DNA of 47,387 nt, taken from Candidatus Amesbacteria bacterium RIFCSPLOWO2_01_FULL_48_25 (GTDB taxonomy: Bacteria > Patescibacteriota > Microgenomatia > CAZETR01 > Amesbacteraceae). Under the pieces are notes generated by a model, which saw nothing but the letters and a program-made list of their open reading frames with translations, ran no database searches and was not told the DNA's origin. Positions within the stretch are counted from its first letter, which is position 1, and every line of letters begins with the position of its first letter. Position numbers and translations under genes: made by a program. The stretch covers positions 1-47,387 of the forward strand of contig MEXN01000007.1 of assembly GCA_001773695.1 (NCBI GenBank), in the 5' to 3' direction. Below, piece by piece: positions 1 through 47,387 of this stretch.

Positions 1-151
1 AATCGACTAAAACCGTGGCGTCGGCCGGGCTTTTGGGGAACTTGTCCCGAAAGGCGCTTAAAACTTCGGCTTTGACTGTGGAGATAAGATCCGAGTGGGA
101 GATGCCGCGGGCGACGGCCAAATCTTCCAACGTGGCAAACTCACTGGTCAT
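1..151 (-). CDS. nusA: Transcription factor NusA-like, N-terminal fragment (runs off the left edge)
   Basis: Fifty codons are open from an ATG at 151 down to the window edge with no stop. The peptide begins MTSEFATLEDLAVARGIS and continues with a short helix-rich stretch ending SPADATVLVD. This resembles the N-terminal domain of NusA, which binds RNA polymerase and affects pausing, termination and antitermination: an acidic helix, a segment of the type 'ARGISHSDLISTVKAEVLSAF', then the start of the first beta strands. Only the first helical part is visible, with no S1 or KH domain, so the call rests on weak pattern similarity. It is divergent from the exonuclease gene at 187, with only 35 bp between the starts. 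Confidence 0.5.
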   Translation of the reverse strand, partial: MTSEFATLEDLAVARGISHSDLISTVKAEVLSAFRDKFPKSPADATVLVD

Positions 152-186
152 GAAATGTCGAGTTCATAATATAATATGCACTGACT

Positions 187-795
187 ATGCGCAAGCTGTT
201 TTTGGATATCGAGACGCTGCCGGCAGAGGAGTCCCGGAAGGAAATTCTGTTGGAACTGTATGAGCGCAAAATGAAGAAAGGCAATAAAAACTTGGGGTCA
301 TTTGAGGAATATTTGGAGTTGACCGGGTTGGACGGGTCATTTGGGAGGATTTGCTGCATTTCTTACGCCATCGATGACGGCCCGATAAAAACTTTGTCCG
401 GTGAGGAAAAACAAGTTTTGGCTGATTTTTGGGATGCGGCTGGGGATGTGAATTTGTTTGTAGGATTTAACATTATGGATTTTGATCTGAGGTTTATTTT
501 CCAGCGGTCAATTATTTTTGGCGTTAGACCATCTGTCGAGCTGACATTTGCCAGATACAGAAACAGTCCCATATATGACATATTCCATGAGTGGACCAGG
601 TGGAGTAATCTGGGGAAAGTTGGTTTGCATGGACTGGCTCGGGCGTTGGGATTGCCGTCTTCTAAAAATGGCGACATAGAGGGCAAAGACGTGGCTCGAG
701 CATACGCGGCCGGAAGACTTAAGGAAATTTGCGAATATTGCGAGCGGGATGTGGAATTGACCCGACAGATTTATAAAAAAATGACTTTTAGCTGA
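187..795 (+). CDS. DEDDy-type 3'-5' exonuclease (PolB-exonuclease-like)
   Basis: A 202-residue stand-alone RNase H-fold exonuclease that probably removes nucleotides from DNA 3' ends. The three motifs are visible in order: D7-I-E9-T (ExoI), G93-F-N with following aspartates at 98/100 (ExoII), and Y184-C-E-R-D188 (ExoIII, the tyrosine form of DEDD enzymes). No polymerase domain is attached, as in the 'predicted 3'-5' exonuclease related to PolB' family. The ATG at 187 places ExoI seven residues in, normal for the family. A second protein of the same build is encoded at 6419-7030 on the other strand, and a DnaQ-like third at 38871-39437. Substrate and role (repair, proofreading or RNA) cannot be read from the sequence. 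Confidence 0.8.
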   Translation: MRKLFLDIETLPAEESRKEILLELYERKMKKGNKNLGSFEEYLELTGLDGSFGRICCISYAIDDGPIKTLSGEEKQVLADFWDAAGDVNLFVGFNIMDFDLRFIFQRSIIFGVRPSVELTFARYRNSPIYDIFHEWTRWSNLGKVGLHGLARALGLPSSKNGDIEGKDVARAYAAGRLKEICEYCERDVELTRQIYKKMTFS

Positions 796-829
796 TATGA
801 CTGGGGCGGCTGGCAAAAGGGGTATCATT

Positions 830-1063
830 TCATATTTTCTTTAATATCTGGGTGTATTCTTCCGGTGAGATACCCAATGTCCTGAGGTTGTTGCGGATAA
901 CAAATATGGGGAGATTTTTGTACATTGGCAAAATAACCGGTCTCGTTAGACCCTTTCTCCAGTATACCCTGTGATCGCCTTTTTGCCTTTCAAATGTACA
1001 ACCAACGTATAACAAAAACTTTTCGAATTGTTTCCAGTCTAGAGGCGTAATTCTTGGCATCAA
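830..1063 (-). CDS. hicA: HicA-type mRNA interferase toxin
   Basis: A 77-residue protein with the compact dsRNA-binding-like fold of HicA/YcfA toxins. It contains the typical 'FEKFLLYVGCTFERQKGDH' region with the catalytic-type histidine of the G-D-H motif at about residue 30. This is followed by a strand pair (VYWRKG, PVILPMY) and the C-terminal 'IRNNLRTLGISPEEY' helix. HicA enzymes cleave mRNA and are neutralised by HicB. The start codon overlaps the stop of the upstream hicB-like gene by 4 nt, the usual coupled arrangement when antitoxin precedes toxin. Active-site residues look intact, so I expect a functional toxin. Confidence 0.85.
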   Translation of the reverse strand: MMPRITPLDWKQFEKFLLYVGCTFERQKGDHRVYWRKGLTRPVILPMYKNLPIFVIRNNLRTLGISPEEYTQILKKI

Positions 1064-1347
1064 TTTACAAAGCGGGGAACAGAGAAGTTTTCTGTTTGGC
1101 TTCCTACCACCATTGGAGGTAGATATTCATTATTTTGTTTTTGCCAACCCAGTTCTGTTAAAGCCTTATCTACCGTGTTTTTTTGAGAAATCTCCTCAAA
1201 GAAAATTCCGACGGCTTCTTCAAACCGTTTTTTAGCTTCAGCATAAGTTTCTCCGGCGGTTGATAAATCTAAAGCGGGACTATAAGCGATAAAACTATCG
1301 CCTTCTTTTATGACTATAACTGATAACGCGAATTGAACCTTACCCAT
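1060..1347 (-). CDS. hicB: HicB-type antitoxin
   Basis: A 95-residue partial-RNase-H-fold antitoxin. The N-terminal part (FALSVIVIKEGDSFIAYSPALD, then the 'STAGETYAEAKKRFEEAVGIFFEE' helix) is the HicB signature, in which the strand-strand-helix core masks the HicA active site. The C-terminal 40 residues (DKALTELGWQKQ...) do not form an obvious ribbon-helix-helix or HTH, so DNA-binding autoregulation is uncertain. It lies first in the two-gene operon. A TATAAT at 1357-1362 (read on the minus strand) is 9 bp upstream of the ATG at 1347. Confidence 0.85.
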   Translation of the reverse strand: MGKVQFALSVIVIKEGDSFIAYSPALDLSTAGETYAEAKKRFEEAVGIFFEEISQKNTVDKALTELGWQKQNNEYLPPMVVGSQTENFSVPRFVN

Positions 1348-1413
1348 AGTTTCCTTATTATATACCCATCGCGGAAAAAATTAGAATTTTGGATAGTATA
1401 ATCCAATTCACTT
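1348..1413. promoter_or_regulatory. Divergent promoter region between hicBA and the APH-like gene
   Basis: Two exact TATAAT -10 boxes face away from each other: minus-strand at 1357-1362 for hicB, and plus-strand at 1397-1402 for the gene starting at 1414. The -35 boxes are weak on both sides. Because only 66 bp separate the starts, HicB-type autoregulation could also affect the plus-strand gene; that is inference. Confidence 0.5.
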
Positions 1414-2405
1414 ATGCCACCACAAGATCCAGAACCGAAAAGAAATGCCTATCAGAGTTATCTGGAGGATAAACACGCCAAATTTAACACTCCTGGGAGA
1501 GTAATTGATGATGTGGTGAAGGCTGCGGCTGGTTCCAAACCCAGAGAAAGACATAAAGTAGTACTCGGGGAAGTGAATGAGGTCTACGACGTAGTCACGG
1601 AAAGTAATCAACAGTTGATCGTCAGGATTTCCAGAAGTGAACATCCTCGATTTGAAGCTGAAAAATGGGCGATTGATGGAGTGAAAAAAAAGGGGGTTCC
1701 GGCCCCTGAAGTATTGCTGATCAAAAGCGAGTCGGTGGAAGATATGAATCTAACTTTTTGTGTGGAAAAGAAGTTGCCGGGGACACCATTAAGAGATGTC
1801 CATTACACAGAGAGGGAGAGAATAAGTGACATTGTTCAACAAGCAGGTGAGATTCTGGCCAAAATACATTCCGTTGAGGCTCAAGGCTTCGGCGGATTTG
1901 ATAAGCCGGGAGTAGGAAAGTACGGTTCCTGGTCGGATTACATAATGGAGGTTGCTAAAGACAGGGACGCAATTGTTGAGGCGGCGACAAAAATGGGTAT
2001 GGCAACCAGCGATGTGGATCGAGGACTTGATATTTTAAAACAAAACGCACGATTGTTTGAAAATGTTAGTTCCCAGCTGCTGCATAGCGACTTTAGTTCC
2101 AAGCACATATTGGTAGATGGAAATACGATTACGGGAATACTGGACTTTGAAGGCAGTAAGAGCGGAGACCCGGTTTGGGACTTTGCCTAGTGGGATCATT
2201 TCTTTGGAAAAGACTTGCCAGTTGAGTGGTTGAAGCACGGATATCAGAAAGTGAGTGAACTTGACCCCGAGTTTGATAAAAAGCTGGCTATATATAAAAT
2301 CAGGTTAGGGCTGATGTTTATTAAGTATTATGAAAGTGAAGGTAATGTTTCGGGATGAAGGACACTCGGGAAAAATACTTGGCTGACCTTCAATCATTTG
2401 GTTAA
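1414..2405 (+). pseudogene. Aminoglycoside phosphotransferase (APH)-family kinase, broken by an amber codon and a frameshift
   Basis: An APH/choline-kinase-fold small-molecule kinase. The nucleotide-binding lobe is residues 1-130 (with QQLIVRISR and the E of FEAEKWAI), the catalytic loop is LLHSDFSSKHILVD (about 222-235), and the metal-binding D is in GILDFEGSKSGDP. Normal proteins continue 'WDFAYWDHFF'. Here TAG at 2188-2190 replaces the expected tyrosine. The same frame stays open for 55 more sense codons of plausible protein to TGA at 2356. The adjacent frame then gives a plausible tail (MKDTREKYLADLQSFG) ending at 2405. The family substrate is unknown, so resistance should not be assumed. 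TAG clearly serves as a stop elsewhere in the window, so recoding is unlikely. Sequencing error is the main alternative. Confidence 0.75.
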
Positions 2406-3100
2406 TTCAGGGGCTTGTGTCTAAAATCGAGGGCTTGGGTGAAGACTTGGTGATATTTATCAAGGTACTGGGGGATGTGTTTGCGGCGGTACTGCATGAT
2501 GAAGCGGGGATGTTCTAGAGCAAGAATAGTTTTGAAAAAATAGTGGGTTTTGTTTAACTCACTAATTACTTTCTGGTTTTTGCCCTGGCCTAAAAGAATG
2601 GCCACATCGGTGCGGCAACCAAGAGTGACCATGCGCTTTATAGAGTCCACCACGAAGGGAGTGGTGGCGGCAAGTAAGGCGGGATCGTCGTAATAATTAT
2701 AATTTTTACCGGCTTTGACGTAACCCAAAGGGGAAACGGCAGTCAAAAAGAAATCGGAGTAAAAACGACGGGGACCGCCCCAGGCGGCAATAAAATCGTA
2801 GACAAAAACCGAAGACAATTCGCGAACTTGTGGCAGATCGTTTGGGACATCACAGAACCGGCTGAGGGCAACGGGGTCGGTAAACGTCACCCCGGTAATG
2901 CCGGCGCCAAAACGACCGGGATTAATGCCCAGAACCAAAACACGCTTATTTGATCCTAAATAAAATTTATCGGAAAACGATTCCAGATAACCCCGGGCGG
3001 ACGAAGTGAGATAGGGGTTCATGACCGATACACCCCGGGGAAGATTGGTAGGAGGAACTAACTTCGTGTAAAACTGGACCACTTTCCGCCCAAAATCCAT
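2402..3100 (-). CDS. Uracil-DNA glycosylase superfamily protein, SMUG-like (DUF4918 type)
   Basis: A 232-residue glycosylase that would remove damaged or deaminated bases in base-excision repair. Motif 1 is LVLGINPGRFGAGITG (about residues 55-70), matching the G-x-N-P-G-x-F-G signature of SMUG-type enzymes. Motif 2 lies near the C-terminus, HPRFIMQYRRK (about 197-207), giving the histidine and minor-groove wedge. The F/Y stacking residue may lie in VTFTDP. Asparagine in motif 1 instead of aspartate points to SMUG rather than family 1 UDG. It converges with the APH-like gene and overlaps that gene's tail by a few bases. Confidence 0.75.
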   Translation of the reverse strand: MDFGRKVVQFYTKLVPPTNLPRGVSVMNPYLTSSARGYLESFSDKFYLGSNKRVLVLGINPGRFGAGITGVTFTDPVALSRFCDVPNDLPQVRELSSVFVYDFIAAWGGPRRFYSDFFLTAVSPLGYVKAGKNYNYYDDPALLAATTPFVVDSIKRMVTLGCRTDVAILLGQGKNQKVISELNKTHYFFKTILALEHPRFIMQYRRKHIPQYLDKYHQVFTQALDFRHKPLN

Positions 3101-3134
3101 GCCTTGAATATACTACAAGGGGTAAAATGGGCGG

Positions 3135-3977
3135 GTGGACAAGTATAAATATCCATTTGGGGCGGTGTGGCTGTCTCACTCGAGCATGGGGGATTTTGCC
3201 AAATGTCCCCGACTATATTATTTGCGAAACATGTACAAGGAGTCAAAATCCGGAAAGAAGATCCAGGTGGTTAGCCCGTATTTAACTTTGGGAATTGCTG
3301 TCCACGATACTTTGGAGGTGATCAGATATTTACCGCGGGAATCGCGGTTTGATAAACCGTTGACACACATTTTTGAAGAAATCTGGGAAGGAAGCAGCGG
3401 CCAAAGGGGTGGATTTAAATCCAATGATCAAGAAAAAGAGTTCCGGGGGCGAGGACTGGCAATGGTAAAAAGAGTTCAGGATAACCCGGGGCCGATTGCA
3501 TCTTTGTCTACCATTATTAAGGACCGGGGAGAGATGGTAGCTAATATGTGGCTCTCTGAGGCGGACGGGCTAATTTTATGCGGCAACGTAGATTGGGTGG
3601 AAGTACTGCCGGATGGCAGCCTGCACATAATTGATTTTAAGACCGGTAAAAACGAGGAGGATGCGGCTTCGCTGCAACTGCAAATTTATTTGCTGCTGGC
3701 TAAAAATAATAATAAGCGACCGGTAACTAGACTTAGCTATTGGTACTTGGAGCGGGATGATGTGCCGAGAGAAGTTAATATTCCTGATTTGGCTGGCGTC
3801 GTGGAACAGCTGGTGGAAAAGGGCCGGAAAATTAAAGCGGCCAGATTATCCGAGGCTATGGAGTGTGCTAAAGGGGGATGCAAATACTGTCTGGAATATG
3901 AACAAGTTGTAAAGGGTGAAACCGAGCAAGTGGGATATGACCCAAAACGGGAAAAAATGTTGTATCTTGTATTATAA
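3135..3977 (+). CDS. PD-(D/E)XK nuclease, RecB/Cas4-like, with probable Fe-S cluster cysteines
   Basis: A 280-residue single-domain nuclease from the RecB/AddB-C-terminal/Cas4 group. Visible features in order: S-x-S-x-x-x-F-x-x-C24-P entry motif; H57 in GIAVHDTL; D153 in GNVDWVEV; D167-F-K169 in HIIDFKTGK; Q-x-x-x-Y helix (LQLQIY, about 181-185); and a C-terminal cysteine set C244, C249, C252. With C24 this makes four cysteines, as in the iron-sulphur staple of AddB and Cas4. No cas genes or repeats are nearby, so a CRISPR role is not supported and general repair is more likely. It starts with GTG at 3135; the nearest ATG is out of frame. Confidence 0.8.
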   Translation: MDKYKYPFGAVWLSHSSMGDFAKCPRLYYLRNMYKESKSGKKIQVVSPYLTLGIAVHDTLEVIRYLPRESRFDKPLTHIFEEIWEGSSGQRGGFKSNDQEKEFRGRGLAMVKRVQDNPGPIASLSTIIKDRGEMVANMWLSEADGLILCGNVDWVEVLPDGSLHIIDFKTGKNEEDAASLQLQIYLLLAKNNNKRPVTRLSYWYLERDDVPREVNIPDLAGVVEQLVEKGRKIKAARLSEAMECAKGGCKYCLEYEQVVKGETEQVGYDPKREKMLYLVL

Positions 3978-3984
3978 TTAGGTC

Positions 3985-4182
3985 ATGGGAATCGATTGGA
4001 GCAACTTGTTTAAAAGATACAAGAATTTGTGGGTGGCTCTGAAGGACGATGAGAAAACGGTCATTGCCAGCGGCAGGACGGCCAAGCTGACGTGGGACAA
4101 AGCCAGAAAAAAAGGTGCTCTGAATCCGATTCTCGCCCATATCCCCGGTAAATTGATCTCGTACGTTGGTGGACAAAGATGA
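3985..4182 (+). CDS. DUF5678-like small protein, first gene of a two-gene module (copy 1)
   Basis: A 65-residue protein of the type LFKRYKNLWVALKDD, then TVIASGRTAK, a helix, then PILAHIP and a C-terminal YVGG. This pattern is typical of DUF5678-like proteins, whose function is unknown. It starts 8 bp after the nuclease gene, and its stop overlaps the start of the aspartic protease gene by 4 nt (ATGA). The same order occurs again at 38271-38847 with a clearly related but diverged pair. Possible roles are an inhibitor or substrate adaptor of the protease, which is inference only. Confidence 0.7.
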   Translation: MGIDWSNLFKRYKNLWVALKDDEKTVIASGRTAKLTWDKARKKGALNPILAHIPGKLISYVGGQR

Positions 4183-4580
4183 AGTTTTTTTACAAACGTT
4201 ATGCTCCCGGAGTGATTCGTCCAGTGATACCTATAGAGTTACGGTCTGGTGGAAAGCGGCTGAGATATGAAGCCTTGATAGACTCCGGAGCAGACGAGTG
4301 TATTTTGGATGCACAGTTGGCTCAGATATTGGGTATAAATTACCGCCGGGGGATTAAAAGGATGGTGGGAGGGATTACCGGTGCGGAACAAGTTTATTAT
4401 GCTTGTCCGGTAGTAATTGGAGCGGGCGAATGGTCTTTTGAAACCTTGGTTGGCTTCATGCCAAACATGCCAGATTTTGGGTACGGGGTTTTGGGTCAAA
4501 AGGGATTTTTTGAAAACTTTGTAGTCAAGTTTGATTACACGAAGCTGGAAATCCAACTAAGCGCAAGAGTAAAAAATTAA
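4179..4580 (+). CDS. Retropepsin-like aspartic protease (copy 1)
   Basis: A 133-residue single-lobe aspartyl protease of the retropepsin/clan AA type. The catalytic motif is L-I-D35-S-G-A-D. Downstream comes the flap region (MVGGITGAEQVYYACPVVIG) and the second hydrophobic-G motif (YGVLGQKGFFENFVVKFD). Proteins of this size carry one catalytic aspartate and must pair to form an active site. There is no signal peptide, so it is probably cytoplasmic. It is translationally coupled to the DUF5678-like gene just upstream. A homologous pair is at 38271-38847. Target proteins are unknown. Confidence 0.75.
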   Translation: MKFFYKRYAPGVIRPVIPIELRSGGKRLRYEALIDSGADECILDAQLAQILGINYRRGIKRMVGGITGAEQVYYACPVVIGAGEWSFETLVGFMPNMPDFGYGVLGQKGFFENFVVKFDYTKLEIQLSARVKN

Positions 4581-4587
4581 TCTACTT

Positions 4588-5097
4588 ATGACTTATAGAA
4601 CTCCATTGATCCTGGTAACTGTGGTGGTGGTTTTTGCAGGCTATCAGCAGGTGGACCGGGGTCAAGTTCTGTCAAAAACCATAGAAGTAACTCCTACAGT
4701 TGTTCCTTCACCTACGGTCACACCGACCAACACACCAATTCCAACATCTACACCCCGGCCGACGCGAGTGCCTACCCCAACACCCAAACCCCAGCCTAAA
4801 TTCACGTCTGAAGAAATTTATAACTTTACCAACCAGTACGGCGGGCAGTACGGAGTGGACCCAAATGTCATCCGACACGTGGCTTTATGCGAGTCGGGAT
4901 TTAAGCCGGGGGCGAGAAATTATATTTATGCCGGGTTGTTCCAATACGACGTGGCCACTTGGAAAACTTTCCGCAAAAAGATGGGCGAAAATTCTGATAC
5001 TGACTTGAGATACAATGCTAAAGAAGCGGTAAAAACAGCTGCTTTTACTTTATCTTTGGGTTACTCTCGCTTATGGCCAAATTGTTATCCGAAATAA
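4588..5097 (+). CDS. Secreted lytic-transglycosylase-like protein
   Basis: A 169-residue protein. A hydrophobic N-terminus (residues 5-20) should act as signal or membrane anchor. A Pro/Thr-rich linker (about 33-70) spans the cell wall side, and a C-terminal SLT/lysozyme-like domain follows from about residue 72. The domain shows the order YGVDPNVIRHVALCESGF, in which the glutamate after LC is the expected catalytic acid, then an AGLFQYDVATW segment matching the G-L-x-Q core, and a C-terminal helix ending in YSRLWPNCY. Two cysteines may form a disulphide. The likely role is peptidoglycan cleavage at the cell surface. It follows the aspartic protease gene by 7 bp, with a possible shared transcript. 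Confidence 0.75.
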   Translation: MTYRTPLILVTVVVVFAGYQQVDRGQVLSKTIEVTPTVVPSPTVTPTNTPIPTSTPRPTRVPTPTPKPQPKFTSEEIYNFTNQYGGQYGVDPNVIRHVALCESGFKPGARNYIYAGLFQYDVATWKTFRKKMGENSDTDLRYNAKEAVKTAAFTLSLGYSRLWPNCYPK

Positions 5098-5110
5098 ATG
5101 CTTGCGGGTG

Positions 5111-5458
5111 CTAAATCTTTTCTTGAGCTCGGGCTGCCTGGATGGCTGCAAGTATTCGTTGTTTCATATCATCCGAGATGGCCGCGGGGCTTCGCCTTCG
5201 TTTAAGTTCAGCTTCCAGTTTGATTCCATTTGCAGCAGATACAAGGGCGAGGACGGTTCCCAAAGTATTTGCCATTGTACCCACGACTTTCTTAGCCTTT
5301 GCGTCTTCTAAGGCTCTCAGGGAAAAAACTGCCGCTGATAAAAGTGGGACAACCCATAATGTATCAGGATGCTTTATTACTAATTCCCGGACTTGTCCTA
5401 CTTGTCTGGGAAATCTCTGCTGTAGTCCCCCGGCTATTTGTTCTTGTAGTTTGTCCAT
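5111..5458 (-). CDS. Unknown small membrane protein
   Basis: A 115-residue protein with no family I recognise. It has an amphipathic N-terminus (DKLQEQIAGGLQQRF), one hydrophobic stretch (LWVVPLLSAAVFSL), a second weaker one (MANTLGTVLALVSAANGI) and a charged C-terminal helix (KRRRSPAAISDDMKQRILAAIQ). It lies 16 bp downstream of the 72-residue membrane gene at 5475-5693, probably in one transcript. Coding is supported by the composition and the tight spacing rather than by homology. Confidence 0.55.
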   Translation of the reverse strand: MDKLQEQIAGGLQQRFPRQVGQVRELVIKHPDTLWVVPLLSAAVFSLRALEDAKAKKVVGTMANTLGTVLALVSAANGIKLEAELKRRRSPAAISDDMKQRILAAIQAARAQEKI

Positions 5459-5474
5459 GTTAACGACTGGGATG

Positions 5475-5693
5475 TCACTTTGAGAAGTAAAAGATTATTG
5501 TTAATAAAATAATTCCCAAGAGGATTGCAAAAGTTTTTATCAAGAAGGCGTTGTTGGATATCTTAATTGTCTTTTGATAAAGAGCGGGATCTTTTTGTTT
5601 TAGCTGCTGTTCCATTGTGGATATTTTATTTTCCAGTCTGGGCTTGAGAATTTGGAAGATACGGTCAAGAAGATCGTCATTTAAGATTGACAT
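5475..5693 (-). CDS. Unknown 72-residue protein with one C-terminal membrane helix
   Basis: I choose the ATG at 5693; a TTG five codons upstream (5708) is possible. The N-terminal half is charged and probably coiled (LLDRIFQILKPRLENKISTMEQQLKQK). The C-terminal 20 residues are a clear membrane span (FLIKTFAILLGIILLTIIFYF), which makes it look tail-anchored. It is first of a two-gene unit with 5111-5458. The family is unknown. Confidence 0.5.
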   Translation of the reverse strand: MSILNDDLLDRIFQILKPRLENKISTMEQQLKQKDPALYQKTIKISNNAFLIKTFAILLGIILLTIIFYFSK

Positions 5694-5716
5694 GGGGATA
5701 TTGTACAATTTGGATT

Positions 5717-5797
5717 ATGAAACAGAAAGTGGTGGTGTACCTACTAATATTGGGAGTTGCGGGGTGGGTGGTAGTTGTTAAATCAGGTATTCTCTAG
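5717..5797 (+). CDS. Possible 26-residue hydrophobic peptide
   Basis: An ATG at 5717 opens MKQKVVVYLLILGVAGWVVV and ends KSGIL at a TAG (5795-5797). The peptide is almost all membrane helix behind a basic start, like a signal sequence without a body. It may be a genuine small membrane peptide, or the left-over head of a protein lost at the junction described at 5798-5944. The upstream TACAAT (5704-5709) could be a -10. Confidence 0.3.
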   Translation: MKQKVVVYLLILGVAGWVVVVKSGIL

Positions 5798-5943
5798 CTT
5801 ATTTTCTAATTCTTCGGATCAATCCGGTCGCTATACGGGAAGAATCTTTTCTAAGAGTTTGGGCTTGGGAATGCAGCTCGTCAAAGAGGTCGTATATGTA
5901 CACAAACGGAGCGTCTACCGTTACTCCTTGAATACCTACATTT

Positions 5944-6393
5944 ATTGACCAGCTGGCGCAAACCACCATGAGAAATATCGTGGGCGAGGTGGAATTGGAT
6001 GATCTGCTGGCGAATCGGGAGGCAATAGCCAAAAGGATTCGCGACATTATCGAGGGCATGGCTACTAAGTGGGGGATAGATGTGGCTTCGGTTGAGCTGA
6101 AAGACATCGTGCTGCCTGTGGACATGAAGCGGACAATTGCCAAGCAAGCTGAAGCGGAACGGGAGAAACGGGCGACGATTATTAATTCCGAAGGAGAGGT
6201 AATCGCTTCACAAAACTTGGCCAAGGCGGCCCGAACGATGGCCGAGACCCCGGGAGCCTTGCATTTGCGGACCCTAAACTCGATTAATGATATTGCCTCC
6301 GATCAATCGAATACAGTGGTATTTGTGACTCCCATCGAGGTGCTGCGGGCAGTGGAGGGGCTGAATAAATTTCTGGAGAGAAAGAGTAAGTAA
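5944..6393 (+). pseudogene. SPFH/band-7 (stomatin or slipin-like) protein, 5' half missing
   Basis: The frame resembles the second half of a stomatin-like membrane scaffold protein. It carries QLAQTTMRNIVGEVELDDLL, the WGIDVASVELKDIVLP strand, the KQAEAEREKRATIINSEGE helix and the C-terminal TVVFVTPIE region. Similarity starts about 5944, before the first ATG (5968). A TGA stops the same frame at about 5926. No frame upstream encodes the expected membrane anchor and first half of the SPFH domain. The piece is therefore a 5'-truncated remnant, unless it is translated from 5968 as a 141-residue fragment. Confidence 0.7.
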
Positions 6394-6418
6394 CAATGAA
6401 GGGGCAATACTCGAATTT

Positions 6419-7030
6419 CTAAAATAGGCTGGGTTGTTTGGAGGTGGGAGAAAAATCTTGGGGATAGGAAAAGTTGACAGGGATAATACGAGGGTTGTTC
6501 CAATGATCGGTATATTTGAGGTGTTTGTTTTTCATGGCGAAATCATATATGTCCCGGGTGAGAGTTACGTCGGCTTCGCAATAACTTTTGAGTAACTTTA
6601 GACTTTGATCATCGCCTTTTTGCCAATAAACAACGGCATTCACGCCTTCATCGGTTTTGCTTCTACCCAAGGTGTCTTTGGCGAAGGCGTTTAGGCCCAC
6701 CCGGCGGCCGACTATTTTTTTGACCTCGTCCATAATATCGAAATGCGGCCATTTGGGAAAATCGGCCGGGGAATATGGCCTTAAAACCGGGACGTCAAAG
6801 CCTAAGGAGTTAAAACCGATGATCCGATCCGCCTGGCGAAATAGAGACCACATGTCTGGTAGCTGATGTTCCCAGAAACTGGACATTTCGCCGGTAATTT
6901 CGAATCCGGTTTGAGGATCAACCTGGCGATGATAAACCGAAACTACGGAGACGCCCAAGTCGCTAGGATCCGATGTTCCGGTTTCGTCGAACCAGGATTT
7001 GGTCTCGATATCGAAGAACGTCTCCCACAT
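6419..7030 (-). CDS. DEDDy-type 3'-5' exonuclease-like protein (second copy)
   Basis: A 203-residue stand-alone exonuclease domain. Motifs are D7-I-E9-T (ExoI), G72-F-N74-S-L-G-F-D79 (ExoII) and Y150-C-E-A-D154 (ExoIII with tyrosine). It shares the layout of the gene at 187-795 but little exact sequence outside the motifs, so the two are distant paralogues rather than a recent duplication. The C-terminal 35 residues (WNNPRIIPVNFSYPQDF...) are a tail not needed for the fold. A minus-strand TATAAT at 7045-7050 lies 14 bp before the ATG. Confidence 0.75.
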   Translation of the reverse strand: MWETFFDIETKSWFDETGTSDPSDLGVSVVSVYHRQVDPQTGFEITGEMSSFWEHQLPDMWSLFRQADRIIGFNSLGFDVPVLRPYSPADFPKWPHFDIMDEVKKIVGRRVGLNAFAKDTLGRSKTDEGVNAVVYWQKGDDQSLKLLKSYCEADVTLTRDIYDFAMKNKHLKYTDHWNNPRIIPVNFSYPQDFSPTSKQPSLF

Positions 7031-7058
7031 ATTTCGGTGATTATATTATACTGCGTTC

Positions 7059-7088
7059 TTGACAAATCCCCCCTCGGGGGATTAACAT
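7059..7088 (+). promoter_or_regulatory. csoR-copA operon promoter with embedded CsoR-type operator
   Basis: TTGACA at 7059-7064 and TAACAT at 7083-7088 are 18 bp apart. The spacer is filled by a perfect inverted repeat, AATCCCCC-ctc-GGGGGATT (7065-7083). G/C-run palindromes of this sort are the known type of CsoR operator. Its position would let the bound repressor block RNA polymerase. The ATG of csoR (7094) is only 5 bp after the -10, so the transcript would start at or next to the start codon (leaderless) if this -10 is used. Confidence 0.75.
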
Positions 7089-7093
7089 GAGGT

Positions 7094-7354
7094 ATGGATT
7101 CGAGAAATGGAGCTTTACACAGGCTGAAGATTGCCAAGGGGCATCTGGACAAGGTCATCCGGATGGTACAAAACGATGAGTATTGCATTGACGTCCTGAC
7201 GCAGTCACAGGCGGTGCAAGGGCAATTATCCGAAGTGGACGCTATGATCCTGGAGAAACATCTGGGAACGTGTGTAGCGGATGCTATGAAGAAGGGGGAT
7301 AATAAAAATTCGGTGGATGAAGTTATAAAAGTGTTTAGGAGGGGCCGTGGATAA
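7094..7354 (+). CDS. csoR: CsoR-family copper-sensing repressor
   Basis: An 86-residue all-helical metal-sensing repressor of the CsoR/RcnR (DUF156) family. The Cu(I) ligands are present with the spacing of the M. tuberculosis protein: C31, H56 and C60 (EYCIDV, then EKHLGTC). The N-terminal helix carries basic residues used for DNA binding (HRLKIAKGHLDKVIRM). Cu(I) binding would release the operator at 7065-7083. It heads a plus-strand operon with cupredoxin, copA, DUF1573 and dsbD-like genes, and its end overlaps the next start by 8 nt. Confidence 0.92.
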   Translation: MDSRNGALHRLKIAKGHLDKVIRMVQNDEYCIDVLTQSQAVQGQLSEVDAMILEKHLGTCVADAMKKGDNKNSVDEVIKVFRRGRG

Positions 7355-7700
7355 AATTTTTGTGCTGACAGGAGCCCTAGGCTTGATTGGGTTTATTTAT
7401 TGGTTTTTTCTTGGAAAAAGGGATGAGGCAGGAGAGATAACGACCAACGTAAAAGTAAAAGTCGCTGGGGGTTACTCCCCTGCTCTAGTGCGGATACCGG
7501 CGGGTAAAGAAGTGACGATCACTTTGACTCGGACTGACCCGACGGATTGTTTGGAAGAATTTACGATACCCGATTTAAAGATTAAAAAAAGCTTGCCGAT
7601 GGGTGAGGAAGTGGTTTTGAAATTAAAAATTAGTAAACGGGGTGAGTATCCGTGGCACTGCGGAATGAACATGTACCACGGAAAGTTGATTGCCGTATGA
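7347..7700 (+). CDS. Membrane-anchored cupredoxin-like copper protein
   Basis: A 117-residue protein with one N-terminal membrane helix (residues 4-22) and an extracytoplasmic cupredoxin domain. The domain has the pattern expected of the EfeO-type/cupredoxin_1 fold: strands from residue 33, a cysteine at C68 (TDCLEEF) and the C-terminal loop W103-H-C-G-M-N-M-Y-H-G. Candidate copper ligands are C68, H104, C105, M107, M109 and H111. The GTG start at 7347 overlaps csoR; no ATG lies closer to the helix. Probable role: receiving or carrying copper at the outer face next to CopA. Confidence 0.8.
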
Positions 7701-9796
7701 CCAAAACTTTTCCTATCGCCGGTATGCACTGCGCCAGTTGCGCGGTGAATATCCAAAGGGTGTTACGAAAAACGCCGGGGGTGGTGGCAGCGACGGTGAA
7801 TTACGCCACGGAAAAAGCCAATGTGGAATATGATCCGGCGCAAACCGATGAAATGAAAATGGGAGAAGCGATAAAGCCTTTGGGATACGAACTAGTAACC
7901 GAGCAACAAATGGATGTAGTAACAGAGAAAAAAAATAATGAAGTTAATAGGTGGAAGTGGAAGTTTATTGTAGGGGGGGTGATTTCGGTAATCAGTATCT
8001 GGGGCAGCTTTACGGGAATGAATTGGGGGATACTTTTGGTGCTGGCGACAATTTCTCAATTTGGAGTGGGGTGGGATTTTTACAAAACGACCTGGGCATC
8101 GCTCCAAAACCGGATGGCAAATATGGATACACTAATTGCTATCGGTACGAGTGTGGCGTACGGCTATTCTGCAGCGATAACTTTGTTTGGAATAAAGGGC
8201 GAACCGTATTTTGACACATCTGTCACTATTATCGCTTTGATAGTTTTGGGGAAATGGTTGGAAGCGAGAGCTCGGGGAAAGACTTCGGAAGCCATAAAAC
8301 GGCTGATGGGGCTGCAGCCGAAAACTGCAAAAGTAATTAGGGGAGATAGGGAGTTTGAGATTAGGATAGATGAAATTGTGGTGGGGGATAAAATCCGGGT
8401 CCGACCGGGGGAGAAGGTACCGGTGGATGGAGTGGTGGAATCCGGGGAAACGAGTATTGATGAATCGATGGTGACGGGCGAGTCGATCCCGGTGTATAGG
8501 CATGACGGCGACGCGGTAATCGGGGGAACACTGAATACGTCGGGAACGATAATATTTGTGGCCAAAAAGGTGGGCAGTGAGACGATGCTGGCTCAGATAA
8601 TTAAATTGGTGGAGGAAGCCCAGGCTTCCCGAGCGCCTATCCAAAAATTGGTGGATGTCATTTCCGGATATTTTGTGCCGGTGGTATTAATGATTTCCGT
8701 GGCCACATTTGCAGGATGGTATGTGTTTGGTCCTTCGACAAGCTCAGGGCTTTTGGGAATGCTAGCAGGAATCGCCGTTCTTATTATTGCTTGTCCCTGC
8801 GCTTTGGGCTTGGCGACGCCGACGGCACTAGTGGTTGGAACTGGGCTAGCTGCACAGCACGGAATTTTGATTAAGGACGCCCAGAATTTGGAGGTGGCTT
8901 ACAAAATAAACCATGTTATTTTTGATAAAACAGGTACTTTGACCGAGGGTAAACCGGTGGTTACAGATATTAAGGGCGGAGATGAGGTTTTGAAATTGGC
9001 GGCGAGTTTGGAAGCTGGATCAGAACATCCCTTGGCGAGAGCGATATTGGATGCGGCGGAAAAGGCGGCTCTGAAACTGGAAAGGGTGGAGAAGTTTGAG
9101 GGCTTGGCCGGAGAAGGAGTGAAGGGAATAATAAATAAGAAAGAATACCGATTAGGTAAGCCATTGGCTGAGACGGATGAGGTAAAGAAAATGGAAAGTG
9201 AGGGGAAGACGGTGGTGGTGTTGGGGACAAAAGGAAAAGTTTTGGGAGTGATTGCCATTGCGGATACGGTCCGGGAAACGGCCAAAGAGGCAGTGGCCCA
9301 GTTGCAAAAACAAAAAATTGAGGTGTCGCTTTTGACCGGGGACAATCCTCGGACAGCGGCTGCGATTGCCAAGCAGTTGGGCATCAAAAGATATTTTGCC
9401 CAGGTGAAGCCCGCGGATAAGGAAAAAGCGGTACGGCAATTGCAAGGAGAGGGCAAGATCGTGGCTATGGTAGGCGATGGCGTTAACGACGCGCCGGCGC
9501 TGTCTGCGGCTGATGTGGGAATTGCTATGGCGACGGGGACAGATGTGGCTATGGAAGCTGCGGGGATAACTCTGGTTAACCGCGACCTGAAATCTATCCC
9601 GCTGGCTCTAAAACTTTCCCGCTCTACTCTGCGGACGATAAAAACAAATCTATTTTGGGCGTTTGCTTATAACGTGGTGTTGATCCCGGTGGCGGCATTG
9701 GGCATCCTCTCCCCAATTCTCGCTTCGGCGGCAATGGCCACCAGTTCGTTATCAGTGGTGGGAAATTCATTATTACTTAAGAAAGTTAAGCTATGA
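7697..9796 (+). CDS. copA: Cu(I)-exporting P1B-type ATPase
   Basis: A 699-residue copper pump. It has one N-terminal heavy-metal-associated domain (G9-M-H-C12-A-S-C15), the TGES actuator motif, membrane motif C366-P-C368 ([11 protein letters not shown]), phosphorylation site D410-K-T-G-T, the SEHPLA nucleotide-binding motif, GDGVND (D594) and the C-terminal [10 protein letters not shown] segment. The CPC plus SxxxVxxNS pattern is that of Cu(I)/Ag(I) exporters. I start at the ATG at 7697, which overlaps the cupredoxin stop (ATGA) and puts the HMA motif nine residues in; the longer frame from 7652 has no support. An in-frame insertion PSTSSG (8732-8749), encoded by a short repeat, lies in the loop just before the CPC helix. 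Confidence 0.95.
8732..8749 (+). repeat. Short dispersed repeat inside copA (codes PSTSSG)
   Basis: CCTTCGACAAGCTCAGGG lies exactly in frame in copA. This 18-mer, and its variant with TTCGCTC, turn up as dispersed repeats in many environmental genomes (from memory). A related variant is at 17835-17852 at the copR-copS junction. It adds six residues in a membrane-proximal loop and would be tolerated there. Confidence 0.55.
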
Positions 9797-10287
9797 ATAT
9801 AAAGATTGTAATTATTGGGGTTTTGCTGACAGCAATTTTGGTTGGTGGAGGGGTGGTAGTTATGTCCCGGTCTCCTAATGCAGCCAGTTTGGAAAAGACC
9901 GACAAGACCAAGTTTTTCACCGATCACACTAATTTTGACTGGGGAAAAATCAATTACAACGGAGGAGTGGTAAACCACGTGTTTGAGATAAAAAACAGCG
10001 GGGAATCGAGCCTTAAATTGGCTAACATCAAGACATCGTGCATGTGCACGACGGCCAAAATCAGCACTAAAAACGGTGCCGGTCCAACTGTAAAAATGCA
10101 CGAGGTATCTGATTGGCAGGGAGTTCTGGAACCTGGGGAAACTGCGCAACTGGAAGTGGTTTTTGACCCGGCATTTCACGGACCGACCGGGGTGGGTCCG
10201 GTTGAGCGGATCATTAGCGTGGAGACATCCGATCCGAATAAAGCTAATGTCGAGTTTAATTTGAAGGGGGTAGTTACAAGATCGTGA
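9793..10287 (+). CDS. DUF1573-family extracytoplasmic protein
   Basis: A 164-residue protein with an N-terminal anchor (residues 4-23) and a DUF1573 immunoglobulin-like domain: [21 protein letters not shown], then [16 protein letters not shown], then [15 protein letters not shown]. The C83-M-C85 motif is standard for this family and may bind metal or be a redox pair. The start overlaps copA by 4 nt and the end overlaps the dsbD-like gene by 4 nt, so it is translated within the copper operon. Function of DUF1573 is not established; a role in copper or thiol handling follows from context only. Confidence 0.8.
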
Positions 10288-11147
10288 CAATCGCATCTGT
10301 TTCGTTGATTGCTGCGTTTTTGGCTGGAATGGTGGCGTTGTTTGCGCCGTGTTGCATCACATTTTTGCTGCCGGCGTATTTGGGGTCGGTATTTAAAGAA
10401 AGGAAACGGGTACTTTTGATGACCTTAGTATTCGGGGCGGGGATTTTTGTGGTTCTGATGCCGGCGGTATTGGGAATATCCTTGATTTCAAAATTCGTGT
10501 TTAGATACCACGACATTACTTATTATTTGGGTGGGGTGGTGATGATTGTGGTGGGGGTGTTGTCTTTGTGGGGGATAAAATTGCCCATGCCTAATATCAC
10601 CCGGCGGCAAGAGGCGGGAGATAAACCGGACGTTGTGTCTATTTTTACATTGGGAATTTTTTCCGGGTTAACCTCGGCGTGCTGCGCACCGGTATTGGTG
10701 GGAGCGCTGGCATTGACTTTGGTATCACCGTCGTTTTTGTTAGCCTTGATAACGGGGGCAGTTTATGTACTGGGGATGGTGACGCCACTTTTAATTTCTG
10801 GGTATTTTATCGACGCGCAGAAAGTATTTAATCGGGCGGTGTTTGGAAAAAGAGTGGGGAGATTTGTTTTGTCGAATTTGATCGCGGCGGGAATTTTCAT
10901 CCCGATGGGGGTACTTATTTTGTTTTTGACAATTACCGGCAAATTGTCCATGGAGACTTCCCGGCACTATGCCCAAACTATCCAAAACACGGCCGCGGGA
11001 ATTGATAAGGCCTGGAAAAAACTAGTGAACAAGCCCAAAGGGAAAATCGAGGGAACAAAAACTGAGACGTGGGGTGAAGTGGAGGCGACGGCGACACCAA
11101 CCGAGGCTGGGTTCGAACTGCAATTCAATACTCATTCGATTGAACTA

Positions 11148-12267
11148 TACCGAGCGCGGGCACAAAATGCGGTTTTCGCGAGAGGCTTGTGTACCATCTG
11201 GTATGATTTTGTCTATGACCATCCAACTTGAGTTCCCGCCAGAGATTTTGAAAGAATTGTATTACCACCGCTACAATCATCTTGCGCCGCTCGTCCAACG
11301 CCGGATGGATGCCTTGTGGTTGAAAGCGCATGGGTTGCCCCATGCCCAAATTGCGGAACTGGTCGGCGTCACCGACAATACCCTCCGGGAATATTTTGAA
11401 CTCTATCAGCACGGCGGCCTGGCGAAGCTGAAAGAACTCAACTACTACCGACCGCAGAGCCAACTCACCGCCCATGTCGTCTCGCTCGAAGCGTATTTTC
11501 GGGAGAATCCTCCGGCCAGCATCAAGGAAGCCCAACATCAGGTTGAAATCATCACCGGGGTCCAACGTAGCGAGACCCAGGTGCGCGAATTTTTGAAAAA
11601 AAACTCCATCTCCGTTGTCGACGGGTCGGGATGATCCCGGCTAAAGCCGACCCGGAGGCCCAGGCGGCCTACCTGACCGAGAAACTCGAACCGCGGTTAG
11701 CCGACGCCCAGGCTGGAAAACGGACTGTTTTCTTTGTCGATGCCGCCCATTTCGTCCTGGCGCCGTTTCTCGGTTTTCTGTGGTCGCTGACGCGGGTTTT
11801 CCTGCGCGCCCCGGCCGGTCGGCAACGCTTCAATATCTTGGGCGCCTTGAATGCCATGACCCATGAACTCATTACCGTGACCAATGACACCTACATCACC
11901 GCCGAGAGTCTGTGTGCTCTCCTCCAGAAACTAGCCGCCCTACCTCTGGCCGTGCCCATCACCGTGTTCCTAGACAACGCCCGATACCAGAAGTGTGCCC
12001 TGGTGCAAACGATGGCGGCCCATTTGAACATTGAACTGTGTTACTTACCCGCTTACTCCCCCAATCTGAATCTGATTGAGCGGGTTTGGAAGTTTGTCAA
12101 GAAGCAGAGTTTGTATTCCAAATACTATGCCGATTTTGCCTCCTTCAAGGCAGCCATTGAAACCTGTGTTCGGGAAATGCCAACGACTCACAAGGCCGCT
12201 TTAGATTCCTTGCTGACCCTACGCTTTCAGCGTTTTGCAAAAGCGCAGTTTATGCCCGCGTGAGGTA
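11148..12267 (+). mobile_element. IS630-family insertion sequence
   Basis: A 1120-bp element. The ends are imperfect inverted repeats starting TACC: left from 11148 (TACCGAGCGCGGGCACAAAA) and right from 12267 on the other strand (TACCTCACGCGGGCATAAAC), with 23 of 29 positions matching. A TA dinucleotide flanks each side (11146-11147 and 12268-12269), the target duplication typical of IS630/mariner elements. It carries a transposase in two overlapping frames. Its base composition is visibly richer in G+C than the surrounding genes. It inserted in the same orientation as dsbD and appears intact. Confidence 0.9.
11203..12263 (+). CDS. IS630-family DDE transposase, made by -1 ribosomal frameshifting
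   Basis: ORF A begins at ATG 11203 (or 11215, MTIQLEFPPEIL) and has the N-terminal HTH region (AQIAELVGVTDNTLREYFE). It stops at 11634. ORF B continues in the -1 frame to 12263 with the DDE catalytic core: D in FFVDAAHFV, D in TVFLDNARYQ, and E in SPNLNLIERVW. The frames meet at A-AAA-AAC (11598-11604), set as X-XXY-YYZ relative to ORF A. Slipping back one base gives LKKKLHLRCRRVGMIPAKAD, matching the continuous transposase order expected for this group. I take this as programmed frameshifting rather than decay because all catalytic residues and both ends are intact. Confidence 0.85.
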
Positions 12268-12477
12268 TAGATTTCGATGTATCAGAAATAGCCAAGTTGA
12301 CTGATGACGCAGGGACTGATTACGGGCAGGGGAAATGGACCGGAGCGCCGCCGGGCGGACACCACAGGAGTGGGACATTAAGTTTTGACAAGCCTATTGC
12401 AACTAGTGCAAAATTAGTGAAGTTAACTTTAGAAGGCTTGGGAGATTGGGAATGGGAGAGGAGGTGAAGTCAATAAT

Positions 12478-12744
12478 ATGAAACTGGATTCGACCAGAGT
12501 AGCTAACGCCCTGGCAATTGTGGGGGCCGGACTGTATGTAGTATGCACATTTTTGGTGGCTGCCACCCCAGTGTTTTATCGGGGAGTGGCCCAGACATGG
12601 ATGCACGGATTTAATCTGTCGGCCTTGCCCATGCGGCAAATGACGTTTGGAGGAAGTATCTGGGGCCTGGTGACATTCACCATCGTGTCCTGGCTGACAG
12701 GATACGCTTTTGCAGTGATTTACAATGGCTTGGGCAAAAAGTAG
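12478..12744 (+). CDS. DUF5676-family membrane protein
   Basis: An 88-residue protein with two membrane helices (about 11-31 and 60-85) separated by a WMHGFNLSALPMRQMTFGGSIWG loop. This order matches DUF5676, a family often found beside metal-efflux genes; its role is unknown. A strong ribosome site AGGAGGTGA (12459-12467) overlaps the end of the reconstructed dsbD gene and sits 10 bp before the ATG. That supports both the operon and the rebuilt dsbD end. Confidence 0.75.
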   Translation: MKLDSTRVANALAIVGAGLYVVCTFLVAATPVFYRGVAQTWMHGFNLSALPMRQMTFGGSIWGLVTFTIVSWLTGYAFAVIYNGLGKK

Positions 12745-13144
12745 CCCGCCTGCCGGATGGGCAGGTGTCGCGGCACTGGGAATGCTGGCATTTTATTTTG
12801 CCACTCTCACTTTTTTGGGTGGGGGGTGGGAGTTTGCCTGGGGGCAATTTTCCCAATATTGGTGGCTGGTATTACCGATTGTGGGGACGTTCGGTGGACA
12901 GGTATATCTAGCAAAAAACTTGAAAATGGCGGCTGGTACTGGAGGAGTGTCGGGGGCTGCAATGATAGCATGCTGCGCGCATCACGTGGCTGAATTCCTG
13001 CCGTTTTTGGGCCTATTTACCGCCGCGTCTTTTTTAATCCGATATCAGATTCAGTTTATGTTTTTGGCGCTGGGAGTGAATGTTTGGGGATTAATTTACC
13101 TATGGTTGAAGCATGAAAATCACAACAAACCTTTTACCCTTTGA
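12725..13144 (+). CDS. Membrane protein with CC-x-HH motif, unknown family
   Basis: A 139-residue protein of about four membrane helices. The third segment carries A-C83-C84-A-H86-H87-V-A-E90-F-L-P, which looks like a metal or haem/thiol site within or near the membrane. The start at 12725 overlaps the DUF5676 gene by 20 bp. It is last in the plus-strand copper operon and converges, with an 11-bp overlap, on the gene at 13134. I recognise similar proteins only as unnamed members of copper-resistance neighbourhoods. A copper transport or insertion role is inference. Confidence 0.65.
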   Translation: MAWAKSSPPAGWAGVAALGMLAFYFATLTFLGGGWEFAWGQFSQYWWLVLPIVGTFGGQVYLAKNLKMAAGTGGVSGAAMIACCAHHVAEFLPFLGLFTAASFLIRYQIQFMFLALGVNVWGLIYLWLKHENHNKPFTL

Positions 13145-13556
13145 CCGATTTTTTGTGAGCTTTAATTTTTTTGAAATTATCAAAAGCAAGTCGCAACCTA
13201 TCAACCCCCACAGTCATCCCCACAGGGGGTAACAGCATACCTAAAACTAAGGAAAATCCATCACCGATTAAAGCTCGGATGCCATGCAATTCTTGCGGAG
13301 AGGGTTTCTGTGGCAATATGGGGTTTAGTTCCCGAGCACCTAGCCCTAATCCTGTTTTAGTTGAGCTCAAATCTAAAATAGTTCCTAAAATGTAAATTCC
13401 TCCTGAAACAGTTGCAAGCGGGACAATGACATTGGGTCCTAGCAAATAAAGCCCCTCTGCACATATCATGTATGAAGCAACCCCCATGGCAGTGAGTAAC
13501 TTAAGGCGACTTCGAAAATTAGTCATGTATTCTTCCATCCTAATTCGTTCACTCAT
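13134..13556 (-). CDS. Unknown membrane protein, DUF5658-like motif
   Basis: A 140-residue protein with three likely membrane helices. It contains D-L-S-S-T-K-T-G-L-G-L-G-A-R-E-L-N-P, close to the 'D..sT...G..E.NP' signature of DUF5658-type membrane proteins. The start is ATG 13556; ATG 13538 is a possible alternative. A minus-strand TATACT lies about 8 bp upstream of 13556, so the message may have almost no leader. No link to copper is visible beyond position. Confidence 0.55.
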   Translation of the reverse strand: MSERIRMEEYMTNFRSRLKLLTAMGVASYMICAEGLYLLGPNVIVPLATVSGGIYILGTILDLSSTKTGLGLGARELNPILPQKPSPQELHGIRALIGDGFSLVLGMLLPPVGMTVGVDRLRLAFDNFKKIKAHKKSVKG

Positions 13557-13770
13557 GCCCTATAGTATACACAGGGCGGGGTGAGCTGTCAATTTTACAC
13601 GGGATACGAGGATTGGAAGAAGGGAACTTGCGGTTAAGATGGTGGGTTAATGCGAGAACGAGCGAACTAACGGCAAGGATGGCATATTCAGCTATATTAC
13701 CTTATAGACAACCGATATGCTTCAAGGAATGAAAATGGTGTCGCGGTCAGCGATATACCAAGCAGTTGAT

Positions 13771-13857
13771 TTATTTATGTTTGTCCCCATGGTCTTTCAT
13801 CATCCAAATATGACTGATTATACAGAAGGCCAGGAGAGCGACGTAAATCCAGTTCAT
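13771..13857 (-). CDS. 28-residue membrane peptide with His/Lys-rich tail (DUF2933-like)
   Basis: The ATG at 13857 overlaps the stop of the gene at 13854-14870 (ATGA), and the frame ends at TAA 13771. The peptide is MNWIYVALLAFCIISHIWMM followed by KDHGDKHK: one membrane helix and a short polar tail with two histidines. This resembles the small DUF2933 proteins seen in metal-resistance clusters (from memory). Translational coupling is the main evidence that it is real. It is the last gene of the minus-strand copper arm. Confidence 0.6.
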   Translation of the reverse strand: MNWIYVALLAFCIISHIWMMKDHGDKHK

Positions 13858-14870
13858 ACTCCGCAGCCGCCGCCACCTTGGACTTTGGGTACTAAACCCG
13901 TGGATTGAAGCTCTTTATTAACTTTACCCGCGCCCTGACCTGAAGAATACTCCACTCCCAAGGCTTCCATGGGATTAACGTTTTTCCAGACGATATTTCG
14001 CTTGGCCTTCATATATGTGGCAATTTCAGCATAAGTCTGGGGGAACCAATAAGAGTTAAGAGCTAGGGCGTTTCTGTAAATCTGGTCTTTGGAAAGACCG
14101 GAGGCCACCGCCAGCTCGATAAAGCCCAGCATAGCTGCCCCATGATTGCAATCCGGGAAGTAGGTACTGTTGCCGCAGCAGGGGCGATAGATATTTTGAG
14201 AAATTTCGGTCACCAGGGATTCTTGGTCTGAGGTTAAAGATATCAGGTTTAAACTATTAAATAACTTTCCTCCGTCTTTGGCTCCCAAGGTCCATCCTCC
14301 GGTCGAGGCGAAATTACCAATCTCTTTTTTGTATTGCGTGCCCATTGGGCCCTTGGCTAAAACGTCCGTTTTGTTGGCAATCCCCAGCGGCCAGAGGAGA
14401 TTTAAAATGAGACCGGAGTTGGCCTGGGTGATGACGATGTCTGTATTGGATGGAGACTCGAGTAGCTGTTTGGCCTGATCCAAATCCGCTTGCCGACCTT
14501 CGTAAAGAGCTAAAAATTTTTGTTTATCAACTGCCCCACTTCGAACCATTTTGACGATGACGTCCCCCCATTTGACGTCTAAATTAACGCTTGGGGGTAA
14601 AACCTCGGTGATGGAGACGATACTGCCTGTGCCCGACGGGGAGGGAGCAACCGCGGTTTTGATCAGCTTTGGTAACTCCAAGCTCCAACCTTGCCGGTCA
14701 ACCTTAATACCTACAGAAATACCTAAAATGAAAGTGGCCACCAATAACCAGAGAGTTTTGTTGGTGTGCCAAGATCCTGCCGGTTGCGGAGTCGGAATTT
14801 TAGTAAATTCGGTCCTGATTCGACGGCGAGAAGGCGATCTGGGCGTCAGTTTGGGAATGGATTCATCCAT
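13854..14870 (-). CDS. Membrane-anchored protein with CC...C.H motif, unknown family
   Basis: A 338-residue protein. It has a cytoplasmic basic N-terminus (1-38), one membrane helix (about 39-55), and an outer domain. The outer domain ends with YRPC231-C232-GNSTYFPDC241-N-H243-G, a conserved-looking metal or redox site, and a glycine-rich tail with another cysteine (GGGGCGV). I have seen this 'PCC..FPDCNHG' pattern in copper/mercury-type clusters of uncultured bacteria, but it has no assigned function. It follows the thioredoxin-like gene by 78 bp and is coupled to the 28-residue peptide. A metal chaperone or surface reductase partner is possible. Confidence 0.7.
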   Translation of the reverse strand: MDESIPKLTPRSPSRRRIRTEFTKIPTPQPAGSWHTNKTLWLLVATFILGISVGIKVDRQGWSLELPKLIKTAVAPSPSGTGSIVSITEVLPPSVNLDVKWGDVIVKMVRSGAVDKQKFLALYEGRQADLDQAKQLLESPSNTDIVITQANSGLILNLLWPLGIANKTDVLAKGPMGTQYKKEIGNFASTGGWTLGAKDGGKLFNSLNLISLTSDQESLVTEISQNIYRPCCGNSTYFPDCNHGAAMLGFIELAVASGLSKDQIYRNALALNSYWFPQTYAEIATYMKAKRNIVWKNVNPMEALGVEYSSGQGAGKVNKELQSTGLVPKVQGGGGCGV

Positions 14871-14920
14871 CGCTTCACTCTACTATATCAGTTATGAAGA
14901 TTTGATGAGTAATTCTTTTT

Positions 14921-14960
14921 CTTCAAAATTACAGCTTGTTCTTCAAAATTACAGCTTGGC
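14921..14960. repeat. 20-bp tandem duplication at the 3' end of the thioredoxin-like gene
   Basis: CTTCAAAATTACAGCTTG occurs at 14921-14938 and again at 14941-14958. The second copy contains the stop codon and last codons of the gene ending at 14949. The duplication adds a second copy of the gene's 3' end after the stop, so it is harmless to the protein. Confidence 0.8.
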
Positions 14961-15572
14961 AATTTCGTCCAGTAATTGCTTGTTTCTGATGGCCATGGTT
15001 GGGTCGTCCAGCTGAAATCTGACAATTCCTCTTTTGTCTATAAGGACATAGGTGTGACCGGGAAACTGACTCCGATGCATGGAGGATTCTAGTGTGGTGA
15101 CGCCATATTTATTTGAGACGGTCTTGTCCGTATCCAGAAGGACAATGGCAGTGGCTAGTTTGGGCATTTTGGCTATTGCCTGCTGCCACTGGGATTGGGG
15201 GTCAACAGTTATGTTCAAAACGACGGTGTTGGCGGTAGCGAACTCCCTATCAGCCCCGAAGGCGGCAATCTGGTCCCAGCAGGCGGGATAACACATAAGG
15301 CCTTCATTAAAAAACAGGAGGACATTTTTACCCAAAAGATCTGAGAGACTGATCTTTTTATCGTCGAATGAGGTCAAAGTAAAATCGGGGGCAGGTTGAT
15401 TTAAAAGGGCTGAAAATATGCCGGTGTCCGCTGGCTGGGGCTTGTGGTGGTCGGCCATGGGGTCAGAGACAGGAGCCGGAGATGGAGGCGTGGAAGTGGA
15501 TTTGAAAAAGATAGATCCAAAGATGACTACTGCTAAAACAGCTTCGATTATGATAATGGTGGATTTACTCAC
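14949..15572 (-). CDS. Anchored thioredoxin-fold (redoxin/TlpA-like) protein
   Basis: A 207-residue protein with an N-terminal membrane anchor (residues 5-22), a Pro/His linker, and an AhpC/TSA-redoxin domain: APDFTLTSFDDKKISLSDL, then FFNEGLMC94-YPAC98-W. The two cysteines are separated by three residues, unlike the CxxC of classic TlpA, and fit a peroxiredoxin-like or special thiol-disulphide site. The C-terminal half (GHTYVLIDKRGIVRFQL) completes the fold. Its start overlaps the end of the DsbD-like gene by 8 nt, so the two are very likely partners: DsbD supplies electrons and this protein uses them outside the membrane. Confidence 0.8.
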   Translation of the reverse strand: MSKSTIIIIEAVLAVVIFGSIFFKSTSTPPSPAPVSDPMADHHKPQPADTGIFSALLNQPAPDFTLTSFDDKKISLSDLLGKNVLLFFNEGLMCYPACWDQIAAFGADREFATANTVVLNITVDPQSQWQQAIAKMPKLATAIVLLDTDKTVSNKYGVTTLESSMHRSQFPGHTYVLIDKRGIVRFQLDDPTMAIRNKQLLDEIAKL

Positions 15573-16404
15573 GGATTTTCCTCCATTGGCGGACGGCAGA
15601 AATAATAATAGCGGTGACGGCCAAAAGAATAAGGACGGCCCAAACCGGCTCGGGCAAAACGCGTGTGTAACTGCCTATTTTTTCTGTAAGACCGGCTATT
15701 GCTAGGTTGATGCTTAATTGATAAGACGAGTGCATGGTCAGCTGCCCGGTCCTGGCCTTGGCCAGAATAATGATTCCCAAGCCTAAAAACATTATTCCGG
15801 AAATAAGATTTGAAAGAGTTACTTGGCCAAAAATCGGCTTTCTGAGGGCCATTAACTTACGAGTGGCGCCGGACTTGTCCATAACGGCGGCCAAAACAAA
15901 AAGCGGGGCGACCATACCTAAGACATAGGCCAGAGTAAACATCGCCCCGAGCAAATACGATCCTGGTAGAGCGGACAGGGCCAGAACTCCGGCCAAGACC
16001 GGGGCGCAGCAAGCTGTGGCGACGCCGGAGAAAATGCCCAGGCCGAAGACCGACAAGGCGTCGGTTTTTTGCAATTTGGGATGGATGTTTATGGGTAGGG
16101 AGATGCTTTTTCCACTAATCAGTAACAGCCCCAAAAGAGTCAGGATGATTCCTCCGATGACAAAGACCTGATCATGATAGTCGGAAAAAACCTTGGTCAA
16201 AAACGTGACTCCCAGGCCCAGAGGTAAAAACACGGTGACGAGGCCCAAAAAATAAATAAATGTCATTAAAAAGACCGTGGATTTTTGCTTGAAAACCGAG
16301 GCTAAGTAGGTAGGAAGTAAGACCGTGATGCAGCAGGGGGCAAACAAGGCAGCAATACCTGCTAAAAACGAGGCGACGATAGAAGCGCTGAACAGTAAAT
16401 CCAT
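15565..16404 (-). CDS. DsbD/CcdA-like membrane thiol transporter (intact paralogue)
   Basis: A 279-residue, roughly seven-helix membrane protein. Helix 1 has A-P-C24-C25-I-T and helix 4 has T-A-C132-C133-A-P-V, the same double-cysteine motifs as the IS-interrupted gene at 10284. Classic CcdA/DsbD has single cysteines followed by proline at these places, so the pair defines a variant. It ends with an extra helix (VWAVLILLAVTAIIISAV) and lacks the C-terminal soluble domain of the other copy. It lies between copS and the thioredoxin-like gene. This copy may cover the loss of the disrupted one. Confidence 0.85.
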   Translation of the reverse strand: MDLLFSASIVASFLAGIAALFAPCCITVLLPTYLASVFKQKSTVFLMTFIYFLGLVTVFLPLGLGVTFLTKVFSDYHDQVFVIGGIILTLLGLLLISGKSISLPINIHPKLQKTDALSVFGLGIFSGVATACCAPVLAGVLALSALPGSYLLGAMFTLAYVLGMVAPLFVLAAVMDKSGATRKLMALRKPIFGQVTLSNLISGIMFLGLGIIILAKARTGQLTMHSSYQLSINLAIAGLTEKIGSYTRVLPEPVWAVLILLAVTAIIISAVRQWRKIRE

Positions 16405-16436
16405 GCCCCAACTTTAATCCCGAAGGGATGAAGATT

Positions 16437-17834
16437 TTATGAAGAAGCCAGAGGGAGACGGACAGTAAAGGTGCTGCCTTTGGTTGGCGGGCTTTTGACC
16501 TCAATTTCCCCATGGTGGGCGGCAATTATGGATGAGGCGATGGCCAGGCCAAGACCTGACCCCAGAGTCCGGCCGCTTTTGCCGCCGCGATAAAAGCGGT
16601 CAAAGATGTGAGGCAGATCATCTGGGACAATCCCGATGCCGGTATCTTTGATGTCAATTGCGGCTAGGTTCTTTTGGGAAGAGAGAGACAAGGATATTTT
16701 GCCCTCGCCACCTGGCGGGGTAAATTTTACGGCGTTGTCGATTAAATTGAGAAGAGCTCGGAAAATTTTTTCCTGCTGGCCATGTATAAAGATGTCCGCG
16801 GCGATGCGATTACTAACGGTGATACGTCTGGGGTGGGCTAGCTTAGTGGCCACTTCGGCCAGTTCACCGACAGTTTCAGACAAACTAAAATTCTGCCATC
16901 TGGATGAAGAGTCGGATTGCGACCAAGCTAAATCCAAAATGTTTTTGAGGGTGGCAGACATTTTTGCAGCATCTGTTTGGACCTCCTGCAAGGCTTTTTG
17001 ATAATCCTGTCCGGGACGTGGCCTGCTGAGAGCGATTTCCGCAGTGGAAGTAATAGTAGAAAGGGGAGTTTTCATTTCATGAGCGACGTCAGCGATAAAT
17101 TGTCTTTCCCGATCAATTGATTGTTGTAGTCTCTCCAGTAAGCCATTGAAGGCGATGGCCAGCTCTTGGAGGGCATCGGCAGTTTGGGGGACGGCCACTC
17201 TTTGAGACAAGTCTGAGGATTCGATCCGGGCCATTTTGTCGGCCATGTTCGAAACAGGTGACAAGCTGCGGCGAATCAGAAAATAGCCTCCGGCTGCCAC
17301 GGGTATGACCAAAACCCCAAAGACCCCTATCACGAAAATTAACAGGGAGTTTAAGGACTTGTGGATAACATTCACCGGATGAGCTACGACGATGGAGGCC
17401 AGTAAATTTCCGTTTTTGACGATTGGCGCCACGAAAAGCCGCATCTCGATATCTTTAATCGGTCGGTTGACATAGAAGGGTTGTTTGTCCTTTTGGGCCC
17501 GAATAAATAAATCATAAAAAACCGGGTCTGGAGTGGTGATTGTGGAGCCGGAGACTATTACCCCCTGCGAATCCATGATAACAACCAGCATGCCGGGGAT
17601 TTGACTAAACTGCTGGATAAAGGCCTCTTTTGCTATTTCGTCATGCATTCCCGAATTTTGAGAACTAACTACGTCCACCAATTTAGTGGCATGAACCAAC
17701 AAATCGACGTCGGTGTTGGCTTGAAGCAGACGGGAAGTGACGAAATAAAACCCCACGAAAGCAAGAATTGTAGCTGCCAAAAAGGAGAGAGTGACCCAAA
17801 GGGAAAGCCTGAAACTTAACGATCTAGTATTCAT
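16437..17834 (-). CDS. Sensor histidine kinase of the copper-type two-component pair
   Basis: A 465-residue membrane sensor. Helices at about 12-34 and 163-186 enclose an outer sensing domain (35-162). HAMP covers about 187-240, the phosphoacceptor is H252 in FIADVAHEMKTPLST, and the HATPase domain shows LLNLIDNAVKF, DTGIGI and GSGLGLAIASS. The architecture matches CusS/CopS and similar EnvZ-class kinases. Its ATG overlaps the regulator stop by 4 nt (ATGA). The signal is unknown, and copper is inferred from the neighbours. Confidence 0.88.
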   Translation of the reverse strand: MNTRSLSFRLSLWVTLSFLAATILAFVGFYFVTSRLLQANTDVDLLVHATKLVDVVSSQNSGMHDEIAKEAFIQQFSQIPGMLVVIMDSQGVIVSGSTITTPDPVFYDLFIRAQKDKQPFYVNRPIKDIEMRLFVAPIVKNGNLLASIVVAHPVNVIHKSLNSLLIFVIGVFGVLVIPVAAGGYFLIRRSLSPVSNMADKMARIESSDLSQRVAVPQTADALQELAIAFNGLLERLQQSIDRERQFIADVAHEMKTPLSTITSTAEIALSRPRPGQDYQKALQEVQTDAAKMSATLKNILDLAWSQSDSSSRWQNFSLSETVGELAEVATKLAHPRRITVSNRIAADIFIHGQQEKIFRALLNLIDNAVKFTPPGGEGKISLSLSSQKNLAAIDIKDTGIGIVPDDLPHIFDRFYRGGKSGRTLGSGLGLAIASSIIAAHHGEIEVKSPPTKGSTFTVRLPLASS

Positions 17835-18529
17835 GGTTCGACTTCGCTCACCACAAGTGTTTCGACTCCGGCTTTGTATCCTACCCCATGGATGGTATGG
17901 ATGAGTTTTACAGCCGAATTTTTGTCTATTTTACGTCTGATAGCCGCCACGAATACATCCACCACATTACTCATGCCTTCGAAGTTGTAATCCCAGACAT
18001 GCTCGGTGATCATAGTTCTGGTGACTACTTCGTTTTTGTGGCGAAGTAGAAACTCCAATACGGCGAACTCTTTGGGGGTCAGTTCAACCTTCCGTCCGGC
18101 TCGAACGGTTTGGTGCCTGATGGGGTCCAACTGCAGGTTGGACAGAGTTAAAAGTGGTGACGCTTCCTGGCGGCTGCGGCGGAGCAGGGCCTGGATGCGG
18201 GAGCGGAGCTCCAAAAAAGCAAATGGCTTAGTCAGATAGTCGTCCGCCCCGCTATCCAGACCGGCGACCTTATCTTCTACTTGAGACTTGGCAGTGAGCA
18301 GGAGAATCGGGATATTGAGATTTCGATTGCGGAGGCGACGACAAACTTCTAACCCATCCATTTTGGGGAGCATAATGTCCAATATAATCAGATCGTAGTC
18401 TTCGGACTGGGCTAAAAATAATCCTTCTTCACCGTCAAAGGCTGCGTCTACTGCGAAGCCGTTTTCTTCCAGGCCCTTTTTTATGACGTCTGACAACCGG
18501 TGTTCATCCTCCACCAACAATACCCGCAT
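17831..18529 (-). CDS. OmpR/PhoB-family response regulator (CopR/CusR-like)
   Basis: A 232-residue regulator. The receiver domain has acidic D8/D9-type residues in LLVEDEH, phosphorylation site D51 (LIILDIMLPKMDG) and K101 (LTKPF). The winged-helix C-terminal domain shows ELTPKEFAVLEFLL and HTIHGVGYKA. It heads the minus-strand copper arm: regulator, kinase, DsbD-like, thioredoxin-like, CC protein, small peptide. Its last residues (VSEVEP) are encoded by a short dispersed repeat (17835-17852) sitting right at the junction with the kinase gene. Confidence 0.9.
   Translation of the reverse strand: MRVLLVEDEHRLSDVIKKGLEENGFAVDAAFDGEEGLFLAQSEDYDLIILDIMLPKMDGLEVCRRLRNRNLNIPILLLTAKSQVEDKVAGLDSGADDYLTKPFAFLELRSRIQALLRRSRQEASPLLTLSNLQLDPIRHQTVRAGRKVELTPKEFAVLEFLLRHKNEVVTRTMITEHVWDYNFEGMSNVVDVFVAAIRRKIDKNSAVKLIHTIHGVGYKAGVETLVVSEVEP
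17835..17852 (-). repeat. Short dispersed repeat at the copR-copS junction
   Basis: GGTGAGCGAAGTCGAACC on the minus strand encodes the regulator tail VSEVEP and ends just before the ATGA overlap. It is the TTCGACTTCGCTC variant of the repeat inside copA at 8732. The bases beside it (17853-17866) contain a second TTCGACT. Confidence 0.5.
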
Positions 18530-18572
18530 GGGCTCATTTTACCGCGAGATTGTGAAGAAGTTATATGGTGGC

Positions 18573-18601
18573 TTGACAGGGTTTTGTTGATATCCTATAA
18601 T
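18573..18601 (+). promoter_or_regulatory. Consensus sigma-70 promoter with no clear gene behind it
   Basis: TTGACA (18573-18578), 17 bp, TATAAT (18596-18601): a perfect housekeeping promoter pointing right, away from copR. An ATG follows at 18609. It opens only MTMEHGAGMCYGWGRVGL before a stop, a Met/His/Cys-containing 18-mer. Confidence 0.75.
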
Positions 18602-18895
18602 ACTCATTATGACGATGGAGCATGGAGCGGGGATGTGTTACGGATGGGGGCGAGTGGGTTTGTAAAGAAAGGTTCACGGCCGGAATTGTTCATAAGCGGA
18701 TTTTTGGACGTAGTTTGCCTTTCTGCGTACACCCAAGGGGGTCGGGGTTTGAAATTGGAGAGGAAGTGAATGACGAACTTCTTGAGAAACTCGGATTGTT
18801 GACCCGATATTTTCTAGGTGCCGGTACGCTATTGCAGACTGACGAGGAAGACTACTTGAAGGCAACTTAGGTTTTGTTAGGAGCAGGGCAAGGGG
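18602..18895 (+). other. Decayed or non-coding stretch downstream of the 18573 promoter
   Basis: About 290 bp without a convincing gene. Three frames hold fragments that look partly protein-like: the 18-residue peptide from 18609, a segment RMGASGFVKKGSRPELFISG in another frame, and NDELLEKLGLLTRYFLGAGT continuing to TAG at about 18870, in the frame of a possible GTG at 18766 preceded by GGAGAGGAA. A gene broken by frameshifts is the simplest reading. A small RNA or a 34-residue GTG-started peptide are alternatives. Confidence 0.35.
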
Positions 18896-18923
18896 TTGGA
18901 CAGATATCGGGTGATGCTATTAT
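18896..18923 (+). promoter_or_regulatory. Promoter for the GT-C/TPR gene
   Basis: TTGGAC (18896-18901), 16 bp, TATTAT (18918-18923). It lies 19 bp before the preferred ATG at 18943; an in-frame GTG at 18931 would be nearly leaderless. Confidence 0.45.
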
Positions 18924-18942
18924 AGCCCTAGTGAAGAAATTA

Positions 18943-20601
18943 ATGAAAAAGGTGCCGATTGTTTGCCTTTTTTTAATCACAGGGCTAATAACTTTTTTCC
19001 CGGTGCTGGGCAATGATTTCTTGGGAGATGATTTTGGACAGATAGTTAACAACCCCTATATCCGTTCCATGAAAAACTTCCCCCGGTTCTTTGGAGGTAG
19101 CACTTTCTTCGTCCCTGGCTACCCTAGGCTATTTGGGATTTATTACAAACCGGTGCTGATAACGGGTTACGCTTTGATTTACGCGGCTTTCGGCCTCAGT
19201 CCCTGGGCCTTTCATTTGGTCCAAGTGGTTCTGCACGCCACTAACGCTTATTTGGCTTATCGAATTTTAAGGCACTATTTTCCAGACTGGGCGCTATGGC
19301 TGGCTTTAATTTTCCTGGTACATCCCATAAATACAGAAGCCGTAGCTTATATTGCCAATTTGCAGGACATCCTATTTGTAATGTTTGGGTTGATCTCGGT
19401 TAACTTGTATTTGGGACGGGAATTTATCAAACCAGGTAGATGGGTGGCGATAGGACTGACCTTGCTTCTGTCTCTTTTTTCAAAGGAGACAGGTTTGCTG
19501 TTTGGTCTTTTAGCAATCGCTTACTCACTAATTTACGCCAGGAAACAATTGTCCGGGCATCTGATCACTATCTCCGGTTCACTGGCGGGATACGCTTTTT
19601 TCAGATTTGCCGTGGCAGGCCTGGGCGTAAATTCCGGCAATTTCACGCCCATTTCGAACGCTTCGCTTTCGGAGAGAGTATTCAATATTCCAAACATTGT
19701 CTGGTATTACGCAAAAACTCTGGTATTCCCACTTAAATTGGGTATATACCCCCTTAACCTGATTGAGAAACCGGGTCTGGTTGGTTTCGTAACACTGGCA
19801 ATAATTATTTTTTTAGGTGTGGTTGGTGGTTATTTGGCCGGGAAAAAATTCATTCATTTTGTGTTTTTCGGTATCTGGTTTCTGATGGGGCTCGGTGCCC
19901 ATCTGCAGATTTTTCCCCTGGACGCGTTGGCGGCTGATCGGTGGTTTTACTTTCCGCTTGTGGGGGGCTTGGGTATTTTGGGGGGGGTTATAAACTTCAA
20001 AAAAAGCAGGGTGGTCGTGACTGGGTTGATAGTGATTCTGATCGGTCTGTCCTGGAGAAGTTTTGTCAGAAGCGGAGATTTTAAAAATTCATTAGTTCTG
20101 GCCCAACACGATATCCGGCTTAATCCAAACAGTCCGGAGCTGGAAAGCATTCTGGGTGGCGAGTACCTGGCCCGGGGAAGTTATATGCAAGCGACCGAAC
20201 ATTTGAGCCGATCGCTGGCACTTTTCCCAAATAACGGAAATGTATGGTACAACCTGGGAGTGACGTACCAGAAAAGAAAAATGTTTCCCGAGGCAATTAA
20301 AGCCTACGAGGAATCAATCGCGAGGGGTCGCTATTTCCAATCTTTCGAAAATCTGGCCCGTTTGTATTTGGCTCTCCAGGAGTATGAAACGGCGGAAAAG
20401 GTGGCTTCGGACGGCTTGAAATACTACCCTGCCAATAACGGTCTTTTGCTGGTTACGGCTATTGCCTACTATAAGACTGAAGACCAGGCAATGGCAGTCT
20501 CTCAGGCAGAGAGACTGGTCCGGCTGAATCCTTCGGAATATAACAGGGGAGTCCTAGATTATATTAGCAACCGCAAACCCATCAATATCAGCTCGCCTTG
20601 A
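18943..20601 (+). CDS. GT-C-type membrane glycosyltransferase-like protein with C-terminal TPRs (TMTC-like)
   Basis: A 552-residue protein. The N-terminus is a signal/first helix followed by NDFLGDDFGQIVNNPYI, the acidic loop expected of GT-C enzymes that use lipid-linked sugars. About ten membrane helices follow, with loops such as HPINTEAVAYIANLQDIL and FSKETGLLF typical of TMTC/DUF1736-type proteins. From about residue 400 there are tetratricopeptide repeats (LGGEYLARGSYMQATEHL, WYNLGVTYQKRKMFPEAIKAYEESI and two weaker ones). Probable role: transfer of sugars to secreted proteins or cell-surface polymers. I prefer ATG 18943, just before the hydrophobic segment, over the longer frame from 18874. 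It converges with the next gene by 14 bp. Confidence 0.75.
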   Translation: MKKVPIVCLFLITGLITFFPVLGNDFLGDDFGQIVNNPYIRSMKNFPRFFGGSTFFVPGYPRLFGIYYKPVLITGYALIYAAFGLSPWAFHLVQVVLHATNAYLAYRILRHYFPDWALWLALIFLVHPINTEAVAYIANLQDILFVMFGLISVNLYLGREFIKPGRWVAIGLTLLLSLFSKETGLLFGLLAIAYSLIYARKQLSGHLITISGSLAGYAFFRFAVAGLGVNSGNFTPISNASLSERVFNIPNIVWYYAKTLVFPLKLGIYPLNLIEKPGLVGFVTLAIIIFLGVVGGYLAGKKFIHFVFFGIWFLMGLGAHLQIFPLDALAADRWFYFPLVGGLGILGGVINFKKSRVVVTGLIVILIGLSWRSFVRSGDFKNSLVLAQHDIRLNPNSPELESILGGEYLARGSYMQATEHLSRSLALFPNNGNVWYNLGVTYQKRKMFPEAIKAYEESIARGRYFQSFENLARLYLALQEYETAEKVASDGLKYYPANNGLLLVTAIAYYKTEDQAMAVSQAERLVRLNPSEYNRGVLDYISNRKPINISSP

Positions 20602-20920
20602 GCTTGGATTTTTTAATTTCGGAGAGAAGGTCTTTTTTGAGTTTTTGGGCGACTTTTTGAATCTCGGCTTTGATATCTGTGTCGATGCACTCCTCTAAAT
20701 AACTCATAAGGGCTTCGTCGTGTGGGGCGACATGGAAACGGGTAAGAAAATCCTTATGATGCTCTTTTGGCAAATTGGTCAAAATCACATCCAAAACGTG
20801 ATGGTGAAAAGTTTGGTCAACTAGTTCCTCCAATTCTTGGCGCTGGTCCACATCCAAATGATTAAACTGGGATGTTATCTCTTCGATAAGGATTAAGTGG
20901 TCGTAAAAAATTTTGCTCAT
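20588..20920 (-). CDS. DUF5663-like small protein
   Basis: A 110-residue, helix-rich acidic protein with NLPKEHHKDFLTRFHVAPHDEALMSYLEE, a pattern seen in DUF5663-type proteins of CPR genomes, function unknown. The start overlaps the stop of the upstream gene (20917-21834) by 4 nt, so the two are cotranslated. No membrane segment or known active site is visible. Confidence 0.6.
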   Translation of the reverse strand: MSKIFYDHLILIEEITSQFNHLDVDQRQELEELVDQTFHHHVLDVILTNLPKEHHKDFLTRFHVAPHDEALMSYLEECIDTDIKAEIQKVAQKLKKDLLSEIKKSKLKAS

Positions 20921-21834
20921 GTGCTTTGCAAGAGGACTGGTTTTTCTAAATTATAGTCCATGGGGCCTAGGGGAACTCTGTCTTCGGGATCGTCGACAAA
21001 AAAGAGGACGACCGGACCTCTTTGTCTGCCATCCTTCATTTCCAAATAACCCATAACTTCCGGCGAACCGCCAAAATGCTTGCCGGTCCAGGCGGCAGGA
21101 CCGGAGTCGGCGACTACGGCGATAACGGTTTTGCCGTTTTTGGGATTGACTACGGCCACTTTTCTGTATCTGTACCAGTCACGCAGATAGGCCAGGCGGA
21201 TGGACCAGTCCGGCAGATAGAGGGTTTGGACCGCAACGTAGTACCTTTCTTTGGCGACCAGATCCGGGGTCATTTCCGCCTTGGAACGAGCAAAATAACG
21301 CCAGGCGCCCAAGCCCGGAGTGATGCCAGCCCCTAGATACGCCCCATGTGCACTCACGGTATCCCCGGGATAGCGGGGTAGGTGCTGCTCGGCGCCAATC
21401 AATCCATAACTGCGATTAAGACGGTTGCCTTCTAACTCGGCTGTAGCATGAAGGCCAAAATAATCGTGGAGCAATTTGGAGACCCTTTCTTCCTGGGCGG
21501 GAGTCAATGGCTCAACATATTTTGGCAATATATCTTTTAACTGACGGCTTAGTAATAGGTGCAAATCTTGCGGGTTGAGAGGCGTGCTTTGGGAAGCTGC
21601 GGGGAGAGCTGCCCGTAAGGCTATAGGGGTTAAAGGACTGGTCATCAGAGCGGTGGCGGTAGCGCCGACAGCTAGAAGCTTGGCAGCATGTTTTCTAATG
21701 GAGCCCGGGCGAACCCCAGCGGCTTCCAGTTGGGCGACTGCGTGGGGATGATGGTCACGAAGTTGGTTTTCCGACTGAATTGAGCGGAGCTTGAGGCGAT
21801 TTCGAAGAGATTGAAGGTCGGAGACAGGATACAT
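20917..21834 (-). CDS. Unknown, possibly exported protein
   Basis: A 305-residue protein. A charged N-terminus (1-49) precedes one hydrophobic stretch (LLAVGATATALMTSPLTPIAL, about 53-72) that could be a late signal or anchor. The C-terminal domain has conserved-looking turns: YPGDTVSAHGAYLGAGITPGLGAWRYF, then VVADSGPAAWTGKHFGGSPEVMGYL, then VVLFFVDDPEDRVPLGPM. The D-S-G-P-A plus H/G-rich loop is reminiscent of surface hydrolases or double-psi-barrel proteins, but I cannot name the family. It is coupled to the DUF5663-like gene. Confidence 0.55.
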   Translation of the reverse strand: MYPVSDLQSLRNRLKLRSIQSENQLRDHHPHAVAQLEAAGVRPGSIRKHAAKLLAVGATATALMTSPLTPIALRAALPAASQSTPLNPQDLHLLLSRQLKDILPKYVEPLTPAQEERVSKLLHDYFGLHATAELEGNRLNRSYGLIGAEQHLPRYPGDTVSAHGAYLGAGITPGLGAWRYFARSKAEMTPDLVAKERYYVAVQTLYLPDWSIRLAYLRDWYRYRKVAVVNPKNGKTVIAVVADSGPAAWTGKHFGGSPEVMGYLEMKDGRQRGPVVLFFVDDPEDRVPLGPMDYNLEKPVLLQST

Positions 21835-21861
21835 TAATTTTAAATTTAAAGTTTTAAATTT

Positions 21862-23103
21862 TTAATCAATTTTTAATTTTCCAATTGCTGAATTAAGTCG
21901 TTTTAAAGATTCTTCTTTACCAAGAACTAACATGGTTTCGGTAATGGGAGGAGTAAATTTACTACCGCAAACGGCGATACGCAAACTCATGAAGAAGTCT
22001 CCCACTTTCCAGCCTTGGGACTTTATTTTATCGACTATCTCGTTGTTTAATATGGCGTCGATGTTTACGATGGCGAATTTAAGATGAGTAGGGGATACAG
22101 AAGCATTAGGAGGAATAGCGGGACGAGAGACAAAAAATTGAGTTAGTTGATCGAAGTCGGAAAGTTTTATTAGCCGGTCTTTGATTAAAGGAATAACTTG
22201 AGTAATTTGTGTACTTGATAATTTATTTTTCACGTAAGGTTTCACTAGGTGAGTAAGTTCTGTATCTGATTTTTGACGAATGTAGTGGCCATTGAACCAA
22301 TCGAGTTTTTGAGTGTTAAAAATAGGATTAGATTTTTGGAAGCCTTTGATATCAAAAGTCGAGACAAATTGTTCTAATGTAAATAGCTCTCGATTGTCTT
22401 TGGGCGCCCAGCCTAAAAGGATCACAAAATTTAACAATGCTTCTGGAAGGTAGCCTCTGGCTAAAAATTGCTCGACCGAAACATTACCCTTGCGCTTGGA
22501 GAGTTTGCCGCCGGCTGGATCTAAAATTGCTGAGGGATGCCCGATTTGGGGAAGTTCGTAATTTAGATATTTGAAGACTAGGATATGTATGGGTGTACTG
22601 GGTAACCATTCAACGGTGCGAATGACGTGGGTAATACCCATATCATGGTCGTCGACGGGCATGGCTAGGTGATAAGTGGGGAAGCCGTCGGATTTAAGTA
22701 AAACCGCAGGGGGGATGTCGTCGGATTTCCACGATACGTCATGATCTAAAACGAAATCGTGGAAGGAGATGGTTTCTCGGGGAGGAATTTTCAGGCGAAT
22801 AGCGCCCTGATCAGAAACTGCGTGGCCGGATTGAATTAATCTTTGGGCTGCATCTTGATAAATTTTCAGCCTTTGAGACTGGACGACGGGTTTTTCGTCC
22901 CAACCCAGGTCAAATTTTTGCAAGACGTCGTAGATTTTTTGGGTTGCCCCTTTAACTTCACGTTTTTGGTCGGTGTCTTCGATGCGAAGCAAGAATTGGC
23001 CGCCTGAGTGCTTGGCCAGAGCGTAGGCGTAGGCGGCAGTACGTAGACTGCCGATGTGCATAGATCCTGTTGGGGAAGGGGCGAAGCGGGTGCGAATTGA
23101 CAT
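21862..23103 (-). CDS. gltX: Glutamyl-tRNA synthetase
   Basis: A 413-residue class I synthetase. The HIGH motif is PSPTGSMHIGS (about 9-19), LRIEDTDQKRE follows, and the KMSKS-type motif is GGKLSKRKGNVS. It is shorter than the roughly 470-residue bacterial norm, mainly in the C-terminal anticodon-binding part. In bacteria with GatCAB such enzymes charge both tRNA-Glu and tRNA-Gln; I cannot tell here. I start at ATG 23103, which gives the canonical MSIRTRFAPSPTG opening; 12 extra upstream residues in the same frame are not family-like. The divergent gene at 23117 starts 13 bp away. Confidence 0.93.
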   Translation of the reverse strand: MSIRTRFAPSPTGSMHIGSLRTAAYAYALAKHSGGQFLLRIEDTDQKREVKGATQKIYDVLQKFDLGWDEKPVVQSQRLKIYQDAAQRLIQSGHAVSDQGAIRLKIPPRETISFHDFVLDHDVSWKSDDIPPAVLLKSDGFPTYHLAMPVDDHDMGITHVIRTVEWLPSTPIHILVFKYLNYELPQIGHPSAILDPAGGKLSKRKGNVSVEQFLARGYLPEALLNFVILLGWAPKDNRELFTLEQFVSTFDIKGFQKSNPIFNTQKLDWFNGHYIRQKSDTELTHLVKPYVKNKLSSTQITQVIPLIKDRLIKLSDFDQLTQFFVSRPAIPPNASVSPTHLKFAIVNIDAILNNEIVDKIKSQGWKVGDFFMSLRIAVCGSKFTPPITETMLVLGKEESLKRLNSAIGKLKID

Positions 23104-23116
23104 AAAGTGGTTTAAA

Positions 23117-24181
23117 ATGATTTTACAACATATGGCCACGCTAACTGAGGTGAGCTATTACACCCGCAAGGTGATCATGGTGACAGTAATTGCGGTGGTA
23201 CTGATGATGATCACACCGGTTCTTGTCAAAATCGGGACAACGTTGTACCGGCGACTTAACCCTGAACCTCCCCCGCCACCGACGGTGAAATATGGCAAGC
23301 TGCCAAAAATTAACTTCCCAACACAGAGTTTTGAAACCAACCCAACTTTTAAGCTGGAAACAATTCAGGGGAGTCTGCCAAAAATGCCGACTCAGGGAAA
23401 AGTGTACGTGGTGGGGTTTAACCAATCGCGCCTTTTAGAACTCCAGCGGGTGAGAGACAGGGCGAAGGGCCTAGGATTTGGGGGAGAACCTTTTACTTCT
23501 GACGAATTGACTTATACCTGGACGAACGCGCCTGTTCCTGAATCGCTGGTGGCCAATATTGTCACTGGGGCTTGGAAGTATGATTTTGACTGGAGAACCG
23601 AGCCGGCATCCCTGGTATCTACGGATATTCCGGCCTCCAATAGGGCGATCGACTTGGCCAAAGCGTTTTTGGGGAGAATGGCTCCCCTGCCCCAGGACTT
23701 GATTTCCGGCAGTGCCAAGGTGATATATATGATCGCATCAGCTTCCGGGGAGACCAGACAGGCACAATCGTTTTCCGACGCCAATTTTTTGAGAGTGGAT
23801 GTCTTCCGGGCGAATATGGATGAACTGCCGTTTGTAACCACCGGGGGAGAAACGTCTCCTATTTATGTCGTCATGAACGGACTCAAAACCTCAAATAAGA
23901 GCGAGAGGAAGGTGGTTGCTGCTGGATACCAGTATTCGACGCTCTTGGGCGAATCAGCTACTTATCCGTTTAAATCCATTGACCAGGCTTGGAGTGAGCT
24001 GACCCAGGGGAAGGGATATTTGACAAAATACCTGCCGGAGATAACGATACGTAAGGCTTACTTGGCATACTTTGAATCGGACGAGCCGCAGTCATTTGTG
24101 CAGCCAGTATTTGTGTTTGCGGGGGATGGGAATATTATAGGCTATGTACCGGCAGTGAGCGAGGAGCTTATTGCGAAGTAA
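23117..24181 (+). CDS. Unknown anchored extracytoplasmic protein
   Basis: A 354-residue protein starting at ATG 23117 (ATG 23132, MATLTEVSYY, is an alternative). One membrane helix at about residues 18-38 (VIMVTVIAVVLMMITPVLV) is followed by a proline stretch (PEPPPPPTV) and a large outer domain with repeated beta-strand patterns (KVYVVGFNQSRLLELQ, ELTYTWTNAPVPESLVANI, KAYLAYFESDEPQSFVQPVFVFAGD). The last segment resembles the two-strand PepSY/YycI-type ends of cell-envelope proteins, but this is weak. It overlaps the convergent carboxypeptidase gene by 14 bp. Confidence 0.55.
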   Translation: MILQHMATLTEVSYYTRKVIMVTVIAVVLMMITPVLVKIGTTLYRRLNPEPPPPPTVKYGKLPKINFPTQSFETNPTFKLETIQGSLPKMPTQGKVYVVGFNQSRLLELQRVRDRAKGLGFGGEPFTSDELTYTWTNAPVPESLVANIVTGAWKYDFDWRTEPASLVSTDIPASNRAIDLAKAFLGRMAPLPQDLISGSAKVIYMIASASGETRQAQSFSDANFLRVDVFRANMDELPFVTTGGETSPIYVVMNGLKTSNKSERKVVAAGYQYSTLLGESATYPFKSIDQAWSELTQGKGYLTKYLPEITIRKAYLAYFESDEPQSFVQPVFVFAGDGNIIGYVPAVSEELIAK

Positions 24182-25118
24182 TCCAGGAAAAGTTTGAGTA
24201 AATCCAGGGGATGAGTTTTTGGGTATCGGCGAACCGGTCTTGACTTTTGAGAACGACGATAATTACGGGATGGCCACGATCCACCAAAGTGACGAGAGAT
24301 TGACCGGCGGCATCGGTAAAACCAGTTTTTATTCCTAATACCCCCGGGACTTTGCCCAGTAACTCGTTAACATTGGTAACCACATGAGAGGCGATGACGG
24401 CGTTTTCGGTAGCAACAATTTTGGCAAACTGCGGGTTTTGCATAGCGGCATCTGCTAGCCTGGCTAGATCGCTAGCTGATGAATAATGGCCGGGTTCATC
24501 GAGGCCCGTGGGGTTGGTAAAGCGGGTGTGGGTTAATCCCAAACCGGCTACTTTGGCATTCATGGCGGTGATGAACGAAGTGCGGCCTCCGATAAAATTC
24601 TCGGCGAGGACTTCGGCCGCGTCATTGGCAGACTGGACTAAAAGAGCATACAAAAGTTGTTCAACTGTGAGTTTTTCTCCGGGTTCTAGCCCTAGGTTCT
24701 GGCCGTTGGGATATGAGCGGGTGATAGTTATGACTTGGTCCAGGGAAAAATTTTCCAGGGTCACTAGGGCGGTCACTATTTTGGTTGTTGAGGCAGGGGC
24801 GATCTCGCTATCTGCTAGTTGGTGATACAACACAGCTTTGGAATTTCTGTCCATAATGAAAACGTTTCTTGCGGAAATGGCCGGCAAACTAGTGCCGGAA
24901 GAGGCCGGGATGGGGATAGCCGTGGGGAGGGGGATGACTGGAGGGGCTGATGTTGCCAAGTTCGGGCGAATGGGGGGGGTGAGCTGGACATAGATGGCTG
25001 TCAGAAAGAAAGTGAATAAGCATAAAGTTAGGAACTTGGGGGAATTCTTGCGGACTTTAACCGGAACTATTTTGGCGAGTCTAATCCAACGACGCAAAGA
25101 TTTACTGTGGAGGTTCAT
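24168..25118 (-). CDS. dacA: D-alanyl-D-alanine carboxypeptidase (PBP5/6-like, S11 family)
   Basis: A 316-residue penicillin-binding protein that trims peptidoglycan stem peptides outside the membrane. It has an N-terminal membrane segment (about 30-46), then a Pro-rich linker, then the three active-site motifs: S-T-T-K in APASTTKIV, S-A-N in LLVQSANDAAE, and K-T-G in LGIKTGFTDAAG. There is no C-terminal PBP5 beta domain or amphipathic anchor. ATG 25118 is preferred; the longer frame from 25175 lies entirely inside aspS. Its first 17 bp overlap the end of aspS. Confidence 0.9.
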   Translation of the reverse strand: MNLHSKSLRRWIRLAKIVPVKVRKNSPKFLTLCLFTFFLTAIYVQLTPPIRPNLATSAPPVIPLPTAIPIPASSGTSLPAISARNVFIMDRNSKAVLYHQLADSEIAPASTTKIVTALVTLENFSLDQVITITRSYPNGQNLGLEPGEKLTVEQLLYALLVQSANDAAEVLAENFIGGRTSFITAMNAKVAGLGLTHTRFTNPTGLDEPGHYSSASDLARLADAAMQNPQFAKIVATENAVIASHVVTNVNELLGKVPGVLGIKTGFTDAAGQSLVTLVDRGHPVIIVVLKSQDRFADTQKLIPWIYSNFSWITSQ

Positions 25119-26415
25119 GTGAAGAAAAGCGGAAGTCGACCCGCTCCATGTCACGAGGAAATAGAGAAGCCTCACGGATATTTGCCAGGTCTAATAATTT
25201 CATGGTGGTCCGTTCCAGACCAAAGGAAAATCCACCATGAGGAGGCATGCCATACTCAAAGGCTTGTAAATACATGGCAAAGTTGGCCGGGTCCAAACCC
25301 CTGTCGATAATAGTTCGTTTTAATTGATCGGGATCGTGAATTCTTTGGGCGCCACTACTAATTTCCAAACCTTTGTATAACAAATCGTAGCTGAGACAAT
25401 ATTCGGTGTTTCGGGGATCGGGGAGAGAATAAAAGGCGCGTTTAGAGGTCGGAAAGTGGGTAATAGTGACTAGATCCGATTTATGTGTCTCTCTTGCCCA
25501 GGCACAAATTTCTCGCTCGTCCTCGGGCATAAGATCAGGTTCCGATGTATGGTCTATACCAGTACGATCTAGAATGATTTTTTGGGCCTCGCGCATTGTC
25601 AGACGGGGAACTTTGTTAGTAACCAAGCTCCGTTGGACATCGAACTGATTTTGGGTATTTTCGATAGTTCGGGAGAAAACGGTTTCCATGGCATCCAGAA
25701 GGTCGGAAAAAGAATCTACAAAGCCTATTTCGCAGTCCATCTGGATAGACTCGACCAAGTGGCGAGTGGTAACTGACGGTTCGGCCCGGTAAACATGAGT
25801 AATTATAAATACACGTTCGAAGACCCCGACCAACATTTGTTTGTAGAGTTGAGGACTTTGGATTAGAAAGGCCGAATGACCGAAATAATCGACCGGTAAA
25901 ACATCTGCTCCGCCTTCGGTGGCTGAGGCGGATATAGTGGGAGGGAAAATTTCCAGACAACCAATTGCCCGGGCTGCCTGACGAAAGTTTTCCACAAGTT
26001 GCGCTTGAACTTGGAAAATGGTTTGAACCGTTGGGTGGCGTAGGGTGAGGGAACGATGATCAAGAAGGGTGGGCAACTCGAGATTCAGGGTGGGGCTGCC
26101 CATGTCGAATGGCAGTTCGGCGGACTTTGAGATGAGCTCCACTTTTTCCGCCTGAACTTCCACAGTACCGGTGGGGAGTTTGGGGTTGATTAATTTTTCC
26201 GGGCGTTTGGCCACGGTTCCGGTAACATAAATTACGTCTTCGGAGTGAAGATCTTCAACGAGTTCTGGTTTGGCAACTACTTGAATCAGGCCGGTGCGAT
26301 CGCGCAAATCGATAAAGACGATTTGGCCATGATCACGCCGGGTGTTGACCCAGCCTTTGAGGATGACCTTGTCCCCCACTTTGGAGATGGTATCAACAAT
26401 GAGTGTCCGGGTCAT
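25102..26415 (-). CDS. aspS: Aspartyl-tRNA synthetase, archaeal-like short type (probably non-discriminating)
   Basis: A 437-residue class II synthetase. The N-terminal OB fold (VILKGWVNTRRDHGQIVFIDLRD) reads tRNA. Motif 2 is FIITHVYRAEPSVTTRHLVE and motif 3 is GMPPHGGFSFGLERTTM. The bacterial GAD insertion (about 150 residues) is absent, and motif 2 is of the archaeal/eukaryotic form, so this is an AspRS2-like enzyme. Such enzymes often also charge tRNA-Asn for GatCAB; that is inference. I start at ATG 26415 (MTRTLIVDTIS); seven more residues in frame precede it. Confidence 0.9.
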   Translation of the reverse strand: MTRTLIVDTISKVGDKVILKGWVNTRRDHGQIVFIDLRDRTGLIQVVAKPELVEDLHSEDVIYVTGTVAKRPEKLINPKLPTGTVEVQAEKVELISKSAELPFDMGSPTLNLELPTLLDHRSLTLRHPTVQTIFQVQAQLVENFRQAARAIGCLEIFPPTISASATEGGADVLPVDYFGHSAFLIQSPQLYKQMLVGVFERVFIITHVYRAEPSVTTRHLVESIQMDCEIGFVDSFSDLLDAMETVFSRTIENTQNQFDVQRSLVTNKVPRLTMREAQKIILDRTGIDHTSEPDLMPEDEREICAWARETHKSDLVTITHFPTSKRAFYSLPDPRNTEYCLSYDLLYKGLEISSGAQRIHDPDQLKRTIIDRGLDPANFAMYLQAFEYGMPPHGGFSFGLERTTMKLLDLANIREASLFPRDMERVDFRFSSHEPPQ

Positions 26416-26423
26416 GATTACTC

Positions 26424-26585
26424 TTGATTCTAGCATCAGATTGGGGTATAATAAATGTCATGTCGAGGCATTGCTTTATTACCCCCAATTACCTTCGTGC
26501 CCAGAAGTGGGTCGTGGAGGGGAGGGTGGAGTAAAGAAAGTTAATTTAATTTTTTACCAACCCTCCAGAAAAAGGAGGGTTTTTT
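26424..26585 (+). ncRNA. Promoter-to-terminator unit: candidate small RNA or attenuated leader
   Basis: TTGATT (26424-26429), 17 bp, TATAAT (26447-26452) starts transcription at about 26459. An intrinsic terminator, AACCCTCC-agaaaaa-GGAGGGTT plus T-run, is at 26559-26585. The roughly 125-nt RNA between them can form a long hairpin: CTTTA near 26474 pairs with TAAAG near 26531, and inner GC-rich arms close around GCCC-agaa-GTGGGT. It has no convincing ORF. The ATG of the next gene is 6 bp after the T-run, so the terminator might be a switch for that operon rather than the end of an independent RNA. It does not match SRP RNA or 6S RNA as I know them. Confidence 0.6.
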
Positions 26586-26591
26586 AGTTTT

Positions 26592-27035
26592 ATGAGCACT
26601 AAAGCAGAATCGGCCATACCAAGGCCCTTTCAAGATGCCAGGGTGATATTGACCCAAGTAATCTTGGGCATTGACGAAGAAGAGGCCAAAGAATTGATCA
26701 AGCCAGTTCCTTTTGGCAGGCGAAGTAAAAACGGGAGAAGAGGGCCAGGGAGATATTCAATTGCTCATGAACTGGAAATTAGCGAGGCGGAAAAACCACC
26801 TAAGTGGGAACAGAATCATGTCAACGGGGGAGGAGTGTGGTATCACGGTAGGTGGATACCTTGGAATGGGATAAAAAACGGGCATACCAGGCGAGGAGAA
26901 ATAGTTTACATACAACACAAGCCTCGATTATTAACGGCAACACAGACTGGGCTTATTGCCATAGGTGAACTCGCTGCTGACCAATGTGAAGGTAGGTTTT
27001 CTCCGAAGGAGAAGAAAAGGAGAGTATGGAAATAA
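26592..27035 (+). CDS. Unknown protein, first of a three-gene unit
   Basis: A 147-residue basic protein with no family I know. Visible features: an N-terminal helix (ARVILTQVILGIDEEEAKELI), a basic linker (FGRRSKNGRRGPGRYS), an aromatic/glycine segment (HVNGGGVWYHGRWIPWNG), a strand pair (EIVYIQHKPRLLTATQTG) and a lysine-rich C-terminus. The basic patches would suit nucleic-acid binding. It starts 6 bp after a terminator hairpin, which would make its expression depend on read-through or antitermination. Confidence 0.55.
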   Translation: MSTKAESAIPRPFQDARVILTQVILGIDEEEAKELIKPVPFGRRSKNGRRGPGRYSIAHELEISEAEKPPKWEQNHVNGGGVWYHGRWIPWNGIKNGHTRRGEIVYIQHKPRLLTATQTGLIAIGELAADQCEGRFSPKEKKRRVWK

Positions 27036-27202
27036 CAAAAGACAAAAGGCTGGCTATGTTGAATGGCCGACCGGATAAAATTACCGCCAGGCTGATAAAA
27101 ATGAGAGAAGATGGAGAGTGGGCAAAGAAAGTTTTGGACTTGCACGGGAAAAATGGCCTGTCCATGCCAGAGGCGTTAATTACGGCGATGGAGAGGGGGT
27201 GA
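27026..27202 (+). CDS. Unknown 58-residue protein, second of the unit
   Basis: ATG 27026 overlaps the preceding gene by 10 bp and follows an AAGGAGA ribosome site. The product is charged and helical (MEITKDKRLAMLNGRPDKIT... ALITAMERG) with no cysteines or membrane helix. Composition, ribosome site and spacing support coding. The family is unknown. Confidence 0.55.
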   Translation: MEITKDKRLAMLNGRPDKITARLIKMREDGEWAKKVLDLHGKNGLSMPEALITAMERG

Positions 27203-27207
27203 GTTGG

Positions 27208-27405
27208 ATGGCTAATCAACAAGAAGATATTCAACTAAAAGTAGCATTGGTGGAAGCCTGGCAGAAAGGTGACCTTATTGGATTCCTTGGTGCTGCTGTG
27301 GCCTTTTTAAACCCTGGCTGGGGACCTGTCGAGGATAAGCCTGATCAATGGAGAAAATCGGCTGAGGAGATTGCTGAAAAGAAGGCGGAAACTCCTAACT
27401 CTTGA
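27208..27405 (+). CDS. Unknown 65-residue protein, third of the unit
   Basis: ATG 27208 lies 5 bp after the previous stop. The product has an acidic N-terminus, a hydrophobic middle (LIGFLGAAVAFLNPGWGP) and a charged C-terminus (WRKSAEEIAEKKAE). It may touch a membrane. It converges with relA, overlapping by 11 bp. No family recognised. Confidence 0.5.
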   Translation: MANQQEDIQLKVALVEAWQKGDLIGFLGAAVAFLNPGWGPVEDKPDQWRKSAEEIAEKKAETPNS

Positions 27406-28873
27406 GCACTTTGGAAATGGAGTGGCGGGCGGTGGTGGTGACGACGAAATCTAGCCACTCGTGGCTGGGAGATTTGCGGTGGCGGTCGATGATAATTTCC
27501 ACCACATCCCCATTGGCTAGCTTGTGATTTAGGGGGACCAGGCGGCCGTTTACTCTGGCTCCCGCAGCTTGATGGCCCAACTGGGAGTGGACGGCATAGG
27601 CATAGTCTATAGGAGTAGCGCCACGGGGAAGATCATAGACATCGCCAATAGGAGAAAAAACTAGATTGCGGTGTTGCAAGGCGTCGAACTTGAGGGTTTT
27701 TAAATACTCATCGTTGTCGGTAATTTCTTTTTGCCAGGCAGCTAGCTGACGAACCCAGGAAAGCTTATCAGAAACTTGGAACTTGCCACTATCAATATCT
27801 TGCGAGGATAGTTTACCGGTACTTTTAAGCTGGGACATGTGCCAGTGGGCAGCGATACCCATTTCCGCCTGCTCGTGCATCTGGTGAGTCCTGATTTGCA
27901 GCTCGACAATCCGGCCTTCTGGGCCAAAGACCTTGGTGTGAATGGAGCGGTAACCATTGGGCTTGGGGTTGGCGATAAAATCGGAGACGCCTAAATATGG
28001 CACTGGGTGATATTTACCGTGAATAATTCCCAGGGCGACGTAACATTGCTCGACTGAACTGACTAAAACCCGAGCGGCGGCAAGATCGTAGATTTTGGTT
28101 AGATCACTGTCTATTTCAGGTCGCTGGAGTTTTCTGAACAGACTATATAAGTGCTTATGGCGGATGTTGACGGTGGCCTGAGGAATTTGAGGCTTGAGGA
28201 CAGATAATAACTCACGACGGAATTTTTCGATATATTTTTCCCCTTCGGCAAAAAGTTTTTTAGTAAGATTTATTAAAGAGCTATATTCATTTTGGTAAAC
28301 ATAGGGGAAAGCCAAATCCTCGAGCTGACCTTTGATCTCGCCCATCCCTAGCCGCTCGGCCAGGGGGGCATAAAGTTCCAATGTCTCTTTGGCATTTTTT
28401 AATTGTTTTTCGGGAGACAAATAATTTAGGGTTTGCATATTGTGAAGGCGATCGGCCAACTTAACCAAGACGACCCGGAGGTCGCGGGCCATGACCAGAA
28501 TCATCTTGCGCATATTTTCCACCAGCTCGTCTTTGTCGGTACCGGCCAGGTGAATATTAGTTATTTTTGTAACTCCGTCTACGATCTGGGTAATTTCCGG
28601 GCCAAATTCTTGGAGGAGATCTTGGTGAGTTGCTCCCCCGTCTTCCACAGTATCATGTAGTAAGCCAGCAACGACGCTTGATGTGTCCAGATTCCACAAA
28701 GCCAGAGTCTTGGCCACGGCCGTGGGGTGAGTAATATAGTCGTCACCACTTTTACGTTTCTGGCCGGTATGAGCTGTAGCTGCAAATTCCCATGCACGAA
28801 TTACCAGATCCCTATCTATGGCGCGGGGAGTTTTGTCGAGGGAAGATAATAAATCCGAAAGTAAGGAATTCAT
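27395..28873 (-). CDS. RelA/SpoT-family (p)ppGpp synthetase/hydrolase
   Basis: A 492-residue stringent-response enzyme. The N-terminal HD hydrolase domain is intact (VVAGLLHDTVEDG, about 69-81, and ADRLHNMQTL). The synthetase domain follows with RHKHLYSLFRKL, YDLAAARVLV and GVSDFIANPKPNGYRSIHT. A TGS domain ends the protein (VFSPIGDVYDLPRGATPIDYAYAVH). The usual C-terminal helical, zinc-finger and ACT regions (another 250 residues) are missing, a common shortening in reduced genomes, so ribosome-based control is probably different. Both catalytic halves look functional. It ends with TAG. Confidence 0.9.
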   Translation of the reverse strand: MNSLLSDLLSSLDKTPRAIDRDLVIRAWEFAATAHTGQKRKSGDDYITHPTAVAKTLALWNLDTSSVVAGLLHDTVEDGGATHQDLLQEFGPEITQIVDGVTKITNIHLAGTDKDELVENMRKMILVMARDLRVVLVKLADRLHNMQTLNYLSPEKQLKNAKETLELYAPLAERLGMGEIKGQLEDLAFPYVYQNEYSSLINLTKKLFAEGEKYIEKFRRELLSVLKPQIPQATVNIRHKHLYSLFRKLQRPEIDSDLTKIYDLAAARVLVSSVEQCYVALGIIHGKYHPVPYLGVSDFIANPKPNGYRSIHTKVFGPEGRIVELQIRTHQMHEQAEMGIAAHWHMSQLKSTGKLSSQDIDSGKFQVSDKLSWVRQLAAWQKEITDNDEYLKTLKFDALQHRNLVFSPIGDVYDLPRGATPIDYAYAVHSQLGHQAAGARVNGRLVPLNHKLANGDVVEIIIDRHRKSPSHEWLDFVVTTTARHSISKVLKS

Positions 28874-28917
28874 TTTCGTAATTATAACTCCCCCTGCCCC
28901 AAGTAACTCCTCCCCAA

Positions 28918-28942
28918 CCCTCCTCTTAACTTAAGAGGAGGG
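28918..28942. repeat. Palindrome at the 3' end of the DUF559 gene
   Basis: CCCTCCTCTTAA (28918-28929) and its exact complement (28931-28942) form a 12-bp stem with a one-base centre. It spans the stop of the DUF559 gene. A related palindrome, inverted with its flanking bases, is on the other side of that gene (29287-29311). Confidence 0.8.
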
Positions 28943-29282
28943 CGTTAATTCTTTTTATCACCTCTTTCTTGTTGTTAATAATTTCCTCGTTATTAAATCT
29001 GACAATCTTTATATTGAAGGCAGAGATGTACTTTTCCCTGTATTTGTCGTAAGTTCTGGAACTGGCTAGTTTATGATAACCGCCGTCGATTTCGATAGCG
29101 ACCCTTCTTTCGGGACAATAAAAGTCAATCACATAACCGTCCAGACTATATTGCCTGAAAAACTTGACACCCAATTTTTTATCTCTTATTTTGTACCATA
29201 AAATCTTTTCCGCCTCTGTCGTGTCTCTTCTCAATTGTTTACGCCGATATTTTAACTGAGTTTTGTTGTAGTGAAATTGCAT
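28926..29282 (-). CDS. DUF559-family endonuclease-like protein
   Basis: A 118-residue protein of the DUF559 (Vsr/PD-(D/E)XK-like) family. It shows the N-terminal LRRDTTEAEKILWYKIRD helix, KFFRQYSLDGYVIDFYCPERRVAIEIDGGYH (the D, E-x-D core) and the C-terminal VRFNNEEIINNKKEVI helix. These are small presumed nucleases of unknown role, often scattered in CPR genomes. The gene lies between recJ and relA and has palindromes overlapping or touching both ends, which suggests a mobile cassette. The catalytic residues look intact. Confidence 0.85.
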   Translation of the reverse strand: MQFHYNKTQLKYRRKQLRRDTTEAEKILWYKIRDKKLGVKFFRQYSLDGYVIDFYCPERRVAIEIDGGYHKLASSRTYDKYREKYISAFNIKIVRFNNEEIINNKKEVIKRINALLLS

Positions 29283-29286
29283 AACG

Positions 29287-29311
29287 TCTCCCTCTTAGAT
29301 TAAGAGGGAGA
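29287..29311. repeat. Palindrome at the 5' end of the DUF559 gene, overlapping the recJ stop
   Basis: TCTCCCTCTTA (29287-29297) and its complement (29301-29311) with centre GAT. The recJ stop codon (29300-29302) lies inside it. Together with the bases outward to the ATAACTCC box, its reverse complement parallels the repeat at 28880-28942, so the pair behaves as imperfect terminal inverted repeats. Confidence 0.75.
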
Positions 29312-30874
29312 AAGAGAGGGAGTTATGTCTTTTACAACCAGCTGTAATTTCTCCTGGCCGTTCCAGGTGTTGAGGCCGATTTGATATATGACCGTTACTT
29401 TGTTACTTAGTTGATCGTTAATCGTGGGGGGGGTGTTGAAATAAATTGCTTCCAGGTTGTCGGCGGTGAACTTGAGATGCTGGTTGAGTTTCCCCAGGCG
29501 ACGGATATTTGATATGGTGACGTTTTGGGTGAGAAAAACGGGGGTGGGATTACCCAATCCAAAAGGCTCGAATTGTTTAATTTTCTCGTATAATGTATTA
29601 CGTATGACGGATAATGGGATTTCGCAGTCGATGCGGGTCTTTTTGACGAGAAGATCCGAGGAGATATCTGGATTGGAGATAAATTGTATAAATTCGGTTA
29701 ATTTGGCGGATTCGATAGTGAATCCGGAGGCCATAGCATGACCACCTACATTGACCAGTAAATGCGATGCGGTACGTAGATGTTCGGTAATATGGAAACC
29801 GGGAATGGAGCGGGCGGAGCCTTTGGAGAGTTTTTTGCCAATACTGATGGCAATTGTCGGGCGGTAATGTTTTTCGACAAGTTTGGCTGCCACCAGACCA
29901 ATAATTCCTTCGTCATAAGATGAATGGGCGACTACAATGAGGTTTGAGACGGACACTTGGGACAGGGCGTGCGTTATTGATTCTTCGGTAAGGCGCTGGC
30001 GGGTGAGATTGGTTTCGTTAAGGGTATGGGCCAGACTTTGGGCCTTTTGAGGATCGTGGGTGCAGAGGAGGCGAAGGCTGTCTATAGCGTGCTCAAGACG
30101 GCCCATGGCGTTTAAACGGGGGCCGATAATAAAACCCACTTGGTAAGTACTAAGTGCTAAGGGCGAAGTGCTAAGGCTGGCTGATTCGAACAAGGCCAGC
30201 AAGCCGGGGCGAATGGTGTGATTTAATTCTTCGAGGCCGTACTTGGCAAAAGAGCGGTTGATGCCCGTAAGGGGGACGAGGTCGCAGATGGTGGCGAGGG
30301 AGACTAGAGATAAATGTTCAAAGTTCAATGCCCAATGTTCAGTTTTTTGAAGGTCGTGGCAGAAAAACCAGGTGAGGCCGGCTGCACAGGAGACCGGGGA
30401 ATATAAAATAGCGTTGGCGGGGGGAAGCGTGTCTCCTGGTTCGTGGTGGTCGATAATGATGATATCGCAGCCACGATCACGACAGTATTTAACCTGATCG
30501 AGTGCAGTAATGCCATTGTCAACGGATATTATTAACTTAGCGCCAAGTTCCAAGCAGCGGTCTATCCCCTTTTGTGACAGACCATAGCCTTCTTCGCGGC
30601 GATGAGGAATATGGGGAAAAACGTTTTTGTATTGGGAATACAATGTTTCCCATAAAATGGCGGTGGAGCAGAGTCCATCGACATCATAGTCGCCGTAAAT
30701 ATATATTTTGTTACCTGATTTAATGTGCGATTTAATTAATTGAACTGCGGGTTGGGGGTCGAAGGGTGAAGGAATATTTTTGGGGTGGGTGGGATGAAAA
30801 AACTCGTCCATGGCTTTTTTTGTCGTAAGACCACGATTTTCCAATAGTTTTTGGATAATTTTAGCTTCGGTCAT
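29300..30874 (-). CDS. recJ: Single-stranded-DNA-specific exonuclease RecJ
   Basis: A 524-residue DHH/DHHA1-family 5'-3' exonuclease. Motifs seen: YIYGDYDVDGLCS (about 58-70), IISVDNG, IIIDHHEPG (DHH), then the DHHA1 region with GGHAMASGF and the C-terminal OB-like domain (FEPFGLGNPTPVF). Two loops hold short repeated codons: residues SLSTSPLALST (30145-30175) and a stretch around TEHWALNFEH (30312-30341). The C-terminus (DITPSLSPS) is encoded by the flank of the palindromic repeat at 29287, so the native tail may have been replaced. It is divergent from cca, with 17 bp between the starts. Confidence 0.92.
   Translation of the reverse strand: MTEAKIIQKLLENRGLTTKKAMDEFFHPTHPKNIPSPFDPQPAVQLIKSHIKSGNKIYIYGDYDVDGLCSTAILWETLYSQYKNVFPHIPHRREEGYGLSQKGIDRCLELGAKLIISVDNGITALDQVKYCRDRGCDIIIIDHHEPGDTLPPANAILYSPVSCAAGLTWFFCHDLQKTEHWALNFEHLSLVSLATICDLVPLTGINRSFAKYGLEELNHTIRPGLLALFESASLSTSPLALSTYQVGFIIGPRLNAMGRLEHAIDSLRLLCTHDPQKAQSLAHTLNETNLTRQRLTEESITHALSQVSVSNLIVVAHSSYDEGIIGLVAAKLVEKHYRPTIAISIGKKLSKGSARSIPGFHITEHLRTASHLLVNVGGHAMASGFTIESAKLTEFIQFISNPDISSDLLVKKTRIDCEIPLSVIRNTLYEKIKQFEPFGLGNPTPVFLTQNVTISNIRRLGKLNQHLKFTADNLEAIYFNTPPTINDQLSNKVTVIYQIGLNTWNGQEKLQLVVKDITPSLSPS
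30145..30175. repeat. In-frame iterated repeat inside recJ (AGTGCTAAG-type)
   Basis: The plus-strand bases read AAGTACTAAGTGCTAAG followed by GGCGAAGTGCTAAG: three near copies of a 9-12 bp unit. They encode the loop LSTSPLALST without breaking the frame. Confidence 0.6.
30312..30341. repeat. In-frame iterated repeat inside recJ (AATGTTCA-type)
   Basis: AATGTTCA, AAGTTCAATG and CCAATGTTCAG follow each other, again in frame, encoding the loop TEHWALNFEH. Confidence 0.55.
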
Positions 30875-30891
30875 GCTATGATTCTAACAGG

Positions 30892-32256
30892 ATGACGCTA
30901 CAACTGACTGTTCCTGAACAGGTTTGGGAAATACTAAATAAGTTTGAGGGGGCGGAGTATGAAATTTATATTGTGGGCGGGGTGATAAGAGATATTTTGT
31001 TAAACAAGTCTCTCTATGATTGGGATTTTACGACTAATGCTACTCCGGAAGAGATACTTAAGTTGTTTCCCGATGGGTTTTACGATAATAAATTCGGGAC
31101 TGTCGGAATCGAAAACCCGGGTGAAAGACCTTATGAAATAACTACATTTAGAACAGAGGCGGGGTACAGCGATAGTAGACATCCGGATAAAGTGGTTTGG
31201 GGAGAAACATTAGAAGAAGACCTGCGGCGACGAGACTTCACAATAAATGCAATGGCACTGAAAGTTTCACAGTTGCACAGTTTTTCAGTTTCTCAGTTTG
31301 AATTGATTGATTTATATAATGGGCAGGAGGATTTGAAGAACAAATTGATTCGGGCGGTGGGGAATCCGAACAAGAGATTTTCAGAAGATGCACTGCGAAT
31401 GATGCGGGCGGTGAGAATTGCGGCCCAACTTCAATTTTCAATTGAAGAAACTACGTTTCAGGCAATAAAAGCAAGTGCAGGTCAGATCCAGCATATTTCA
31501 TGGGAGAGAATACGGGATGAACTACTTAAAATCATGGCTTCTAAATTCCCGGCGGATGGTTATTTGATACTTCGCAATTGTGGCCTGGGAACCCAGATAT
31601 TACCAGAGGTGGAACTGGCATATGGCGTGGAACAGAAAAGTCCCGGTAGGCATCACATCTATGATGTGGGGACGCATAGTGTGGAATCTCTGAGGCATTG
31701 CCCTAGCGCCGATCCAATTACCCGGCTGGCTACTCTGGTCCATGACCTGGGAAAGGTCAAAACCCAAAAAGTTTATCCGGACGGCCGAATTACTTTTTAT
31801 AACCACGAAATGGAGTCGGCTAAAATCGCTAAAAAAATTGCCGAGCGACTGCGGTTTTCCAACGATCAAAAAGATTTATTTGAAAGGTTGGTGCGGTGGC
31901 ATCAGTTTACGGTCAATGAGTTTCAGACTGATTCAGCAGTCCGGCGATTTATAACTAACGTTGGCCGGGAAAATATTGATGAGATGCTGGCCCTTAGAAC
32001 CGGGGACCGTCTCGGGAGCGGAGCTAAATTGACCAGCTGGCGGACGGAAGAGTTTAAAAAAAGAATCGAATTGGTCCAACAACAGCCGTTCTCAATCACA
32101 GATCTAAAAATAAACGGCCGTGATGTGATGGAGATCAAAAAAATCCCGCCCGGACCCCAAATCGGCAAATATTTGCAAATGTTGTTTGAGGAGGTAGTGG
32201 AGAAGAGAGTTGAAAATGAGAGAGAAGTCTTACTAAAAAGATTAACGGAGATATGA
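30892..32256 (+). CDS. cca: CCA-adding tRNA nucleotidyltransferase with HD domain
   Basis: A 454-residue polymerase-beta-fold enzyme that adds or repairs the tRNA CCA end. It has IVGGVIRDILL (about 27-37), DWDFTTNATPEE (the D-x-D metal pair), RRDFTINAMAL, FSEDALRMMRAVR (base-selecting region) and an HD domain (ATLVHDLGKVK and NHEMESAK). The HD phosphohydrolase part is typical of E. coli-type CCA enzymes. A loop KVSQLHSFSVSQFEL is encoded by short repeats of CAGTT/TTCAG (31264-31300). The stop overlaps the next start (ATGA), making an operon with the kinase at 32253. Confidence 0.92.
   Translation: MTLQLTVPEQVWEILNKFEGAEYEIYIVGGVIRDILLNKSLYDWDFTTNATPEEILKLFPDGFYDNKFGTVGIENPGERPYEITTFRTEAGYSDSRHPDKVVWGETLEEDLRRRDFTINAMALKVSQLHSFSVSQFELIDLYNGQEDLKNKLIRAVGNPNKRFSEDALRMMRAVRIAAQLQFSIEETTFQAIKASAGQIQHISWERIRDELLKIMASKFPADGYLILRNCGLGTQILPEVELAYGVEQKSPGRHHIYDVGTHSVESLRHCPSADPITRLATLVHDLGKVKTQKVYPDGRITFYNHEMESAKIAKKIAERLRFSNDQKDLFERLVRWHQFTVNEFQTDSAVRRFITNVGRENIDEMLALRTGDRLGSGAKLTSWRTEEFKKRIELVQQQPFSITDLKINGRDVMEIKKIPPGPQIGKYLQMLFEEVVEKRVENEREVLLKRLTEI
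31264..31300 (+). repeat. In-frame iterated repeat inside cca (TTTCACAGTT-type)
   Basis: GTTTCACAGTTGCACAG and TTTTTCAGTTTCTCAGTTT are a chain of near copies of a 9-10 bp unit. They code a loop between catalytic strands and preserve the frame. Confidence 0.55.
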
Positions 32257-33098
32257 GTTTATTTGGTGAGTTTACAAAAGAAAACTTCAGTTATACCGAT
32301 CTTTTTCCGATTAACCCCGATAAAGGAATGAAACTTGTTGGGTATCTGGGTTCTCTCGGGGGGGTGGATTTATTTCATCGCAGCTTGCAACGATTCGTAG
32401 ACATATCTCATAAAATGGCAGACGTAGTGAGCTTGGATGGTGTCAAGGGGGCTGGTAAGTCTACTTTGCAAGTACTGCTAGCGGAAAAATTGATGAGCGT
32501 GACTGACAGGCCCGTGGTTACTACTAAACTGGGTGGATTCATAGATGCAAAAGAGGCGAAATTGTATGAAGTTCCGATAACGGAGGGGCGGATGGATGGA
32601 GAGGCCTCCTGGCAAATGCTACAACAGCTACTTTTGGTCAAATTGACTCAAATTGACTCCAGGTTGGGAAAGCCAACATTCTTGGGGGTGAGGGGACCGA
32701 TTAACAGATTGGTTGCATGGGAAAAACATCCCGAAGAAAGGAGATTCAATGATCTTTTTGATTACAGCTTTTTCCACCCCTATATAAATGTTGATCAAGT
32801 AATAGACAAAGAACGCTACGGTGCTGATAAAAAGGCAGTAAGACAGCCGTTACCTAGGATTACTTTCGGACTTTTAGCTCCTGAAGAACATCTGGAAACA
32901 AGGATCAGAAATGATGCGACCAAGATCGAACCGGAAAGATTCAATTCGGCGCAGAGAAACGCAATGGCTCATACCGAGACTGCAGTTAGACTGGCACAGA
33001 GATATCCTGATAAATTTGTGACCGTGGCTACCAGTTGGGGGGTTGATAAGACAGTTGATTATGTATTGGATAAATTGAGGGAAAAGGACATAGTATGA
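32253..33098 (+). CDS. P-loop kinase, thymidylate-kinase-like
   Basis: A 281-residue protein with Walker A in VVSLDGVKGAGKSTLQVLLAEKL (about 58-80), preceded by a 57-residue N-terminal extension. Downstream are FLGVRGPINRLVAWEKH, which may hold the D/E-R region, RITFGLLAPEEHLETRIRND, the usual LID-like segment for nucleoside monophosphate kinases, and a C-terminal helix. The fold fits dNMP/nucleoside kinases. The substrate is unknown, and a dedicated tmk may exist elsewhere. It is coupled to cca upstream and to the unknown gene downstream, both by 4-nt overlaps. Confidence 0.65.
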   Translation: MSLFGEFTKENFSYTDLFPINPDKGMKLVGYLGSLGGVDLFHRSLQRFVDISHKMADVVSLDGVKGAGKSTLQVLLAEKLMSVTDRPVVTTKLGGFIDAKEAKLYEVPITEGRMDGEASWQMLQQLLLVKLTQIDSRLGKPTFLGVRGPINRLVAWEKHPEERRFNDLFDYSFFHPYINVDQVIDKERYGADKKAVRQPLPRITFGLLAPEEHLETRIRNDATKIEPERFNSAQRNAMAHTETAVRLAQRYPDKFVTVATSWGVDKTVDYVLDKLREKDIV

Positions 33099-33559
33099 AG
33101 AGATGGGTGGGAATCGATTATTTTACCTTTGAACCGGGTCGTTTTGATGCGGGTAAGTTCGATCGGGTAGCCAAAAAGCTGCATTGCGAGGTCGACGAAA
33201 CACACCTGAAATTTTTAGTGGCACAATTGGTATTTGCGTTTTCCCACATCCATGTCCATGACACCGCGCTAACATGTCTTGAACGAAGGGGAAAGCTAAA
33301 AGAACCGCTAGTGTGTGCTGGAGAAATAGAAATAGAATATTCCCCGGCTAGAAGAAAGATGTCCGGAATATCTGACTCTTTATGGATGGCAAGGAAATTA
33401 TCCCCGTTGGAGTCCCAGAAATACTTAACGGAAGTTTTAGCTCCAATGTTGAGAGGATTTTTTGAGATAGAGGGTGATTACCCAAATCATTTGATCTATC
33501 CAGGGGGAAGAATAGCTATTTTCGGGATTCCCACAGCACTAAAAGTGGGGCGGCGTTGA
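33095..33559 (+). CDS. Unknown protein coupled to the kinase
   Basis: A 154-residue protein with no recognised family. It has HLKFLVAQLVFAFSHIHVHDTALTCLERRGK, rich in histidines, then YSPARRKMSGISDSLWMARKLSPLESQ and a hydrophobic C-terminal strand (GRIAIFGIPTA). No membrane segment is certain. Coupling by ATGA to the kinase suggests a related function. The 3' end overlaps secF by 44 bp on the other strand, a rather long convergent overlap. Confidence 0.55.
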   Translation: MKRWVGIDYFTFEPGRFDAGKFDRVAKKLHCEVDETHLKFLVAQLVFAFSHIHVHDTALTCLERRGKLKEPLVCAGEIEIEYSPARRKMSGISDSLWMARKLSPLESQKYLTEVLAPMLRGFFEIEGDYPNHLIYPGGRIAIFGIPTALKVGRR

Positions 33560-34406
33560 AAATCGATGAAAAGGTCCCGGAGACGACGCCGATTAATAGA
33601 GCGGCGACAAACCAGCGAATGGATTCGCCGCCAAATAAAAGTAAGGCTGTAAGTGTAAGTGTAACTGTAAGGGATGTATTTAGGGATCGGGCCAGGGTTT
33701 CGGTAAGAGAAAAATCTACAACTTGCTCGAAAGTGCTTTGGGGGAGTTTAACCAGATTTTCACGAATTCGGTCGAAAACCACGATGGTGTCGTGGACCGA
33801 AAAACCAATGACGGTGAGGACTGCGGTGACAAAAAGCGAGTCGATTTCTACATGATAAAAATGGCCAAAGAGGGAGAAGAGTCCCAAGACTACAAATGCG
33901 TCGTGAAGAAGCGCGATAACGGCGGAGATGCCGAATTTCCAAGAGGTATACTTTTTCGGAATTTGGCGAAAAGTCCAAGATATATATAAAATTATGAACA
34001 GGGAAGCCAATATCACGGCGAAAATTGCCTTTTGGGTCAATTCCCGGCCAATGGTAGGGCCGACGGTTTCGAAACGTTTTTCGGTAATCGGACCGGTAAG
34101 TTTTTGTAATTCGGCTTTGAACTTTTCGTTTTGCTCGTGAGTTGTGGGCTTGAAACGGAGTAAATAAGAATCGGCCCCGGCCGACTGAACTGATGAGAGA
34201 TCCAGACCTTGAGCTTTGGCGGTAGTGGCAAAATTGGCAGATGAACTAGCTTGGATTTCCAAAAGTGTGCCACCGGTGAAATCGATAGACAGGCGCAAAC
34301 CATAGCGGATCAAGGAATATATGCCGGGGAGCAAAACTAGAAGAGATATGGCGAAATAAAGCCATTTGTATTTCATGAAAGGGATGTAGTTATTTAGCCC
34401 GGCCAT
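33516..34406 (-). CDS. secF: Protein translocase subunit SecF
   Basis: A 296-residue, six-helix membrane protein. The N-terminal helix and LSIDFTGGTLLEIQ motif are followed by the outer domain (PTIGRELTQKA). The C-terminal helix block has VIGFSVHDTIVVFDRIREN, the SecF/RND signature. SecDF uses the proton or sodium gradient to pull proteins out of the Sec channel. The start overlaps the secD end by 17 bp. A repeat-like run (GTAAGT/GTAACT at 33641-33672) encodes TVTLTLTA in the last helix block. It ends with TAG. Confidence 0.93.
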   Translation of the reverse strand: MAGLNNYIPFMKYKWLYFAISLLVLLPGIYSLIRYGLRLSIDFTGGTLLEIQASSSANFATTAKAQGLDLSSVQSAGADSYLLRFKPTTHEQNEKFKAELQKLTGPITEKRFETVGPTIGRELTQKAIFAVILASLFIILYISWTFRQIPKKYTSWKFGISAVIALLHDAFVVLGLFSLFGHFYHVEIDSLFVTAVLTVIGFSVHDTIVVFDRIRENLVKLPQSTFEQVVDFSLTETLARSLNTSLTVTLTLTALLLFGGESIRWFVAALLIGVVSGTFSSIFNAAPLLVLWESRK

Positions 34407-35682
34407 AAGTTAATCTCAATAAACTTCGGGTAACGGTAATTGACGTGAAGAGAGAGACTAATATTCCTAAACTTAGAGTGAGGGCGAAGCCGCGCACAGA
34501 CCCAGAACCAAACCAAAACAAAATGCCGGCTGTAATTAGAGAGCTGATGTTTGAATCCCTGATGGAATTCCAGGCCCGGTGAAAACCCAACTCCAGAGCT
34601 GCCCGGACGGGACGGCCCCAGCGGATTTCCTCTTTCATTCTTTCGAAAATCAAGATATTGGCGTCAACGGCCATACCAATGGATAAAATGAAGCCGGCAA
34701 TACCGGCAAGAGTCAGTGTGACTGGGACTAACTTGAAAGTAGCCAAAGAAAGCAAAACATAAATAGCTAAGGCTAAATTGGCTAGAAGCCCCTTGAGGCC
34801 GTAGTTGGCCAGCATAAAAAACCAGATGATAACTAGACCTACAATTCCGGCCAGTAGACTTTTGATGACAGACTCGGTACCCAGAGTGGCACCGATATTT
34901 TTTTGTTCGACAATTTTAATGGGCACTGGCAGAGCACCGGCGTTTAACTGAATGGCTAGGGCCTTGGCCGCTTCTACTGTAAATGAGCCGGAAATGATAG
35001 CCTGGCCCGCGGTTATTTCCTGCTGGACAGTGGGGGCGGTAACCAAACGATTATCTAAAAATATGGCTAGGGGTTTGTTAATGTTACGTTTGGTAATTTC
35101 GGCAAATTTTTTTGTGCCTTCTGGGGTAAATTCAATACTAACTGACGGCTGTTGGTCCAGGCTAGATGAGCCACCCCCAAATTGGACCTGAGCAATTTTG
35201 AGATCTTTTCCTGTCAAATTCGTGGGGACAAAATTTACCTCCTGGCCAGAGGCAGTCGCCGGTGATTCCCGAAATTCCAAAAAAGCGGTTTGGCCGATGG
35301 TGGACACGGCTTGACCCACGTCTTTGATGCCAGGAAGCTCGACAATGAGGCGATAATCCGACCCAACTTGTGATGTTTGAACCAGTGACTCAGAGACACC
35401 CAAAAAGTTGACCCGGCGCTCGATATTCTCCCGGGTGGCTTTGATGGCCGAATCTTTATCGGCAGATGAAACCTGACTAAAATCGGCCTGATAAACCAAG
35501 TGGGTACCGCCCTGGAGGTCTAGGCCCAGGTGGAAATCCAGATCCCTGCGGAAGGGAATCCCCGAAGCCGTCAGATCGATTGTAGGGCGGTAGAAAGTCC
35601 GAGGACCCAGTGTAAGCTCTCTGGGCATGTCGATTAACACCGCCACCAAGATAAGGACCAGGATAGTTATTAACTGTCGCAT
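34390..35682 (-). CDS. secD: Protein translocase subunit SecD
   Basis: A 430-residue partner of SecF. It shows FHLGLDLQGGTHLVYQ, the outer P1 domain with IERRVNFLGVSES and LIVELPGI, and a six-helix block with SIGMAVDANILIFERMKEE, the SecD signature aspartate motif. It is about 100-200 residues shorter than the E. coli form, as in many bacteria with a small P1 domain. It follows the AbrB-like gene by 9 bp. Confidence 0.93.
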   Translation of the reverse strand: MRQLITILVLILVAVLIDMPRELTLGPRTFYRPTIDLTASGIPFRRDLDFHLGLDLQGGTHLVYQADFSQVSSADKDSAIKATRENIERRVNFLGVSESLVQTSQVGSDYRLIVELPGIKDVGQAVSTIGQTAFLEFRESPATASGQEVNFVPTNLTGKDLKIAQVQFGGGSSSLDQQPSVSIEFTPEGTKKFAEITKRNINKPLAIFLDNRLVTAPTVQQEITAGQAIISGSFTVEAAKALAIQLNAGALPVPIKIVEQKNIGATLGTESVIKSLLAGIVGLVIIWFFMLANYGLKGLLANLALAIYVLLSLATFKLVPVTLTLAGIAGFILSIGMAVDANILIFERMKEEIRWGRPVRAALELGFHRAWNSIRDSNISSLITAGILFWFGSGSVRGFALTLSLGILVSLFTSITVTRSLLRLTYGRAK

Positions 35683-35691
35683 GAAGAAAGA

Positions 35692-35883
35692 TTACTTCTT
35701 TTGAGACAAAAGGGGAAGCTGGCGGGACTGGACGAAGATGTAAGTAATCTTGCCGTTTAAAACGTCTATCTCGCTTTTGACTATCTGGCCCTTTTTTAAG
35801 CCCATAACGCGGGCGGGTTTGAAAGGGATAGAAACGCACAGGCTATTGCCGGCTTTGAGAATTTTTTGGATATACGTAGGCAT
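35692..35883 (-). CDS. AbrB/MazE-type SpoVT-fold DNA-binding protein
   Basis: A 63-residue swapped-hairpin DNA-binding protein: QKILKAGNSLCVSIP, then VMGLKKGQIVKSEIDVLNGKITY, the typical AbrB/MazE order. Such proteins regulate promoters or act as antitoxins. No toxin gene is adjacent, so a regulatory role is more likely. It lies between the HTH/NTase-like gene (5 bp) and secD (9 bp). Confidence 0.75.
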   Translation of the reverse strand: MPTYIQKILKAGNSLCVSIPFKPARVMGLKKGQIVKSEIDVLNGKITYIFVQSRQLPLLSQKK

Positions 35884-35888
35884 GTCTT

Positions 35889-36467
35889 TTATCCGACCAG
35901 GTCTTCCTGGTCACCTATTATCATAACCCGACTGCTGGTCAAAATACTAAGGAGAAACGGATCCCGACGGGAACGGCGAAATTTGAGCTCCTCGTCCGTC
36001 ATGGGTGTGTAATTGATGGTCTGACTGCGAGTGGCTTCTTCTGCCTTGATAAGGGCGCTCAGTTCTGAAAGCGAAATGTCGCCGACTATAAGAACATCTA
36101 CTTCGTCCGGGTTTTTGCGGGGTTGATGGCGGACGAAGCGAGAAGAAAGCATGGCCAAAGTTACCCGGCCGAGCTTGGAGCGATTTTTGACCAAACTGAC
36201 CCCAAGGCTGGTGGTTTTGGCCACCAGGCTAAGCAGATCCTGATAGAAGATGTAGTCTTGACGGAACCAATAGTAGAGGCGGTTTCCCCGAGGTTCTTTT
36301 TTGACCATGCCCAAGCCTTCCATGCGCTGCAATTCGCGGCGGACGGCGTTTATTTCGTCGCCAGTTTTTCTAACCAAATCACGAACGTGGTACATTTGGG
36401 TGGAGTCGGAAAGGAAAGTTTGGAGAAGTTTGACGCGAGTTTTTGATATGAATAAATCTTTGAGCAC
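35889..36467 (-). CDS. Winged-helix regulator with nucleotidyltransferase-like C-terminus
   Basis: A 192-residue protein. The N-terminal winged helix (RVKLLQTFLSDSTQMYHVRDLVRKTGDEINAVRREL, then LGMVKKEPRGNRLYYW as the wing) resembles ArsR/MarR-type regulators. The C-terminal half has EVDVLIVGDISLSELSAL, a nucleotidyltransferase-like strand, though without the complete GS...DxD of active enzymes. Such HTH-NTase fusions are common in CPR and archaea. Target and ligand are unknown. Confidence 0.65.
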   Translation of the reverse strand: MLKDLFISKTRVKLLQTFLSDSTQMYHVRDLVRKTGDEINAVRRELQRMEGLGMVKKEPRGNRLYYWFRQDYIFYQDLLSLVAKTTSLGVSLVKNRSKLGRVTLAMLSSRFVRHQPRKNPDEVDVLIVGDISLSELSALIKAEEATRSQTINYTPMTDEELKFRRSRRDPFLLSILTSSRVMIIGDQEDLVG

Positions 36468-36534
36468 TGACTAGAAGATACCAGAAGTTTGGGAAAATAC
36501 AATAGGAATTGAGGACTAATTGTTTCCGTGAGTA

Positions 36535-37722
36535 CTAATTGTAGTTGATCTGGTTTGCGGATGGCACTAGTTCGATCCAAATCTGACCTGGGTTAAATTG
36601 AATTTCTTTCTTTTTGTCGTCGAAAAAGCGGGTGCGACCGGTAAACGATGTCTTTGACCAGGTACCGGTTAGAACTTTGCCGTCCTGAAATACCAGAGTT
36701 TTCCCGGTGCCTACGACTTCGTAGTACATGTGGAGATGCTCGTCGAGTGGGCCGGTTTCTTTAACAAATTGAATGACAACATTTTTTGCGGTCATGGATT
36801 CGCCAGTATTGAGATCCAATGCTGGTTGATTGCCAACTGACCGTGAATAACGATTTGTATTGGGGTCGTACTTCCAACTTACGGAATAATCGGTCTTTGA
36901 CGACCAGAAGTCGAAACTTATATCGGTAGTCGAGCCACGGCTTCCGGCATCACTTTCGGTTTTAAATTTCCAAGGAGTAAAGTTTTTATCCCAGGGCACC
37001 TTTTTTTCATCAACGTTAGTCCATTTGAGTTTTTCGGCGACTTTGTAAAGCTCTTCTGTGTAACAGGCCATGGTATGTTCGTAGGCTACATCGTGGTCAA
37101 GACGATTGGTGACGCGGTGACAAGTCCGAAAATCGCCGGCCCGACCGAATTGGTCCAGGTCTTTAATCTTGTTGCGGCGGACAAAACACAGGGCTTTGGC
37201 CTTTTCGTCTACAGTGGAATCATCGCAATTGCCGGCACCACCAACGTGGTTGTACAAGGCGTCGTACTCGGGAACGATTTTGGTAAAGTAAATCCTGGCG
37301 CTTCTGACCGGAGCCAGTTCGATGCTGCCAGCTGCGGCATCACAATAGAAAATACCCATGTAGCGCGTGATACCACCTTCCGCCACGGCTTCATAAATGA
37401 TATCGGCATTAGCCAGGCCGGAAATCGGCCTCGAGTCTTGATGATTTTCTATCATCACGGCTAAAGGACGACGGGTTTCCCAGATATCTTTTTCTAGTTG
37501 GGTAAACAACTGGCCGTTTAGAGGACAACTTTCGGTTTTGGGGAGAGAGGGATCGACACGGGGGGTTTTGGCGGTGGGTGAAGTTTGAACAGACGGAGAT
37601 GTGGTAGTGGTCGAAGGAGTGGATTTAAGAGCGGAAAAGGTCAGATAAAAGACGCCGGTACTCACTAAAAATACGGAAACAGCGGCTATTATGTAGACTT
37701 GAACTGGTTTGGGGGTGGGCAT
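36535..37722 (-). CDS. DUF3048-family (YerB-like) anchored surface protein
   Basis: A 395-residue protein with an N-terminal membrane anchor (residues 8-29) and a Ser/Thr/Pro linker (33-62). The two DUF3048 domains follow: RRPLAVMIENHQDSRPISGL and EGGITRYMGIFYCD in the first, and FWSSKTDYSVSWKYDPNTNRYSR and the KNVVIQFV block in the second. The family includes B. subtilis YerB, role unknown but envelope-associated. Several cysteines suggest disulphides outside. It heads the minus-strand run toward secDF. Confidence 0.85.
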   Translation of the reverse strand: MPTPKPVQVYIIAAVSVFLVSTGVFYLTFSALKSTPSTTTTSPSVQTSPTAKTPRVDPSLPKTESCPLNGQLFTQLEKDIWETRRPLAVMIENHQDSRPISGLANADIIYEAVAEGGITRYMGIFYCDAAAGSIELAPVRSARIYFTKIVPEYDALYNHVGGAGNCDDSTVDEKAKALCFVRRNKIKDLDQFGRAGDFRTCHRVTNRLDHDVAYEHTMACYTEELYKVAEKLKWTNVDEKKVPWDKNFTPWKFKTESDAGSRGSTTDISFDFWSSKTDYSVSWKYDPNTNRYSRSVGNQPALDLNTGESMTAKNVVIQFVKETGPLDEHLHMYYEVVGTGKTLVFQDGKVLTGTWSKTSFTGRTRFFDDKKKEIQFNPGQIWIELVPSANQINYN

Positions 37723-37828
37723 TGCTGCAACCTATGATATCAGTTTTTCGGAGAAATGGTCAGGGGGAAAAATTGCATGGCTGTTGACTCGTGTGGTATA
37801 TATGTACCATTAGCCTCGATTGAGCTTC

Positions 37829-38017
37829 ATGGAAAAAAATAGGACCAGCTTTTATCAGCCAGAGGTGAGTTTGCCAATGAGAAGGATAGTGTCTGACTTG
37901 ACAAGGACGGCAGTGGTGACTATCCTGGCGGTGGTCTTGCAACTGGTTCTATTTACATATTTGAACCGCGGAGGCTGGTCGATAATATTAGCTATGATAC
38001 AAAAAATAAATTTTTGA
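37829..38017 (+). CDS. Unknown small protein with one membrane helix
   Basis: ATG 37829 gives 62 residues: a polar basic start (MEKNRTSFYQPEVSLPMRR) and one membrane helix (AVVTILAVVLQLVLFTYL), with a short outer tail. It lies 19 bp before the DUF5679 gene. The family is unknown. It may simply be a membrane peptide. Confidence 0.5.
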   Translation: MEKNRTSFYQPEVSLPMRRIVSDLTRTAVVTILAVVLQLVLFTYLNRGGWSIILAMIQKINF

Positions 38018-38036
38018 GAGGAGGTGAGCTTATCAA

Positions 38037-38177
38037 ATGGCGAGTTTTTATTGCGTGAAGTGTAGAACAAAAAGAGAAGACCCCAACGCCCAGGCTGTAA
38101 CTATGAAAAACGGCAAGAAAGCAATGAAGGGCAAATGTCCGGTGTGCGGGACTGGGATGTACAAGATCGGAGGATAA
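38037..38177 (+). CDS. DUF5679 zinc-ribbon protein
   Basis: A 46-residue protein, FYCVKCRTKRED, then AVTMKNGKKAMKGKCPVCGTGMYKIG. Four cysteines (CxxC twice) should bind zinc. This matches DUF5679, small ribbons common in CPR and some Chloroflexi, function unknown. A strong ribosome site GAGGAGGTGA lies 7 bp before the ATG. It is too short for usual ORF limits but well supported. Confidence 0.85.
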   Translation: MASFYCVKCRTKREDPNAQAVTMKNGKKAMKGKCPVCGTGMYKIGG

Positions 38178-38199
38178 ACTATCCGGTAGCCGACCAAAT

Positions 38200-38226
38200 A
38201 CCCCCAGCCAGTGGCCGGGGGTTTTG
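38200..38226 (+). terminator. Intrinsic terminator after the DUF5679 gene
   Basis: CCCCCAGCC-agt-GGCCGGGGG followed by TTTT. It ends the DUF5679 transcript 20-45 bp after its stop. Confidence 0.7.
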
Positions 38227-38270
38227 GGGTGAGTTTTTTTCCATTGCTTTTGTTTGTTATACTAAATTTA

Positions 38271-38492
38271 ATGAAAACTAATGCATATCTCAAACTCCAG
38301 AAAAAATTCGGCGGCAAGTGGGTGGCGACTGACAAAACCGGTGGCCGAGTTTTCAGCCAGGCCAAAGGCATAAAAGGTCTTTTTATCAATCTGAAAAAAC
38401 TCGGGGTTCCTCCTCAAAAAACTACCATTGGTTACATTGAAAAATACGGCCAACTTAGTGCCTATATTTCCTTATCAGTACAAAAGGATTGA
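38271..38492 (+). CDS. DUF5678-like small protein, first gene of a two-gene module (copy 2)
   Basis: ATG 38271 gives 73 residues: YLKLQKKFGGKWVATDKTG, then RVFSQAKGIKGLFINLKKLG, then TTIGYIEKYGQLSAY. The layout (K-x-x-W-V-A, a short strand, helix, then P/I-x-K-Y) parallels the gene at 3985-4182. The longer frame from 38211 begins in the terminator and adds a hydrophobic head, so I reject it. Its 3' end overlaps the protease gene by 35 bp. Confidence 0.65.
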   Translation: MKTNAYLKLQKKFGGKWVATDKTGGRVFSQAKGIKGLFINLKKLGVPPQKTTIGYIEKYGQLSAYISLSVQKD

Positions 38493-38847
38493 TTTCGGGA
38501 GAGTTTTTAATCCTCTGGTTCTTTTGCCGGTAAAAGCTTCGTGGGGGTGGCAGAATCTATGGTTTCTGGTTGACAGCGGCGCAGATACAACGACCATTCC
38601 CTTGGCGCTAGCAAAAAATCTAGGTATACAAGTTCAAAATAACCCGACGAAATTGCATGGAATAGGCTCTCAAGCCGTGGATGCTTTCCCAGGAAAGATA
38701 ATGTTGAAAATCGGCGAGTCTGAGTTTACGGCCCGAAGTTATTTTGTCGAAGCCGAAAAGTCAACTCTTTTGCTCGGGAGAATGGATATTTTTGATAGGT
38801 TTTCGGTTTTGTTTGATAAGACAGGCCAAAGAGTAACGTTTTCTTGA
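38458..38847 (+). CDS. Retropepsin-like aspartic protease (copy 2)
   Basis: GTG 38458 gives a 129-residue protein; a TTG ten codons upstream is also open. The catalytic motif is F-L-V-D39-S-G-A-D-T-T-T-I-P. The flap is HGIGSQAVDAFPGKIML and the second motif is STLLLGRMDIFDRFSVLFD. The order and size match the copy at 4179-4580, with low identity outside the motifs. Again a single catalytic aspartate means a dimer. Its partner gene is upstream and overlapping. Confidence 0.75.
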   Translation: MPIFPYQYKRIDFGRVFNPLVLLPVKASWGWQNLWFLVDSGADTTTIPLALAKNLGIQVQNNPTKLHGIGSQAVDAFPGKIMLKIGESEFTARSYFVEAEKSTLLLGRMDIFDRFSVLFDKTGQRVTFS

Positions 38848-38870
38848 CCTAAGGGGAGGATCAAAACTAA

Positions 38871-39437
38871 TTATTTGTCTAGGTTGGTGAGGCGCTTGAA
38901 GATTTCGTAGGTGGCGCGGTTGTCTGAATCTGGCTGGTGGCGGGTGACGGGGATACCTAGAGCCTGGCATGTGTTTTTAAGATTAAGCCTTTTCATATTT
39001 GGGTCGTTGCGAAAATGAGCATAGGCCAGACTCCAGACCTCTAACAGTTTTTCATCGAAGAAAAAGGGGAGATTTTCTTGTTGCAAAGCTGAAATTAAAA
39101 AATTCCACTCGTTTTGGACTATCCAACCCGCCAATATGCAGGCGGGGGCAAATTGGGATAACTCGAGAAGCATCTGGCGAAGCGGTATAGCGTCGTGCCA
39201 TTTACTAGGATCGTATCCAGACACTTCCAGAGCCCGAGGATCGGCCGTTTCGGTATGGGTGGGGATGATCTTGGCGTAGTAGGAATTGGCAATAGTGTAA
39301 TCTGGGGGAGTGGACAGCAGGGCGGCGACTTCGATAATTTCGTGATGGGCAACATCCAGACCAGTAAGCTCAAAGTCGATAAACAAAACCGGGCGGGTAA
39401 AAGTATCCGGATATTCCTGATTGAGGAAAAGGGGCAT
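38871..39437 (-). CDS. DnaQ-like DEDDh exonuclease
   Basis: A 188-residue RNase H-fold exonuclease. ExoI is VLFIDFELTGLD (D and E), ExoII lies around ILAGWIVQNEWNFL, and ExoIII is RHQPDSDNRATYEIF with the DEDDh histidine and aspartate. The ExoII aspartate seems replaced (N-E-W), which may weaken activity. It could be a stand-alone proofreading or oligonuclease-type enzyme. Its ATG shares one base with the DUF3096 stop (TGATG), so the two are coupled. Confidence 0.7.
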   Translation of the reverse strand: MPLFLNQEYPDTFTRPVLFIDFELTGLDVAHHEIIEVAALLSTPPDYTIANSYYAKIIPTHTETADPRALEVSGYDPSKWHDAIPLRQMLLELSQFAPACILAGWIVQNEWNFLISALQQENLPFFFDEKLLEVWSLAYAHFRNDPNMKRLNLKNTCQALGIPVTRHQPDSDNRATYEIFKRLTNLDK

Positions 39438-39595
39438 CAGCGAAGATATGGGAGCATCTGGGAGACGCCGGTGATTATAAAATAGAGAGCGATTAAGTAG
39501 TTAAGAATTTTGGGAAAAAGAAGGACTAATACCCCAAAAACCAGCGAGACCAGTCCCTGAAATGCCGTCCTATTGGTAAATAGGGTCATTAACAT
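39437..39595 (-). CDS. DUF3096-family small membrane protein
   Basis: ATG 39595 opens 52 residues to TGA at 39437, with AFQGLVSLVFGVLVLLFPKI and LNYLIALYFIITGVSQML. Two membrane helices joined by F-P-K match DUF3096, function unknown. It is coupled to the exonuclease gene by the TGATG overlap. Confidence 0.7.
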   Translation of the reverse strand: MLMTLFTNRTAFQGLVSLVFGVLVLLFPKILNYLIALYFIITGVSQMLPYLR

Positions 39596-39620
39596 AAATT
39601 GATTATATACCCCCGCTTAT

Positions 39621-40307
39621 TTATTTCTTGACCGTATGGTCGTACCAGTCACGAAGGACTTGGCCAACTAGATCCTTGGCTCCCAAGCCCACCGCTAGAC
39701 CTATGGCCAATGTGACCGTCCAGGTGAGACCCTGGAAGAAGGTTTCGACCAGCGTCTGAGCGATACGCAATTCGTTGACGGCGGCCATAACGGCAATGAC
39801 CACAACCAGCCAGCGAGTAAGCTTGGCCAAAGGCTTGGCTTGGTCGTGATCTACTGTTGCCAATGCCCCTCGGACTAGTCCTTGGGCCAAATTGGCAAAG
39901 AAGACTCCGACTGCCACAATAAGCGCGGCCGAGATAACCCGGGGAAGGTAACCTATTAGGCTATCCAACACCTTGGAAATGGCGGTGAGCCCTAGAATGT
40001 TTGCCGAGGTCATGAAAAAGACTAGAACCACAAACCATCTAAGGGCGGTAGCCACTAGAGTCACCGTATCGTAGTTGATATCGGCCTTTTTTAAAAAATC
40101 GTCAATCCCTGCGGTTTTTGCTACGCTGGGAAGTTGGGCGGCTTTGAGTAAGCGATAAAAGGCCCCTGAGAGCCAGTCGGCCACAACTAACCCTAAGACA
40201 AAAACTAAAATAGCGCTAAAAAATACCGGGAGAAAGAGGATAAGGCGGGTAATCAGATCACCCCAGGCAGTGAGAAGTGATTGCTGCCAGATTGAAAAAA
40301 TCTCCAT
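39621..40307 (-). CDS. MscS-like conserved-helix membrane protein (CmpX type)
   Basis: A 228-residue protein with about five membrane helices. It has repeated 'conserved TM helix' units, as in CmpX/YdjZ-type channels: LIGYLPRVISAALIVAVGVFFANL and LAIGLAVGLGAKDLVGQVL. The glycine/alanine-rich last helix is like the MscS pore. It lacks the MscS beta domain, so it may form a small mechanosensitive or osmotic channel. Confidence 0.7.
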   Translation of the reverse strand: MEIFSIWQQSLLTAWGDLITRLILFLPVFFSAILVFVLGLVVADWLSGAFYRLLKAAQLPSVAKTAGIDDFLKKADINYDTVTLVATALRWFVVLVFFMTSANILGLTAISKVLDSLIGYLPRVISAALIVAVGVFFANLAQGLVRGALATVDHDQAKPLAKLTRWLVVVIAVMAAVNELRIAQTLVETFFQGLTWTVTLAIGLAVGLGAKDLVGQVLRDWYDHTVKK

Positions 40308-40365
40308 TTATTCCTTCACCCCCAATCTAGTATTAGTGTGCGGGAAAAAAATAGAGAAGTCAAAC

Positions 40366-40639
40366 CAGGAGGCGCATAAGCCAGATTCTGTTTTGGTGGC
40401 ATCTATCTGATGCTCTCAAGCTTTGGAGTATCGGGGAAGGCTACCCACTCCGGTCGGAGATTGCAGCGGGGAGGATTGCCCGTTTCACCCGAGCTTTACC
40501 CCGGTTCGTCACTGTTGCTCTAACTGGCGGTTACCCGCTCCCGATTAAATCGGGACACCCTGCCTTCTGCTGTCTGGACTTTCCTCCCCCCTTCGCCCTT
40601 GCGGGCTTCGGAGGGTGGCCACCTGTGCCTCCTGGCACG
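40366..40639 (-). ncRNA. rnpB: RNase P RNA
   Basis: On the minus strand the sequence GGAGGAAAGTCCAGACAGCA (P4 5' side), the AGAGCAACAGTGACG block, GGTGAAACGGGCAATCCTCC and the 3' ACAGAATCTGGCTTA appear in the order of bacterial RNase P RNA. The ends pair: CCAGGAGGC at the 5' end with GCCTCCTGG near the 3' end form P1. A TATAAT (40643-40648 on the minus strand) lies just upstream, and a T-run (TTTTTTT) follows P1 and may terminate it. RNase P RNA cuts 5' leaders from tRNAs. The length, about 270 nt, is at the small end for the type. Confidence 0.92.
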
Positions 40640-40659
40640 TTAATTATACCCTTTTAGCA

Positions 40660-41652
40660 CTACGAAGTCGGGGTGAGGAGGGTGGGGAAGAATTCTTTGA
40701 GGCAGGTGCGGATGGTGATAATTATGGGTAGGGCAAGAACTGCGCCGACCGGACCGCCGAGACGTAAGCCGACCATAAGTCCCAACAGACTGATTAGAGG
40801 ATTGACGCCGACGGCTTTTTGCATGACTTTGGGAACCAGAAAATTATTTTCCAGAAACTGGACCAGGAAATACCAGGAGGCAGTGGCGGCTGCGATTAAG
40901 GGGTTGACTGTAAGGGCTACTAGAACGGAGGGAACAGAGGAGATGATGGGGCCAACGTTGGGAATGATTTCCAAAAATCCGGCCAAAATGGCCAGGGGCA
41001 GGGCGATATCTAACCCCAAAAAAACCAGACCGATATAAGTGAGCAAGCCAACGGCAAACATTAAAACCACTTCCCCGCGAACCCAAGCCCCAAGACGGCT
41101 CTCGACCTCTTCTATGACCCGATTGACCCTGGGGGCGGATTCTGGTCCGGCGAAGTGAGAAACATATTTTTCCTGGCGGCCGCGCTCTAAAAGTAAATAA
41201 AAGGACATGACCAGGACGGTAAGGACGTTTAAGAGATTGCCAAAAAGGTTGAACACTAGACGGAGCAGATTTTGAGGTAACTCCCCCACCCGACTCAAAA
41301 ATTGTTGGGCAATTTCTTGTTGATGGGTGTTGAAAAATTCTATCCGATTGACGGCAGCTGGCAGAATTTGGATGAGCCGACGGGTTTGATCGACTAAACT
41401 TGGGATAAGCGAGGCGATCAGACTGCCCACTATCCCCCAAACTACGATATAAACTAAAACTATAGCCAGGGGGCGAGGCAGACGCAATTTTTCCAGTCGG
41501 TCAACTAAGGGACCCATGGCGGCGGTTAAAATGACCGATACGAAAAGCATAATGAGAATATCCGTGATTTGAAATGTGAACCAGATAAGGAAAATGAAAA
41601 GAGCTATAAACACGATCGTTTTTGAAGAGATCTCGATTTTGGAAGAAATCAT
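40660..41652 (-). CDS. AI-2E-family (PerM-like) membrane transporter
   Basis: A 330-residue, roughly eight-helix protein. It has typical AI-2E motifs: VSVILTAAMGPLVDRLEK, then the internal VLTVLVMSFYLLLERGR, GFLEIIPNVGPIISSVPSVLVAL and a C-terminal LRLGGPVGAVLALPI. Family members export varied small molecules or ions, and the name does not imply autoinducer transport. It lies between miaA (4-bp overlap) and rnpB. Confidence 0.85.
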   Translation of the reverse strand: MISSKIEISSKTIVFIALFIFLIWFTFQITDILIMLFVSVILTAAMGPLVDRLEKLRLPRPLAIVLVYIVVWGIVGSLIASLIPSLVDQTRRLIQILPAAVNRIEFFNTHQQEIAQQFLSRVGELPQNLLRLVFNLFGNLLNVLTVLVMSFYLLLERGRQEKYVSHFAGPESAPRVNRVIEEVESRLGAWVRGEVVLMFAVGLLTYIGLVFLGLDIALPLAILAGFLEIIPNVGPIISSVPSVLVALTVNPLIAAATASWYFLVQFLENNFLVPKVMQKAVGVNPLISLLGLMVGLRLGGPVGAVLALPIIITIRTCLKEFFPTLLTPTS

Positions 41653-42560
41653 GAGGGTGGGCTAGATTCATTATACCAGGCGTCAACATACGACAGGGCG
41701 AATGATTGCCAGCTTGGCTTTGTAATATAAAACCAATGGTCGGGGGGGTGGGTAGCAAACCAAGTTAACTGATGGCGGATGATTTTGTGTTCCATTGACT
41801 GCCAACTTTCGGGGTGAGCGGCCAGATCAGAGTCCTCTGAGACGGCGCCGGCCGAGATGCGGGAAGCGATGCGCTGGTCTACTAGCTGATACAAAAAATC
41901 TCTTGATGCAATCAAACCAATTTGTAAATAACGCCTCCCCCACCCCCCTCTTAATTTCTCGCCTGCGGCTCGTGTCTTCGCCGTAAGCGGGGGGGGTGCC
42001 AAAGATATCTCTATGGCTCTAATTAGGCGGCGGGGATTATGACGATCCGAATCGTTTAAATTATCAGCCTTTTTTTCATTTATGGACTTCAAATAATTAA
42101 AGAGTTGTTCGGGACTTTGGTTTTCTAATTTTTTCCGTAAATTCCGATCAAGTGGGACATTGATAGTTGATAAATCGTGGGTTAATGATTTGATAAATAA
42201 ACCTGTGCCGCCGACGATAATAGGTAATTTTTTTCTCGAAATGATATCGCTAATTACTAAATCGGCACATTCTTTCCAAAAAGAGACATTGAACTCTTCG
42301 CCAGGATTTACTACGTCATACAGCCAAATCTTTATGCCATCGACGACGTAATATTTTAAATTTTTACTTCGCCATTTGAGGCTTGAGATTTGGGCTTTGG
42401 GATTTGGAGGTAGGTCTTTGCCGTGAATTAAATTTTTGCCGGTATATACCTGGCGTGAATCGGCAGAAACTATTTCACCGGAAAACTTTTGAGCGATTTC
42501 CAGAGCAAGTTTCGTTTTGCCGGTGGCTGTGGGACCGGAGATGATGAGAACTTTCGACAT
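41649..42560 (-). CDS. miaA: tRNA dimethylallyltransferase MiaA
   Basis: A 303-residue P-loop enzyme that prenylates A37 of tRNAs reading U-starting codons. Walker A is ISGPTATGKTKLALEIA, followed by SADSRQVYTG, PIIVGGTGLFIKSL and DRHNPRRLIRAIEI. After that, about 20 residues (LAPPPLTAKTRAAGEKLRGG) replace the usual short link. They are encoded by a C/G-rich repeat-like stretch (41931-42000) related to the DUF559 flanks. The catalytic parts are intact. Its ATG shares one base with the permease stop at 42560. Confidence 0.92.
   Translation of the reverse strand: MSKVLIISGPTATGKTKLALEIAQKFSGEIVSADSRQVYTGKNLIHGKDLPPNPKAQISSLKWRSKNLKYYVVDGIKIWLYDVVNPGEEFNVSFWKECADLVISDIISRKKLPIIVGGTGLFIKSLTHDLSTINVPLDRNLRKKLENQSPEQLFNYLKSINEKKADNLNDSDRHNPRRLIRAIEISLAPPPLTAKTRAAGEKLRGGWGRRYLQIGLIASRDFLYQLVDQRIASRISAGAVSEDSDLAAHPESWQSMEHKIIRHQLTWFATHPPDHWFYITKPSWQSFALSYVDAWYNESSPPS
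41931..42000. repeat. C/G-rich repeat-like insertion inside miaA
   Basis: CTCCCCCACCCCCCTCTTAA at 41935-41954 parallels CTCCCC.AACCCTCCTCTTAA beside the DUF559 gene (28910-28929). A G-rich partner (GGGGGGGGT at 41989-41997) could pair with it. The insertion is in frame. Confidence 0.5.
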
Positions 42561-43339
42561 TATGAGCTAGCGGAGGAGTAGTGTTTGAGGGCGAAGTGCC
42601 AGAATTTGAGGGAAAGGAATAAGTAAACTAAACCTAAAACGAATGAGGTGACAACTAGTTGCCAGGAAAGCAGGCCAAAAAGCATTTTGGCGGGGAAGGT
42701 GAACATGATACCGATAGGAATTACAAAAGTGATGAATGACCGAAGTGGGTCAGTAAATAAATCCACTGGGATACGAACTAGTGAGGCCAAGTCACGATAT
42801 ACCATAACTAGGTGGTCGACTGACAAGCTCAAGATGCCGATGGCCAGGACACAAATATGAAAGGCGGTAGCTAAAACCAAAGAATTGATGATCAACAATA
42901 AATAGAAGGTGAGTTGGAGATAGGGAAGGCGGTTGGAGAACAAAATAGAGGCGATAACAATGAGCAAGATTAATAATATTCCGGCGTCAATAAAATCGGG
43001 TCCGCCTAAAAGTGATCTTATTAATGGGTTAATTGGCTTGGCTAGAGTAAAGTCGAAGCCGCCGGAAACAAGCTGGGGACGAAATCGATAAATTTCACGG
43101 AAAAGCATTTGAGATGTGGTATCTATGAGATTGAAGGTCAGATAAAAGAGGAGCATTTGGTTCGTGGAATAACCGCCAATTTGAGATATGTTGTTCACTA
43201 AAAAATAAAGAAATATCAAAAATAGGCCGTAGCGGATAATTTTGGCAATGAAAAATAATAAAAAGATTGGGATATTGGTCAGTTGAGTCTGGAGAGAATA
43301 AGTAAAGTATTTAAAAATTATTTTGAATTCCTTGAGCAT
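42560..43339 (-). CDS. ABC-2-type exporter permease (DUF990-like), second
   Basis: A 259-residue, six-helix permease beginning MLKEFKIIFKYFTYSLQTQL at ATG 43339; the 16 upstream residues in frame overlap the other permease and are not family-like. It carries the coupling helix region (GGFDFTLAKPINPLIRSLLGGPDF) and ends FWHFALKHYSSASS. It pairs with the permease at 43345 and the ATPase at 44148. Substrate unknown. Confidence 0.8.
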   Translation of the reverse strand: MLKEFKIIFKYFTYSLQTQLTNIPIFLLFFIAKIIRYGLFLIFLYFLVNNISQIGGYSTNQMLLFYLTFNLIDTTSQMLFREIYRFRPQLVSGGFDFTLAKPINPLIRSLLGGPDFIDAGILLILLIVIASILFSNRLPYLQLTFYLLLIINSLVLATAFHICVLAIGILSLSVDHLVMVYRDLASLVRIPVDLFTDPLRSFITFVIPIGIMFTFPAKMLFGLLSWQLVVTSFVLGLVYLFLSLKFWHFALKHYSSASS

Positions 43340-43344
43340 GTGAT

Positions 43345-44145
43345 TTAGCGACCAGAAGCCGAGTAAACTTTGAGGCCCAGACGCCATAACTTCTGGGCAA
43401 GGAAGTGGGTTATAAACAGCCAGATTAGAGACTGGAGTAGGAATTGTAATGAATGCGCAATCGAAAATTTACCTATCAAGATGGCTACTGGATAGTATAT
43501 GAGGTATGGAAATGGAGTAAATTGGAGTGCAGATTGGGCCATTGTGGGCAGGACGTCCAGAGGAAAGATAAACCCTGACAGTATCTCCATAAAAACCAAG
43601 ACGATAAACATGATTCCCCAAGTGTTTTCCGGGTACCAAAAAGCTACAAACACGGCCATCTTCGTTAGGAAGAAGTATGTAAAAATTCCCACCACCCAAA
43701 CTATAATTCCCAACAAAATATGGACCATATTTTCCGAAAATTGGAGTTGGGGACGGAAGACGAGCCAGAGGAGAGAAAATTCAATGACGGCAAAAATGAT
43801 ATTTAAGAATTTGCTAGCCCAGTCACGACTGAGCCAGAAATTGAGGTAGCTGATTGGTTTGACCAGATAATTGCTGAGATCACCATTATTTATTTCGCCT
43901 CCTACGTTGTCATTGGAAGGGGCGGCCAAGACCAAAGTCTGGATGATTAAGACTAAAAACACATACGAAATCATTTGTGTCCGGGAATATCCCAAAGCCG
44001 CATCACGCGACGAAAAGACGGCCGTCCATAAGAATAGAGTCATTAAAATTCTGAGGACGTTTCGGAAACGCCAGAGGATGAAATTGAGGCGGTAGGTGAA
44101 CTCGTTTTGAAACGAAAGGGAGAAAACGGTGAAATATTTGCGCAT
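43345..44145 (-). CDS. ABC-2-type exporter permease (DUF990-like), first
   Basis: A 266-residue, six-helix permease: MRKYFTVFSLSFQNEFTYRL, NNGDLSNYLVKPISYLNFWL as the coupling loop, and a C-terminal LAQKLWRLGLKVYSASGR. Together with 42560-43339 it should make a heterodimeric channel for the neighbouring ATPase. It starts 2 bp after the ATPase stop. Confidence 0.82.
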   Translation of the reverse strand: MRKYFTVFSLSFQNEFTYRLNFILWRFRNVLRILMTLFLWTAVFSSRDAALGYSRTQMISYVFLVLIIQTLVLAAPSNDNVGGEINNGDLSNYLVKPISYLNFWLSRDWASKFLNIIFAVIEFSLLWLVFRPQLQFSENMVHILLGIIVWVVGIFTYFFLTKMAVFVAFWYPENTWGIMFIVLVFMEILSGFIFPLDVLPTMAQSALQFTPFPYLIYYPVAILIGKFSIAHSLQFLLQSLIWLFITHFLAQKLWRLGLKVYSASGR

Positions 44146-44147
44146 TT

Positions 44148-45131
44148 TCAGGCGACGTCAGCGCCGGTGAAAACTTCCCTAATAATATCCTCTATTTGGG
44201 GTTCCTCGATATTCAAATCCGCCACGGGGAAGTGTTGGAGGAGTTCGGCTGCCGCCATGGAAGCTGCCGTGCGCTTAACGGAGATGACGGCTTTGGGGAA
44301 GTTAAATTCTTTGACCTGCCCTATTTCGGACAGTTTATCCTGATCCACTTTTTTGTCGAAAACCACGGTTAAAAGTTTGTGATTGGCGTATTTTTTGACA
44401 ATTTCGTCTAGAGCACCGTCGAAAATCAGTTTACCCTTGTCAATTATAATGACTCTTTGGCAGAGTTCTTTAACGTCGTCCATGTAGTGGGAAGTCAAAA
44501 TGATGGTGGAGTTGAAGCGCTGGTTATACTCTTTGATAAAATCGCGCATCTTTTTTTGCATGACCACGTCCAAACCGATGGTGGGCTCGTCCAAAAATAA
44601 GATTTTGGGAGAGTGAATAAGAGCGGCGATGAGCTCCATTTTCATACGCTGGCCTAGAGAAAGTTTGCGGACCTGGACTTTCAAGATGTCGGCCACGTCT
44701 AAAAGTTCCACTAACTCATCGAGAGTTTTCTTATACTGGGCGTCGGGGACTTCGTAAATTTCCTTGTTCAAAATAAAGGACTCGATGGCCGGCAGGTCCC
44801 ACCATAATTGGTTTTTCTGGCCCATAACTAAACTAAATTGTTTTTGAAATGCGGGCTTCCTGTCCCAGGGGGTATAGCCCAAAACCGAAACGTGCCCTGA
44901 CGTGGGGTATAAAAGACCGGAGAGGACTTTGAGAGTCGTAGTCTTGCCGGCGCCGTTGGGACCGATAAAACCGACCAACTCCCCTTCTCCGATGTCGAAA
45001 CTTACCCCATCGACTGCCTTGACGTCGTAATATTTGCGGCTGAAGAGAGACTTGATGGATCCTGATAGCCCAGGCTCTTTTTGATGAACCTTGTAGTATT
45101 TCTTTAAGTTTTTGATATCAATTACAGGCAT
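44148..45131 (-). CDS. ABC exporter ATPase (NatA/DrrA-like)
   Basis: A 327-residue ATPase. Walker A is GFIGPNGAGKTTTLK, the Q-loop is MGQKNQLWW, the signature is KLSLGQRMKME, Walker B is KILFLDEPTIGLD and the switch H is TSHYMDDV. The extra C-terminal domain (VVFDKKVDQDKL... FTGADVA) fits ABC-2 exporters. I start at ATG 45131 (MPVIDIKNLKKYYK); the longer frame runs into the zinc-ribbon gene. Substrate not visible. Confidence 0.9.
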   Translation of the reverse strand: MPVIDIKNLKKYYKVHQKEPGLSGSIKSLFSRKYYDVKAVDGVSFDIGEGELVGFIGPNGAGKTTTLKVLSGLLYPTSGHVSVLGYTPWDRKPAFQKQFSLVMGQKNQLWWDLPAIESFILNKEIYEVPDAQYKKTLDELVELLDVADILKVQVRKLSLGQRMKMELIAALIHSPKILFLDEPTIGLDVVMQKKMRDFIKEYNQRFNSTIILTSHYMDDVKELCQRVIIIDKGKLIFDGALDEIVKKYANHKLLTVVFDKKVDQDKLSEIGQVKEFNFPKAVISVKRTAASMAAAELLQHFPVADLNIEEPQIEDIIREVFTGADVA

Positions 45132-45136
45132 AGTTG

Positions 45137-45472
45137 CTACAAATTTTGGAGTTGCTTCAGTTGGCCTGAGAGCTGGGCATTTAAGTCGTTTAGCCACCCA
45201 ATCGAGATCCAACTAGTAACGAGTAGAGAAATTATTGTCAGAATTATGGCAATCCAACCTATTTTTTTGACTTTCGGGTCGTTTTGTCGGATGTATTTGA
45301 TGCCCGGCCATAATCCTAGTGGTGGAAGTAGTAAACTGAGGGCATAAATTCCAACCCGCTTCGCTGCCGAGGTGGATAACGGGGCCTCTTTCAGATTTTT
45401 TCCGCAAGTCGGGCAATAAAAATGCATCAAGCTTACCGGGCTGTGACATCTGGGACAAGTTTTTTCTTCCAT
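45137..45472 (-). CDS. Zinc-ribbon membrane protein
   Basis: A 111-residue protein with an N-terminal zinc ribbon (C6-P-R-C-H and C-P-T-C-G) and then two membrane helices (YALSLLLPPLGLWPGIKYI; WIAIILTIISLLVTSWISI). Zinc-ribbon plus two-helix proteins are common but unnamed. It lies 5 bp before the ABC ATPase start. Confidence 0.65.
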   Translation of the reverse strand: MEEKTCPRCHSPVSLMHFYCPTCGKNLKEAPLSTSAAKRVGIYALSLLLPPLGLWPGIKYIRQNDPKVKKIGWIAIILTIISLLVTSWISIGWLNDLNAQLSGQLKQLQNL

Positions 45473-45489
45473 GTGTAACCATTATAAAC

Positions 45490-45648
45490 TTATGACGAGG
45501 CGGAGGAGTAATGGCGGAGGGAAAAAAGCCAGACAAAGAGGAGGATCAGCGGAGTAGCGCTATTACTTATGGTATAGAGCACCATATCTGCCCGCTCGAT
45601 CAGGGAATGCATAAGATCGAGACGGGTCAGGATAAAAAGCTTGCGCAT
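45490..45648 (-). pseudogene. Shrunken ABC-2 permease: head and tail with the middle deleted
   Basis: A 52-residue frame from ATG 45648 to TAA 45490. Its first 40 residues (MRKLFILTRLDLMHSLIERA... ILLFVWLF) resemble the N-terminus of the permease at 43345 (MRKYFTVFSLSFQNEFTYRL). Its end (LRHYSSASS) matches the C-terminus of the permease at 42560 (LKHYSSASS). About 200 residues between are gone, in frame. It looks like an internal-deletion relic of a third permease, though a real small membrane peptide is possible. Confidence 0.6.
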
Positions 45649-45652
45649 GCTG

Positions 45653-45925
45653 CTATTTTACGGCTTTTTTGAGAGTCTTGCCGGGAGTAAAGCGGGCGGC
45701 GCGATGGCCCTTGACGACTTTTCTTTCTTTAGTGCCAGGAATGATGACCGGTTTGTCTTTGACGTTGACTACTTTGAAAGTTCCGAATCCGGATAAGACG
45801 ACCTTTTCACCTTTACTTAGGGCCTTTTTTATCTCTTCGATAAAAGTTTCTACTGCTTCCCGGGCGGCTTTTTTGGTGAGGTGGGCCTTTTTGGACACCA
45901 ACTCGAACATTTGTTGCTTTGTCAC
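45653..45925 (-). CDS. HU-family DNA-binding protein
   Basis: A 90-residue nucleoid protein with MTKQQMFELVSKKAHLTKKAAREAVETF, GEKVVLSGFGTFKV and the arm with KPVIIPGTKERKVVKGHRAARFTPGKTLKKAV. This is the complete HU fold with a DNA-bending beta arm. The GTG start at 45925 is backed by a GGGAGGTGAT ribosome site 7 bp upstream. Confidence 0.92.
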   Translation of the reverse strand: MTKQQMFELVSKKAHLTKKAAREAVETFIEEIKKALSKGEKVVLSGFGTFKVVNVKDKPVIIPGTKERKVVKGHRAARFTPGKTLKKAVK

Positions 45926-46005
45926 TTGGTATCACCTCCCTCCAAACGTACCATATCTTAGGCCAAAATATTATGTGGAAGCGAAAATGTCAAGAAGAAA
46001 AGCTA

Positions 46006-47133
46006 TTATTTCGCTTTGGTGATCTCAACCGAGCGGACTTCACGAATGCCGGTAACTTTGATCTGGCCTACATATTGGGCTTCTTTTTCCAGTTTTTCGC
46101 GGATGCGGGCCACTAAAACAACTAGTTCTGAGTCTGAGACCATCTCTGGCTTGACTACGACTCTGACATCCCGGCCAGCTTGAAAGGCGTATACCTCGGA
46201 AACTCCGGAGAATGATTTGCCAATTTCCTCTATCTTCTCCAGACGTTTGACGTAGGCTTCGTGGGGTTCATAACGGGCGCCGGGGCGAGAACCGGAAATG
46301 GCGTCTGCCACCCAGACGATACGAGAAATCACACCAGAGAAGGGTTTGTCTTCGTGGTGCTCGGCGACGGCATTTATAACCGGATCGGGAAGATTGTGTT
46401 TTTTTAGCAGTTGGGCACCCAATTGGACATGGGTCCCCTCTTCGTCGGCAACGACTTTACCAATATCGTGAAGTAGACAACCCAGACGGACGTGGAGGAT
46501 TTGTTCTTCGGAAAGATTGAGTTCATGGGCGATCTGGACTCCAATTTTGGTTTCCTCGATAGTGTGGATACCAAGATTTTGGCCGTAGGAAAAACGGAAA
46601 CGGTAGCGACCGATGGTTTTGACCAGGTCCGGATCAAGATTAAATACACCGCAGGCGGAACAAATTTTGCGGCCTTCGTCTACTAGGACTGTATCCAAGT
46701 GTTGGCGGGTTTGGTGAACGACTTCCTCAATCCGGCTGGGGGTAATGCGACTGTCTTTGATGAGAAATTCCAAGGCTCTTTTGGCTACTTCGCGGCGCAG
46801 GGAGTCGAAGGAGGAAAGTCTAATCGAATTGCCTTCTTCGATCTCTATTTCTACGCCTGTTGCTTTTTCAAATGCGGCTATGTTGCGACCACCTTGGCCG
46901 ATGATACTGCCTTTTACGCTGTCGTTCGGCAAAGTTATCGATGAGACTGAATATTCGGCTACATAATCCGTAGCTCCGTGCAACATGGCATCAACAATAA
47001 TTTCCTGAGCAATTTGATCGGCCCGGGCGGTGTAGTCCTGACGAGCTTTTTCTATAAGCCTAGCTAGGTCTTCCTGGAGGTATTTTTGAGCCGATTCTGG
47101 ATCAGAGAATGAATCCTGTGGGGATGAAGCCAT
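46006..47133 (-). CDS. rny: Ribonuclease Y, without the membrane anchor
   Basis: A 375-residue endonuclease that starts mRNA decay. The KH domain has GSIIGQGGRNIAAFEKATGV (about 83-102) and the HD domain has GCLLHDIGKVVADEEGTH (about 225) and AEHHEDKPF. Classic RNase Y is about 520 residues, with an N-terminal membrane helix and a long coiled coil. Here only a short helical stretch (about 80 residues) precedes the KH domain, so this enzyme is probably soluble or tethered through a partner. The ATG at 47133 follows a minus-strand TATAAT at 47160-47167 that overlaps the recX stop. Confidence 0.88.
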   Translation of the reverse strand: MASSPQDSFSDPESAQKYLQEDLARLIEKARQDYTARADQIAQEIIVDAMLHGATDYVAEYSVSSITLPNDSVKGSIIGQGGRNIAAFEKATGVEIEIEEGNSIRLSSFDSLRREVAKRALEFLIKDSRITPSRIEEVVHQTRQHLDTVLVDEGRKICSACGVFNLDPDLVKTIGRYRFRFSYGQNLGIHTIEETKIGVQIAHELNLSEEQILHVRLGCLLHDIGKVVADEEGTHVQLGAQLLKKHNLPDPVINAVAEHHEDKPFSGVISRIVWVADAISGSRPGARYEPHEAYVKRLEKIEEIGKSFSGVSEVYAFQAGRDVRVVVKPEMVSDSELVVLVARIREKLEKEAQYVGQIKVTGIREVRSVEITKAK

Positions 47134-47159
47134 GATTAAGGTTGCGAGCTAACATAAGG

Positions 47160-47387
47160 TTAATTATAACTCTTTTTAACTACTTTGGCTATAGTGTCCC
47201 AAGAAAAACCGCGGTATTGCAAAAAGCGGATAGCTTGCTCTCTCGATTTGGGATGCTTTTTGGCTAAAGCTTTCTGGGCCAGCTCTGGCTCGTCGATTTT
47301 GACATCGACATTTATTCCCTTTTGTTTTAGTTCTTGGGATAACAGGCGGACGCCGCGGGGGCGGGAGCGGGAGCGGGATTCTATTAA
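47160..47387 (-). CDS. recX: RecX-like regulator of RecA, C-terminal part (runs off the right edge)
   Basis: Seventy-five codons end at TAA 47160-47162. The visible part has SRPRGVRLLSQELKQKGI, DEPELAQKALAKKHP and EQAIRFLQYRGFSWDTIAKV, the repeated three-helix pattern of RecX. RecX modulates RecA filaments. The gene continues beyond the window and precedes rny on the same strand. Confidence 0.75.
   Translation of the reverse strand, partial: LIESRSRSRPRGVRLLSQELKQKGINVDVKIDEPELAQKALAKKHPKSREQAIRFLQYRGFSWDTIAKVVKKSYN

Follow-up and report, generated by a model that had tools for sequence, protein, structure and literature searches.

A small gene of the DUF5678 family and, directly behind it, a gene for a single-lobe retropepsin form a near-obligate two-gene module, which we find in two diverged copies in the 47,387-nucleotide stretch of DNA analysed here (the window) and in other genomes of the CPR bacteria and the Omnitrophota, both little-known groups. 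The reading we prefer, whose chances we put just short of even, is that this is a self-contained module, either toxin-antitoxin (TA)-like or with a prosegment supplied in trans, in which DUF5678 is the dedicated inhibitor or partner of an active, dimeric retropepsin.

An earlier note on this DNA had described a small DUF5678-like gene that overlaps the start of an aspartic protease gene, and we confirm both genes and their overlap. The small protein of copy 1 matches PF18929 at 36.8 bits, against a Pfam cut-off of 23.2, the protease matches PF13650 at 26.8 bits (cut-off 24.3), and the two frames share an ATGA stop/start (Table 1). Translation of the two genes is probably coupled. Copy 1 lies within a co-directional run of genes for a nuclease, DUF5678, the retropepsin and an SLT transglycosylase. 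Most relatives do not keep the PD-(D/E)XK nuclease next to the module, and when we used it to look for a clean empty site for copy 1 in relatives we found none, as the neighbours of the nuclease differ there. The SLT transglycosylase also lies downstream of the module in genome G012, and it is the only neighbour that copy 1 has in common with that genome.

The same note had placed a diverged second pair 34 kb away, and this pair is real by both Pfam and family profiles. Its DUF5678-like protein scores 12.6 bits with PF18929, under the cut-off. With a family profile from which it had been excluded, searched against the whole window, it reaches 26.8 bits (E 1.9e-7), and the next-best chance match scores only 8.4 bits. 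The accompanying retropepsin is above the cut-offs of PF13650, PF13975 and RVP, and the catalytic motif reads D-S-G-A in both copies. The start of the small gene is best read as the ATG at 38274; that of the protease is probably the GTG at 38458 rather than the TTG at 38428, where the frame opens. Shortly upstream of this pair is a DUF5679 zinc-ribbon gene (38037-38177, 62.9 bits). PF13650 matches no other protein in the 939-kb genome than the proteases of copies 1 and 2. A third copy, on contig C5 (locus L002; G000:C5:164878-165015), has an intact DUF5678 frame followed by a protease remnant that has lost its N-terminal half, including the catalytic Asp.

Table 1. Features of the two module copies and their flanking genes, with positions in the window.
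Feature	Positions	Strand	Size, basis or remark
PD-(D/E)XK (Cas4-like) nuclease gene	3135..3977	+	7 nt upstream of copy 1; PF12705 77.8 bits
DUF5678 gene, copy 1 (proposed partner/inhibitor)	3985..4182	+	65 aa; ORF
ATGA stop/start overlap linking the copy-1 DUF5678 and retropepsin genes	4179..4182	+	sequence
Single-lobe retropepsin gene, copy 1	4179..4580	+	133 aa; ORF; PF13650 above cut-off
Catalytic D35-S36-G37, copy 1	4281..4289	+	D35 and G37 invariant across 85 relatives
Retropepsin-fold hydrophobic-hydrophobic-Gly motif (VLG, G106), copy 1	4488..4496	+	G106 invariant across 85 relatives
SLT lytic transglycosylase gene	4588..5097	+	7 nt downstream of copy 1; PF01464 29 bits
DUF5678-like gene, copy 2	38274..38492	+	72 aa; leave-one-out family profile E 1.9e-7
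Retropepsin gene, copy 2	38458..38847	+	PF13975 32.9 bits, PF13650 31.8 bits; leave-one-out profile 99 bits
Catalytic D-S-G, copy 2	38572..38580	+	sequence and alignment

Among 187 genomes of the same class as the source, PF18929 matches occur in 71 and PF13650 matches in 103; DUF5678 is patchily present, with up to 8 matches per genome. Among the matches listed for this sample, 70 DUF5678 matches have a same-strand PF13650 match within 400 nt downstream, where chance alone would give about 0.07 for an assumed genome size of 1 Mb. Reading the DNA of the class sample directly, we found a D-[ST]-G retropepsin frame immediately downstream at 76 of 91 DUF5678 loci, and in a phylum-wide sample an intact retropepsin directly follows at 19 of 25. 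We also searched from the protease, using a retropepsin alignment built from paired loci, which places other protease families outside its reach; here a DUF5678-like gene, in some cases a weak match of about 7-16 bits, lies directly upstream at 17/17 loci in another class and at 28/31 in the Omnitrophota. One of the three Omnitrophota exceptions sits at a contig end. The other two are of a separate type, behind a bioA-type aminotransferase-like gene (loci L230 and L253, with YVDSGAA-type retropepsins and no DUF5678). The earlier note had argued from conserved order and coupling at two loci to a functional unit, and these frequencies, which show that the pairing is not rare elsewhere, support that argument strongly: in both CPR bacteria and Omnitrophota the pairing is close to obligate, its order is fixed, the genes often overlap and the two diverge together. 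For the role of the unit the note had offered a protease with an inhibitor, adaptor or zymogen-type partner, or a toxin-antitoxin-like pair; these are inferences, among which the orphan counts given below favour the inhibitor and TA readings.

The pair might also be two unrelated genes that merely share an operon by descent, and the downstream neighbour that copy 1 shares with G012 does imply that some copies were inherited in place. However, module copies occupy varied gene surroundings, the pair is kept across different neighbourhoods, subfamilies and phyla, and about 70 pairs stand against the 0.07 expected by chance, so that we consider this explanation highly improbable.

Proteases that appeared to be unpaired in the source's own class (n=49) prove to be a mixed group. 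A sub-threshold DUF5678 accompanies 15 of them, and one (L191) is truncated at its start. Most of the remainder belong to different retropepsin families that have no DUF5678 partner, among them soluble 'MGITKV..LVDSGATYTV' retropepsins and a family with a hydrophobic, membrane-like N-terminal segment; at six loci (L190, L196, L197, L201, L204 and L207) such an N-terminus goes with the motif LLDSGAV or similar. The DUF5678 partnership is therefore a property of one retropepsin subfamily and not of all. On the DUF5678 side, three loci (L104, G122:C33; L109, G147:C2; L150, G434:C2) encode DUF5678-like proteins of another, WVAIYNEEVVA-like type without a protease, two of them in tandem at L104.

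We examined the anatomy of the module in 95 pairs from 69 genomes. Median lengths are 66 aa for the DUF5678 protein and 133 aa for the retropepsin, and the commonest register between the two genes, found in 32 of the 95 pairs, is the -3 overlap that copy 1 also has. Across 85 retropepsin relatives D35, G37 and G106 are invariant and S36 is nearly so, and judged by these residues the protease looks catalytically intact. The family profile matches the EIAV and FIV proteases and Ddi1 chains in the PDB. A predicted model of one module retropepsin (L071) superimposes on Rickettsia APRc (5c9f) with Z 14.3 and an rmsd of 2.6 over 120 residues at 12% identity, and on the HIV/SIV (lentiviral) proteases with Z about 12.5.

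The DUF5678 protein is basic (median net charge +6). The AF2 model of copy 1 predicts a helix-strand-strand-helix-strand order (mean pLDDT 83) with a less ordered C-terminal end; this loosely structured stretch follows a nearly invariant proline. Foldseek returned no significant match in the PDB, and no DNA-binding fold could be recognised; the best VIA match, a deaminase-type chain at Z 3.7, we did not take as a relative. We also considered whether an aromatic-hydrophobic C-terminal tail might plug the protease cleft. The strict pattern occurs in only 47 of the 95 pairs, and the plug remains an idea. When the L071 pair was modelled as an in-frame read-through fusion, with the stop read as glycine, the domains were confident, the pTM was only 0.68 and no trustworthy interface emerged. 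Nor did mutual information, computed for 90 pairs, yield a convincing map of contacts.

The two proteins have a long common history. Pairwise distances among 90 DUF5678 proteins track those among their proteases (Mantel r 0.77, against at most 0.16 in 2000 shuffles). Because loci that descend as a whole add to this correlation, it shows lasting joint inheritance, not contact. Purifying selection acts strongly on both genes, with dN/dS of about 0.1-0.2 in the comparisons with the least saturated dS. These observations would also suit a substrate-recognition adaptor or sensor, in which DUF5678 passes targets or signals to the retropepsin and the pair acts as a regulated processing protease with no addiction involved: near-obligate pairing and co-divergence fit any dedicated partner, and long-term strong purifying selection, with matching copies in related genera, suggests a lasting job. 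An adaptor would have little reason to outlast its protease, yet several intact DUF5678 genes stand beside a dead one, and we think this role rather unlikely.

This decay is lopsided. Counted by hand, some 14 DUF5678 genes are intact but have no intact protease; 7 of these, the third copy of the source genome among them, adjoin recognisable protease remnants. In the opposite direction, only 1-3 module-type proteases are without DUF5678. The asymmetry has a p of about 0.002, a value that rests on small counts, on classes sorted by hand and on searches whose sensitivity differs between the two families. Preferential survival of DUF5678 favours an inhibitor or TA reading, in which a harmful protease is lost and its restrainer kept. 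It is not expected if DUF5678 instead helps the retropepsin to fold, or is a subunit without which the enzyme can neither dimerise nor act. The upstream, overlapping position of its gene would permit co-translational assembly of such an activator, and partnerless proteases are almost absent; related retropepsin families nevertheless stand alone in the same genomes, and we judge this role improbable.

Type II TA modules are likewise made up of two small genes that overlap, occur in multiple diverged copies and leave orphan upstream genes. The DUF5678-retropepsin module shares with them the fixed order of two small adjacent or overlapping genes, and the multi-copy, patchy occurrence of DUF5678 fits TA-like behaviour. 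It may differ in two respects: type II antitoxins usually carry a DNA-binding fold of the kind that we could not recognise in DUF5678, and, unlike classic TA modules, the module has no plasmid, phage or viral relatives that we could find. Alignments of two DUF5678 subfamilies, searched against viral contigs, and several queries searched against plasmids and phages gave no relatives at that sensitivity. Plasmid matches to the retropepsin frame of L260 (L260:1968-2639) are cysteine desulfurase and not retropepsin, since that frame continues into a NifS-like stretch.

The earlier note knew of no described system of this kind. For the literature searched, this holds: no paper describes a DUF5678-retropepsin pair, none joins a retropepsin with toxin-antitoxin systems, a retropepsin toxin paired with DUF5678 is absent, DUF5678 itself has no known function and occurs in one paper, where it is mentioned once, and PDC-M08, a candidate discussed below, was not found by name. 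Rickettsia APRc is not known to have a DUF5678 partner. It is a single-lobe enzyme with the same fold as the module retropepsin, as represented by the L071 model (PMC4140852). RimB, of the RimABK system, is another retropepsin-like protease from bacteria, and it is encoded alongside partners that modulate the system (PMC11957791); these are RimA, a phosphodiesterase, and RimK, a glutamate ligase, where the module has DUF5678.

The claim does not hold for the PADLOC database, which lists PDC-M08, a two-gene phage defence candidate with homologous parts. Like the module, PDC-M08 combines a small A protein with a retropepsin B protein. The window retropepsin matches the PDC-M08B profile, for which no curated cut-off is shown, with E 5e-5, as do 51/85 relatives at E <= 0.01. 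The DUF5678 protein of the window has no match to the PDC-M08A profile at E <= 1. This profile does match small proteins upstream of divergent retropepsins at L162 and L163, and also the small protein of L260, and these PDC-M08A-like proteins are distantly homologous to DUF5678 (hhalign probability 89%; DUF5678 E 0.0015 for L260). A fourth divergent gene of this type, at L263, has no retropepsin near it, as the other three do. A second two-gene candidate, PDC-M52, has a retropepsin homologue as its B part, matched by 56/85 relatives at E <= 0.01; its A part (86 positions) has no convincing match in the source's own class. The window module differs from PDC-M08 in that the A model does not match its DUF5678 directly and in that we see no clear defence embedding here: among 119 neighbour proteins there is no recurrent defence family, and Cas4-like nucleases occur in at most 3. 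It thus forms its own branch within a kind of system that has been catalogued, not explained.

These relationships raise the possibility of an anti-phage module of PDC-M08 type, in which phage activity would free the protease and the infected cell would be killed or disabled. Such a role is compatible with the inhibitor reading, to which it adds a purpose. The matches to PDC-M08B in the window and in more than half of the relatives point towards it, as do the distant DUF5678 homologues beside retropepsins at L162, L163 and L260. On the other hand, PDC-M08 is itself an entry in a list of candidates, and PADLOC-type candidates are found by 'guilt by embedding' and are mostly unvalidated (PMC12988326); with the window DUF5678 lacking a direct PDC-M08A match and the module's neighbours lacking clear defence clustering, we treat a defensive purpose as a minority prospect.

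In the model that we prefer, the DUF5678 protein, basic, about 65 aa long and folded as a small alpha-beta-beta-alpha-beta domain, would be translated first, and translation would continue across the stop/start overlap into the retropepsin. DUF5678 would then bind the protease and keep it inactive, either as a dedicated inhibitor or as a separately encoded prosegment. Were DUF5678 lost or degraded in response to some trigger, the retropepsin would be active as a homodimer and might cleave proteins of the cell or of an invader, with toxic effect. The putative benefit could be phage defence, stress control or self-maintenance of the module. More specifically, the pair may be a retropepsin TA system or a zymogen in trans, in which an HIV-protease-like enzyme is silenced by a separate DUF5678 inhibitor, widespread in CPR bacteria and Omnitrophota, as a mechanistically undescribed branch of a larger group to which PDC-M08 belongs; to this fuller statement we give tentative credence, leaning slightly against it.

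Few roles are known for soluble bacterial retropepsins, and none for DUF5678, and a near-obligate partner makes both testable together. Should DUF5678 indeed inhibit its partner, this would be a case of a retropepsin with a natural, proteinaceous inhibitor, the pair would be a protease-type TA or defence module in bacteria that are hard to culture, and the candidate defence entry PDC-M08 would gain a mechanism.

Follow-up and report, generated by a model that had tools for sequence, protein, structure and literature searches.

The window, the whole 47,387-nucleotide stretch of DNA that was analysed, belongs to a 0.94-Mb genome of CPR type and carries at 7094-18529 an island of 13 proteins in two tight convergent arms. 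The plus-strand arm is headed by CsoR and the minus-strand arm, from the right, by a CopRS-like pair; seven same-strand neighbouring gene pairs overlap by 4-20 bases. An initial annotation had described two operon-like arms under two controllers and, in a small cell, an island devoted to copper and thiol chemistry, and both descriptions hold. The cysteine motifs that it quoted (APCC, ACCAP, CMC, CC-x-HH, PCC..C.H and CYPAC) all lie in the ORFs to which it assigned them. The 29 Cys residues of the 13 proteins include six CC pairs; 2000 shuffles averaged 0.2 and never exceeded 3. The features are:

7094..7354, +, CsoR-type copper sensor with C31, H56 and C60 (PF02583, 82.9 bits; cut-off 22.8)
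7347..7700, +, membrane-anchored cupredoxin with a CGMNMYHG motif (PF13473, 85.4 bits; motif alignment)
7697..9796, +, CopA Cu(I) P-type ATPase (TIGR01511, 616.7 bits; cut-off 397)
9793..10287, +, DUF1573 extracytoplasmic protein with TSCMCT (PF07610, 52.3 bits)
10284..11147, +, first CcdA-type membrane protein (APCC, SACCAP) running into the 5' portion of a fused GGHH domain, where IS630 splits it
11145..12270, +, IS630-family element (HTH ORF, DDE_3 ORF, 32-nt inverted repeats)
12270..12467, +, rest of the split GGHH domain (3' portion)
12478..12744, +, DUF5676 two-helix membrane protein with Cys23 (PF18926, 67.4 bits)
12725..13144, +, helical membrane protein with the conserved motif CCxH(H/Y), here CCAHH (CCHH protein)
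13134..13556, -, 140-aa membrane ORF, outside the conserved island set
13854..14870, -, PCC protein with RPCCGNS..FPDCNHG (CcmH-like), a C-terminal GGCG and an anchor at about 34-54
14949..15572, -, anchored AhpC/TSA redoxin with GLMCYPACW, SSMH and PGHT (PF00578, 67.6 bits)
15565..16404, -, second CcdA-type protein with APCC and TACCAP (PF02683, 42.0 bits; cut-off 27.1)
16437..17834, -, CopS/CzcS-like sensor kinase (best model TIGR01386)
17831..18529, -, CopR/CzcR-like response regulator (best model TIGR01387)

The CsoR assignment combines PF02583 above cut-off with C31, H56 and C60, a C-H-C set that we take to be the Cu(I) ligand pattern. C31 and H56 are kept in all 41 aligned sequences; at position 60, 25 of them have C and 16 have H. 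CopA is classed as a Cu(I) P1B-type ATPase by TIGR01511 above cut-off together with CPC, YN and MATSS (MxxSS), presumably the marks of a Cu(I) ATPase; its HMA motif is CASC. The label 'CopRS-like pair' stands in that the best models of kinase and regulator are those of CopS and CopR, although both proteins fall below the curated cut-offs (252.8 versus 292.55 bits for TIGR01386 and 263.2 versus 279.2 bits for TIGR01387). Judged from sequence, the pair probably works like CopRS while lying outside formal CopRS membership.

The two proteins initially called DsbD-like do have the double-Cys motifs but are of CcdA type, with the membrane part alone. They are 42% identical to each other. Only the second is assigned by PF02683 (above); the first, taken as a 315-aa ORF, had no Pfam match at E ≤ 1. 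Both share with the CcdA/DsbD transmembrane domain the membrane core and Cys in two helices, and differ from it in that these Cys are doubled (APCC in 50/58 and CCAPVL in at least 47/58 aligned sequences, both window copies among them) and in that the first copy carries a fused GGHH domain. This fusion gene is split by the IS630 element, inserted at TA, with inverted repeats at 11145-11176 and 12239-12270, an HTH ORF (11215-11634) and a DDE_3 ORF (11631-12263); the element has one match in genome G000. On the empty-site reading the GGHH HMM gives E 5.6e-26, and an intact CcdA-GGHH fusion is present at locus L111. Searches with the GGHH domain gave nothing above cut-off in Pfam and nothing at E ≤ 0.01 in PHROGs. 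The insertion, the fusion and the spread of the PCC family across the phylum and Burkholderia-group plasmids (below) were absent from the initial annotation.

Conservation extends to the smaller cysteine proteins. Each Cys of the DUF1573 CMC pair is kept in 33/34 aligned sequences, C23 of DUF5676 in 13/13, and the CC pair of the CCHH protein with its next His in 21/21. The CCHH protein gave no matches in Foldseek against the PDB at E ≤ 10 or in the plasmid search; a 'VIA' match was set aside because it is a designed protein. For the CCHH protein, the PCC protein (for which Pfam has no model) and the 140-aa ORF, Pfam and NCBIfam yielded nothing above cut-off and PHROGs nothing at E ≤ 0.01, and PDB profile and sequence searches with the CCHH and PCC proteins yielded nothing of use. 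The 140-aa ORF was rejected as a conserved island part, having no match in 80 related loci. In the redoxin both Cys and His173 are present in 15/15 aligned sequences, so that it shares with Sco/SenC the CxxxC and a conserved distal His ahead of a strand, which we take to be a copper chaperone motif. It differs in matching AhpC-TSA (67.6 bits), with SCO1-SenC (PF02630) at 12.9 bits, below the cut-off of 22.8. Genome G000 has two thioredoxin-family matches.

CcmH acts as a thiol oxidoreductase in System I cytochrome c assembly. The C-terminal domain of the PCC protein has a predicted fold like that of CcmH, and the two profiles show a weak resemblance. Among 180 chains compared with the predicted fold, the CcmH chain 2kw0 was the only one at Z 2 or more (Z 4.2, rmsd 3.1, 78 aligned; below the level that the tool calls telling). 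Foldseek against the PDB gave no match for PCC at E ≤ 0.001. With hhalign, the PCC domain scored 24.6 against CcmH compared with 11.2 ± 2.4 for shuffled profiles (maximum 23.3; 0/200 as high), and CcmH ranked first against 45 unrelated families (next 20.6); the hhalign probability was weak, at 27% for the domain and 1.8% (E 0.028) and 4.6% for whole-protein profiles. At E ≤ 5, a search in which HMMER filters drop most weak matches, PF03918 (CcmH) was absent from the families matched by the 71 PCC members examined, and it matched nothing in G000; PCYCGC (PF13798) likewise had no match in G000, a model that matched none of the control genomes either. PCC shares with CcmH/NrfF a membrane-anchored extracytoplasmic placement and aligned C/N/S-T and D-(S/C)-N positions and, going by the predicted fold, may share a helix, a cysteine loop and two helices. 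It differs in lacking the CcmH redox motif LRCPxC (CxxC), where it carries RPCC instead, with an extra, third Cys in DCN, and in having more than 100 added N-terminal residues, the GGCG tail and host genomes without cytochrome c assembly genes. Of the 80 PCC loci, 70 entered A2. The CcmH alignment drew on ten plasmid records from the 40 listed among 154 found, minus L155 (Deinococcus), where an annotated gene occupies the opposite strand. The PCC of L057 is without the C-terminal Cys. The Cys/His set of PCC suits a metal site and a redox site equally.

The PCC family was sought in whole genomes of the window's phylum, where 36/379 have it, and beyond the phylum in plasmid records, where it occurs on nine Burkholderia/Paraburkholderia plasmids. 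The relative on a Burkholderia contaminans plasmid adjoins CueR, CcdA, a peroxiredoxin, a thioredoxin and a P-type ATPase, in an island that also has c-type cytochromes; a Paraburkholderia relative has two metal ATPases nearby and a mer operon about 8 kb away. CopA or CsoR lies within 6 kb of PCC in 68/80 loci. Because these 80 are the nearest relatives of the window protein, 37 evenly drawn loci are the fairer sample: CopA or CsoR occurs in 32/37 and CcdA in 19/37, versus 0/40 for both in control stretches hand-chosen in PCC-positive genomes away from PCC. CopA, CsoR and CcdA were queried with the window proteins alone; the models for DUF1573, DUF5676, CCHH and GGHH were built from PCC loci, which biases the comparison toward the cases. 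A strong double-Cys CcdA match (E < 1e-40) is present in 22/35 PCC-positive versus 2/45 hand-picked, non-random PCC-negative genomes (p 9e-9), G297 (E 4e-4, internal stops) having been omitted from the 36. CsoR is frequent without PCC (29 of these 45 genomes), and the redoxin is missing from 66/80 closest loci. The initial annotation would have fallen had its two uncharacterised families not accompanied copper genes elsewhere; in fact both of them, PCC and CC-x-HH, are found together with copper genes as well as with double-Cys CcdA.

PCC is also found fused to a heavy-metal ATPase (L049), to rhodanese (L037, L044) and, at seven loci drawn from both samples, to a CPxCG-like membrane domain. 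CcdA is near none of these seven versus 53 of the 78 unfused loci among the 80 closest (p 7e-4, Fisher test), as if the CPxCG-like domain stood in for CcdA in the fused loci.

The copper association of the island is well supported, and islands of this kind are recurrent in CPR bacteria. That copper is the metal, that PCC is redox-active, and which way electrons pass and by what path, we infer. We judge it on balance probable that this is a copper-tolerance island in which CcdA feeds an extracytoplasmic, reducing thiol relay through the CxxxC redoxin and the CcmH-like PCC protein. CsoR and the CopRS-like pair would sense copper and CopA would pump Cu(I) outward, while the membrane-anchored cupredoxin, DUF1573, redoxin, PCC and GGHH domain would handle copper outside. 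Reducing equivalents from cytoplasmic thioredoxin would most likely cross the membrane by way of the double-Cys CcdA and so reach the CxxxC redoxin and PCC, and the relay may hold Cu(I)-binding cysteines reduced or undo copper-driven disulfides. The relay is strengthened by the CcmH-like domain of PCC and by its CcdA and CxxxC redoxin neighbours. ScsABCD, the suppressor of copper sensitivity, pairs a DsbD-type membrane reductase with thioredoxin-like proteins in copper tolerance; the island would share this combination and differs in its doubled-Cys CcdA, CxxxC redoxin, CcmH-like partner and link to CsoR/CopA.

Sequestration and export of copper without a relay, in which the CC pairs of CcdA, CCHH and PCC bind Cu(I) and CcdA is a metal carrier, would account for the invariant CC and His residues, for the fusion of PCC to a heavy-metal ATPase and for the roughly one-third of PCC loci without CcdA (27/80 closest loci; the strong match is missing in 13/35 genomes). 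We regard it as rather unlikely given that the predicted folds of PCC and CcmH agree and their profiles do so weakly, and given the coupling of PCC to CcdA and the redoxin, both thiol-redox families. A metal other than copper (e.g. mercury or silver), or a general soft-metal defence, seems improbable: the window CopA motifs, the invariant C31/H56 of CsoR, the cupredoxins and the CueR beside the Burkholderia relative argue against it, even with the metal ATPases and mer operon near the Paraburkholderia relative and with ATPases near PCC that are mixed, 22 of 60 aligned having CPH, 20 CPC and 18 neither by the pattern used.

Cytochrome c maturation or oxidase copper insertion would make CcdA, a CcmG-like redoxin and the CcmH-like PCC ordinary parts. 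In its favour, the families look like components of System I/II, the B. contaminans relative has genes for c-type cytochromes nearby, and one PCC-positive genome (G239) has COX1. However, among the 35 PCC-positive genomes Cytochrom_C_asm (PF01578; CcmC/CcmF/CcsA) is found in none (8/14 controls were positive), COX1 in that one and Cu-oxidase_3 in three, and G000 has none of the three. Because these assembly and oxidase genes are largely absent, we reject this explanation for CPR bacteria and give it very little credence overall.

More tentatively than for the CcdA-fed relay of this island, we suggest a possible general arrangement: an unnamed CPR copper relay in which a double-Cys CcdA or a fused CPxCG-like domain passes electrons to a CcmH-like protein serving the outlet of the Cu(I) ATPase. 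If true, this would be a cytochrome-assembly-type thiol machine without cytochromes, built on a gene family common to Burkholderia-group plasmids, and a CcmH-type thiol protein apart from cytochrome c assembly would give that fold a second role. No title or abstract in the literature searched describes the PCC family in CPR copper handling. For copper handling outside the membrane in CPR bacteria, which are largely uncultured, the family provides a named candidate and a tested gene set; bench tests are feasible thanks to its fusions and to the relatives carried on plasmids by culturable bacteria. One PCC contig labelled Nitrospirota (L118) was dismissed as a binning error: in the PCC tree (seven duplicate loci and short rows omitted, L039 and L108 also absent) its path to a CPR Vogelbacteria sequence is about 0.05.

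The window is contig C7 of the 10 in the 0.94-Mb Amesbacteria genome, and ORF and family searches resolve its copper genes into two arms:

Forward arm (+), in gene order: CsoR, cupredoxin, CopA, DUF1573, CcdA, DUF5676, CCHH
Reverse arm (-), in gene order: response regulator, kinase, CcdA, redoxin, PCC

Both arms are tightly packed and converge at 13134-13144, where the forward arm runs against a 140-aa ORF that has no relatives among the 80 closest PCC loci. PCC denotes the RPCCGNS..FPDCNHG protein (13854-14870, -) and CCHH a CCxH(H/Y) membrane protein (12725-13144, +). The cysteine motifs quoted in the initial annotation are all present in the window, and the 13 island proteins contain six CC pairs (mean 0.2 and maximum 3 in 2000 shuffles). 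Literature searches with thin coverage of subscription journals listed no paper that presents this gene set in its title or the opening of its abstract, which is no proof of absence.

The initial annotation had overlooked that the first CcdA gene is interrupted by a transposable element:

11145-12270: IS630-type element with inverted repeats 11145-11176 and 12239-12270, HTH and DDE_3 ORFs

Its two transposase ORFs overlap in different frames, the target site is TA, and the element has one match within the genome. Read as an empty site, the gene encodes 353 aa, with a C-terminal match (E 5.6e-26) to GGHH, a small extracytoplasmic family named by its motif. The insertion disrupts the GGHH domain and leaves the CcdA membrane core intact. 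The uninterrupted fusion is present in another Amesbacteria contig (L111); elsewhere GGHH is a stand-alone gene, and 14 of 21 CCHH genes adjoin one.

PCC relatives were found in 36 of 379 genomes evenly sampled from the phylum, and in at least 577 of 586 candidate stretches from a species-level collection. The suggested co-occurrence of this family with copper genes and double-cysteine CcdA is borne out. CopA or CsoR is encoded in 32 of the 37 even-sample PCC stretches vs 0 of 40 controls. Individually, CopA (28), DUF1573 (25), CsoR (19), CcdA (19), DUF5676 (13), CCHH (7) and GGHH (7) were each absent from the control stretches. The redoxin (3/37 vs 0/40), kinase and regulator (each 7/37 vs 2/40) are not clearly enriched. 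A strong double-cysteine CcdA match (E < 1e-40) occurs in 22 of 35 genomes with PCC vs 2 of 45 without (p 9e-9; 23 vs 4 at E < 1e-10), and in 19 of these 22 CcdA lies within 5 kb of PCC. For CCHH the counts are 10/35 vs 2/45 (p 0.004), and for CsoR 30/35 vs 29/45 (p 0.04). Since the two PCC-less genomes with strong CcdA (G065, G079) carry it with CCHH and CsoR on one contig, the module is also found without PCC. In the closest 80 loci (the best 80 of at least 577 stretches), the 6 kb to each side of PCC, both strands counted, encode CopA (60), DUF1573 (59), CcdA (53), CsoR (37), DUF5676 (33), cupredoxin (22), CCHH (21), GGHH (21), redoxin (14), kinase (6) and regulator (4); five lack CopA, CsoR and CcdA alike in that range. 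Some small PCC neighbours have a CC at or close to their C-terminus, namely L119:9303-9824 (DCCKE), L121:4863-5219 (DCC) and L094:2275-2550 (GGCCH), the first two having no Pfam family above cut-off. At L134:12550-14010 an HMA domain, a DsbD_2-type membrane domain and a cupredoxin are fused beside PCC.

In the PCC protein a membrane anchor is followed by an extracytoplasmic region, where R229, C231, C232, N234, D240, C241, H243, G244, W275 and F276 (window protein numbering) are invariant in two alignments of 31 and 71 sequences, and the C-terminal CG is nearly so. Its AlphaFold2 model (mean pLDDT 86.9; > 90 across most of residues 90-330) has a confident core. Of the 180 chains re-aligned, 2kw0 alone had a Z of at least 2 (4.2; rmsd 3.1 across 78 residues). 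This chain is the E. coli CcmH N-terminal domain, and the tool itself cautions that a Z of this size may arise by chance. We therefore tested the likeness separately by profile comparison. Whole-protein profiles matched weakly (probability 1.8%, E 0.028; 4.6% in a second comparison). The PCC-domain profile scored 24.6 (probability 27%) against a ten-sequence CcmH profile (E. coli and nine plasmid records), which none of 200 column-shuffled controls reached (11.2 ± 2.4, maximum 23.3; reversed profile 11.6), and it ranked CcmH first beside 45 unrelated families (next 20.6). Among five PCC segments the cysteine-bearing one scored best; CPKCQNNS of CcmH aligns on RPCCGNST, and the DSN and DCN stretches fall within ∼ 1 residue of each other. 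CcmH is described as a three-helix thiol oxidoreductase with LRCPKC in the loop joining helices 1 and 2 (PMC3884852), and RPCC is predicted to occupy that same place in the PCC model. Because PCC fails the Pfam CcmH model and lacks the CxxC motif, we call it CcmH-like, not CcmH.

Cytochrome c is an unlikely client of CcdA, the redoxin and the CcmH-like domain, since assembly proteins were found in none of the 35 PCC genomes; service to the copper enzymes COX1 and Cu-oxidase_3 is likewise improbable in most of them, with COX1 in 1/35 and Cu-oxidase_3 in 3/35. The window's own genome lacks all three. We favour instead a reducing relay that would keep extracytoplasmic Cu(I)-binding thiols reduced. 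The CsoR/CopA copper signatures, the redoxin's Sco-like CxxxC and His (kept in 15/15) and the thioredoxin-family genes of the genome are consistent with such a relay, whose direction, substrates and metal we infer.

PCC also occurs fused to other domains. In L049 it makes up the C-terminal part of a heavy-metal P-type ATPase of 1037 aa; it carries a rhodanese domain in two proteins (L037, L044), and at seven distinct loci follows an N-terminal membrane domain with a CPxCG or similar motif, which has no Pfam family above cut-off:

L025, L026, L039, L046, L048, L057, L108: membrane domain in front of PCC

CcdA is near none of these seven, whereas 53 of the 78 unfused loci have it nearby (p 7e-4; 0/5 vs 39/55 for stretches ≥ 12 kb, p 0.004), as would be expected if the CPxCG-like domain substitutes for CcdA.

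The nearest named relatives of the window's PCC protein in its tree are Microgenomates and Gottesmanbacteria. Outside CPR, five plasmid records of Burkholderia contaminans and four of Paraburkholderia fungorum, nine in all, carry a 37%-identical relative; the proteins of the two species cluster with the membrane-fused CPR proteins L025 and L026 (support 100/99), subject to a warning that their composition deviates. The B. contaminans neighbours include two cueR genes, DUF2933, CcdA, peroxiredoxins, thioredoxin and a P-type ATPase, but TlpA, SCO and c-type cytochromes are encoded there too; the Paraburkholderia gene has CcdA, metal ATPases and a mer operon in its vicinity. The PCC contig of a record titled Thermodesulfovibrionia bacterium DeMMO2_3 (L118) is almost the same as a Vogelbacteria (CPR) sequence and was probably misassigned when that public genome was binned. 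Elsewhere in the window, at 40367-40633 (-), the archaeal RNase P model gives the sole Rfam match reaching gathering level (92.3 bits, threshold 84), although the genome is bacterial.
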